From: Clostridiales bacterium
GTDB lineage: Bacteria; Bacillota; Clostridia; Caldicoprobacterales; UBA3941
Assembly (NCBI GenBank): GCA_012518075.1
Contig: JAAYTG010000106.1
Span: forward strand, 1 to 43,655
Length of the DNA: 43,655 nucleotides
Reading direction: 5' to 3'
Shown here piece by piece: positions 1 to 43,655 of the stretch. Under the pieces are notes generated by a model, which saw only the letters and a list, made by a program, of their open reading frames with translations, was not told the origin of the DNA and searched no databases. A program made the translations under genes and the position numbers. The stretch's first letter is position 1. The number at the start of each line of letters is the position of its first letter.

Positions 1-431
1 ATCCTGAGCTTGTAAGGAACATACTGGAGACCGAACTAAACTTTATTGAGGAAAGGCATGGAGAAGCTCAAGGGATATTTGAAAGCATGGCCTCTTTGGC
101 CCCCGGCTATGGGATGATTGGGACCTTGATTGGACTTATTAACATGCTAAAAAAGTTAGACGATCCTTCTAGTATAGGGCCTAGCATGTCAGTAGCTTTG
201 GTTACTACTTTTTATGGCTCTCTTTTAGCAAACCTTTTCTTTGGACCAATGGCAACAAAGTTAAAATATAAAACTGCCAGGGAAATACTATTGAAGGAGA
301 TAATGCTGGAAGGAATGCTTTCAATTCAAGCAGGTGAGAACCCTCGAATTATTGAAGAAAAATTAAAGGCATTTTTACCTCCTAAGGATAGGGTTACAGA
401 AGAGGAAATTTCGACAGAAGGGGATGAGTAA
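1..431 (+). CDS. motA: Flagellar motor stator protein MotA (5' truncated)
   Basis: The reading frame is open from base 3, so the true start lies before the window and only the C-terminal ~142 residues are present. MotA forms, with MotB, the proton- or sodium-conducting stator in the cytoplasmic membrane. The visible part contains the conserved stretch APGYGMIGTLIGLINML, which spans the end of the cytoplasmic loop and TM3, then TM4 (VALVTTFYGSLLANLFF) and a charged cytoplasmic tail ending near KDRVTEEE. These are typical MotA/TolQ/ExbB features. The TAA stop is 2 bases before the motB start, which fits co-translation of the two stator subunits. An ATG at 87 is internal and is not the start. 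Confidence 0.95.
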   Translation, partial: PELVRNILETELNFIEERHGEAQGIFESMASLAPGYGMIGTLIGLINMLKKLDDPSSIGPSMSVALVTTFYGSLLANLFFGPMATKLKYKTAREILLKEIMLEGMLSIQAGENPRIIEEKLKAFLPPKDRVTEEEISTEGDE

Positions 432-433
432 GA

Positions 434-1255
434 TTGGCTAGAAGGAGACCCCCTAAGCAAGAGAATCAGGGGGGAGATAGTTGGTTAACTACTTATGGCG
501 ACTTGGTCACTCTTTTACTAACCTTTTTTGTCTTACTATTCTCCTTTTCAACAATTGATGCTCAGAAATGGAGAAGCTTTATTTCTTCTTTTTCCGGTGG
601 CAGCGGAATACTTGATGGGGGAATGAGTATAGGGGATTCCGATGTGACTGGCGATGAGCTAAGCGGTGATCTCGATATTGAAGATTTCTATAACTTAATA
701 CCCGAGAACCTAGATGATTATAAAGAACTAGAAGAGGACCAGGACCTTGTAACCCAAGATACCGATGCTTTTGTAAGACTATATAGATCTATAGAAGAAT
801 TCTTAGATGAGCAAGGTATACCGGGCGAAGTAAAGATATCCGAGGCCCACACCGAAATACTACTTCGATTTAAGGATTCAGTACTTTTTGACACCGGTGA
901 GGCTGATATAATAGATGATGCAAAAGAAGTCTTGGCCGGAATTAGTAAGGTTCTTTTAGAATTTGATGATCAAATTAGCAGAATACGAATAGATGGCCAT
1001 GCAGATATTCGCCCTATCAATACAAGATTATACCCAACTAACTGGGAACTGTCAGCCAAACGGGCGGTCAATGTTGTCAGATATTTCAGTGAGGAGCAGG
1101 GATTAGAAGCTTCCAAGTTATCGGCAGCAGCTTATGGAGAATTCCATCCTATAGATCAAGATAAAAGTCCTGAGAGCTTGGCCAGAAACCGAAGGGTAGA
1201 GATCTTTATTGTAAGAGTTGTAGAACCTGCTCAAATCATTGAGGAGGAAGAATAA
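434..1255 (+). CDS. motB: Flagellar motor stator protein MotB
   Basis: MotB anchors the stator to peptidoglycan and supplies the ion-binding aspartate. The 273-residue product has a short basic N-terminus, one membrane segment (about residues 17-43) with the conserved Asp23 in the TYGDLVTLLLTFF motif, an acidic linker, and a C-terminal OmpA-like peptidoglycan-binding domain (about 140-262) with DGHADIRP and NWELSAKRA. The start is a TTG, 2 bases after the motA stop, with a purine-rich AAGGGGATGA site just upstream inside motA. The last codons (three Glu) form a strong GAGGAGG site that may serve a following mini-ORF or fliL. Ion specificity cannot be read safely from sequence. Confidence 0.96.
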   Translation: MARRRPPKQENQGGDSWLTTYGDLVTLLLTFFVLLFSFSTIDAQKWRSFISSFSGGSGILDGGMSIGDSDVTGDELSGDLDIEDFYNLIPENLDDYKELEEDQDLVTQDTDAFVRLYRSIEEFLDEQGIPGEVKISEAHTEILLRFKDSVLFDTGEADIIDDAKEVLAGISKVLLEFDDQISRIRIDGHADIRPINTRLYPTNWELSAKRAVNVVRYFSEEQGLEASKLSAAAYGEFHPIDQDKSPESLARNRRVEIFIVRVVEPAQIIEEEE

Positions 1256-1317
1256 TGGGTGATAGAGCCAATAAATCTTATCAATATAGTAAGGGAGTAA
1301 CAGTGGGATATGAATAG
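1255..1317 (+). CDS. Candidate 20-codon mini-ORF between motB and fliL
   Basis: An ATG at 1255 overlaps the motB stop (TAATG) and sits 7 bases after GAGGAGG at 1241-1247, an ideal ribosome binding site. It encodes MGDRANKSYQYSKGVTVGYE and ends with a TAG at 1315-1317, 8 bases into fliL. It could be a coupling peptide that carries ribosomes from motB to fliL, whose own site (AAGGGAG, 12 bases away) is poorly spaced. It could instead be a former FliL N-terminal extension now out of frame. The GAGGAGG is also simply the codons for the MotB C-terminus, so this may be chance. Translation is inferred only. Confidence 0.35.
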   Translation: MGDRANKSYQYSKGVTVGYE

Positions 1318-1720
1318 AGTAGCTATAATCGCTATAATAATATTGTTAGTTTTAGTAATAGGTATAGGAAGTGTCCTCATATTTATGCTAATTCCATCTA
1401 AGGCGGAGAATAAAGACAATATGGGCTATATATATAGTACCGGAGAAAGCTTTTTTACCAATCTGAATGATGTAAGTCATTATGTAAAGGCTGACATACT
1501 TATTGAAGTTTCCGATAAAGAGGCCTTAGAGATTTTGGAAAAAAACAAACATAAAATCAGGGACCAAATAATAGAAATACTTGGGGATATTGAAAAAGAA
1601 GAGGTAAAAGAGGCGAATTTTAAGAAAAACCTAAGAAATATCCTAAAAGAGGATTTACAAAATACCCTAAAAATTGATAAAATAAAGGGTATATACTTTA
1701 ATGAGTTTATAATCCAATGA
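1310..1720 (+). CDS. fliL: Flagellar basal body-associated protein FliL
   Basis: FliL is a single-pass membrane protein that surrounds the stator and supports motor torque. The product is 136 residues, usual for the family. It has an N-terminal hydrophobic segment (about 3-28, IAIIILLVLVIGIGSVLIF) followed by an extracytoplasmic domain containing ESFFTNLNDVSHYVKADILIEV. That is the FliL pattern of a glycine/phosphate-like lead-in followed by strands, with a C-terminal helix rich in charged residues. Sequence conservation in FliL is low, so the assignment rests on membrane topology, size and position between motB and fliM. The start ATG overlaps the mini-ORF ending at 1317. Confidence 0.88.
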   Translation: MNRVAIIAIIILLVLVIGIGSVLIFMLIPSKAENKDNMGYIYSTGESFFTNLNDVSHYVKADILIEVSDKEALEILEKNKHKIRDQIIEILGDIEKEEVKEANFKKNLRNILKEDLQNTLKIDKIKGIYFNEFIIQ

Positions 1721-1755
1721 ATCTAAACTAACAAGGGAGAAAGGGGGGAATTACA

Positions 1756-2751
1756 ATGGCAGAGATACTGTCCCAAAGTGAAATAGATGAACTATTAAGC
1801 GCTCTTGATTCCGGGGAGTTTAATGTTACAGAAATCCAAAAGGATATAGAAGAAAAAAAGGTAAAATTATATGACTTTAGACGACCTAATAAGTTTGCTA
1901 AAGATCAACTAAGAACCATGCAGGTAATATATGAGAGTTATTCCAGGCTAATGGCTTCATACTTGTCCGGGATTTTGAGAGCATTTTGTCAAGCGGAAGT
2001 TATATCTGTGGAGCCCCAGACCTACTACGAGTTTATCAATTCATTACCTGATCCTGTAGTATTGGGAATTCTTGATTTTAGGCCCCTGAATGGTTCTGCT
2101 ATTATGGAAATTTCCCCTGACATTGCATTTTCCATTATAGATAAGTTACTAGGTGGCTCAGGCGAACTAATCCAAACTAATAGAGATTTTACTGACATAG
2201 AGATTACCCTTATAGAGCGGGTTATCAACCAGCTAATATCCTTGATGGATGAACCATGGGAAAATGTTATGGAAACAGATTTTAGATTGGATAGGATCGA
2301 AACAAATCCTCAGTTTGCACAGATTATCTCTCCCAATGAAACCATTGCAATTATTACTATGAATATTAGTATAGGTCAAGTGGAGGGAATGGTAAATATC
2401 TGTATCCCCCACATGGTGATAGAGCCTGTTATTGATCAGCTAAGCACAAAATACTGGTTTTCATCCATGTTGGAGCGAAGCACCGATAATGATAAAACAA
2501 CTATACTAACAAAGTCAATAAAGAATGCTCCTATAGACTTAAGTGCCATTATAGGTGATACCCAAGTTACAGTAAGAGAGTTTATTGGCCTGCAGATAGG
2601 GGATGTAATTAAGCTGGATAAACCGGCTGGAGGGGAGATATCGCTAGTGGTAGGGGGACAGGAAAAGTTTACTGGTATAGTAGGTACAAAAGATAGCAAA
2701 TATGCTATCCAAATAACAAACAAAAAAGGAGGAAGATCAAAAAATGAATGA
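1756..2751 (+). CDS. fliM: Flagellar motor switch protein FliM
   Basis: FliM forms the middle ring of the C-ring switch and binds phosphorylated CheY to change rotation direction. The 331-residue product begins with the conserved CheY-binding peptide (LSQSEIDELLSAL). It continues through the CheC-like middle domain (about 45-235, including ISPDIAFSIIDKLLGGSG) to a C-terminal SpoA/FliN-like domain (about 250-325, with GLQIGDVIKLDKPAGGEI). A very strong AAAGGGGGGA site precedes the ATG. The gene overlaps fliY by 8 bases, and the fliY ribosome site (AAAGGAGGAA) lies inside the fliM end. This suggests translational coupling of the two switch subunits. Confidence 0.97.
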   Translation: MAEILSQSEIDELLSALDSGEFNVTEIQKDIEEKKVKLYDFRRPNKFAKDQLRTMQVIYESYSRLMASYLSGILRAFCQAEVISVEPQTYYEFINSLPDPVVLGILDFRPLNGSAIMEISPDIAFSIIDKLLGGSGELIQTNRDFTDIEITLIERVINQLISLMDEPWENVMETDFRLDRIETNPQFAQIISPNETIAIITMNISIGQVEGMVNICIPHMVIEPVIDQLSTKYWFSSMLERSTDNDKTTILTKSIKNAPIDLSAIIGDTQVTVREFIGLQIGDVIKLDKPAGGEISLVVGGQEKFTGIVGTKDSKYAIQITNKKGGRSKNE

Positions 2752-3862
2752 TTTGCTTTCTCAGGAAGAAATAGATGCCCTACTTAAAGGGGATGAGGAT
2801 AAAGACAATAATAGTTTAAATGAGTCATTAACAGAACAAGAGATAGATGCCTTAGGTGAGATAGGCAATATAAGTATGGGTACTGCTGCAACCACCTTAT
2901 TCACTCTATTAAATAACAAAGTAACAATAACAACTCCTAAGGTTACTGTAACCTCTCTTAATGAGATGGCAATGCAATACCCCATACCCTTTGTAGCTGT
3001 CGAGATCCTGTATACTCATGGGCTGGAGGGCAATAATTTATTAATAATAAATCAAGATGATGTTAAGGTTATAACAGATCTTTTGATGGGTGGGGATGGG
3101 ACAAACACTGAGGGGGAATTAACGGAACTACAGCTAAGTGCAATAAGTGAGGTTATGAACCAGATGATTGGCTCAGCAGCTACCTCTCTAGCATCTATGT
3201 TTAGCAAAGAAATAGGGATTTCGCCTCCCAATGCTTTTGTTATTGACTTTGCAAATCAAAGGCCAAACCATATTTTTGAATCCAATGAACCAATTGCAAA
3301 GATTAACTTTAAGATGGAAATATCTGGGATCCTCAACAGTTATATCATGCAGTTGATACCTATAAAATTCGCTAAGGATATGGTAGCCATGTTAATGAAT
3401 GGCGGGGCTAAGCCTGGAATTGAAGATACTGCTGAAGAATCTTCTTCTCAACCATTTCCTAGTGAACAATTTCCCCAGCAGGATTATAGGCCAGAGGGAA
3501 AGCCTCCTATGGGAAGACAAGCCCAGATTGAGGAATCTGGCTCGATTGATGTTCAGCCTGTTCATTTTCAGCCTCTTGAGGAAATACCAGTACAATCACG
3601 AAATCATAATATAGATCTTATATTGGACGTTCCTCTTCAGCTGTCTGTAGAGTTAGGCAGAACTAGAAAGCTCATCCAAGAAATATTGGAACTTAACTCG
3701 GGTTCTATAATTGAGCTAGATAAAATGGCAGGGGAGCCAGTTGATATTTTAGTCAATGGGAAGACAATAGCTAAGGGTGAGGTAGTAGTTATAGACGATA
3801 GTTTTGGGGTTAGGATAACAGATATCGTTACTCCATCCAACAGAATATCTCATTTGCGATAA
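2744..3862 (+). CDS. fliY: Flagellar motor switch phosphatase FliY (CheC-like plus FliN domain)
   Basis: FliY of Firmicutes combines a CheY-phosphate phosphatase with the FliN part of the C-ring. The 372-residue product has an N-terminal FliM-like CheY-binding peptide (LLSQEEIDALLKG), then a CheC-type domain with both catalytic signatures visible: Glu39/Asn42 in ALGEIGNISMG and Glu136/Asn139 in ISEVMNQMIG. A Pro/Gln/Glu-rich linker spans about 222-285. The C-terminal FliN/SpoA domain (about 290-365) contains LDVPLQLSVELGRTRK and GEVVVIDDSFGVRI. Both active sites look intact, so phosphatase activity is expected from family knowledge. It differs from plain FliN by its length and the CheC module. 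Confidence 0.97.
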   Translation: MNDLLSQEEIDALLKGDEDKDNNSLNESLTEQEIDALGEIGNISMGTAATTLFTLLNNKVTITTPKVTVTSLNEMAMQYPIPFVAVEILYTHGLEGNNLLIINQDDVKVITDLLMGGDGTNTEGELTELQLSAISEVMNQMIGSAATSLASMFSKEIGISPPNAFVIDFANQRPNHIFESNEPIAKINFKMEISGILNSYIMQLIPIKFAKDMVAMLMNGGAKPGIEDTAEESSSQPFPSEQFPQQDYRPEGKPPMGRQAQIEESGSIDVQPVHFQPLEEIPVQSRNHNIDLILDVPLQLSVELGRTRKLIQEILELNSGSIIELDKMAGEPVDILVNGKTIAKGEVVVIDDSFGVRITDIVTPSNRISHLR

Positions 3863-3888
3863 TGTAAGGGAAAAGGGAGGTATGAATA

Positions 3889-4251
3889 ATGAATAATAAA
3901 ATACTCATTGTCGATGATGCTGCTTTTATGAGAATGATGATAAAAGACATATTGACAAAAAACGGATATGATGTTGTTGGTGAGGCAGAAAACGGTGCCA
4001 AAGCCATAGAGAAATACAAGGAATTAAAACCAGATTTGGTTATTATGGATATTACCATGCCAGAAGTTGATGGTATTCAAGCCGTAAAGGGTATAAAAAA
4101 GTATGATGAAGATGCTAAGATTATCATGTGTTCAGCCATGGGTCAGCAAGCTATGGTAATAGAGTCGATACAAGCAGGTGCTAAGGATTTCATAGTAAAA
4201 CCATTCCAGGCTGAAAGAGTCTTAGAGGCTGTGAAGAAAGTGTTGTTATAA
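3889..4251 (+). CDS. cheY: Chemotaxis response regulator CheY
   Basis: This is a single-domain receiver of 120 residues. The acidic pair Asp9-Asp10 (LIVDDAAF), phospho-acceptor Asp54 (LVIMDITMPEVDG), Ser82 at the Ser/Thr switch position and Lys104 (FIVKPFQ) are all present. It should be phosphorylated by CheA, bind the N-terminal peptides of FliM and FliY, and be dephosphorylated by FliY and CheC, all encoded nearby. There is no output domain. It sits directly after fliY with a GGGAGG ribosome site, as in other Firmicute fla/che operons. Confidence 0.97.
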   Translation: MNNKILIVDDAAFMRMMIKDILTKNGYDVVGEAENGAKAIEKYKELKPDLVIMDITMPEVDGIQAVKGIKKYDEDAKIIMCSAMGQQAMVIESIQAGAKDFIVKPFQAERVLEAVKKVLL

Positions 4252-4253
4252 TA

Positions 4254-4670
4254 ATGTTAAAAGAGATTTTACATATTCTCCTGTTGCTAGCAGGCTTTGC
4301 GGCAGTACTCTTAGCTGCATATCTGGCTACTAGGTTTATGGGATCTAAGATGTCTTACTCAAACAATAATAACTATATAAAGGTTGTCGAGAGGATATTT
4401 TTAGCTAATGATAAATCTATTTGCATAATTCAGGTGGGGGAAGGAATTTATCTCCTTGGTGTTACAAATCATCATATAGAACTTATAAGTGAGCTAAAGC
4501 TATCAGACTTGGTACCTGTACAAGATGACAAAGGTAGCTCCTTTAACAACCTGTTTGATGGGTATCTAAAAAAGTTTCGCAATAATAGCAAGGAAGATGA
4601 TCAAGATGGGGATAGGCTTAGACAGATTAAAGAAGGTCTAGAGAAGCACAAAAAAACATTTAAAATGTAG
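4254..4670 (+). CDS. fliO: Flagellar biosynthesis protein FliO
   Basis: FliO is a small bitopic membrane protein that helps assemble the FliP ring of the flagellar export gate. The 138-residue product has one strong N-terminal membrane helix (about 7-29) and a cytoplasmic part with the FliO/FliZ pattern (IKVVERIFLANDKSICIIQVGEGIYLLGVTNHHIELI, seen in two stretches). It ends in a charged, Lys-rich tail. The ATG follows the cheY stop by two bases. Sequence conservation in FliO is weak, but position immediately before fliP and the core motif make the call secure. Confidence 0.88.
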   Translation: MLKEILHILLLLAGFAAVLLAAYLATRFMGSKMSYSNNNNYIKVVERIFLANDKSICIIQVGEGIYLLGVTNHHIELISELKLSDLVPVQDDKGSSFNNLFDGYLKKFRNNSKEDDQDGDRLRQIKEGLEKHKKTFKM

Positions 4671-4688
4671 ATGGGGGAATAATCGGGG

Positions 4689-5468
4689 TTGGATCTGTTG
4701 AAGAAGAAATCAAACTTTAAGATATACTTATGTTTATTCACTATATTAGGACTGATGCTTGTTTGTCCTACCTATTCCTTTGCACAACCTGAGTCACCGA
4801 TAAATCTAGGCATAAGCCTAGAAGGCTCTGGTCCTTCGGGGGAACCACTAAATGGTTTTGAAATTCTCTTTATACTGACTATTCTAACCTTAGCTCCCTC
4901 GATTTTAATAATGATGACTTCTTTTACAAGAATAATCATAGTACTATCATTAACCAGGAATGCCTTAGGAACTCAGCAGATGCCGCCTAATCAAGTATTA
5001 ATTGGTCTGGCAATATTTCTAACATTCTTCCTTATGTCCCCTGTAGGAGCTCAGATAAACGAGAATGCCATACAGCCTTATTTATCAGGACAGATGGATC
5101 AACAAGAATTTTTGGACGAAGCCATGAAACCGGTAAGGAACTTTATGTTTAAGCAGACACGAGAAAAGGATTTGGCCTTATTTGTAAATCTTTCATCCAT
5201 GGAGTCCCCCGATACCCTGGCCGATGTACCAAATAGTGTATTAATACCGTCCTTTATCATTAGTGAGTTAAAGACAGCGTTTCAGGTAGGATTTTTAATC
5301 TATATTCCATTTATTATAGTGGATATGGTGGTAGCAAGTACTTTAATGTCCATGGGAATGATGATGCTACCACCTATGATGATATCATTACCTTTTAAAA
5401 TTCTTTTGTTCATAATGGTAGATGGTTGGAATTTAGTGATCAAAACCTTAATTACTGGATTTAAATAA
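4689..5468 (+). CDS. fliP: Flagellar export gate protein FliP
   Basis: FliP is the main pore-forming subunit of the flagellar type III export gate. The 259-residue product starts at a TTG (GGGGGAAT site upstream) with a cleavable-type signal peptide (about 1-32, ending TYSFAQ). It continues with the family motifs LAPSILIMMTSFTRIIIVLSLTR and PNQVLIGLAIFLTFFLM, and a C-terminal pair of helices with SMGMMMLPPMMISLPFKILLF. An alternative TTG three codons later is possible. It is followed within 21 bases by fliQ. Confidence 0.97.
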   Translation: MDLLKKKSNFKIYLCLFTILGLMLVCPTYSFAQPESPINLGISLEGSGPSGEPLNGFEILFILTILTLAPSILIMMTSFTRIIIVLSLTRNALGTQQMPPNQVLIGLAIFLTFFLMSPVGAQINENAIQPYLSGQMDQQEFLDEAMKPVRNFMFKQTREKDLALFVNLSSMESPDTLADVPNSVLIPSFIISELKTAFQVGFLIYIPFIIVDMVVASTLMSMGMMMLPPMMISLPFKILLFIMVDGWNLVIKTLITGFK

Positions 5469-5489
5469 TGGTAGGGGGTGGCTGCTAGG

Positions 5490-5762
5490 ATGAGTGAAGC
5501 TGAGATAATTACCATCGCACAAGAGGCCATATATACAGGCATATTGATTGCGGCTCCTATGCTGGGTTTGGGTTTAATCGTGGGTTTACTAGTGGCTATT
5601 TTTCAAGCTACAACCCAGATCAATGAGCAGACCCTAGTTTTTATTCCTAAAATTTTAGCGGTAGCAATGGCTTTAATAATTTTTGGACCTTGGATAATGA
5701 AAACCATTACGGAGTTTACTACTAGGCTATATAATACAATAAACACACTAGCTGGGTTGTGA
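5490..5762 (+). CDS. fliQ: Flagellar export gate protein FliQ
   Basis: FliQ is the two-helix subunit that wraps around FliP and FliR in the export gate. Starting at ATG 5490 gives 90 residues, the usual family length, beginning MSEAEIITIAQEAIYTGILIAAPML. A GTG at 5478 would add four residues but overlaps the AGGGGGTG ribosome site that serves 5490, so I prefer the ATG. The two hydrophobic helices and the QINEQTLVFIPKI loop are typical. It is followed after six bases by fliR. Confidence 0.96.
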   Translation: MSEAEIITIAQEAIYTGILIAAPMLGLGLIVGLLVAIFQATTQINEQTLVFIPKILAVAMALIIFGPWIMKTITEFTTRLYNTINTLAGL

Positions 5763-5768
5763 GAATAA

Positions 5769-6539
5769 ATGGACATATTAAGAGTTCAAACTTTTCTATT
5801 AGTACTAGTTCGCATGGCGGGGCTTTTTCTTATGTCTCCTGTGTTCGGTAGGCAAAACACCCCAGTATATCTGAAGCTGGGTTTTTCATTGATCCTATCC
5901 TACATAGTCTTTAGTAGTAGGTTTTTAGATAGTCAAGTAGAGATATGGTCCTTCATTGAATATGCAGTATTGATTTTTAGAGAAGTATTGGTGGGATTTA
6001 CAATAGGCTTTGTCACTACTTTATTTTTTTCTGCCATATGGACTGCTGGACAGTTAATCGATACTCATATAGGCTTTGGAATGGTAAATACTATAGATCC
6101 CCAAAATAGTATACAGGTTCCTCTAATGGGAAACTTGAAGAATATACTTGCACTACTGGTGTTTTTTACATTAGACGGGCATCATACCCTGGTAAAGATC
6201 ATTTTTTTTAGTTATGATCTTATTCCAATAGGTCAAGGGGCTGTAACATATGAAGTAGCAAGTTTGATGACTAAGTTTTTTGCTAACACCTTTCTTTTAG
6301 CCATAAAAATAGCATTACCCATAGTCGCAATAACCTTTTTATTTGAGATAGCCTTCGGTATACTAGTAAGAACGGTTCCTCAAATGAATGTGTTTATAGT
6401 TGGTATTCCCATCAAGTTATTTATAGGACTTATTGCCATTTTAATATTTATTCCCATATATATTAGTTCTCTAAAGGGAATCTATGATGGTATGTTTAAT
6501 GATATCGGGAAGGTACTAAGGGAGATGGTGACCAAGTGA
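5769..6539 (+). CDS. fliR: Flagellar export gate protein FliR
   Basis: FliR completes the FliP5-FliQ4-FliR1 export gate core. The 256-residue product is a multi-spanning membrane protein with the family features FLLVLVRMAGLFLMSPVFG at the N-terminus, FREVLVGFTIGFVTTLFF, and the conserved GQLIDTHIGFGMVNTIDPQ segment. A C-terminal helix follows FGILVRTVPQMNVF. Its TGA stop overlaps the flhB GTG start (GTGA). This supports tight coupling with FlhB, which clasps the gate. FliR and FlhB are separate genes here, unlike the FliR-FlhB fusion found in some clostridia. Confidence 0.97.
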   Translation: MDILRVQTFLLVLVRMAGLFLMSPVFGRQNTPVYLKLGFSLILSYIVFSSRFLDSQVEIWSFIEYAVLIFREVLVGFTIGFVTTLFFSAIWTAGQLIDTHIGFGMVNTIDPQNSIQVPLMGNLKNILALLVFFTLDGHHTLVKIIFFSYDLIPIGQGAVTYEVASLMTKFFANTFLLAIKIALPIVAITFLFEIAFGILVRTVPQMNVFIVGIPIKLFIGLIAILIFIPIYISSLKGIYDGMFNDIGKVLREMVTK

Positions 6540-7633
6540 CAGTAAAGATCAGAGCTATGGATCTTCAGCTCTTTGCAGGTGAAAAAACAGAAAAAGCCAC
6601 CTTAAAGAAAAGGCGAGATGCAAGACAAAGAGGACAGGTTTTTCGAAGTATGGAGATAAACTCTGCTTTAGTCCTATTGGCCTCCTTTACAGCCTTGAAG
6701 ATTTTATTTCCTAGCATCCTAGATAACTTGAAGGATGTGTATATAAGACTTTTAGATGGAAGCATCTCCATTTATCAATTGTTCTCATATGAAGGGCTGA
6801 GAAAGTTAGGGATGAATATGGGGTGGACTATAGCGGTAACCATTACTCCATTTATGCTGATTACCATGATTGCTGGTCTAGTTGCAAACTATGGTCAAGT
6901 GGGATTCTTATTTACCACTGAAACTATTACTCCAAAGCTAAGTAGAATTAATCCATTGGAAGGGTTTAAAAGGATATTTTCTAAAAGATCCTTGGTGGAA
7001 TTTGCAAAGTCTATAATAAAACTGGCCATTATAGGCGGTGTGTTATATACTGAAATCAGTGAGAGTTTTGGTCAAATTGTCCTTTGGTATAGAGAGGATA
7101 TTATAACAAGTGTTTCCTTAATAGGAAATAGTGCCTATAATATTGCCATAAAAATATGCATTATTTTACTTATATTTGCTGTTTTAGATTATGGCTATCA
7201 GTGGTGGCAATACGAGGCTGATTTGAAAATGACCAAGCAAGAAGTAAAGGATGAATATAAGCTGATGGAAGGCGATCCTCAGATTCGTTCCCGTATTAGA
7301 AGCAAACAGAGGGAACTGGGTATGCAGAGGATGATGCAAGAAATACCAAAGGCTGATGTGGTTATAACTAACCCTATTCATTACGCTGTGGCCCTTAGAT
7401 ATGATCCAGACAGGGATAATGCTCCTCTTGTTGTTGCCAAAGGTCAAGATTACCTAGCACTTAAAATCAAGGAAATTGCTAAGAAGAACGACATTGTTAT
7501 TACTGAGAACAAAGCTTTAGCACAGGCCCTATACAACTCTACTGATGTGGGCCAAGAAATACCGGAGGAACTTTTCCATGCGGTAGCTGAAGTTCTTGCT
7601 TTTGTATATGACCTTAAAGGAAGTACTATATAA
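6536..7633 (+). CDS. flhB: Flagellar export switch protein FlhB
   Basis: FlhB controls the export gate and the change from rod/hook to filament substrates. The 365-residue product has an N-terminal basic stretch with EKTEKATLKKRRDARQRG, four membrane helices (about 40-215), and a cytoplasmic domain. The autocleavage site reads Asn279-Pro-Ile-His (7370-7381) rather than the usual NPTH, followed by YAVALRYDP. The catalytic Asn-Pro pair is kept. The GTG start overlaps the fliR stop. An internal ATG at 6557 (MDLQLFAGEKTEKAT) is an alternative start that gives the length and N-terminus more common in the family. Confidence 0.97.
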   Translation: MTVKIRAMDLQLFAGEKTEKATLKKRRDARQRGQVFRSMEINSALVLLASFTALKILFPSILDNLKDVYIRLLDGSISIYQLFSYEGLRKLGMNMGWTIAVTITPFMLITMIAGLVANYGQVGFLFTTETITPKLSRINPLEGFKRIFSKRSLVEFAKSIIKLAIIGGVLYTEISESFGQIVLWYREDIITSVSLIGNSAYNIAIKICIILLIFAVLDYGYQWWQYEADLKMTKQEVKDEYKLMEGDPQIRSRIRSKQRELGMQRMMQEIPKADVVITNPIHYAVALRYDPDRDNAPLVVAKGQDYLALKIKEIAKKNDIVITENKALAQALYNSTDVGQEIPEELFHAVAEVLAFVYDLKGSTI

Positions 7634-7670
7634 AAGCCAAGAGAAACTTTATTAAAGGAGGGGTTTAGGA

Positions 7671-9701
7671 TTGAAATTTGCGGATGTTTTTATAGGTATA
7701 ATCGTAATTGGAATCGTATTATTGATCATCTTTCCATTGGGCCAAGTAGTTATGGATATCCTATTAACCCTAAATCTATCCCTATCATTGATTATTTTAC
7801 TTGTCAGTCTTTATACTAAAAACGCCTTGGAATTCTCTATTTTTCCCTCGTTGTTATTAGTAACCACCTTATTCAGACTGGCACTAAATATATCTTCCAC
7901 AAGGCTTATATTAACACATGCTTCAGCTGGAAAGCTTATTGAAACCTTTGGAAATTTCGTCGTCGGTGGAAATGTAGCTGTGGGATTTATTATATTTCTT
8001 ATTATTATTGTAGTCCAATTTGTGGTTATAACAAAAGGTGCAGAGAGGGTTTCAGAAGTAGCTGCCAGATTCACCTTAGACGCTATGCCAGGCAAACAGA
8101 TGGCCATAGATGCGGATTTAAATTCTGGGCTCATTGGCGAGAGAGAGGCAAAGACAAGGAGAAATGAAATACAGCGGGAAGCAGACTTTTATGGGGCCAT
8201 GGATGGTGCTAGTAAGTTTGTTAAAGGTGATGCCATAGTAGGTATCATTATTGTAATCATTAATATAGTTGGCGGTATCATTATTGGAATGACCATGATG
8301 GATATGGAGATTAGTCAAGTTTTGTCCACATACACTTTGCTTACAGTAGGCGATGGGTTGGTCACCCAAATCCCTGCACTGCTTATCTCCACCGCCACCG
8401 GTATTATTGTCACCAAAGCAGCATCTGAATCAAGTTTAGGCCAGGATTTATTTAAACAAATTACAGGACAACCAACGGTCTTGATTATATCAGGTATCCT
8501 CTTATGCTTAATGAGTATTTTACCTGGATTTCCGGTGTGGGTTCTTCTGCCATTAGGAGGTCTACTAACCTATTTAGGCTTTGCTTTACTCAGATCCCAA
8601 CAGAGGGAACCGATGATAGAAGAGGAGGACATAAGCCAACAGGAACTTGAGGATATAAGAAGACCGGAAAATGTAGTAAGTCTTCTGTCAGTAGATCCCA
8701 TCGAATTGGAATTTGGCTATGGTATAATACCCTTAGCAGATGTAAACCAAGGAGGAGATCTACTGGATAGGGTGGTAATGATACGCAGGCAAATGGCTTT
8801 AGAGCTGGGCCTGATTGTTCCTGTAGTAAGACTACGGGACAATATTCAGTTAAACCCCAATGAATATGTTATCAAAATAAAAGGTACGGTTGTAGCTAGT
8901 GGCGAGGTTTTGGCTGATCGATTTATGGCCATGGACTCGGGTTTAGCTGAGGAAGAGATTCAGGGTATTGATACTGTGGAGCCGGCCTTTGGCTTACCTG
9001 CAAAGTGGATTGATGAGGATCAGCGCGAAAATGCTGAGCTAATGGGTTATACGGTAGTAGATCCCCCCTCGGTGATTGCTACTCATTTAACAGAGGTTAT
9101 CAAGCAGCATGGTCATGAGCTATTGGGTCGTCAAGAAGTACAGATGCTGCTAGATAATTTAAAGGAGAGAAACAGCGTTCTAGTAGAAGAGGTAGTGCCC
9201 AAGCTTTTATCCTTAGGGGAATTACAGAAGATTTTAGGAAATTTAATAAGAGAAGGAATATCTATTAGGGATATGGTGACCATCCTAGAAACCTTAGCTG
9301 ACTACGCAGGTATAGTCCGAGATCCGGATTTGCTAACCGAATATGTAAGACAAGCTCTATCTAGGGCTATAACACAGAAGTTTATCCCCGACAATAAGGG
9401 GAAAGTATTAACTCTTGATAACCAACTGGAAAAGGAAATCATGGACAATGTACAGCAGACAGAGCATGGTTCATATCTCTCCATGGCTCCTGAAAAGACA
9501 CAGAGGATATTTAACAACCTTATGCAAGAGGTCAGCAGAATCTCCTCATTAGGAATGACGCCTATCGTTTTAACGTCACCAGTAGTCAGGATCTATTTTA
9601 AGAGGTTGACTGAGCAAGTAATGCCAGACTTAGTGGTCTTGTCCTATAATGAACTGGATAGCAGAGTTGAAGTACAATCTTTAGGGGTGGTGAGTGGATA
9701 A
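7671..9701 (+). CDS. flhA: Flagellar export apparatus protein FlhA
   Basis: FlhA forms the nonameric ring of the flagellar export gate and couples ion flow to export. The 676-residue product has about eight N-terminal membrane helices. The conserved region includes LALNISSTRLIL, the FHIPEP-family loop AARFTLDAMPGKQMAIDADLNSG (seen in two adjoining parts) and GASKFVKGDAIVGI. A large cytoplasmic chaperone-docking domain (about 345-676) follows. The TTG start has a good AAAGGAGGGG site. Its end overlaps the flhF start by 8 bases. No key motif is missing. Confidence 0.98.
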   Translation: MKFADVFIGIIVIGIVLLIIFPLGQVVMDILLTLNLSLSLIILLVSLYTKNALEFSIFPSLLLVTTLFRLALNISSTRLILTHASAGKLIETFGNFVVGGNVAVGFIIFLIIIVVQFVVITKGAERVSEVAARFTLDAMPGKQMAIDADLNSGLIGEREAKTRRNEIQREADFYGAMDGASKFVKGDAIVGIIIVIINIVGGIIIGMTMMDMEISQVLSTYTLLTVGDGLVTQIPALLISTATGIIVTKAASESSLGQDLFKQITGQPTVLIISGILLCLMSILPGFPVWVLLPLGGLLTYLGFALLRSQQREPMIEEEDISQQELEDIRRPENVVSLLSVDPIELEFGYGIIPLADVNQGGDLLDRVVMIRRQMALELGLIVPVVRLRDNIQLNPNEYVIKIKGTVVASGEVLADRFMAMDSGLAEEEIQGIDTVEPAFGLPAKWIDEDQRENAELMGYTVVDPPSVIATHLTEVIKQHGHELLGRQEVQMLLDNLKERNSVLVEEVVPKLLSLGELQKILGNLIREGISIRDMVTILETLADYAGIVRDPDLLTEYVRQALSRAITQKFIPDNKGKVLTLDNQLEKEIMDNVQQTEHGSYLSMAPEKTQRIFNNLMQEVSRISSLGMTPIVLTSPVVRIYFKRLTEQVMPDLVVLSYNELDSRVEVQSLGVVSG

Positions 9702-10830
9702 AACTATGATTATAAAACGTTATGTAGCCAACACAACCCAGGAGGCAATGGCACAGGTAAAGATGGATTTGGGTTCCGACGCAGTTATATTAAATACAAG
9801 AAAGATAAGAAAGAAAGGGATTAGCGGCTGGTTTTCTAAACCTTTGATGGAGATTACAGCAGCTATAGATCATGAGGCGAAAAGATCAAACTACAAAGAA
9901 GAAAGGCAAGTACAAGAAAGAATAGATGCTATTGATAATAGTAATACTTTCACCCATATAGAAAAAAAAGTAGATGCCATGGGGGAGATGGTTGAAAAGC
10001 TAGTAAGGCAAATTAGCCAAACACCGGTCAATAGCCTAGACATGCCACAGGATAATGATCCACAGAATTACCATGTACTCTTAGACAATGAGGTTCATCA
10101 GGAATACGCCCTAAGTATTATAGAAAGGGCAAAGGAGTTACAGGGCAAAAGTGGTATGGAAGCTTCCCAGAGCTTTGAACATGTAATTTTGGATTGTTTG
10201 GGGAATGAAGCCAAGCCTATAGAGCTATTGCCAGGGAAGAGAAAAGTAATTCTTTTTGTAGGGCCGACAGGTGTAGGTAAGACCACTACACTTGCAAAGT
10301 TAGCGGCTAATTTCGCCATAGAGAAGGGGAACGAAGTAGGCTTTATAACAGCAGATACATATAGAATAGCAGCGGTAGACCAATTGAAGATCTATGCTGA
10401 GATATTAGAAATTCCTATGAGCATAATATATTCCCCAAGTGAAATCTCCAAAGCTTTAAAAGAGCATGAAGATAAAGATCTTGTTTTTATTGATACAGCA
10501 GGAAGAAGTATTAGAGACCAAGAGCATGAAAAAGAAATAAGTCAGTTAATAGCTCTAGGTAATATAGATGAAGTTTATTTGGTAATAAGCAGTAATACAA
10601 GCCCCCAGGGATGTATTAATATAATCAACAGCTACAAATTTTTACCAAACTATAAATTGATCTTTACCAAGCTTGATGAGGTTACTACATATGGTGCCAT
10701 AATAAACTGCTGTTTATTATCTCAAAAACCCCTATCCTATATTACTACAGGCCAAAATGTACCGGCCGATATTGAAGTTGCTAATATCAATAAGATAAAA
10801 GATTTGCTGATTGGGAATGTAGGGGTATGA
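9694..10830 (+). CDS. flhF: Flagellar SRP-type GTPase FlhF
   Basis: FlhF is an SRP/FtsY-family GTPase that sets the place and number of flagella. The 378-residue product has a variable basic N-domain (about 1-140), then the NG domain. The P-loop VGPTGVGKTTTLAKLAA lies near residue 190, followed by TADTYRIAAVDQL, the G3 motif DTAGRS and the G4 motif TKLDE. The likely start is GTG 9694, with an AGGGGTGGTGA site. ATG 9706 is a second candidate. flhG follows with a 4-base overlap, the usual FlhF-FlhG pair in which FlhG stimulates FlhF GTPase activity. Confidence 0.97.
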   Translation: MDKTMIIKRYVANTTQEAMAQVKMDLGSDAVILNTRKIRKKGISGWFSKPLMEITAAIDHEAKRSNYKEERQVQERIDAIDNSNTFTHIEKKVDAMGEMVEKLVRQISQTPVNSLDMPQDNDPQNYHVLLDNEVHQEYALSIIERAKELQGKSGMEASQSFEHVILDCLGNEAKPIELLPGKRKVILFVGPTGVGKTTTLAKLAANFAIEKGNEVGFITADTYRIAAVDQLKIYAEILEIPMSIIYSPSEISKALKEHEDKDLVFIDTAGRSIRDQEHEKEISQLIALGNIDEVYLVISSNTSPQGCINIINSYKFLPNYKLIFTKLDEVTTYGAIINCCLLSQKPLSYITTGQNVPADIEVANINKIKDLLIGNVGV

Positions 10831-11750
10831 GGGATCAGGCTGAACAACTCAGGGAAATTGTATCCAAACTACAGAAAGGTAATAAGGGCAAGGATAGAGG
10901 CTACGCAAGGGTTATTACAATAACCAGCGGAAAGGGTGGGGTAGGAAAGACCAGTTTTACAACAAATCTTGCCGTATCCTTAGGAAAGATGGGTTATAGA
11001 GTGGTGATAATTGATGGAGATTTTGGACTAGCCAACGTGGATTTAATGCTGGGAATTAATTCCAGATTTGGGTTCAGAGAGCTTATGTCAGGGCGACTGG
11101 AATTGGATCAGGTTATGACTGAGGGGCCCTATGGGATTAAATTTATATCCGGAGGGTCAGGCATAAAGGAGCTCGTCAATCTTGGTACCGATCAATTGAA
11201 TGCCTTTCTAAGTAGTATCGAGGAACTAAACAAAATGGCCGATGTTATCCTAATTGATACCGGCGCCGGAGCAACTGATAATATTGTTAAAATGATATTA
11301 GCAGCCCACGAGGTTGTACTCATAGTCACGCCTGAACCTACTGCAATTACCGATGCTTATGCCTTAACTAAGATCATTTCATCGGCAAGGCCAGATATGC
11401 AATTGCAGATAATAATAAACAAAGCAGAAAGCGTGGGAGAGGCTAGAGGTGTAATAGAAAAGTTTACTAGGGCTTCAGAGCGTTTTCTTGGAATCAAAGT
11501 TAAGGAATTAGGATTTATTTTGGAAGATGCCCATGTATCTAGGTCTATAAAGGAACAAGTTCCCTATGTACTGGGCTATCCTAAGTGCAAGGCCTCAAAA
11601 CAAATGGAACTTATTGCAAGACGGCTTTCAGATAAAGATGATTTAACCAATAATAGAGGGATGACTTCTTACATCAGAAGATTTATAAGTTTATTCAAAC
11701 TCAAGGATGGGCATGAATCCATGCCTTCAAATACTGATGAAGTTGGGTGA
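10827..11750 (+). CDS. flhG: Flagellar number regulator FlhG (MinD-like ATPase)
   Basis: FlhG (YlxH/FleN) is a MinD-type ATPase that limits flagellar number and activates FlhF. The 307-residue product starts with a short helix rich in Gln and Glu (DQAEQLREIVSKLQ). This resembles the FlhF-activating N-terminal peptide known in FlhG. The deviant Walker A motif ITSGKGGVGKTSFTTNLA follows near residue 33, then DGDFGLANVDLMLG and DTGAGATDNIV. The ATG overlaps the flhF stop (ATGA). Confidence 0.95.
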   Translation: MRDQAEQLREIVSKLQKGNKGKDRGYARVITITSGKGGVGKTSFTTNLAVSLGKMGYRVVIIDGDFGLANVDLMLGINSRFGFRELMSGRLELDQVMTEGPYGIKFISGGSGIKELVNLGTDQLNAFLSSIEELNKMADVILIDTGAGATDNIVKMILAAHEVVLIVTPEPTAITDAYALTKIISSARPDMQLQIIINKAESVGEARGVIEKFTRASERFLGIKVKELGFILEDAHVSRSIKEQVPYVLGYPKCKASKQMELIARRLSDKDDLTNNRGMTSYIRRFISLFKLKDGHESMPSNTDEVG

Positions 11751-11753
11751 AAA

Positions 11754-12419
11754 ATGGATCTTAAAAGTATGGTTGAAATAGGAGAGAGGGTTGAAATCAT
11801 TTTGGAAAGAGATTTGCTGGAAGATGTAAAAGGTTTCAGCATGGTGCAGGACTTTACCGATACGGGTGAATTGGTGGTATCATTGCCAGTTTATGGAGGA
11901 AAGCCCATTCTGTTACAACGTCAAGCTATTATAAAAGTTTTTTTCTATAAGGAAGAAGGCTGTTATTCCTTTGATGGTCAAGTAATAGAAAGGTTTAAAA
12001 GGGAAAATGCAGAATTGGTCAGTATTAGCCAGACTTCCTCCATTAGAAGAATCCAGAGAAGGGAGTTTTATAGGCTAAAGATTGTCCTCCCTGTAAAATT
12101 CATAGTTCTAGATGATGAGAGTGAAGAAGAAGCTCCAATAATAGAAGGTTGCTGTACTGATATAAGCGGGAGTGGTTTGAGGCTTAACACCGACCATAAA
12201 TTGGATATTGGCGATATGATCGAATGCAATTTTCAATTAGATAATGAAAATGATATAAAAATTATAGGAAAGGTGGTTAGGTTTGGAATAGCTGATAAAC
12301 TGACATATAAATATGATTTGGGTATTTCATTTCCGAAGATTTCTGAAGGAGTCCGAGATACCATAATTAAATTTATCTTTGAAAAACAGCGTGAATTAAG
12401 GAAGAAGGGCTTTATATAG
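11754..12419 (+). CDS. PilZ/YcgR-type c-di-GMP-binding flagellar brake protein
   Basis: The 221-residue product has an N-terminal YcgR-like domain (about 5-95) and a C-terminal PilZ domain (about 98-215). The two c-di-GMP contact motifs are present: RREFYR (RRxxxR) near residue 101 and DISGSG (D/N-x-S-x-x-G) near residue 139. From family knowledge (YcgR, Bacillus MotI/DgrA), such proteins bind c-di-GMP and act on the stator or rotor to slow swimming. Its place between flhG and cheA supports a motility role. Which motor part it touches cannot be seen from sequence. Confidence 0.88.
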   Translation: MDLKSMVEIGERVEIILERDLLEDVKGFSMVQDFTDTGELVVSLPVYGGKPILLQRQAIIKVFFYKEEGCYSFDGQVIERFKRENAELVSISQTSSIRRIQRREFYRLKIVLPVKFIVLDDESEEEAPIIEGCCTDISGSGLRLNTDHKLDIGDMIECNFQLDNENDIKIIGKVVRFGIADKLTYKYDLGISFPKISEGVRDTIIKFIFEKQRELRKKGFI

Positions 12420-12442
12420 TATTTAGGAGGTGTTATGAGGCT

Positions 12443-14407
12443 ATGGATAACGATAGATATATGGAGATTTTTGTAGAGGAGAGCAAGGATCACATACAAA
12501 TCCTTAATGACAATCTACTAGAACTTGAAACAGATACAAAAAACCAGAGAGCTGTAAATGAAATTTTTCGGGCGGCTCATACCCTTAAGGGGATGGCAGG
12601 TACTCTGGGGTTTAATATGATAACGGATATAACTCACAACATGGAGAATCTACTTGATGAGATACGTAGTCAAAAAAAGGAGGTAACTGCTGAACTTATA
12701 GATATCTTGTTAGAATGCACCGATGCTCTAGATCTGCTGGTACAGGATATTATAGAGCAAGGAAGCGAAGGAGCAAGAGATGTCACAGCCTTATTATCCA
12801 AACTAGAAGATTCTAAAACCTCTACTAAAGATATGGATAGCTGGGACCTATCTTATGAAAGAATGAAATTGGACCAGTACCAATTGAGCATAATAAATAC
12901 AGCAGCCGAACAGAGCTTATCCCCTTATTGGATAGAAATAAGGCTACAATCAAATTGTTTGATGAAAGCTGCTAGAGCTTATATGGTCTTTCAAGCTGCT
13001 GAAGGCTATGGAGAAATAATTAAAACCTTACCCCAGGTTCAGGACATTGAAGAAGAGAGATTTGAGAACACCTTCAGCATTTTACTTCTAACCGGCCATA
13101 ATGAGGCAGATATGAAATCAAGACTAGAGTTGATATCTGAAGTCGAATCAGTAAGGATTAAAAAACTTGAACAAGACATAGTGGATTCCTCGAATCCACC
13201 TAAGGTAGAAACTAAGAAATTAGCAGATAGTCAGCAGCAGAAAACCCCTAGTTCTAATCGTCAAATGCGTAGCATTAGGGTCGATATAGAAAGATTGGAT
13301 TCCCTAATGAATTTAGTAAGTGAACTTATAATCATAAAGAACACCATGGAGGATATAGGAGGTTATGATGCTGAATCCGGGATGGAAGAATCCATGGAAT
13401 ACCTGTCTAGGGTTACCAATGAACTACATGATGCAGTTATGAAGGTCAGGATGATTCCTGTAGAGATGGTATTCAACCGCTTTCCAAGAGTTGTTAGAGA
13501 TTTAGCCAAGAACACCAAAAAGCAAATTAAATTAAATATAGTAGGTGCAGACACGGAAGTAGACCGGACTATTATAGATGAAATCGGTGATCCCCTTATC
13601 CACTTGATTAGAAATGGCATTGATCATGGAATAGAATTGCCAGATGAAAGAATAAAGGCAGGGAAAGATCCTGACGGCATAATAGATTTGGTTGCTTATC
13701 ATGATGGTAATAATGTAGTAATTGAAGTGAGGGATGATGGCAGAGGAATAGATCTTGATGATATTGTAAAAAGTGCTATAAAGAAGGGTCTAGTATCCGA
13801 GGAAAAGGTCAGTTTTCTTGACACTAAAGGTAAAATTGATCTTATGTTTCAGCCAGGATTTAGTACAGCTCAGTCCGTATCAGACATATCAGGACGTGGA
13901 GTTGGTATGGATGTGGTAAAGACAAAGGTAGAATCCTTAGGCGGGGTAGTTGAGGTAGAAACGAAGATGGGACAGGGAAGCAGATTTATCATTCGCCTCC
14001 CCTTGACTCTATCCATCATCCAAGCTTTACTAGTCCAGGTCTCCCAAGAGATTTATGCTATACCCCTAAGTTCGGTTCAGGAGATAATTGATATTCCAGT
14101 GTCGGATATAAAAGAACTTAAAGGCCAGGAGACTATCCCCTATCGCGGAGCTTTGATTCCTTTGGTACGACTGGATGAAGAGTTCGAAATACAGCTAACA
14201 AACAAAAATCAAAAGACTATCACCCTGGTAGTAATTAAAAAAGGTGAAAAACAATCAGCTCTGTCCATTGGCAATTTAATAGGCCAACAGGAAATTGTTA
14301 TAAAATCATTAGGCAAATATTTATCTGATATTAAGGTAATTTCAGGTGCCACTATTCTAGGTGATGGACGAGTAGCGTTGATATTAGATATTAACCATCT
14401 AGTATAA
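12443..14407 (+). CDS. cheA: Chemotaxis sensor histidine kinase CheA
   Basis: CheA phosphorylates CheY in response to chemoreceptors. The 654-residue product shows the P1 phosphotransfer domain with His46 (FRAAHTLKGMAGTLGF) and a P2-like CheY-binding region (about 150-245). P3 dimerisation (RSIRVDIERLDSLMNLVSELI) comes next. The P4 ATPase has an N-box (LIRNGIDHGIELPDER), G1 (DDGRGID) and G2 (GRGVGMDVVK). P5 is a CheW-like domain at the C-terminus. The ATG at 12443 has an AGGAGGTG site 14 bases upstream, a rather long gap. An out-of-frame ATG lies at 12434. cheW follows 13 bases later. Confidence 0.98.
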   Translation: MDNDRYMEIFVEESKDHIQILNDNLLELETDTKNQRAVNEIFRAAHTLKGMAGTLGFNMITDITHNMENLLDEIRSQKKEVTAELIDILLECTDALDLLVQDIIEQGSEGARDVTALLSKLEDSKTSTKDMDSWDLSYERMKLDQYQLSIINTAAEQSLSPYWIEIRLQSNCLMKAARAYMVFQAAEGYGEIIKTLPQVQDIEEERFENTFSILLLTGHNEADMKSRLELISEVESVRIKKLEQDIVDSSNPPKVETKKLADSQQQKTPSSNRQMRSIRVDIERLDSLMNLVSELIIIKNTMEDIGGYDAESGMEESMEYLSRVTNELHDAVMKVRMIPVEMVFNRFPRVVRDLAKNTKKQIKLNIVGADTEVDRTIIDEIGDPLIHLIRNGIDHGIELPDERIKAGKDPDGIIDLVAYHDGNNVVIEVRDDGRGIDLDDIVKSAIKKGLVSEEKVSFLDTKGKIDLMFQPGFSTAQSVSDISGRGVGMDVVKTKVESLGGVVEVETKMGQGSRFIIRLPLTLSIIQALLVQVSQEIYAIPLSSVQEIIDIPVSDIKELKGQETIPYRGALIPLVRLDEEFEIQLTNKNQKTITLVVIKKGEKQSALSIGNLIGQQEIVIKSLGKYLSDIKVISGATILGDGRVALILDINHLV

Positions 14408-14420
14408 AGGAGGGAGAATA

Positions 14421-14879
14421 ATGAACAATAACCCCAATACAACTGAAGAAACCGCTAGCAAACAGTTTGTAAACTTCACATTAGACAGTGATGTTTATGG
14501 CTTGGATATAATGATGGTTGAAGCCATAGAGAGAATAACCGATATTACTTCTGTGCCTAAAACACCGGACTATGTTTTAGGGGTAACTAATATAAGGGGT
14601 GATATAATACCGGTCATCAATTTAAGGAAAAGGCTGGATATGGATGACAGGGCCTATGATGATAAAACCCGTATCATTATCTGCAAGTTTGATGATTATC
14701 GTATAGGCATAGTAGTTGATATGGTGAAGGATGTGTTCACTGTTTTCGAGAAAAACATACAGATGGGCAAAGACATATTCAAAGACAGAAAGAATGATTT
14801 TATTTCTAAGGTTATTGAACTACAGGGGGACTATATATTAGTTTTAGACTTAGAAAAAACATTAGACTTAGGAGAATGA
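14421..14879 (+). CDS. cheW: Chemotaxis coupling protein CheW
   Basis: CheW bridges chemoreceptors and CheA. The 152-residue product is a single CheW domain with the motif VEAIERITDITSVPKTPDYVLGVTNIRGDIIPVINLRKR (split here as two blocks of the family signature: PKTPDYVLGVTNIRG and DIIPVINLR). IVVDMVKDVF follows. It has an AAAGGAGGGAG site and overlaps cheC by four bases (ATGA). Length and motifs are normal for the family. Confidence 0.97.
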   Translation: MNNNPNTTEETASKQFVNFTLDSDVYGLDIMMVEAIERITDITSVPKTPDYVLGVTNIRGDIIPVINLRKRLDMDDRAYDDKTRIIICKFDDYRIGIVVDMVKDVFTVFEKNIQMGKDIFKDRKNDFISKVIELQGDYILVLDLEKTLDLGE

Positions 14880-15493
14880 ATATGGATTTTATAGATGGAA
14901 TACACCTAGACGTTCTGAAGGAGATAGGAAACATAGGGGCTGGAAATGCAGCTACCTCACTCTCAAAAATGCTTAGTAGGCGTGTAGATATGAAGGTGCC
15001 AGAGGTTAAAATAATGCCCTTTAATCAGGTTGAAACTGTTGTGGGGGGCGCGGAGCTTTTAGTTGTTGGAATATATTTGGAATTTGCCGGAGACATAGAA
15101 GGGACTATATTATTTATAATAGATAAAGATTCGGCTAACAACCTATTATCCTTACTACTGCCGGACCACTATGATAGAGGCAAGGCAGACTTTTCCCCAC
15201 TGGAGAACTCTGCCCTTCAAGAGGTAGGCAATATATTAACTGGTGCCTATCTGAGCTCTCTATCTGTTCTTACAGGTCTTAATATTAAGCCTTCAATTCC
15301 GGCTTTGGCCTATGATATGGCAGGTGCTATATTAAGCGTTCCTATGATTGAATTTGGTCAAATAGGGGAACAAGCTTTCTTTATTGAAACGGTGTTTATT
15401 GACGGTTTTGATCAAGTCAAGGGTAATTTTTTCCTAATCCCCAATATTGATTCCTATCCAATAATTTTAAAAGTATTAGGAGTTCTTAAATGA
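14876..15493 (+). CDS. cheC: CheY-phosphate phosphatase CheC
   Basis: CheC dephosphorylates CheY and forms a complex with CheD that links CheY-P level to receptor deamidation. The 205-residue product carries both active-site signatures: Glu16/Asn19 (LKEIGNIGAGNAATSLS) and Glu116/Asn119 (LQEVGNILTGAYLSSLS). It lacks the C-terminal FliN domain and N-terminal CheY-binding peptide of FliY, so it is a true CheC. The start may be ATG 14876 (overlapping the cheW stop) or ATG 14882. cheD overlaps its stop, as expected for partners. Confidence 0.97.
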   Translation: MNMDFIDGIHLDVLKEIGNIGAGNAATSLSKMLSRRVDMKVPEVKIMPFNQVETVVGGAELLVVGIYLEFAGDIEGTILFIIDKDSANNLLSLLLPDHYDRGKADFSPLENSALQEVGNILTGAYLSSLSVLTGLNIKPSIPALAYDMAGAILSVPMIEFGQIGEQAFFIETVFIDGFDQVKGNFFLIPNIDSYPIILKVLGVLK

Positions 15494-15978
15494 CAGAAAG
15501 AATTAAAGTGGGTATGGCAGATATGAATGTAGTGAGGTCTCCGGGGGTTTTAGTATCCTTAGGATTGGGTTCATGCGTAGGCATTGCTTTGTATGATGAG
15601 TTTAGGAAGATTGCAGGACTAGCCCATATTATGCTGCCCTCAAGTAAAATGATAAGGAACAATGAGAATAAGGCTAAATTTGCAGACACTGCTATAGCGG
15701 AGGTGATAGCTATGATGACCTCCCTAGGCGCTAATAAGGATAGACTTAAAGCAAAAATAGCTGGTGGAGCTCAAATGTTTGCAAGCAATAACAAGGCTAG
15801 CAATCTGCTTAAAATAGGTGAGCGAAACGTCATTGCCAGCTTGGAGGTACTGAAGGAATTGCAGATTCCAATAGTAGGACAAGATACAGGGGGCACCTAT
15901 GGCAGGACGGTTGAGCTATATGCCGAAACAGGGGTGTTTCTCATTAAGACAATAGGACATGGTATTAAAGAAATCTGA
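15490..15978 (+). CDS. cheD: Chemoreceptor glutamine deamidase CheD
   Basis: CheD deamidates glutamines on methyl-accepting receptors and is controlled by binding CheC. The 162-residue product has the catalytic Cys29 (LGLGSCVGIALYD) and His46 (LAHIMLPSS), plus the late motif GQDTGGTYGRTVELYAETG. The ATG overlaps the cheC stop (ATGA). Together with CheC and FliY this gives a Bacillus-type adaptation system. CheB, CheR and CheV are not in this window. Confidence 0.97.
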   Translation: MTERIKVGMADMNVVRSPGVLVSLGLGSCVGIALYDEFRKIAGLAHIMLPSSKMIRNNENKAKFADTAIAEVIAMMTSLGANKDRLKAKIAGGAQMFASNNKASNLLKIGERNVIASLEVLKELQIPIVGQDTGGTYGRTVELYAETGVFLIKTIGHGIKEI

Positions 15979-16027
15979 TTTTATTGATTAATTTATATTG
16001 ACTTACTCCGGGAATTAGGGGGATTAT

Positions 16028-16786
16028 ATGATACAAAAAAATGATGATATAAGGGAATTATGGATTAGATATAAGAAAGATCGGAGCACTGAGCTTAGGA
16101 ATGAAATTCTAATTTACTATACCGGGTTGGTCAAAAGAGTAGTTAACAGAATGATTACTAAATATAATGATTATATAGATGTAGATGACCTAATTGGTTA
16201 TGGCATATTTGGTTTGATAGATGCCATAGAGAAATTTGATATAGATAAAGGTGTTAAGTTTGAAACCTATGCTTCTTTTAGGATTCGTGGATCTATAATC
16301 GATCAAATCCGTGAGCAAGATTGGGTTCCTAGGAGTTTAAGGACAAAAGCAAAGGCACTAGAAGAATCTTTTGAAGAATTGCAAATCAAGCTAGGTAGGC
16401 CAGTCGAAGACGAAGAGTTAGCTGACCATATGGGAATAACAGTAGAGGAACTGAATAAGCTCATGGGACAAATTCATTCTTTTTCTATACTATCATTAGA
16501 CGATCAAATACTTGAAATAGTAAAGGCACCAGATGAGTTGACCAATGGCAGCAAAACACCGGAAGAGCATACAATGGTGGGGGAGTTAAAGTCGGCATTG
16601 AGCAAGGCAATAGATAGCCTATTGGAGAATGAAAGGAAAATTGTAAGTCTCTATTATTTTGAAGAGTTAACTCTTAAGGAGATAGGCATGATTATAGGCG
16701 TATCCGAATCCCGAGTATCTCAATTACACTCTCGAGCATTAATTAAGCTGAAGAATAGTTTAAAAAGGTTAGAAATACTTGAATAA
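16028..16786 (+). CDS. sigD: Flagellar RNA polymerase sigma factor SigD/FliA (sigma-28)
   Basis: This sigma factor directs transcription of late flagellar and motility genes. The 252-residue product shows region 2 (LVKRVVNRM, DDLIGYGIFGLIDAIEKFD, FETYASFRIRGSIIDQIREQDWVPRSLR), region 3 (ELADHMGITVEELNKLMGQ) and region 4 with a helix-turn-helix (LTLKEIGMIIGVSESRVSQLHSRAL). The SIIDQIREQDWVPRS motif is diagnostic for the sigma-28 group. An AGGGGGA site precedes ATG 16028. Its anti-sigma FlgM is not encoded in this window. Confidence 0.97.
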   Translation: MIQKNDDIRELWIRYKKDRSTELRNEILIYYTGLVKRVVNRMITKYNDYIDVDDLIGYGIFGLIDAIEKFDIDKGVKFETYASFRIRGSIIDQIREQDWVPRSLRTKAKALEESFEELQIKLGRPVEDEELADHMGITVEELNKLMGQIHSFSILSLDDQILEIVKAPDELTNGSKTPEEHTMVGELKSALSKAIDSLLENERKIVSLYYFEELTLKEIGMIIGVSESRVSQLHSRALIKLKNSLKRLEILE

Positions 16787-16800
16787 AGGGGTGGGGTTGT

Positions 16801-18405
16801 ATGAACAAGGCTGAATATACTTGTTGTGATATTGATTATGATGTGGATGGTGTTTATATCACTGTATTCCCATCTGAAGATGGATTTGACAAAGAAACAG
16901 AAGTGAGATTATTGAATTTTATTAAGAGAAAAAACATTGTAGGCCTTGATAGCACCGCTGTGTTTAATGCTATTTATGTAACTCCAAACAATAGGGTAAA
17001 GATAGCAAATCCTCAAATAGAGAATAAACTGGATCAGGATATAGAAGTAAAAGTTATCAATGGTGGAATGGAGGCCCGTGCAAAACTTTTGCCGGCTGAT
17101 GGAGGAGAAAAGCTTACCTTAGCTAAGGTTTTAAATATATTACGTCGTGAAGGTATAGTGTATGGTATAGACCATGATGCCATAGAAAAAATGTTAGATC
17201 GTGAGAAGTACTATGAAGAGATTCCTATTGCACATGGAATGCCTCCTCAAAGAGGTAGAGACGCTGAACTAATATACAATGTTGATTTCAATCGAGATGC
17301 AAAACCACGAATTTTGGAAGATGGATCTGTTGATTATAGACATTTAGATCTAATTACAAAGGTATCAAAAGGTCAAGTCTTGGTTACTTTAATACCTGCA
17401 ACGGAAGGAATACCTGGAAAGACAGTACTTGGCAAGACTGTCGAGGCAAGACCAGGAAGACGTCTTAGATTGCCAAGGGGTAAGAATGTAATATTGTCAG
17501 AGGATGGACTTGGTTTATTGTCTGCTATTGATGGAAAGGCAGAGATGATAGATGGAAGGATCAATGTCTATGCCGTATATGAAGTTATGGGAGATGTTGA
17601 TAACTCTACTGGAAATATTGATTTTATGGGGAATGTTATAGTCAGTGGTAATGTATTGACGGGTTTTGAAGTGAAATCAGGAGGGTATATTGAAGTAAGG
17701 GGAGTGGTGGAGGGGGCCAATCTATTTGCCCAGGGCGATGTAGTACTTAAACAGGGTATGCAGGGAATGGGAAAAGGTTGTATTCAATCTCAAGGTAATG
17801 TAGTAGCCCGTTTTATAGAAAATGGTACAGTGACGGCCAAAGGAGATGTAACGGCAGAAGCTATATTACACAGTAGCATAAATTGTGGGGGCAAGGTTGA
17901 AGTAGTTGGTAGGAGGGGTTTAATAGCCGGAGGTTCAGTTTGTGCCGGGACTTACGTTACGGCCAATGCTATTGGATCTCCCATGGCTACTATAACAGAG
18001 CTGGAAGTTGGGGCCAGCCCCATACTCCGGGAGGAATATTCACAGCTAGTCAAGGAGATGGATGAAATAAGCCAGGAACTAAAAAAGGCGGACCAGGTCC
18101 TTGCCCTGCTGAGGAAAATGGAATCCCAAGGCAGATTATCCCCGGATAAAAGCAATTTGCGATTAAAATCAATTAAGACAAAACTTAAATGTAACCAAAG
18201 AATTCCGCCACTAAAAGCACGTATTGCAGAACTGGAAGCAATTTTCAGAGGTGTATCTAGAGGCAGGATCAATGTGCGCAATACTATATATGCTGGTGTT
18301 AAAATAACCATTGGCTCAAATGTCCTCTATATTAAGGATGAAGAAAAGCATGTAACTTTTAGAAGGGAACATGGTGATATTGTAAGAACTTCTTTTCTAG
18401 GTTAG
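16801..18405 (+). CDS. fapA: FapA family protein (DUF342, flagellar assembly protein A)
   Basis: The 534-residue product belongs to the FapA/DUF342 family often found in fla operons of Firmicutes. It has an N-terminal domain (about 1-140). A repetitive beta-rich central region (about 260-400) follows, with many Gly/Val turns such as GNVIVSGNVLTGFEVKSGG and GDVVLKQGMQ, expected to form a right-handed beta-helix. A coiled-coil segment lies at about 410-470 (LVKEMDEISQELKKADQVL), before a short C-terminal beta part. Its biochemical role is not well established. Location just after sigD suggests a part in polar or flagellar assembly. No membrane segment is visible. Confidence 0.9.
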   Translation: MNKAEYTCCDIDYDVDGVYITVFPSEDGFDKETEVRLLNFIKRKNIVGLDSTAVFNAIYVTPNNRVKIANPQIENKLDQDIEVKVINGGMEARAKLLPADGGEKLTLAKVLNILRREGIVYGIDHDAIEKMLDREKYYEEIPIAHGMPPQRGRDAELIYNVDFNRDAKPRILEDGSVDYRHLDLITKVSKGQVLVTLIPATEGIPGKTVLGKTVEARPGRRLRLPRGKNVILSEDGLGLLSAIDGKAEMIDGRINVYAVYEVMGDVDNSTGNIDFMGNVIVSGNVLTGFEVKSGGYIEVRGVVEGANLFAQGDVVLKQGMQGMGKGCIQSQGNVVARFIENGTVTAKGDVTAEAILHSSINCGGKVEVVGRRGLIAGGSVCAGTYVTANAIGSPMATITELEVGASPILREEYSQLVKEMDEISQELKKADQVLALLRKMESQGRLSPDKSNLRLKSIKTKLKCNQRIPPLKARIAELEAIFRGVSRGRINVRNTIYAGVKITIGSNVLYIKDEEKHVTFRREHGDIVRTSFLG

Positions 18406-18415
18406 GAGGAGTAAT

Positions 18416-18739
18416 ATGTCAATCAAGCCAATTGATATGCAGATTGCCATTCAAAAAACTGACTTATATACCAAGGAATTCAACCCTAACAATCAGGTGG
18501 CTAATAATCAACAAGATATTAACTTTGAGACTCAAAAACAGGTTACCCATAATCAACGACAGGTTGTATCAACCCAATCATCCAAACAAAACAGAATTGA
18601 CAGGGATGGAGCAAAGCAGTATAAGTCAAAGGATACTTATTCTAACAAGAGGAGTAATCATAAGAAGGAGAATAAGGACGATGACCTTATGACATTAGGA
18701 GAAGATGATAAGGGAGCTTTTGTGGATATTATTATATGA
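18416..18739 (+). CDS. Uncharacterised small hydrophilic protein after fapA
   Basis: The 107-residue product begins MSIKPIDMQIAIQKT and then becomes Asn/Gln/Lys/Ser-rich with no hydrophobic core, so most of it is probably disordered. The N-terminal 15 residues and a C-terminal patch (DDLMTLGEDDKGAFVDIII) are the only parts that look constrained. The AGGAGG site at 18404-18409 and position 10 bases after fapA argue it is translated. An overlapping ORF in another frame (18432-18692) is a shadow. I do not recognise a function. Context suggests a flagellar operon accessory protein. Confidence 0.72.
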   Translation: MSIKPIDMQIAIQKTDLYTKEFNPNNQVANNQQDINFETQKQVTHNQRQVVSTQSSKQNRIDRDGAKQYKSKDTYSNKRSNHKKENKDDDLMTLGEDDKGAFVDIII

Positions 18740-18747
18740 GGTGTGTT

Positions 18748-19299
18748 ATGAGTGAAAGATTTTATACCTTGTTTTGGATAGGCGTATTATTTCTTGCCAT
18801 AGGATTGTGGCTGTGGCGAAAGGATAGAAATCAAATACAATCAATAATGAGCACAATGAATGAAAAAGAAAACAGCCTATATGAATTATATCAGTCCTTA
18901 GAAGAGCTTATGAATGAAATGGACTTTCTAATTAGTGACAGGACAAGATTAGCAAATGCCGTAACTAGCTTGAAAGATGACCAACAAATCCTAGAATTGC
19001 TACAAAAGCAAGATCAATATATTCCAGAGCAAGAAAACCAATATGATGAGAAAAAAGAGAATAAATATAGCCATGAAGAAAAAGAGGATCTTGTAGACAA
19101 AACTGAATCTAGTAAGGAGCAAACCCAAGAGGTTGCAGATGGCGAACAGCTGGATCATGTAACAGCAAATAAATATGAGACAGTTATTCAACTAAGGGAT
19201 CAAGGATATAGTGAAGAGGAGATAGCAAGGGATTTGATGATAGGTATAGGCGAAGTTAGATTGATTTTAGGATTCAAAACAGAAAAGAAGTGGGGATAA
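18748..19299 (+). CDS. SwrB-like (DUF6115-type) single-pass membrane protein
   Basis: From ATG 18748 the product is 183 residues: an N-terminal membrane helix (about 5-22, TLFWIGVLFLAIGLWLW), a coiled-coil (about 30-85), an acidic/Gln-rich linker, and a C-terminal helix-turn-helix-like motif (LRDQGYSEEEIARDLMIGIGEVRLILGF). In Bacillus the gene between sigD and rpsB is swrB, a membrane/coiled-coil protein that promotes flagellar basal body maturation and export activation. The same position and layout suggest an equivalent. ATG 18736 overlaps the previous stop, but the GAGGTG site at 18738-18743 serves 18748. The family link is inferred from architecture and needs a profile search. Confidence 0.65.
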   Translation: MSERFYTLFWIGVLFLAIGLWLWRKDRNQIQSIMSTMNEKENSLYELYQSLEELMNEMDFLISDRTRLANAVTSLKDDQQILELLQKQDQYIPEQENQYDEKKENKYSHEEKEDLVDKTESSKEQTQEVADGEQLDHVTANKYETVIQLRDQGYSEEEIARDLMIGIGEVRLILGFKTEKKWG

Positions 19300-19303
19300 T
19301 ATT

Positions 19304-19525
19304 ATGAAGCGTTTTTCCTTATCTGCTTTTTTCATCGGTATTGGTTTGGGAATGATATTTAGTTATTTTTATGTTACAAGCAAAGAAGTAGAAGTAAATC
19401 CAGAACTTATCATTAACAAGCTTCCCAACGAAATTGTTATTCAGAGGGCAAAGGAACTAGGGCTTATTGATCCTCTTACAGGTGTTGATATTGAATCCCT
19501 AGAGAACAATGCCAGGGAAAAATAA
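19304..19525 (+). CDS. Uncharacterised 73-aa membrane-anchored protein
   Basis: The product has a basic N-terminus and one membrane helix (about 4-25, SLSAFFIGIGLGMIFSYFYV). A short outward or cytoplasmic segment with PNEIVIQRAKELGLIDPLTG follows. The xIxxRAKELGxxDP motif looks like a conserved helix-turn element. I do not recognise a named family. The start is close behind the SwrB-like gene, after GGGGAT. It is the last gene before a strong promoter for rpsB, so it is probably the end of the flagellar operon. It is likely real given the spacing and membrane signature. Confidence 0.65.
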   Translation: MKRFSLSAFFIGIGLGMIFSYFYVTSKEVEVNPELIINKLPNEIVIQRAKELGLIDPLTGVDIESLENNAREK

Positions 19526-19528
19526 TCC

Positions 19529-19557
19529 TTGATAAAGGGCAATAGTTGTGTTATACT
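19529..19557 (+). promoter_or_regulatory. Sigma-A-type promoter for rpsB
   Basis: TTGATA (19529-19534) and TATACT (19552-19557) are separated by exactly 17 bases. Both boxes match five of six consensus positions. It lies just after the last flagellar-operon gene and would start an rpsB transcript near 19564. rpsB therefore has a housekeeping promoter even if some transcripts read through from the flagellar operon. Confidence 0.75.
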
Positions 19558-19585
19558 ACTAACGTTGAAAACACACTCTTTTTGA

Positions 19586-19620
19586 TAGAAGGATTGGTGC
19601 CTTTATAGGTTATCCTTCTA
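19586..19620 (+). promoter_or_regulatory. Stem-loop in the rpsB leader
   Basis: TAGAAGGAT (19586-19594) pairs perfectly with ATCCTTCTA (19612-19620) across a 17-base loop. It lies in the predicted rpsB 5' untranslated region, about 20 bases after the transcription start. No U-run follows, so it is not an intrinsic terminator. Two AGGAGG elements follow (near 19632 and 19647), the second at normal spacing to the rpsB ATG. Autoregulation by S2 is known in gamma-proteobacteria. A similar role here is a guess. Confidence 0.5.
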
Positions 19621-19660
19621 GATGACGAAAGAGGAGGATTAACTGAGGAGGTGAAGAAAC

Positions 19661-20380
19661 ATGGCAGTTGTTAGTATGAAAGAGTTATTAGAAGCCGGTG
19701 TGCATTTTGGTCATCAGACCCGAAGATGGAATCCAAAAATGAAACCCTATATCTTTACCGAGAGAAATGGGATTTACATTGTTGATTTGCAAAAAACTGT
19801 TAGAAAGATGGAAGAAGCTTATAACTTCGTCCGTGATCTAGCGGCGGAAGGTCAAGAAATTCTATTTGTTGGTACCAAAAAGCAGGCTCAAGAGTCAATT
19901 GAATATGAAGCTCAGAGATGTGGCATGCATTATGTAAATCAAAGATGGCTAGGGGGCATGCTTACAAACTTCAATACAATCCGTACCAGAATTGATGAAT
20001 TGCATCGATTGAACCAAATGGAGCAAGATGGTACTTTTGAAGTTCTTCCTAAAAAAGAGGTTATCAAATTACTCTTAGAGAGGGACAAGCTTGAAAGAAA
20101 CCTAGGTGGAATCAGAAACATGGAAAGGCTTCCTGCAGCTATTTTTGTCGTAGATCCAAGAAAGGAAAAAATTGCCATTGCTGAAGCCCGTAACTTGGGT
20201 ATTCCGATTATAGCTATTGTAGATACCAATTGTGATCCCGACGAAGTAGATTATGTAATTCCGGGTAACGATGATGCTATCCGAGCGGTAAAATTGATCA
20301 CATCAAGAATTGCCGACGCAGTACTAGAAGGTCGTCAAGGCGAGCAGCTTACTGATGTGGATGTAGCAGAAGAGGAATAA
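19661..20380 (+). CDS. rpsB: 30S ribosomal protein S2
   Basis: S2 binds the 30S subunit between head and body and helps recruit S1. The 239-residue product shows the two family signatures: [24 protein letters not shown] (given here by its core, [18 protein letters not shown]) and [19 protein letters not shown]. The ending [13 protein letters not shown] is a usual acidic tail. A GAGGAGGTG site precedes the ATG by 8 bases. It has its own promoter and a structured leader. Confidence 0.99.
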
Positions 20381-20420
20381 TTAAGTAGGGAAGGAGGGGA
20401 CATCCATTCTTCCCTTAATT
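20379..20420 (+). promoter_or_regulatory. Bulged hairpin after rpsB
   Basis: GGGAAG (20388-20393) pairs with CTTCCC (20409-20414). After a GTA bulge on the left, AATTAA (20379-20384) pairs with TTAATT (20415-20420). The following bases are not U-rich, so it is not a classic intrinsic terminator. It may protect the rpsB 3' end or partly stop transcription before tsf, which has its own promoter a little downstream. Confidence 0.4.
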
Positions 20421-20452
20421 ATTAGTGTGAAAATGTCAGGCTCATAGATATA

Positions 20453-20481
20453 TTGCACACTTTTTATAATACAAGTATATT
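20453..20481 (+). promoter_or_regulatory. Candidate promoter for tsf
   Basis: TTGCAC (20453-20458) and TATATT (20476-20481) are spaced by 17 bases, about 40 bases before the tsf start. A TATAAT at 20465-20470 is also present but lacks a -35 box at good distance. This would allow tsf to be transcribed separately from rpsB. Confidence 0.55.
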
Positions 20482-20522
20482 AATCCAAGTGGAGACATTA
20501 TGAATAAGAGGAGGAATGTCAA

Positions 20523-21170
20523 ATGATTTCAGCTTCTAAGGTAAAAGAGCTTAGGGATCGTACCGGAGTCGGGATGATGGACTGTAAAAAGGCTCTTCAG
20601 GATACCAATGGAGATGTTGAAAAGGCTGTAGAGCTTTTAAGAGAGAGAGGATTAGCTTCAGCAGCTAAGAAAGCTGGTAGAATAGCTGCCGAAGGTCTAG
20701 TAGATTCCTATATACACGGAGAAGGCCGTATCGGCGTATTGGTTGAGGTCAACTGTGAGACAGACTTTGTAGCCAAGACCGATGATTTTAAGTCTTTCGT
20801 CAGAGATATCGCCATGCATATTGCAGCAAGCAATCCTAAATATGTTTCAAGGGAAGAAATTCCTCAACAGGAACTAGATAAGGAAAAGGAAATCTTAAGG
20901 GCACAGGCTCTAAATGAAGGAAAGCCTGAAAAGATTGTTGACAGAATGGTTGAAGGAAGAATGGAGAAATATATTAGCGAAGTATGTCTTGTAGAACAGC
21001 CTTTCGTTAAGGATCCTGATAAGACGATTAAAGATATTCTCAACGAGAAAATTTCTACAATTGGTGAGAATATGAGCATTCGTAGATTTGTTCGATTTGA
21101 AAGAGGCGAAGGCTTAGAAAAACGACAGGATGATTTTCTTGATGAGGTTATGAGTCAAATGCAAGGCTAA
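20523..21170 (+). CDS. tsf: Elongation factor Ts
   Basis: EF-Ts is the guanine nucleotide exchange factor of EF-Tu. The 215-residue product starts [24 protein letters not shown], containing the first family signature ([16 protein letters not shown]). The second signature follows ([17 protein letters not shown]). It is the short form common in clostridia (about 215 residues, against about 290 in Bacillus), lacking one subdomain. A GAGGAGG site sits 8 bases before the ATG. An intrinsic terminator follows directly. Confidence 0.98.
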
Positions 21171-21172
21171 AA

Positions 21173-21199
21173 GGGAACACATCTGTGTTCTCTTTTTTT
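21173..21199 (+). terminator. Intrinsic terminator after tsf
   Basis: GGGAACACA (21173-21181) pairs with TGTGTTCTC (21184-21192), nine pairs with one G-U, and is followed by seven Ts (21193-21199). It begins three bases after the tsf stop. This is a classic Rho-independent terminator that ends the tsf transcript. Confidence 0.9.
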
Positions 21200-21219
21200 G
21201 GGAATATCTACAATAATAC

Positions 21220-21242
21220 ATACTAGGGCAAAACCCTAGTAT
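21220..21242 (+). promoter_or_regulatory. Perfect inverted repeat upstream of pyrH
   Basis: ATACTAGGG (21220-21228) and CCCTAGTAT (21234-21242) form a perfect 9-bp inverted repeat with a CAAAA centre. There is no U-run after it and it lies about 20 bases before the candidate pyrH -35 box. It may be a protein operator or the base of an RNA hairpin if transcription starts further upstream. Confidence 0.45.
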
Positions 21243-21258
21243 CCTAAAACTTTGATAG

Positions 21259-22047
<789 letters not shown>

Positions 22048-22049
22048 TA

Positions 22050-22607
22050 GTGCTTAATAGTATTTATAATGAAGCTAGGAAGACTATGGGTAAAACAATA
22101 ACCAACTTAAACAGTGAATTGAATACTCTTAGGATAGGCAGAGCGAACCCTCAATTGTTGGACAGGATTACAGTAGATTATTATGGCGTAGCGACCCCTA
22201 TCAATCAGCTAGGAAATATTTCGGTTCCTGAGCCTAGATTGCTGGTAATAGCTCCCTGGGAAACAAAGATGATTTCAAGCATAGAGAAGGAAATTATGAA
22301 GTCGGACTTAGGCATTACGCCAAATAGTGACGGTAAGGTAATAAGACTGGTCTTTCCGGAGTTAACCGAGGAACGAAGGAGGGAACTAGTCAAAGTTGCA
22401 GGTAAGATGGGTGAAGAAGCCAAGGTTGCAGTACGTATGGCCCGCCGAAATGCTAATGATGAGATTAAGAAGCTGAAGAAGAACTCAGAGCTTTCGGAAG
22501 ATGATTTAAAGGTAGGGGAAAAGCAAATCCAAGAAATTACCGATGATTATATAGAACAGATTGATGAAATAATAAAGGCTAAAGAGAAAGAAATTATGGA
22601 GGTATAG
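22050..22607 (+). CDS. frr: Ribosome recycling factor
   Basis: RRF with EF-G splits post-termination ribosomes. The 185-residue product has the standard sequence pattern: LNTLRIGRANPQLLDRITVDYYG, PINQLGNISVPEPRLLVI (two neighbouring motifs), FPELTEERRRELVK and the C-terminal helix KAKEKEIMEV. GTG start at 22050 with AGAGGAGGT upstream. Its stop is directly followed, with no gap, by the ATG of the next small gene. Confidence 0.98.
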   Translation: MLNSIYNEARKTMGKTITNLNSELNTLRIGRANPQLLDRITVDYYGVATPINQLGNISVPEPRLLVIAPWETKMISSIEKEIMKSDLGITPNSDGKVIRLVFPELTEERRRELVKVAGKMGEEAKVAVRMARRNANDEIKKLKKNSELSEDDLKVGEKQIQEITDDYIEQIDEIIKAKEKEIMEV

Positions 22608-22841
22608 ATGGAAGGTATACCCAATTTAATAGGCTTAAGGTTAGAAGAAGGCTTGGCCACTTTAGAGAACAATTTTAAGTCATTAAATGTTGTCATCAAG
22701 GAATATACTATACCGGATGATTTTTATAAGAAAAATTTGAGTTCGGGAACAAAGCGGATTGTACGACAGAAAAGAAGCTCAATGAATCAATTAGAACTAG
22801 TGGTGTTTTCTTTTAATGAAACTCCTGAACCATTACTTTAA
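22608..22841 (+). CDS. PASTA-like mini-protein (77 aa)
   Basis: The product starts MEGIPNLIGLRLEEGLATLE and ends its fold with KRIVRQKRSSMNQLELVVFS. This matches the shape of a single PASTA domain: an opening I/V-P-x-L-x-G-x-x-x-E-x-A-x-x-x-L, a middle of strands, and a closing VVxQ ... LELVV strand. There is no signal peptide, membrane helix or kinase or penicillin-binding domain, so it should be cytosolic. PASTA domains normally sit outside the cell. The ATG follows the frr TAG with no gap and AGGAGG-like ATGGAGGT lies just before. The assignment is from pattern only. The last codons lie in a long palindrome. Confidence 0.7.
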   Translation: MEGIPNLIGLRLEEGLATLENNFKSLNVVIKEYTIPDDFYKKNLSSGTKRIVRQKRSSMNQLELVVFSFNETPEPLL

Positions 22842-22877
22842 GGCAAATATTGATACAATATTTGCCTTAAAGTAATG
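22831..22877. repeat. Perfect 22-bp stem-loop between the PASTA-like gene and uppS
   Basis: Bases 22831-22852 are the exact reverse complement of 22856-22877, leaving a 3-base loop (ATA). The left arm contains the last three codons and the stop of the small gene. The right arm ends just before the uppS region. The stem holds a short GC core (AAGGCAAA/TTTGCCTT) and AT-rich flanks. No U-run follows, so it is not a textbook terminator. It could be a transcript-end or processing hairpin, or a small inverted-repeat element. No second copy was noticed in this window. Confidence 0.85.
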
Positions 22878-22926
22878 AATGTCAAGATTAATCAATTATC
22901 TTTACCTTTTAGAGAAGGAATGGAAT

Positions 22927-23727
22927 ATGAGTTTAAATAGATTTTTTCGCACAAAACACAAAAGAAAAGCTCGTGTAAAAACTAATATAGAAATAATTAA
23001 GGATAGGTCCATACCTAGGCATGTTTCTATTATAATGGATGGTAATGGACGATGGGCAGAAAAGCGAGGACTTCCAAGATCTACAGGCCATCGGCAAGGT
23101 GTTGAAATAATGAGGGATATTATAGAGACTAGCGGAGAGTTGGGCATTGAATACCTAACCCTATATGCCTTTTCTACAGAAAATTGGAAGAGGCCTAAAA
23201 ATGAAATAAAGGCAATTATGTCTTTATTGGTAGAATATTTAGTCCGTGAATTAAAAACTCTGCACAAAAACAATGTAAAAATTGCAACAATAGGAGATAT
23301 TTCCCTTCTCCCTGACAAAGCCTACAAGGAGATAAAGAAAGCTGTAAAGCTGACAAAGGACAACACAGGGCTACAGGTTAACGTGGCCTTAAACTACGGT
23401 GGTAGATTGGAAATGGTAAAGGCTGTTCGTGAAATTTCACAGAAGGTGGCAACTAAGGAGTTAAATATAGAGGATATTGATGAAGAACTTATATCAGACC
23501 ATCTCTATACCTGTGGCATGCCAGATCCTGACCTGCTAATTAGAACAGGGGGAGATGTGAGGATAAGCAATTTTTTATTGTATCAAATTGCTTATACTGA
23601 ACTATGGTTTTCCGATGCCACAGTTTATTGGCCTGACTTTACTAGTGAGCATTACCTGGAAGCTATTTCTGATTTTCAAAATCGACAGCGCCGTTATGGA
23701 GGCGTCATAGTGGAGGAGGAAGACTAG
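22927..23727 (+). CDS. uppS: Undecaprenyl diphosphate synthase (cis-prenyltransferase)
   Basis: UppS extends farnesyl diphosphate with isopentenyl units to the C55 carrier lipid for cell wall synthesis. From ATG 22927 (GAAGGAA site) the product is 266 residues. It carries the catalytic Asp38 in [14 protein letters not shown], the [14 protein letters not shown] motif, and the [18 protein letters not shown] and YTELWF motifs. [10 protein letters not shown] differs from the common RTSGEQRISN but keeps the key Arg and Asn. An upstream in-frame ATG at 22879 adds 16 residues but has no good ribosome site. cdsA follows after two bases. Confidence 0.97.
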
Positions 23728-23729
23728 CG

Positions 23730-24539
23730 ATGTTATTGCAGAGGATACTCAGTGCTACTATTGGAATATTATATATTATTTTTATGCTATATTTTGGAGG
23801 ATGGTTTTTCAAAATCTCGGTTCTAATAATGGCCTTAATCTTAATGCATGAATTCTATAATGCTCTCATTAAAAAGGGCTATAGACCCGTAAAGTGGCTG
23901 GGGTATATATTTATGTTATTATTGCTTTATACTAACTTTATTAGCTTAAGGAGTAATACTGTAATAATAACAGCATTGATGACCCTGGCTGGTCTAATCA
24001 TACCTGTGCTCAAAGGAGAAACTAGTATTATAGATATTATGGTTAGCATCTTTGCTGCCTTGTATCCTGGCATGATGATTATTTTCCTTATTCCCCTTGC
24101 CTTCCAATCTCACCCCTATGGTATGAACTTACTTATACTAACACTTTTAGTTACATGGTCAACGGATACCTTTGCTTATTTTGTTGGTAAGAGCTTTGGA
24201 AAAAGAAAGCTTTGTCCGTCCATCAGCCCTAATAAGACTATTGAGGGCAGTTTAGGAGGACTAATAGGCAGCATAGTTGTGGGCATTATATATGGGACAG
24301 TACTAAAATACAGGCTAACAATAAGCATAAACCTATACCATTTTGGGATTATTGGTTTGTTGGGTGGAGTACTGTCGCAACTAGGTGATCTGTGTGCATC
24401 TTCCATAAAAAGATTTTGTGATATAAAAGACTTTGGCAAGCTGATGCCTGGCCATGGAGGTCTTTTAGATAGATTTGATAGTCTACTCTTTACACTTCCT
24501 GCTGTATACATATATTACTTGACTTTTTTGACCCAATAG
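23730..24539 (+). CDS. cdsA: Phosphatidate cytidylyltransferase
   Basis: CdsA makes CDP-diacylglycerol from phosphatidic acid and CTP, the precursor of membrane phospholipids. The 269-residue product is a multi-helix membrane protein. Its C-terminal family signature is complete: SSIKRFCDIKDFGKLMPGHG followed by GLLDRFDSL. WSTDTFAYFVGKSFGKRK and SPNKTIEGSLGG are also present. The gene sits between uppS and dxr, the usual Firmicute order. Confidence 0.97.
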   Translation: MLLQRILSATIGILYIIFMLYFGGWFFKISVLIMALILMHEFYNALIKKGYRPVKWLGYIFMLLLLYTNFISLRSNTVIITALMTLAGLIIPVLKGETSIIDIMVSIFAALYPGMMIIFLIPLAFQSHPYGMNLLILTLLVTWSTDTFAYFVGKSFGKRKLCPSISPNKTIEGSLGGLIGSIVVGIIYGTVLKYRLTISINLYHFGIIGLLGGVLSQLGDLCASSIKRFCDIKDFGKLMPGHGGLLDRFDSLLFTLPAVYIYYLTFLTQ

Positions 24540-24573
24540 CATTTATTATCTTGTACCGAAAGGATGTAATCTG

Positions 24574-25734
24574 TTGAAAAAACGCATAGCTATAATTGGA
24601 TCAACTGGTTCTATTGGCACTCAGGCTATTGATATATTAACGGACTACCCCCAGCACTTCCAGATTAAGGGACTTGCTACCTACCAGAACATTGATCTTT
24701 TGAAGGAGCAAATAAACAAGGTGTTAGCTGACCAGGTTGTGGTTATAAATGAAGAGAGGGCTAAGGAGCTTAATAAAAACTTACTTCCAAATAATATAAG
24801 TCTTGGAGGTGGTAAGGAAGCTCTCTTGGACTTGGTAACCCGTGAAGACATCGATATGGTGTTAATGGCTCTTGTGGGTACTGCAGGTTTAGAGCCTACT
24901 ATAGCAGCTTTAAAGGCTGGGAAAATTGTGGCTCTAGCTAATAAGGAGGTTATGGTGGCTGGTGGGCAAATAGTTAATCAGCTTACCCAGGAGTTTGGCA
25001 GTAGTATTATTCCGGTAGATAGCGAACATTCTGCAATTTTTCAAGCTATTCAAGGGTGTAGGGATACGGCCAATGAGGTCAATAAGCTTATATTGACAGC
25101 TTCAGGAGGCCCTTTTAGGGGATATGGGAGAGAGAGGCTGAGGAAAGTAACCCGAGAGGATGCACTTAGGCATCCCAACTGGGAAATGGGCAATAAAATA
25201 ACCATTGACTCTGCAACATTGATGAACAAGGGCTTGGAAGTTATAGAGGCAAAATGGTTGTTTAATATGGATGTGGATAAAATTGAAGTATTGGTACACC
25301 CCCAGAGTATTATTCACTCTATGGTTCAATTTATCGATGGATCCGTCATAGCCCAAATGGGAGTACCAGATATGAGGCTTCCTATATTATATGCTTTCAC
25401 CTATCCCTATAGATTAAGAACTGAATTGAAGCCCTTAGATCTGGTGGAGATATCCAAGCTAACCTTTGAAGAGCCAGATTGGGATAATTTCCCTTGCCTT
25501 GGTTTTGCCTTTGAAGCCATGAGAATGGGGGGGACTATGCCTGTAGTTCTTAATGCGGCAAATGAGGTTGCAGTAGATTTATTTTTAAGAGGAAGACTAG
25601 CTTTTAAGGATATACCCATAATAATAGAGAGAGCTATGGGATCTCACAATATAATTAAAAATCCTAAGCTTTCTGATATATTGGATGTCGATCGGGTAAT
25701 TCGCGATATGTATAAAAAGGATGGTGTATTATGA
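24574..25734 (+). CDS. dxr: 1-deoxy-D-xylulose 5-phosphate reductoisomerase
   Basis: Dxr (IspC) converts DXP to 2-C-methyl-D-erythritol 4-phosphate with NADPH, the first committed step of the MEP isoprenoid pathway. The 386-residue product starts at TTG 24574 with the NADPH-binding GSTGSIGTQAIDIL. It shows LANKEVMVAGG, PVDSEHSAIFQ, ITIDSATLMNKGLE and HPQSIIHSMVQF (substrate and metal binding). An AAAGGATG ribosome site is present. Its TGA overlaps the rseP ATG. Confidence 0.98.
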   Translation: MKKRIAIIGSTGSIGTQAIDILTDYPQHFQIKGLATYQNIDLLKEQINKVLADQVVVINEERAKELNKNLLPNNISLGGGKEALLDLVTREDIDMVLMALVGTAGLEPTIAALKAGKIVALANKEVMVAGGQIVNQLTQEFGSSIIPVDSEHSAIFQAIQGCRDTANEVNKLILTASGGPFRGYGRERLRKVTREDALRHPNWEMGNKITIDSATLMNKGLEVIEAKWLFNMDVDKIEVLVHPQSIIHSMVQFIDGSVIAQMGVPDMRLPILYAFTYPYRLRTELKPLDLVEISKLTFEEPDWDNFPCLGFAFEAMRMGGTMPVVLNAANEVAVDLFLRGRLAFKDIPIIIERAMGSHNIIKNPKLSDILDVDRVIRDMYKKDGVL

Positions 25735-26765
25735 CGACTATTATTACCGCCCTAATTCTATTTGGGGTTATCGTGATGGTTCACGAATTAGGGCATTTTT
25801 TGGTAGCTAAATGGGTAGGGATCCCGGCAGAGGAGTTTGCAATAGGGATGGGCCCCAAGATATACCAACACAAGGGCAAGAATACGGTTTTTTCAATAAG
25901 AGCCTTGCCCATCGGTGGCTATGTAAAGTTTATTGGTGAAGATGAGGCAAGTGATGATCCCAGATCCTTTGGTAATGCTAAGGTATGGAAGCGATTTCTG
26001 GTCATCCTATCCGGACCCTTAATGAACTTCTTGCTAGCAGTTCTACTTCTAGCTATATTTTTTATGTCATTTGGAACAGTACAGACTTCCACCCATGTAT
26101 ATGAAATAATTGATGGTTCACCTGCACAAGAGGCTGGATTGCAGGTAGGGGACAAAATCATTGAGATAAATGGTGTAAAACTTGATGAAAGTGATGAAGA
26201 AAAAGGTATTGAAGTTTTTAGGGATATTATAAAAAAACAGGGGCATGAGCCCTTAAATGTAACCATTCTTAGGGATGGGCAGACACAAGGATTAGAGATA
26301 AAGGCAAACTACTCTGAAGGGAAAAATTCATACGAGATAGGTATTTATTTTGGTAAAATAGAGCGCCATGGATTGCTATCTGCTATTGGTTTAGGTTTTT
26401 TACAAACTGGCAGGCTTATAGGTATAATGGTGCAATTAGTAGGCTCTCTTATTTTTAGAGGGCAGGGATTGAATGAGATAGTGGGACCTGTCGGTATTGT
26501 CGGGGAGATCGGCAAGGCAGTCCAAGCAGGCTTTCAGGACGTTCTCAACCTTGCAATAATCATAACCCTTAATTTAGGGATCATAAATCTAATACCCTTC
26601 CCTGCGCTGGACGGAGGTAGGCTGACATTATTAATCCTAGAAGGCTTTAGAGGGAAACCTCTTGACCCAGAGAAAGAGGGTTATTTCCATTTTGTAGGTT
26701 TTGTTCTTTTAATTATACTAATGATAGTGGTAACCTTTAAGGATGTAACCACACGGTGGTTTTAG
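25731..26765 (+). CDS. rseP: RIP metalloprotease RseP (site-2 protease)
   Basis: This is a membrane-embedded zinc protease that cleaves anti-sigma factors and signal peptide remnants (RasP in Bacillus). The 344-residue product has the HExxH zinc motif (His18, Glu19, His22: VMVHELGHFLVAKW), one PDZ domain (about 110-195, with GSPAQEAGLQVGDKIIEING), and the second catalytic motif NLIPFPALDGGRL. There are four membrane helices. It overlaps dxr by 4 bases (ATGA). Confidence 0.97.
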   Translation: MTTIITALILFGVIVMVHELGHFLVAKWVGIPAEEFAIGMGPKIYQHKGKNTVFSIRALPIGGYVKFIGEDEASDDPRSFGNAKVWKRFLVILSGPLMNFLLAVLLLAIFFMSFGTVQTSTHVYEIIDGSPAQEAGLQVGDKIIEINGVKLDESDEEKGIEVFRDIIKKQGHEPLNVTILRDGQTQGLEIKANYSEGKNSYEIGIYFGKIERHGLLSAIGLGFLQTGRLIGIMVQLVGSLIFRGQGLNEIVGPVGIVGEIGKAVQAGFQDVLNLAIIITLNLGIINLIPFPALDGGRLTLLILEGFRGKPLDPEKEGYFHFVGFVLLIILMIVVTFKDVTTRWF

Positions 26766-26779
26766 AAAAGGAGACTGGT

Positions 26780-27862
26780 ATGAATAGGAAGCTGACCAAG
26801 AAGGTTAAGGTTGGTGATATTGGAATGGGCGGTGATTGGCCCATTTCACTTCAATCCATGACCAATACCGATACTAGGGATGCACAAGCTACCATAAGGC
26901 AGATTATACAGCTTCAAGAAGCCGGATGCGACCTGGTGCGTATAGCGGTATTTGATAAGGATTGTGTTAGCAATATTAAGAAGATAAAAGCTGCTTCAAA
27001 GCTACCTTTAGTTGCAGATATACATTTCGACTATAAGCTGGCTGTTGCTTCAATAGAGCAGGGTATAGATAAGCTGCGGATTAATCCTGGCAATATCGGA
27101 AGTGAGCAAGGCGTTAGAGAGATTGTGGATGCAGCCAAGGAAAGGCAGATCCCCATACGGATAGGGGTAAACGGTGGCTCCCTAAAGAAAGAATTCTTGT
27201 ACAAGTATGGGAATACACCACTAGCCATGGTAGAAAGCGCTTTAGAACAAATAAGGATTTTGGAAAAGTTAGGATACCATGATATAGTTATATCATTGAA
27301 AGCCTCCAGTGTACTCAAGACAGTTGAGGCTTATCGCTCCATAGCCCAGCGAATAGATTATCCACTTCACCTAGGAATAACTGAAGCAGGGACTTCCTGG
27401 AGTGGTACTATAAAATCCAGTATAGGGATTGGATCTCTTTTATTAGATGGTATCGGTGATACCATAAGGGTATCTTTAACCGCTGATCCTGTTCAAGAGA
27501 TAAAGGTGGGCAAGGAGATTTTAAAGACCTTGGGCCTACGAAAAGAGGGCATAGAGATTATCTCATGTCCAACTTGTGGTAGATGCAATATTAATCTAGA
27601 GCAAATAGTAAATGAGGTAGAGGAGCAAATCCAGGATATAAAGGATCCCATCACTATCGCAGTTATGGGATGTGTAGTAAATGGCCCTGGGGAGGCCAAG
27701 GAGGCAGACATAGGGATAGCCGGCGGTAAGGGAAGGGTAGCCCTTTTCAAAAAGGGGAAAACTATAGGTACATTCCCTCAGGAAGAAGCTGTAACCAGGC
27801 TTGTTTCTGAGATCCGGAGGATGACGAAAAGTGAAAGTGGTTGCAATAATACCCGCATATAA
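26780..27862 (+). CDS. ispG: 4-hydroxy-3-methylbut-2-enyl diphosphate synthase (IspG)
   Basis: IspG is a [4Fe-4S] enzyme in the MEP isoprenoid pathway. From ATG 26780 (AAGGAGA site 7 bases upstream) the product is 360 residues. It shows SLQSMTNTDTRD, the TIM-barrel motif VADIHFDYKLA, RINPGNIG, and the iron-sulphur Cys motifs SCPTCGRCNINLE and VMGCVVNGPGEAKEADIGI. A GTG at 26756 would add eight residues that overlap rseP. The 3' end overlaps the next gene by 32 bases. Confidence 0.97.
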   Translation: MNRKLTKKVKVGDIGMGGDWPISLQSMTNTDTRDAQATIRQIIQLQEAGCDLVRIAVFDKDCVSNIKKIKAASKLPLVADIHFDYKLAVASIEQGIDKLRINPGNIGSEQGVREIVDAAKERQIPIRIGVNGGSLKKEFLYKYGNTPLAMVESALEQIRILEKLGYHDIVISLKASSVLKTVEAYRSIAQRIDYPLHLGITEAGTSWSGTIKSSIGIGSLLLDGIGDTIRVSLTADPVQEIKVGKEILKTLGLRKEGIEIISCPTCGRCNINLEQIVNEVEEQIQDIKDPITIAVMGCVVNGPGEAKEADIGIAGGKGRVALFKKGKTIGTFPQEEAVTRLVSEIRRMTKSESGCNNTRI

Positions 27863-28460
27863 TGAAGAAAAAAATATAGGCTCTGTTCTGTCTGTGCTAA
27901 CACAGGTCGAAGAAATAACAGAGATCCTAGTAGTCAATGATGGATCCACGGATGGTACTAGCCAAATTGTGCGTTCCTTTGGTGTTAAGCTTATAGAACT
28001 GCAAGAAAATCGAGGAAAGAGCTTAGCCATGTGGACAGGGGTAAGGCATAGCAAGGCCCCCATAATTATATTCTTAGATGCTGATTTGATTGGACTTACG
28101 AGAAGTCAGATAAAAGACATGATAATCCCCATTATCCAAGGCTATGCTGATATGACATTGGGGATTTTTTGTTCAGGACGATCCGTGACTGATTTGGCCC
28201 AAAAAATCGCGCCTTATCTTACAGGGCAAAGGGCCATGAAGAGGTGGGTCTTAGAGGGCTTAGACCAGGAGGATTGGGAGACGGGTTTTGGTATCGAAAT
28301 GGCCATAACTCGACAGGCAAAAAATTCGAATCTTAGGATTATGAAAGTGCCCTTGGCCAATACCACCCATCTAATGAAGGAAGAAAAAATGGGCGTGGTA
28401 AAGGGGGTAGCGGCAAGGGCGAAAATGTATTGGGAAATTATGAAGCAATTGAGTCATTGA
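27831..28460 (+). CDS. Family 2 glycosyltransferase, substrate unknown
   Basis: The 209-residue product is a soluble GT-A fold glycosyltransferase: VVAIIPAYNEEKNIGSVL, then EILVVNDGSTDGT, and the metal-binding DxD at Asp83-Asp85 (IIIFLDADLIG). It lacks C-terminal membrane helices. It starts at GTG 27831 with GGAGG at 27816-27820, within ispG. In the C-terminal half, DWETGFGIEMAIT looks like the acceptor-side region. The donor and acceptor are unknown. Relatives include polyprenyl-phosphate sugar transferases and glucosyl-3-phosphoglycerate synthases. Neighbours (undecaprenyl and isoprenoid genes) favour a lipid-linked acceptor, but that is inference. Confidence 0.85.
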   Translation: MKVVAIIPAYNEEKNIGSVLSVLTQVEEITEILVVNDGSTDGTSQIVRSFGVKLIELQENRGKSLAMWTGVRHSKAPIIIFLDADLIGLTRSQIKDMIIPIIQGYADMTLGIFCSGRSVTDLAQKIAPYLTGQRAMKRWVLEGLDQEDWETGFGIEMAITRQAKNSNLRIMKVPLANTTHLMKEEKMGVVKGVAARAKMYWEIMKQLSH

Positions 28461-28488
28461 TGTGGGTTGAAAGGGGGAGCTTTTTAAT

Positions 28489-31400
28489 TTGCTTATACAA
28501 GAGCTTTTAGGCGTAGATGATAATGAGCAATTAGAGGATTGTATTTTAAAGAAGACTAAAGTTTATATAAAAGAGCGGCGTTGGGAGATTATAATAGAAT
28601 CTCCTAATTACATAGATTCCCAACTTATCTTTGAAATAGAAGATTCAATAAAAGAAAAAATAGGCAGCATAGATGATATAAGAATTATAGTTAACTATCC
28701 CCAAGCCAGGGAATGGTTTTACAATAATTTTGAAGTAGCCTGGGAGGACATTAAAAATAGAATATGCAGGGATTTTCCTTCATGTGGCAGGTGGCTAACC
28801 AATTGCCGTGCCTGCTTTGATGGGGATGAGCTTAATCTAACCTTTAACAATCCCCTGGCTGTTGACCTATTTGATTCACAAAAAATAAATAATTATATAG
28901 AGAACTGTATAAGGACTTTATTCAACCTTAATTGTAAAGTTCAAATGTTAATAGACCAGGATGAATTGGAAACACATCAAGAGAAATATACTGCTAAAAA
29001 AGAGCAGGAAGATTCAGTTCTTATAAAAGAAGCTATTAACAACAATGGGCAGGATAATAAATTCTCTAAACCAGGGCCAGGCTCTCTTGGCAAAAAGGGC
29101 CAGAAAGAACTTCTTGTTTTGGGTAAGCCCTTTAAAGGGGAGGCTACTCCTATCGATGAACTGAAGGAAGATAGTGGAAGGGTTATAGTAAAGGGGCAGG
29201 TATTTGATATAGAGACTAGGGAGACCAGAAGTGGGAAAATCATCTTTAATATGGATATAACAGACTATAAAAACTCCATTACCATAAAGGCTTTCTGCAA
29301 TAAGGACCAGGCAGACAAGATAAGCAGTTTGGTTAAAAGAGATGATTGGATTTTGATCCGGGGTGAATGTGTCTATGATAAGTACCAAAGGGATGTAGTA
29401 ATAATCTTTAATGATCTAATGATAAGTGATTCAGAAGAAAGGGAGGATAATGAACACATTAAGAGGGTTGAGCTCCATCTTCATACTCAAATGAGTGCTA
29501 TGGACGGGGTATCTTCAGTTAATTCCCTGGTGTCTAGAGCTGCAAAATGGGGTCATCCAGCTATTGCTATAACGGACCATGGTGTTTTGCAGGCTTTCCC
29601 AGAGGCCTATATGGCAGGAAAAAAGCATGGGATAAAAATTATTTATGGTGTTGAGGCTTATCTAGTAAATGACTGCAGGCCCATGATATTAAACGGTAAT
29701 GAGATGGATTTTAACCAGCCTGTAATAGTTTTTGACATAGAGACCACTGGACTAGATCCAAAGAAAGATAGAATTACTGAGATTGGTGCCGTCAAAATTG
29801 TAAACAAAGAAGTCGTTGACAGCTTTCAAACTTTTGTTAATCCTGAGGTACCTATACCTGCAAAGATTACTAAGCTGACGGGTATAAATGATGATATGGT
29901 CAAGGATGCTCCTTTAATCCACCAAGCTCTTGAGATGTTTAAAGATTTTTGTGGGGATGCGGCTTTGGCTGCTCATAATGCTCCCTTTGATATAGGATTT
30001 GTAAGGGAAAAAGGCAAGGATATAGGATGGAAAATAAATAATCCCATCATCGACACTCTTATACTGTCAAGGGAACTTATTCAGGATTTGAAAAGGCATA
30101 GACTGGATCAGGTAGCCAAGCATTTTGACATAAGATTGGATAATCACCATAGAGCAAAAGATGATGCGACAGCTACAGGACAAATTTTGATAAAGCTATT
30201 TGAGATGCTGGAGGATATGGGCATAGGACGGCTGATAGACATCAATTCCGCCTTTACTCATATTACCAACATTAATTCGTTACCCTCTAACCATGCCCTC
30301 ATATTGGTAAAGGATAAGGCAGGTCTAAAAAATCTTTATAAGCTGGTTTCCAAGTCCCATATAGACTTTTTTTACAGAAGGCCACGAATACCAAAGAGTG
30401 TCCTGATGAAATATAGAGAGGGGCTTATAATAGGTTCAGGCTGCGAAGCTGGGGAACTATATAAGGCGATGGTTAAAGGAAGCCCTTACAATGAAGTTAG
30501 GGAAATAGCACAGTTTTATGACTTCCTAGAGGTACAGCCTATAGATAACAACGCATACCTGGTTAGAGAGGGGTATGTAGAGGGTAGGAAAGCTCTAGAA
30601 AAGATTAACAAGAGCATTGTTAAGCTAGGAAAAAAAATAGGCAAACCCGTTGTGGCAACAGGAGATGTACATTTTCTTGACCCTCAAGATGAATATTTTA
30701 GAAGGATTTTGATGAGTGGACAAGGCTACCGTGATGCTGACCAGCAGCCACCCCTATATTTTAAGACCACCAGAGATATGTTAGATGACTTTAAGTATTT
30801 GGAACAAGAGACGGCTATGGAAATTGTCATCCATAATCCAAGGCTTATCGCAGACTCAGTAGAAGAAATACAACCTATTCCCAGTGGCCTCTTTACTCCA
30901 GAAATTCCTGGGGCGGAAGAACAGATTAGCCAAATGTCCTGGGAGAACGCCTACAGGATATACGGAGACCCACTTCCGGATATAGTTCAAAAGCGTTTGG
31001 AGAAAGAATTGAACGCTATTATAAAACACGGTTTTGCGGTTCTATACCTTATATCACATAAACTGGTAAAGAAATCCTTGGCAGATGGCTATTTAGTCGG
31101 ATCTAGAGGTTCTGTTGGTTCTTCTTTTGTAGCCTATATGACCGATATAACTGAGGTAAATCCCCTAGCTCCTCACTACGTATGTCCTAAGTGTAAGCAT
31201 AGTGATTTTGATATTGACAAGGCTCAATATGGCGTAGGAGTGGATCTGCCGGATACAGATTGTCCCAAGTGTGGAACTACCTATAAAAAGGACGGATATG
31301 ACATACCATTTGAAGTCTTTCTAGGATTTGAGGGTGATAAGGTCCCAGATATAGATTTGAACTTCTCCGGAGAATACCAACCTACGGCCCATAAGTATAC

Positions 31401-32766
31401 CGAGGAATTGTTCGGGGAAGGACATGTGTTTAGGGCGGGAACTATTGGAACCATAGCAGAAAAGACCGCCTTTGGATTTGTTAAGAAATACTTAGATGAG
31501 CGGGATATGGTAGTATCTAATGCTGAGATTAAAAGGCTGGTTGCCGGATGCACAGGAGTGAAAAGGACTACAGGGCAACATCCAGGTGGAATAATGGTTG
31601 TTCCCAAGAGCAAAGAAATATACGATTTTTCTCCTATACAATATCCGGCCGACGCCAAGGGTGCAGGGGTTATCACTACCCATTTCGACTACAACTTTAT
31701 ACATGAAAACCTAGTTAAGCTTGATATATTAGGGCACGATGATCCTACAACTATTAGGATGTTGGAGGATATAACTGGACAGGATGCAAGAAGTATTCCT
31801 TTAGATGATGAAAGAACTATGTCCATATTTTCAGGTACGGAAGTCCTGAACCTTAAGCCAGAGGATATAGGAAGTGAAGTAGGCACTTTTGGAATTCCAG
31901 AGTTTGGCACAAGATTTGTCAGGCAAATGTTAGTGGATACAAAGCCTACAACCTTTGGTGAACTCATAAGAATAAGTGGACTTTCCCACGGTACTGATGT
32001 TTGGCTCAACAACGCCCAGGATTTAATTAGGAATGGTATAGCCCAGCTCTCCGAAGTTATCTCCACTAGGGACGATATAATGATATATCTAATTTATAAA
32101 GGTATAGAGCCAACCATGGCATTCCAGATTATGGAGAGTGTTCGAAGGGGTAGAGGTTTGACTCTGGAATTTGAAGAGGCTATGGTGTCCAAGAATGTGC
32201 CTGACTGGTTTATTGACTCCTGTAAAAAGATTAAGTATATGTTCCCCAAGGCTCATGCTGCAGCCTACGTGATAATGGCATTTAGGATAGCCTACTTTAA
32301 AGTTAATTACCCTCATGCTTTCTATGGGACATATTTTACAATAAAGTCAAATGATTTTGATGCTGAGATTGCTTTAAGTGGAAAGGAAGCCGTCAGGAAT
32401 TCAATAATGGAATTGGAATCCAAGGGGAATGGGATGACTGCAAAAGAGAGAAGCACCTTAACCATTTTAGAGGTGGTATTGGAGATGTATTGCAGAAATA
32501 TTCGTTTTTTACCTGTAGATTTATATCAGTCCCATCCCACCAGGTTTTCGATTGTGGATAATGCCATAAGACCTCCCCTAAATACCTTGCAGGGGGTAGG
32601 AGCAAATGCGGCTTTAAGTATTGCTGAGGGCAGGAAGCAAGGAGAGTTTATCTCTGTAGAAGACTTAAGAGAAAGGACAAGAATTACTAAAACTGCTATC
32701 GAGGTCTTAAGAAAACATGGTGCTTTAAAGGATCTTCCCGAAACTAGCCAGCTCTCCTTATTTTAA
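28489..32766 (+). CDS. polC: DNA polymerase III alpha subunit, Gram-positive type PolC
   Basis: PolC is the replicative polymerase of Firmicutes with built-in proofreading. The 1425-residue product has an N-terminal region (1-220), an OB domain (about 225-320) and a PHP domain (RVELHLHTQMSAMDG). A DnaQ-like 3'-5' exonuclease follows (about 412-580, FDIETTGLDPKKDRITEIGA), then a zinc motif (YVCPKCKHSDF ... DCPKCGTTYK) near 897, and the catalytic Asp motif PDIDLNFSGEYQ near 954. It starts at TTG 28489 with AAGGGGGA upstream. Length is close to the Bacillus protein (about 1437). The gene is followed by a 317-base non-coding region. Confidence 0.98.
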   Translation: MLIQELLGVDDNEQLEDCILKKTKVYIKERRWEIIIESPNYIDSQLIFEIEDSIKEKIGSIDDIRIIVNYPQAREWFYNNFEVAWEDIKNRICRDFPSCGRWLTNCRACFDGDELNLTFNNPLAVDLFDSQKINNYIENCIRTLFNLNCKVQMLIDQDELETHQEKYTAKKEQEDSVLIKEAINNNGQDNKFSKPGPGSLGKKGQKELLVLGKPFKGEATPIDELKEDSGRVIVKGQVFDIETRETRSGKIIFNMDITDYKNSITIKAFCNKDQADKISSLVKRDDWILIRGECVYDKYQRDVVIIFNDLMISDSEEREDNEHIKRVELHLHTQMSAMDGVSSVNSLVSRAAKWGHPAIAITDHGVLQAFPEAYMAGKKHGIKIIYGVEAYLVNDCRPMILNGNEMDFNQPVIVFDIETTGLDPKKDRITEIGAVKIVNKEVVDSFQTFVNPEVPIPAKITKLTGINDDMVKDAPLIHQALEMFKDFCGDAALAAHNAPFDIGFVREKGKDIGWKINNPIIDTLILSRELIQDLKRHRLDQVAKHFDIRLDNHHRAKDDATATGQILIKLFEMLEDMGIGRLIDINSAFTHITNINSLPSNHALILVKDKAGLKNLYKLVSKSHIDFFYRRPRIPKSVLMKYREGLIIGSGCEAGELYKAMVKGSPYNEVREIAQFYDFLEVQPIDNNAYLVREGYVEGRKALEKINKSIVKLGKKIGKPVVATGDVHFLDPQDEYFRRILMSGQGYRDADQQPPLYFKTTRDMLDDFKYLEQETAMEIVIHNPRLIADSVEEIQPIPSGLFTPEIPGAEEQISQMSWENAYRIYGDPLPDIVQKRLEKELNAIIKHGFAVLYLISHKLVKKSLADGYLVGSRGSVGSSFVAYMTDITEVNPLAPHYVCPKCKHSDFDIDKAQYGVGVDLPDTDCPKCGTTYKKDGYDIPFEVFLGFEGDKVPDIDLNFSGEYQPTAHKYTEELFGEGHVFRAGTIGTIAEKTAFGFVKKYLDERDMVVSNAEIKRLVAGCTGVKRTTGQHPGGIMVVPKSKEIYDFSPIQYPADAKGAGVITTHFDYNFIHENLVKLDILGHDDPTTIRMLEDITGQDARSIPLDDERTMSIFSGTEVLNLKPEDIGSEVGTFGIPEFGTRFVRQMLVDTKPTTFGELIRISGLSHGTDVWLNNAQDLIRNGIAQLSEVISTRDDIMIYLIYKGIEPTMAFQIMESVRRGRGLTLEFEEAMVSKNVPDWFIDSCKKIKYMFPKAHAAAYVIMAFRIAYFKVNYPHAFYGTYFTIKSNDFDAEIALSGKEAVRNSIMELESKGNGMTAKERSTLTILEVVLEMYCRNIRFLPVDLYQSHPTRFSIVDNAIRPPLNTLQGVGANAALSIAEGRKQGEFISVEDLRERTRITKTAIEVLRKHGALKDLPETSQLSLF

Positions 32767-32768
32767 GC

Positions 32769-32797
32769 TTGCATTGCGGTCCCTTTGATGCTATAAT
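32769..32797 (+). promoter_or_regulatory. Strong sigma-A promoter for the rimP-nusA-infB operon
   Basis: TTGCAT (32769-32774) and TATAAT (32792-32797) are spaced by 17 bases. The -10 is perfect and the -35 matches four of six. It begins two bases after the polC stop. It would start transcription near 32804 and drive the translation/RNA operon. Confidence 0.85.
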
Positions 32798-32830
32798 GGA
32801 TTTTAGATTAAATAGTAGGTTTGAAAGACG

Positions 32831-32849
32831 GAGTGGGGAAGCCCCACTC
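32831..32849 (+). promoter_or_regulatory. GC-rich hairpin in the rimP leader
   Basis: GAGTGGGG (32831-32838) pairs perfectly with CCCCACTC (32842-32849) around an AAG loop, one of the few GC-rich stretches in a non-coding region. TTTCGTATT follows, a weak U-tract, so it might act as a partial terminator/attenuator of the promoter just upstream, or as a structural core of the leader. GAAA (32823-32826) can also pair with TTTC (32850-32853) across a 4-base bulge. Confidence 0.7.
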
Positions 32850-33001
32850 TTTCGTATTATAAGACCCATAAATACTATTTCGAGAATTATTGAATACTAT
32901 TGAGTAAGACTAATAATAAGGTCATAAGCTAGATTAACTTCTTGTTCTAGTTGAATTGTTATAACTATAGGAAGCTAATGCTCTATTGATTAGTGAAAAT
33001 T

Positions 33002-33026
33002 CCATAGCCATTATTATGGTTATAGG
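33002..33026 (+). promoter_or_regulatory. Bulged hairpin upstream of the rimP start
   Basis: CCATAGCCAT (33002-33011) pairs with ATGGTTATAGG (33016-33026) around a TATT loop, with one unpaired A and one G-U pair. It shares bases 33002-33007 with an alternative hairpin on its left (32965-32973 with 33000-33007). No U-run follows. Confidence 0.5.
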
Positions 33027-33027
33027 A

Positions 33028-33055
33028 TTGACAATGATAAGGAGTTAACTAAGAT
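33028..33055 (+). promoter_or_regulatory. Second candidate promoter for rimP
   Basis: A perfect -35 box TTGACA (33028-33033) is followed 16 bases later by TAAGAT (33050-33055), which matches four of six -10 positions. If active it would give a short leader starting near 33062. The weaker -10 makes this less certain than the promoter at 32769. Confidence 0.4.
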
Positions 33056-33083
33056 ATAAAAGCTATAATATGGAGGTAAAATT

Positions 33084-33542
33084 GTGGCTAAGAAAAACAT
33101 GGAGCAAATTGCTGAGGAGATTGCATTACCAATACTAGACGAGTTGGGCTATGAATTAGTGGATGTAGAGTATAAAAAGGAAGGAGCCCATTGGTATCTT
33201 AGAATATATATTGATAAGCCTGGTGGCGTGACCATTGATGACTGCCAAGAGGCAAGCGACAGAATAAATACAGCTTTAGATGAAGCTGTTACTGTAACCT
33301 ATGATTTTCTGGAAATATCTTCTCCTGGGCTGGATCGCCCACTTAAGAAGGATAAAGATTTTATCCGCTACATGGGTCGTAAGGTTGATGTTAAACTGTA
33401 CAAGGCTATTAAGGGAACTAAAAATTATACTGGTGAGTTAGTAGGTCTGGTTGATGGGAACATTCACGTCACGGTGGATGGAGAGCTTATGGAGTTTAAA
33501 CGGGAAGAAGTAGCTATAATTCGATTAGCAATAGAATTTTAA
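33084..33542 (+). CDS. rimP: Ribosome maturation factor RimP
   Basis: RimP helps mature the 30S subunit. The 152-residue product begins after GTG 33084 (GGAGGT six bases upstream) and shows the family motifs LGYELVDVEYKKEGAHWYLRIYIDKPGG (as two adjoining parts), TIDDCQEASDRINTALD and LEISSPGLDRPLKKDKDF. The C-terminal part is an SH3-like domain. It heads the operon with nusA, as in most bacteria. Confidence 0.98.
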   Translation: MAKKNMEQIAEEIALPILDELGYELVDVEYKKEGAHWYLRIYIDKPGGVTIDDCQEASDRINTALDEAVTVTYDFLEISSPGLDRPLKKDKDFIRYMGRKVDVKLYKAIKGTKNYTGELVGLVDGNIHVTVDGELMEFKREEVAIIRLAIEF

Positions 33543-33578
33543 TATTATATTAATGCTCTTTGAGGAGGAGTTTGAAGA

Positions 33579-34667
33579 ATGAACGGGGAGTTTATTGGTG
33601 CTTTAGAACAGATTGCCAGTGAAAAAGGAATAGATAAGGAAACCTTAGTAGCGGCTATAGAGGCAGCTTTGCAATCCGCATATAAGAAGAACTTTGGAAC
33701 TAGTCAAAACGTAAAAATTAATATTGATAGGTTGACAGGTGTAGTTAAAGTATATGCTATGAAAACTGTTGTGGAAGAGATCAAAGATGAGACACAAGAG
33801 ATTTTATTAGAAGATGCCCGGAACATTGATTTAAAGTATCAACTGGGGGATGTAGTAGATATCGAGGTCACACCTAGAAACTTTGGGCGTATTGCGGCTC
33901 AGAATGCTAAGCAGGTAGTAATACAGCGGATAAGAGAGGCTGAGAGGACCCTTACATATGAAAAGTTTATTGAGAGGGAAAACGAGATAATGTCCTGCAT
34001 AGTTCAACGAGCAGAACGCAGAAATGTATTCGTTGACCTAGACCAAGCAGAAGGCATTATGCCTTATAACGAACAGATTCCGAGCGAACGCTATAAGGTA
34101 AATGACCGTTTGATGGTGTATATAGCTGAGGTAAAGATGACCAATAAAGGGCCTCAGATCATAGTTTCAAGGACTCATCCTAATTTAGTAAAGAGACTTT
34201 TTGAGAGGGAGGTACCGGAAATTATCCGCGGCGAGGTCATAATTAAAAACATTGCTCGCGAGGCCGGTTCTAGGACCAAAATAGCTGTTTTTGCCCAGCA
34301 CCCAAGTATTGATCCTGTAGGTGCATGTGTTGGTCAACATGGTATAAGGGTACAGCACGTGGTTGATGAGTTAAGAGGAGAGAAAATAGATGTAATCCGG
34401 TGGAGCGACGACCCAAGGGAATTTATTGGCAGCGCCTTAAGTCCGGCTAAAATCCTAAATGTTCAAATAAATGAGGAAGAAAAATCCGCCAGGGTCATAG
34501 TTCCCGATGACCAACTTTCTCTCGCTATCGGTAAAGAGGGACAGAACGCAAGGTTGGCAGCTAAATTAACCGGATGGAAGATTGATATCAAAAGCATATC
34601 CCAAATGGAACAGATTGAGAATACTCTAGAAGGGGATTTGGTAGAAAAAGAAGAAGATATGGAATAG
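33579..34667 (+). CDS. nusA: Transcription termination/antitermination factor NusA
   Basis: NusA binds RNA polymerase and controls pausing, termination and antitermination. The 362-residue product has the N-terminal polymerase-binding domain (1-125, with [14 protein letters not shown]), an S1 domain (about 132-200), and two KH domains (about 205-345: [20 protein letters not shown] and [19 protein letters not shown]). It lacks the C-terminal acidic repeats of E. coli, normal for Firmicutes. A GAGGAGGAG site precedes the ATG. Confidence 0.98.
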
Positions 34668-34678
34668 GAGGATCTGCC

Positions 34679-34954
34679 TTGAAGAGAAGAAAGGTTCCTT
34701 TAAGGATGTGTGTTGGCTGTAGAGAAATGAAGCCTAAAAAAGAATTAGTAAGAGTGGTTAGGGATCCAGAAGGTGAAATCAGCATTGATTTAAGGGGTAA
34801 AAAGGCTGGTCGCGGAGCCTATATATGTAGGGCGCCAGATTGCCTAGTAAAAACTAAGACTAATCGAATGTTAGAGCGATCATTCAACCAAAAAATACCG
34901 GACGAGATTTATGAGAAGCTAATTAGACAGATGAATGAAGGTGAGGAGAATTAA
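34679..34954 (+). CDS. ylxR: YlxR family RNA-binding protein
   Basis: The 91-residue product has the YlxR (DUF448) motif [20 protein letters not shown] near the N-terminus and [15 protein letters not shown], with paired cysteines. It starts at TTG 34679 with TAGGAGGA upstream. YlxR is a small nucleic-acid-binding protein nearly always found between nusA and infB. A link with RNase P has been proposed in Bacillus. Overlaps the next gene by about 20 bases. Confidence 0.95.
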
Positions 34955-35279
34955 CGATAGAGTGTATCAATTGATTGGGCTGGCAAAACGAGCCGGAAGA
35001 CTAGTCTCTGGCTCATATGCCGTCGAAAAAGCCATTAAATCAGGCAAAGCCCAATTAGTTATTTTAAGCCATGAGGCTTCATCCAATACCATAAAAAAGT
35101 TTTTAGACATGTGCAAGTACAGAGGAATAGATATAATTAGATTTGGAGATAGGCAAGATTTAGGCCAGAGTATTGGCAAACCAGAGCGCATTGTTTTAGC
35201 TATAATAGATCCTGCTTTTAAGAATATGATATTGGGTGCATTACCATCATCTATAATAAATATGGGGGTGAGTGATTGA
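34935..35279 (+). CDS. ylxQ: YlxQ, L7Ae-family ribosomal/kink-turn RNA-binding protein
   Basis: The product (up to 114 residues) is an L7Ae/L30e-type protein: [32 protein letters not shown] followed by [19 protein letters not shown] (short blocks of the family core). It likely binds kink-turn RNA. The start is unclear: ATG 34935 lies inside ylxR with little ribosome-site support, while a good GAGGAG at 34943-34948 favours GTG 34962, giving [12 protein letters not shown]. Its stop overlaps the infB start region. Confidence 0.92.
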
Positions 35280-37630
35280 TGTCGAAGATCAATGTATACG
35301 CAACAGCTAAGAAAGTTACAAAAGGTGCCAGGGACCTGTTGGAAGATTTGGCTGAGGTAAAGAAGGATATTGATGGATATAAGAAGACTATACAAAAGCT
35401 CAGGGACAAGCTAAATGATGAAGTAAGGGAAAAAGAATTTAAAGAAAAGGAAAAAGCTCAAAAACTTGAAGAAGAAAAACGAAAGAGACAGGAAGAAATA
35501 AAGCGGAAAGAGATAGAGAGAGCTAAGGAAGAATTAAGGCGACAAGAAGAAGAAAAAGCAAAAAAAGAATTAGAAAAAAGAGAGGCAAAGAAAGCTGTAC
35601 AAGACGAAAGAGGGATAAAAACAGGCCAAAGGTCTACGCAAACACAATTGCATGATATCGAATTCAAGGATCCTAAGCTAATCCAGGCACAAGGTTTGAA
35701 GGGACAGGATAGTCCACGTGTAAGCAAGGATGAAGACCAGATGCATAGAAGAAGGGGACGTAAAAGCAAAAAGGATCGCTGGGAAGAAAACCAATTGAAG
35801 CCTAGGTCCCAAAAGCCCAAAAACAGCAAGGCGGCAAGTAAAAAAAGACAGGAAAAGACTGAAATGATACCGGAAAGGAAAAAGGCTATTGTTATGGGTG
35901 AGATAATATCAATAAAAGAATTGTCAGAGAAAATTGGAGTGCCGGCAACGGAGATTATGAAAAAGTTAATGGGCCTGGGTATTTTGGCTACCATAAATCA
36001 AGACTTAGATTATGAAACTGCAGCTATAGTATCCGCAGAATTTGGGATTCAACTGGAACAAAAAGCAAGCAGGAGCTTTGAAGAATTATTAATAGATGAA
36101 GATATGGAGGACGATCCTTCGACCTTAGTAACCCGTCCACCTATCGTTACCGTAATGGGTCATGTTGATCACGGAAAAACATCCTTGCTGGATGCCATTA
36201 GAAGCGCAAGGGTGACAGCTCAGGAAGCTGGTGGTATAACTCAACACATAGGTGCTTATACTGTAAAGGTAGACGATAAACCTATTACATTCTTAGACAC
36301 ACCTGGCCATGAAGCCTTTACTTCTATGAGGGCTAGGGGAGCTCAGGTAACTGATATTGCTATACTGGTTGTGGCTGCCAATGACGGGGTTATGCCTCAA
36401 ACTGTAGAGGCAATTAATCATGCTAAGGAAGCGGGAGTACCTATTCTGGTTGCAATAAACAAAATTGATGTAACAGGCGCCAATCCCGATAGGGTTAAGC
36501 AAGAATTGACCGAGCATGATCTAATAGTTGAGGAATGGGGAGGGGACACTATAGCCGTTCCTGTTTCAGCCCTTCATAAAGAGGGTATTGATAACCTATT
36601 GGAAATGGTTCTTTTACTGGCTGAAATGCAGGAATTAAAGGCCAATCCCAATCGTCTAGCCAAGGGAACTATAATAGAGGCCGAGCTGGATAGAGGAAGA
36701 GGCCCTGTAGCCACTGTCCTAGTCCAAAAAGGGACCCTGAAAGTAGGAGATTCTATTGTAGCAGGTACTGCTTATGGTAGAGTTCGAGCTATGATGGATC
36801 ATAGAGGTAAAAGACTTAAAAAGGCTGGACCATCCACCCCTGTTCAAGTCTTAGGATTAACAGAAGTTCCTGAAGCTGGAGACATTATGCATTGTGTTAA
36901 GGATGATAAACTCGCTAAACAGGTGGCCGAGGAACGGAAGTTGAAGGCCAAGGAGCAGCAGATTAGAGCTTCCTCCAAATTGTCATTGGATGAACTATTT
37001 AGCAAGATAAAGGAAGGGGAAGTTAAGGATCTAAATCTCATTATTAAAGCTGATGTTCAAGGGTCCGTAGAAGCAGTCAAGCAATCCCTGGAGAAACTGT
37101 CCAATGAGGAAGTGAGAGTAAAGGCTATCCATGGAGGTGTAGGGGCCATAAACGAGTCAGACGTTATGCTGGCTACGGCTTCCAATGCTATTATTATCGG
37201 ATTTAACGTAAGACCTTCTGCAGGCGCTTCTGAACTAGCAAGCAAGGAAAAAATTGATATTAGGACCTATAGAGTCATATATAATGCTATTGAAGATATT
37301 GAAGCAGCTATGAAGGGTATGTTAGACCCAGAATATAAAGAAGTAATAATAGGGCATGCAGAGGTAAGGGAAACCTTTAAAGTACCGGGCGCTGGAGTGG
37401 TTGCTGGATCTTATGTAACCGATGGAAAGATCCTGAGAAATGCTGATGCTCGTATAGTCCGTAATGGTATTGTCATCTACGAAGGGAAAATTGAATCCCT
37501 AAGACGCTTTAAAGATGACGTAAGGGAAGTAGCCTCTGGATACGAATGTGGTATAAGCTTAGAAAACTTTAATGATATAAAAGAAGAAGATATAATTGAA
37601 GTATCAATACAGGAAGAGATTAAAAAATAA
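35279..37630 (+). CDS. infB: Translation initiation factor IF-2
   Basis: IF-2 is the GTPase that brings initiator tRNA to the 30S subunit. From ATG 35279 (GGGGGTGA site; a TTG lies one codon before) it has 783 residues. The N-terminal IF2_N unit is followed by a Lys/Glu/Arg-rich coiled coil (about 38-110), a basic linker, and a second IF2_N unit ([22 protein letters not shown], about 208-260). The G domain has [17 protein letters not shown] near 290, DTPGHEAF and NKID. Two beta-barrel domains and the tRNA-binding C-terminus complete it. The charged N-terminus produces a long antisense shadow ORF that is not real. Confidence 0.98.
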
Positions 37631-37669
37631 AGTATATTTTAGGATAATATTGAAAAGCAGGTGGATAAT

Positions 37670-38041
37670 GTGAAGCATCAGAGAATAGGCAGGATATCTG
37701 AAGAAGTCAAAAAGGAAATAAGTAGAATTATTCGGGAAGATGTAAAGGATCCGCGTATTGGACAAATGGCTTCCATTCTTCGTGCTGATGTATCTGGAGA
37801 CCTACGTCATGCCAAAATATATGTGAGTGTTCTAGGGAATGAACAAGAAAAGACATCAACTATGGAAGGGCTTGGTAGGGCCGCTGGCTTTATAAGAAAG
37901 GAACTGGGCAGAGCACTTGCTATTAGGTATGTGCCAGAGCTTACCTTTATTTTAGATACCTCTATAGAATACAGTGTAGACATTAGCAAGAAGATAATGG
38001 AGGTAAAGAGAAAACAGGAGAAATCGAATGGAGAAGAATGA
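37670..38041 (+). CDS. rbfA: Ribosome-binding factor A
   Basis: RbfA binds the immature 30S subunit and supports 16S rRNA 5'-end processing. From GTG 37670 the product is 123 residues, with RIGRISEEVKKEISRIIRE, VKDPRIGQMASILRADVSGD and VPELTFILDTSIEYS. The upstream GTG 37661 gives three more residues, but the AGGTGGA site overlaps it, so 37670 is preferred. It overlaps nrnA by 14 bases. Confidence 0.97.
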   Translation: MKHQRIGRISEEVKKEISRIIREDVKDPRIGQMASILRADVSGDLRHAKIYVSVLGNEQEKTSTMEGLGRAAGFIRKELGRALAIRYVPELTFILDTSIEYSVDISKKIMEVKRKQEKSNGEE

Positions 38042-39005
38042 TTTTGTCAGGTCAGTATTCGACAGTTCTTCTATAGCACTGATAACCCATGTTAACCCCG
38101 ATGGGGATGCTATTGGCAGCTCAATAGCTCTTAAGCATGCCTTAGAAAAGATGGGTAAGCTAGTAGATGTATATTGTCAGGACGATATACCAGATATTTT
38201 TAAATTCTTAGAAGGTGTTGACAGGATAAAAAAAGCAGATGACTTAACAAAGAACTACGATTTGGCTGTAGCTTTGGATTGTAGTGATCGGGAGAGAATG
38301 GGGACTTGCAGCTCTGTTATGGATAGGGCAGATAGATCAGCGAATATAGACCACCACGTAAGTAATACTTTTTATGCTAATATAAATGTGGTAGATGAGA
38401 ATGCTTCAGCTACCGGTGAGATAGTCTTTGAACTGGTTGGCTTATTAGATAATTCTACAAATATAAATATGGCAAGTAAAGCTATAGCAGTTGCTATCTA
38501 TACCGCCATAGCTACGGATACCGGAAGGTTCTCTTTTAGCAATACAAGCCCTAAAACTCATAGGATTGTAGCTAGCTTGATAGAGTGGGGTGTAGATGTA
38601 GACAGGCTGTCCAATCTACTGTTTAAAAGCCATTCTTTCGAATGGGTTAAACTCTTAGGGCTAGTTATAAATACATTGGAGATGTATCGCGATGGAAAGG
38701 TTGCCATAATGCATATTTCCCAAGAGATGATGGATAAGGCAGGGGCTGCTGAAGAAGAGACCGGCGGTATTATCCAATATGCCAAGGATATTTACGGAGT
38801 AGAGCTGGCGGCTGTGCTTAGGGAGATAGACCCATCCACCACAAAGGTAGGGCTTCGATCTGAATCTCTAGTGGATGTAAGTGCTTTAGCTCAAGAATTT
38901 GGCGGTGGTGGTCATAAGCGAGCTGCAGGATATACTATTGAACTACCTATTACTCAGGCCCAAGTAAGTCTAATGGAAGCAATAGACATGCACTTTGAGG
39001 AGTAG
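38028..39005 (+). CDS. nrnA: Bifunctional oligoribonuclease/pAp phosphatase NrnA (DHH family)
   Basis: NrnA degrades very short RNAs (nanoRNA) and 3'-phosphoadenosine 5'-phosphate. The 325-residue product has the DHH metal-binding motifs: His21, Asp25 and Asp27 (THVNPDGDAIGSS), Asp84 (ALDCSDRERMG), and the Asp108-His109-His110 triad (NIDHHVSN). The C-terminal DHHA1 motif GGGGHKRAAGY is also present. AGGAGA lies before the ATG inside rbfA. The order rbfA-nrnA-truB is standard in Firmicutes. Confidence 0.96.
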   Translation: MEKNDFVRSVFDSSSIALITHVNPDGDAIGSSIALKHALEKMGKLVDVYCQDDIPDIFKFLEGVDRIKKADDLTKNYDLAVALDCSDRERMGTCSSVMDRADRSANIDHHVSNTFYANINVVDENASATGEIVFELVGLLDNSTNINMASKAIAVAIYTAIATDTGRFSFSNTSPKTHRIVASLIEWGVDVDRLSNLLFKSHSFEWVKLLGLVINTLEMYRDGKVAIMHISQEMMDKAGAAEEETGGIIQYAKDIYGVELAAVLREIDPSTTKVGLRSESLVDVSALAQEFGGGGHKRAAGYTIELPITQAQVSLMEAIDMHFEE

Positions 39006-39013
39006 TGATAAGA

Positions 39014-39907
39014 TTGAACGGAATTATAAATGTTCTTAAGCCACCGGGCATGACATCTAGCGACGTGGTGGTTTATTTGCGAAGGCTACTAAGGGTTAAA
39101 AAGGTAGGTCATGCAGGAACACTGGATCCTGGGGCAGCAGGTGTATTGCTAATATGCCTTGGGAAAGCTACAAAGATAGCTGATTACATAATGGAAGACA
39201 ACAAAACCTACAGGGGAGAATTGGTGCTAGGTATAGAAACCGATACCCTAGATGGTGATGGTCGTATACTTAATAAAAATCCTAAGATTCCTGATTATTA
39301 TAAGGTAGCAGAAGCTTTTCAAAAGTACAAGGGCGAACTTCTACAGACTCCCCCCATGTATTCAGCTAGGAAATACAAAGGAAAACGATTGTATGAACTG
39401 GCTAGGCAAGGGCAAAAGGTGGAAGTAGCTCCTAGAGCAATAGAGATATTCGAAAACAAAATTTTAAACTACTATCCTCCGGATAGAGTTTTGTTTGAGG
39501 TTACCTGCACTAAGGGGACATATATTAGATCCCTTGCCAGAGATATAGGGGAAACCTTGTGCTGTGGAGCTTATCTTTCCTTTCTAGTTAGATTGTCTAG
39601 TGGGGCATTTACAGCAGAAAGTAGTTTTACCCTACAGGAGATCAAAGCAGCTCTGCAAGAGGGGAATATGGACAAGGTTATAATACCCATGGATAGCGCC
39701 CTATCGAAAATGAAGGCCATTACTCTAAAGGCCCATGTCTTCTCTAAAGTCACAAATGGTAATATTATTAGAATGGATGCGTTAACTTCCAATGTAGAAG
39801 GCATAGGCCAGGAAGAGCTCCTGAGAATTTACTGCCGTGATCAATTTTTGGGATTAGGCTATATTAACTCCAGTAACAAAATACAGATGAGAAAGGTTTT
39901 AATATAG
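39014..39907 (+). CDS. truB: tRNA pseudouridine(55) synthase TruB
   Basis: TruB makes pseudouridine 55 in the T-loop of tRNA. From TTG 39014 the product is 297 residues starting MNGIINVLKPPGMTSSDVV, with the catalytic Asp38 in VGHAGTLDPGAAGVL. YRGELVLGIETDTLDGDG, PPMYSARKYKGKRLYELAR and TKGTYIRSLARDIGE are also seen. An earlier GTG 39005 sits next to the GAGGAG site, too close to be used, so TTG 39014 (10 bases after) is preferred. ribF follows after 8 bases. Confidence 0.97.
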   Translation: MNGIINVLKPPGMTSSDVVVYLRRLLRVKKVGHAGTLDPGAAGVLLICLGKATKIADYIMEDNKTYRGELVLGIETDTLDGDGRILNKNPKIPDYYKVAEAFQKYKGELLQTPPMYSARKYKGKRLYELARQGQKVEVAPRAIEIFENKILNYYPPDRVLFEVTCTKGTYIRSLARDIGETLCCGAYLSFLVRLSSGAFTAESSFTLQEIKAALQEGNMDKVIIPMDSALSKMKAITLKAHVFSKVTNGNIIRMDALTSNVEGIGQEELLRIYCRDQFLGLGYINSSNKIQMRKVLI

Positions 39908-39915
39908 GATAGAAA

Positions 39916-40848
39916 ATGCGAGTAATTTTTAATATAGATAAACAGTATAGATTGGATAAACCTACAGCCATTGCTTTGGGAACCTTTGATGGAATTCATA
40001 TTGGGCATCAGATGCTAGTTCAGCAGCTAGAATTTATTCAAAAAGTTACAGGCTCTTGTGCACTAGTTTATACCTTTTTAAACAATCCTATGGAACTTTT
40101 AACCCCGGAAAAAGCACCAACTAAAATCATGACTATAGGGGAAAGAATATCAAAACTTAAATCATTTGCTAGCATTGATTGCTTGGTACTCAATCCTTTT
40201 GATAAGGAACTAGCCTCCATGCAACCTGAGAATTTCATAGATATGCTTATTAGCTACTATAATGTAAAAAATATGGTAGTAGGATATGATTTTAAATTTG
40301 GCCGATTAGGCAGTGGTAATATTGAACTGCTAAAAGAGCTGAGTGAAAAGTATGGGTTTGAATTAGTGGTGGTTCCCCCCTTGTCTCTAGGAGGAGAGGC
40401 CATAAGTAGTAGTTTAATTCGCCGTCTTATTCAAGAGGGAGAGTTGGGAAAAGTCTCCATGTATCTTGGACATCCTTACACAATTAGCGGTAAGATAGTC
40501 CATGGATTTGGAAGGGGAAAGAAACTAGGTTTTCCTACTGCAAATCTTCAATTTGATCCTCAAAAGTCTATCCCCAAATATGGGATTTATCTCACTAGGA
40601 TAAAAATAGATGGTCTTTACCATTGGGGGGTGACTAATGTAGGCATTAATCCCACCTTTAATCAGGAGGGTCTATTTATAGAAACCTATATTTTGGATTA
40701 TAATGATCAAATATATGGCTCTAAGGTTAAAGTTGAATTTCTTAAGCGTATACGAGATGAAATAAGGTTCTCAAATATAGAAGATCTAAAAGCACAAATA
40801 GCTAAGGATATAGAATGGGCAAAAAACTACGTTTACAAATTTAGATGA
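39916..40848 (+). CDS. ribF: Bifunctional riboflavin kinase/FAD synthetase
   Basis: RibF phosphorylates riboflavin to FMN and adenylates it to FAD. The 310-residue product has the N-terminal nucleotidyl-transferase fold (ALGTFDGIHIGHQMLV near 22, VVGYDFKFGRLGSGN) and the C-terminal kinase domain (VHGFGRGKKLGFPTANLQF, YGIYLTRI, WGVTNVGINPTF). The ribosome site before ATG 39916 is weak (GGATAGAA). Its last bases overlap the candidate rpsO promoter. Confidence 0.97.
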   Translation: MRVIFNIDKQYRLDKPTAIALGTFDGIHIGHQMLVQQLEFIQKVTGSCALVYTFLNNPMELLTPEKAPTKIMTIGERISKLKSFASIDCLVLNPFDKELASMQPENFIDMLISYYNVKNMVVGYDFKFGRLGSGNIELLKELSEKYGFELVVVPPLSLGGEAISSSLIRRLIQEGELGKVSMYLGHPYTISGKIVHGFGRGKKLGFPTANLQFDPQKSIPKYGIYLTRIKIDGLYHWGVTNVGINPTFNQEGLFIETYILDYNDQIYGSKVKVEFLKRIRDEIRFSNIEDLKAQIAKDIEWAKNYVYKFR

Positions 40849-40860
40849 ATGTGATAAAAT
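40832..40860 (+). promoter_or_regulatory. Sigma-A promoter for rpsO
   Basis: TTTACA (40832-40837) and TAAAAT (40855-40860) are spaced by 17 bases, each matching five of six consensus positions. It begins inside the end of ribF. Predicted start near 40867 gives a leader of about 98 bases before rpsO. Confidence 0.75.
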
Positions 40861-40892
40861 AACAAGGTAATTTGATAGCTGTTCAACCATCT

Positions 40893-40927
40893 TCTTGGTC
40901 TAGCGCTCCTCCAGCGTTTTACTAAGA
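40893..40927 (+). promoter_or_regulatory. rpsO leader hairpin with an anti-Shine-Dalgarno loop
   Basis: TCTTGGT (40893-40899) pairs with ACTAAGA (40921-40927). After a small internal loop, AGCGCT (40902-40907) pairs with AGCGTT (40913-40918), with one G-U. The CCTCC loop region, read as CTCCTC at 40906-40911, can pair six bases with GAGGAG (40948-40953) of the rpsO ribosome site, forming a pseudoknot that would block it. S15 is known to repress its own mRNA in several bacteria, including by a pseudoknot in E. coli. That role here is inferred. Confidence 0.55.
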
Positions 40928-40964
40928 TTATGGGGGTACTTAAAATTGAGGAGGTGAAGGACTT

Positions 40965-41228
40965 ATGGATAAAGCTAAAAAAAGTCAGATCATTGAGGAA
41001 TATAAGCTACATGACGGGGATACTGGGTCGCCTGAAGTTCAGATTGCTATTCTTACTGATCGAATAAATCATCTTAATGAGCATCTAAAAATTCATAAAA
41101 AGGATCATCATTCAAGGAGAGGTTTGTTGATGATGGTTGGTAGGAGAAGAGGATTGCTCAACTATTTGATGAAAAAAGACATAGAAAGATATAGAGCTAT
41201 TATCGAAAGATTAGGATTAAGAAAGTAA
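40965..41228 (+). CDS. rpsO: 30S ribosomal protein S15
   Basis: S15 binds the central domain of 16S rRNA early in 30S assembly. The 87-residue product has the normal pattern: [54 protein letters not shown] (short parts of the family signature) and a final RLGLRK. GAGGAGGTGAAGG lies before the ATG. It is set off by its own promoter and terminator. Confidence 0.99.
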
Positions 41229-41233
41229 AATTT

Positions 41234-41260
41234 GGAGCGGGGTATGACCGCTCCTTTGTT
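41234..41260 (+). terminator. Intrinsic terminator after rpsO
   Basis: GGAGCGG (41234-41240) pairs perfectly with CCGCTCC (41248-41254) over a 7-base loop, followed by TTTGTT. AAATTT flanks extend the stem slightly. The U-run is short and broken, so termination may be partial and allow some reading into pnp. Confidence 0.75.
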
Positions 41261-41303
41261 CTAATTTAGTGAACTTAGTACATAGGATTCAAGTCCGCGT
41301 TGT

Positions 41304-41334
41304 TTTACTTTATGGTGGGAATACTAATTATAAA
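41304..41334 (+). promoter_or_regulatory. Weak candidate promoter for pnp
   Basis: TTTACT (41304-41309) and TATAAA (41329-41334) match four and five consensus positions, but the 19-base spacing is long. A promoter is plausible because a terminator follows rpsO. Other weak -10-like sequences overlap, so the exact site is uncertain. Confidence 0.3.
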
Positions 41335-41375
41335 TTAACTGAGATCACTGTATATTCTGAAAGGAGAATTAATGG

Positions 41376-43559
41376 ATGGATTATAAGGTGTACTCTACAG
41401 AGTTGGCTGGAAGCACAATAACTGTAGAAATAGGTAGATTTGGAGAACAAGCAAACGGAGCTTGTACGGTAAGATGTGGTGATACAGTAGTTTTTGTATC
41501 TGCTACTGGCTCAAAAGAACCTCGGGAGGGAATTGATTTTTTTCCTCTGAGTGTAGATTTTGAAGAAAAACTCTATGCAGTTGGGAGGATTCCCGGTGGT
41601 TTTATCAAAAGGGAAGGTCGCCCCACAGAAAAAGCAATTCTAATATCTAGGCTTATAGATAGGCCTATCAGACCCCTATTTCCTGATGGATACCGAAACG
41701 ATGTACAAATAGTGGCTATGCCCTTGTCTGTTGATCCAGAGTATCCTCCGGATATTTTTGCTATGCTTGGTTCTTCCATCGCTCTATCCATATCAGACTT
41801 ACCATTTATGGGGCCAACGGGTTCAGTAATAGTAGGTCTAGTAGATGGGGAGTTTGTTATTAATCCTGTGTCCGAGCAAAGGGAAAAAAGTTCGATGAAT
41901 TTAGTTGTTGCTGGCACAAAGGATGCTATTATGATGGTGGAAGCAAATGCTACAGAGGTTTCAGAGGATCAAATTCTGGAGGCCATTATGTTCGGTCATG
42001 AACACATAAAACAATTGGTGGAATTTCAAGAAAAGATCGTCCAAGAGGTAGGTAAAGAAAAAATAGAGTTCAGGCCAGAGGATATAGATAGTGAGCTGGA
42101 GTCCAAAGTAAGGGAATTTGCCTTTGAAAAAACAAAGGAAGCCGTTAAAGCCTTCGAAAAGCAAACTAGAGAAGCCAGTCTGGAAAAAGTTGAAATAGAA
42201 ACTCAGGAGTTTTTTTCCGAGGTATTTCCTGAACAGGAAAAGGAGATAAATAGTGTCCTTGAGACCATTAAGAAAGAAGTCGTAAGATCCATGATTTTAA
42301 ATGAGGGTATACGACCTGATGGAAGAGGTCCATCTGACATCAGACCTATTACTTGTGAAGTAGGAATGCTACCAAGAACCCATGGTTCAGGTTTTTTCAA
42401 AAGAGGACAAACCCATGTCTTGACTGCTTGTACCCTTGGACCTATGGCTGATGTACAGATTCTGGATGGCTTATGGGAAGATGAAAGTAAACGTTATATG
42501 CACCACTATAATTTTCCACCCTATAGTGTTGGGGAAACTAGACCCATGAGAGGGCCAGGTAGAAGGGAAATTGGTCATGGTGCATTAGCTGAGAAAGCAT
42601 TGGAACCTATTATTCCAAGTGAAGAGGAGTTTCCTTATGCCCTACGCCTGGTTTCTGAGGTGATGAGTTCCAATGGTTCATCCTCTATGGCTAGTGTATG
42701 TGGAAGTTCTTTGGCCTTGATGGACGCAGGAGTACCTATAAAAGCACCGGTATCAGGTATAGCCATGGGTTTAATTAAGGATGATGAAACCAATCGAGTA
42801 ACCATATTGTCTGACATACAGGGACTGGAAGACTTTTTGGGAGATATGGACTTTAAGGTAGCAGGAACATCAAAAGGTGTTACAGCTATTCAGATGGATA
42901 TTAAGATTAAGGGAATAGATAAAGAAATCCTAGCTAATGCCTTAGAAGCTGCCAAAGAAGGACGCATGTTTATAATGGAAAAAATGCTTGAATGCATAAG
43001 CCAGCCAAGAGAGGAACTATCTGCCTATGCTCCTAAGATCATAACCACAACAATACATCCAGATAAGATTAGAGATGTTATTGGACCTGGAGGCAAGGTG
43101 ATCAATGGAATTATTGCCGAGACGGGTGTAAAAATCGATATTGAAGATGATGGGCATGTATTTATATATTCCCCGAACCAAGAAGATGCAAAACGGGCCT
43201 TTAAAATGGTTGAAGATATTACCAAAGATGCCGAGGTTGGGAAGACCTATAACGGTAAGGTTATGAGAATAATGAACTTTGGTGCCTTTGTAGAAATCCT
43301 ACCAGGCAAGGAAGGACTAGTTCCCATATCCAAATTGGCCCATGAATATGTGAATAAGGTTGAAGACGTGGTAAAAGTAGGGGATGAAATAACCGTTAAG
43401 GTCACCGATATAGATGATCAGGGAAGAATAAATCTCTCCAGAAAGGCCGCTCTCCCTCCACCAGAAGGCCCAAAATCCTCAGATGATAACAGAAGAGGTA
43501 AGAATAGAAATGACAGAACAAAGGGAAGATCTTTTAGAAAAGATTCTCGTAGAAACTAA
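41376..43559 (+). CDS. pnp: Polyribonucleotide nucleotidyltransferase (PNPase)
   Basis: PNPase degrades RNA 3' to 5' by phosphorolysis. The 727-residue product has two RNase PH domains: the first at about 10-145 ([21 protein letters not shown]), the second at about 310-545 ([53 protein letters not shown] with the catalytic Asp). A KH domain ([20 protein letters not shown]) and an S1 domain ([21 protein letters not shown]) follow, then a basic Asn/Arg-rich tail. AAGGAGA precedes ATG 41376. ATG 41372 is out of frame and stops at once. Confidence 0.98.
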
Positions 43560-43561
43560 TT

Positions 43562-43595
43562 AAAAAACATAAACTTTTATAAGTTTATGTTTTTT
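43562..43595. terminator. Bidirectional intrinsic terminator after pnp
   Basis: Bases 43562-43576 (six As then CATAAACTT) are the exact reverse complement of 43581-43595, with a TTAT loop. The right arm ends in six Ts, and the left begins with six As, so it can stop transcription from either side. The remaining 60 bases of the window hold no recognisable gene start. Confidence 0.9.
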
Positions 43596-43655
43596 ATCAT
43601 ATATTTGCCTCCAAAGAATACCTATAGATTAGGTGAGATTAAAGATAGCTAGAAT

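Follow-up and report, generated by a model that had tools for sequence, protein, structure and literature searches.

A conserved promoter-proximal hairpin and putative NusA-dependent attenuator in the rimP-nusA-infB leader of a Clostridiales bacterium

The rimP-nusA-infB operon in the stretch of DNA analysed here (43,655 nucleotides from a Clostridiales bacterium, hereafter the window) is probably controlled by a promoter-proximal transcription attenuator of the rimP-leader kind that depends on NusA, a reading to which we assign a probability of roughly 0.78; the cell most likely limits its own NusA by way of a premature stop signal. The functional core is an inner hairpin with its U-rich tail, which together resemble an intrinsic terminator placed prematurely, about 50 bases from the start of the message, and the leader belongs, as a new instance, to the published rimP-leader family. 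A sequence-only reading of the window had proposed a regulatory leader serving autoregulation of the NusA operon; the regulatory leader is real and autoregulation is its likely purpose. With a core of about 55 nt that is nearly frozen across many families of Clostridia, it offers a small, testable candidate.

The window comes from a draft genome. The nearest relative found is a “Clostridiales bacterium” metagenome assembly of the same family, its RimP 83% identical, and there was no congener among the genomes compared. The operon runs in the order rimP, nusA, ylxR, an L7Ae-like gene, infB, rbfA, and the features are as follows:

32769 to 32797, forward strand: promoter, with TTGCAT (32769-32774), a 17 bp spacer and TATAAT (32792-32797), assigned from the sequence and from promoters of this kind that stand at the corresponding position in relatives.
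32810 to 32817, forward strand: AAATAGTA, conserved upstream element and candidate NusA contact; its AATAG (32811-32815) ends 15 nt before GAGTGGG.
32830 to 32850, forward strand: terminator-type hairpin GGAGTGGGG-AAG-CCCCACTCT, from sequence, folding, a class-wide pattern and a covariance model.
32850 to 32860, forward strand: interrupted U-rich tail TTTCGTATTAT, with T in at least 90% of leaders at four tail positions.
32861 to 33083, forward strand: 3' part of the leader, ending just before the start codon and including GGAGG (33072-33076), from the lengths and sequences of the polC-rimP gaps of relatives.
33084 to 33542, forward strand: rimP, start codon GTG at 33084, with Pfam RimP_N and RimP C-terminal domains.
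33579 to 34667, forward strand: nusA, with Pfam NusA_N, S1 and KH_5, of which S1 and KH are RNA-binding domains.
34679 to 38041, forward strand: remaining operon genes, from ylxR to rbfA.

The gene polC ends at 32766 and the rimP promoter follows directly. That promoter had been called near-consensus from its sequence, which we confirmed, and it is kept in every relative read; the predicted (unmapped) transcription start at about 32804-32806 likewise bears out a leader of about 280 nt ahead of the rimP GTG. The sequence-only reading had named transcription from a promoter at 33028 alone as an observation that would speak against it, and this start was dropped since the TTGACA of that alternative promoter was not seen in the polC-rimP gaps of relatives. 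Beyond the hairpin the leader is longer in the window than in relatives and hardly conserved, and a search for enriched words 3' of the hairpin gave nothing convincing. A GAATTATTGAATACTATTGAGTAA-like block does follow the hairpin in four genomes of the window's family (window 32883-32918; L002, about 2902-2945; L005; L006; not clearly L004), for which no explaining promoter, reading frame or helix has been found so far.

The arms of the hairpin, GGAGTGGGG at 32830-32838 and CCCCACTCT at 32842-32850, enclose an AAG loop and fold at -14.9 kcal/mol, against -6.0 for shuffled sequences; the GC-rich hairpin previously placed at 32831-32849 is thus real, spans 32830-32850, and recurs in every relative read. 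The GGG..CCC motif of a terminator stem is present as GAGTGGGG..CCCCACTC and is conserved in 100 leaders. The foot of the stem is a weak G.U pair, the U-tract is broken by CG and A, and six only of the first nine tail bases are T, which could mean poor termination; the short RNA is predicted to end at about 32856-32860, some +50 to +56 from the start. The second-best match to the covariance model in the same genome (L190 1510-1545; G000:C182:17921-17965) is a hairpin behind a tRNA-Trp, AAAGAGTGGATATAATATCCACTCTTTTATTTTT, the tRNA being identified from its anticodon-loop sequence; this hairpin is an ordinary terminator with a good U-tract, its uninterrupted tail TTTTATTTTT being far better than the TTTCGTATTAT of the rimP leader.

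The 3' arm and tail might also be read as a boxA-type site through which NusB-NusE would control antitermination, since CTCTTT(A) recalls the gamma-proteobacterial consensus GYTCTTTAANA (PMC5725501). However, rRNA leaders of the same class carry CYTTGAAAA, unlike the tail CTCTTTCRTATTAT, and the candidate was rejected as extremely improbable; no 16S gene was found in the window's genome, so that its own rRNA leader was not readable.

Conservation across the class Clostridia is extensive. The exact pattern GAGTGGGN{1,8}CCCACTCTTT occurs in 127 of 291 sampled genomes, mostly once per genome, and a control pattern is almost absent from the same 291. Coordinates were listed for 106 pattern genomes, 84 of them with a listed rimP position as well; in 83 of these 84 the hairpin lies 21-298 bp upstream of rimP, and in the remaining one it is on another contig. 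Within the order, every one of the 27 distinct leaders (26 relatives and the window, L002 and L003 being one contig) has this core behind a promoter of the same kind. Of 80 further class leaders that we read, 44 had a listed exact pattern and 36 had none; a covariance model built mainly from the order found the hairpin in 73 of the 80, on the coding strand, a count that favours similar sequences because the model was built on this sequence, and for which the model E-values are rough. Judged by eye, the seven leaders missed by the model carry a different hairpin at the same place, followed by a T-run in six; a terminator thus seems to be retained even in leaders that have lost this sequence. 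One leader, L111 (G220), has two tandem copies of the hairpin on the reverse strand (208-249 and 256-297; 38.2 and 22.1 bits), and in another, L138 (G161), a tRNA-like sequence ending in CGACTCTCCTATGAGCTACG, called as a tRNA by eye, stands directly before the rimP hairpin and recalls the metY-rimP arrangement of E. coli.

Together with those of the order, the 73 class leaders make up 100 leaders from 43 families, in which all eight stem pairs are paired in 97-100%. Four pairs are invariant (three G-C and one A-U), a U-A pair changes solely to U-G, and the outermost and the two loop-proximal pairs vary on both sides with pairing maintained. The stem sequence is more frozen than a terminator needs, and something else may read it. 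Attenuation could accordingly be real and its signal something other than NusA, with RimP, NusG, another protein or translation reading the frozen GAGUG/CNCUC stem: four invariant pairs in 43 families go beyond the needs of NusA-assisted folding, Naville and Gautheret argued for a motif-reading protein and mentioned RimP as a possibility (PMC2965389), and NusG favours terminators whose foot is a weak A-U or G-U pair (PMC8060035). We hold such a signal to be unlikely, as the direct published demonstrations concern NusA (PMC12288461).

The position of the hairpin is fixed relative to the promoter. When the promoter was searched freely within 170 nt, the -10 box fell 23-45 nt ahead of the hairpin in 55 of 66 class-level leaders, whereas shuffling gave 14; this distance has an interquartile range of 29-37 nt and the hairpin-to-rimP distance one of 43-98, and in the window the hairpin lies 233 nt from rimP. 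The hairpin therefore keeps its place relative to the promoter and early transcript, and not relative to the ribosome-binding site. This geometry bears on the suggestion that the hairpin is a stabiliser of the mRNA 5' end, or a terminator of transcription from upstream polC, rather than an attenuator. It does lie near the 5' end and downstream of polC, and in many species the symmetric repeat AAAGAGTGGG..CCCACTCTTT could stop transcription both ways; yet it is part of the rimP transcript and keeps a constant spacing from the rimP promoter, it stays while the sequences upstream of the promoter differ among families, and its conserved U-rich tail would not be needed for 5' protection. Either role is, on balance, improbable.

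The sequence-only reading had placed the hairpin inside a larger helix and a two-state switch: AAATAGTA (32810-32817) would have two alternative partners, TACTATTT (32873) and a second copy of the right arm, TACTATT, at 32895-32901. The arms are where they were said to be, with TACTATT at both 32873 and 32895, and in a fold of the first 100 nt part of AAUAGUA is paired downstream. Such a triple arises in 2% of shuffles, a figure for a pattern chosen after the fact. The 280-nt leader holds two perfect 8-nt inverted repeats (gaps 3-70 nt), one of them the GC hairpin itself, while shuffled leaders have a mean of 0.87 and 20.6% reach two, which leaves the single outer repeat at chance level. Comparison of the polC-rimP gaps found TACTATTT in none of the 26 distinct relatives of the order, four of the same family among them; the best exact repeat around their hairpins is 4-6 nt, L027 alone having a longer one, an unrelated 10-mer. 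A ligand riboswitch or a pair of exclusive helices would be expected to show conserved alternative helices whose changes compensate, and none are seen for these unconserved arms. Moreover, the polymerase is already past the terminator when it transcribes either right arm, so that neither could decide termination. Lack of the arms in close relatives, which the sequence-only reading had itself named as evidence against it, thus holds for the outer helix, and the two-state switch is rejected as very improbable.

What does persist of the proposed left arm is an AUAG some 14 nt ahead of the stem. Of the 27 leaders of the home order, 16 have AATAG or a different NATAG whose end lies 13-16 nt ahead of the stem, and across the class 14 of 39 families have an ATAG that ends 12-16 nt before it (mean of shuffles 5.6); ATAG reached 14 families in 0 of 500 shuffles and any 4-mer at all in 1 of 500, statistics that treat related families as independent though they are not. 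With the home order collapsed to one unit the count is 11 of 36 families, which ATAG reached in 0 of 500 shuffles and some 4-mer in 113 of 500; because the home order is where the motif was first noticed, the fairer test is the figure for ATAG alone in the remaining families. When position is ignored, AATAG as a class-wide 5-mer is found in 11 families against 5.1 (reached in 7 of 1000 shuffles) and is unremarkable among all 5-mers; the signal is clearer once position is counted. No pairing was found for the element in the leader. A pairing of AUAGUA with the tail UAUUAU was also rejected, since tails taken from other families did as well as a leader's own (mean rank 0.496) and no coevolution was seen. 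In one family of the order (L020-L023 and L029) a AAGGATATAATAG-like block lies 3' of the hairpin, perhaps as a further AUAG site or as a -10 box within the leader.

The AUAG upstream element is possibly undescribed, and it may be a contact site for NusA. The RNA in the crystal structure of M. tuberculosis NusA reportedly ends in CAAUAG. The window's NusA shares the S1-KH1-KH2 domains with that protein, and the solved NusA chains matching it include the M. tuberculosis entries 2asb/2atw; the structure has S1-KH1-KH2 bound to boxC-like RNA (PMC6614801). A dedicated site for the NusA KH domains in the nascent RNA, forming with the hairpin a two-part RNA operator for gene-specific feedback, is a speculative extension of the main reading that we think unlikely. 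Were it true, a general termination factor would recognise the terminator of its own operon. The leader bears on how the operon of NusA senses NusA in particular, and both the stem sequence and the upstream AUAG exceed what a terminator needs.

For the attenuator itself we envisage a simple course of events. RNA polymerase would start at about 32805 and within about 50 nt transcribe the AUAG element, the hairpin and the imperfect U-rich tract. NusA acts at most terminators in B. subtilis. We infer that termination takes place in this organism and, since the terminator is suboptimal in foot and U-tract, that it relies on NusA for folding the hairpin and holding the polymerase; NusA aids hairpins and U-tracts that are suboptimal, and a U-tract interrupted in its distal part is typical of terminators that depend on NusA (PMC8060035). 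When NusA is plentiful, most transcripts would end in the predicted 32856-32860 interval, and when it is scarce, the polymerase would read through into rimP-nusA-infB; an antiterminator helix or small ligand would be unnecessary.

Among known systems, Rfam RF01770 (rimP) concerns the same regulated gene, and this 102-position model (gathering score 47) did not match the locus, E-values up to 10 included. The Rfam search of the window that had been called for likewise gave no gathering match, the sub-threshold matches being to unrelated families; a widespread regulatory RNA is thus overlooked by Rfam, at least in this genome. The closest counterpart is the rimP-leader motif that Naville and Gautheret (2010) reported in Firmicutes and other groups, with NusA suspected (PMC2965389). 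The two share the operon, a location within the transcript, a G-rich/C-rich stem with GGG..CCC, a T-stretch after the stem (here the interrupted TTTCGTATTAT) and the lack of a visible antiterminator. They differ in the distance to the gene, published as 4-130 nt and here 233 nt, a range we take as descriptive, not defining, given the 21-298 bp found in the class; in the AUAG element, a larger conserved element being reported absent there; and in the promoter-locked spacing, which the consulted passages of their paper do not describe. In S. agalactiae, RNA-seq of gbs0413-gbs0418 showed that one start gives rise to both short and long RNAs, with termination at +31, and the authors suggested NusA feedback (PMC4448216); likened by description, that leader has the same operon and a terminator near the transcription start and is equally not in Rfam, ending at +31 whereas +50 to +56 is predicted here. 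Finally, B. subtilis NusA is autoregulated by NusA-stimulated intrinsic termination in its own leader (Mondal et al., 2016, as cited in PMC12288461), and the likeness, again by description, is to a mechanism demonstrated experimentally there that we infer for the window.
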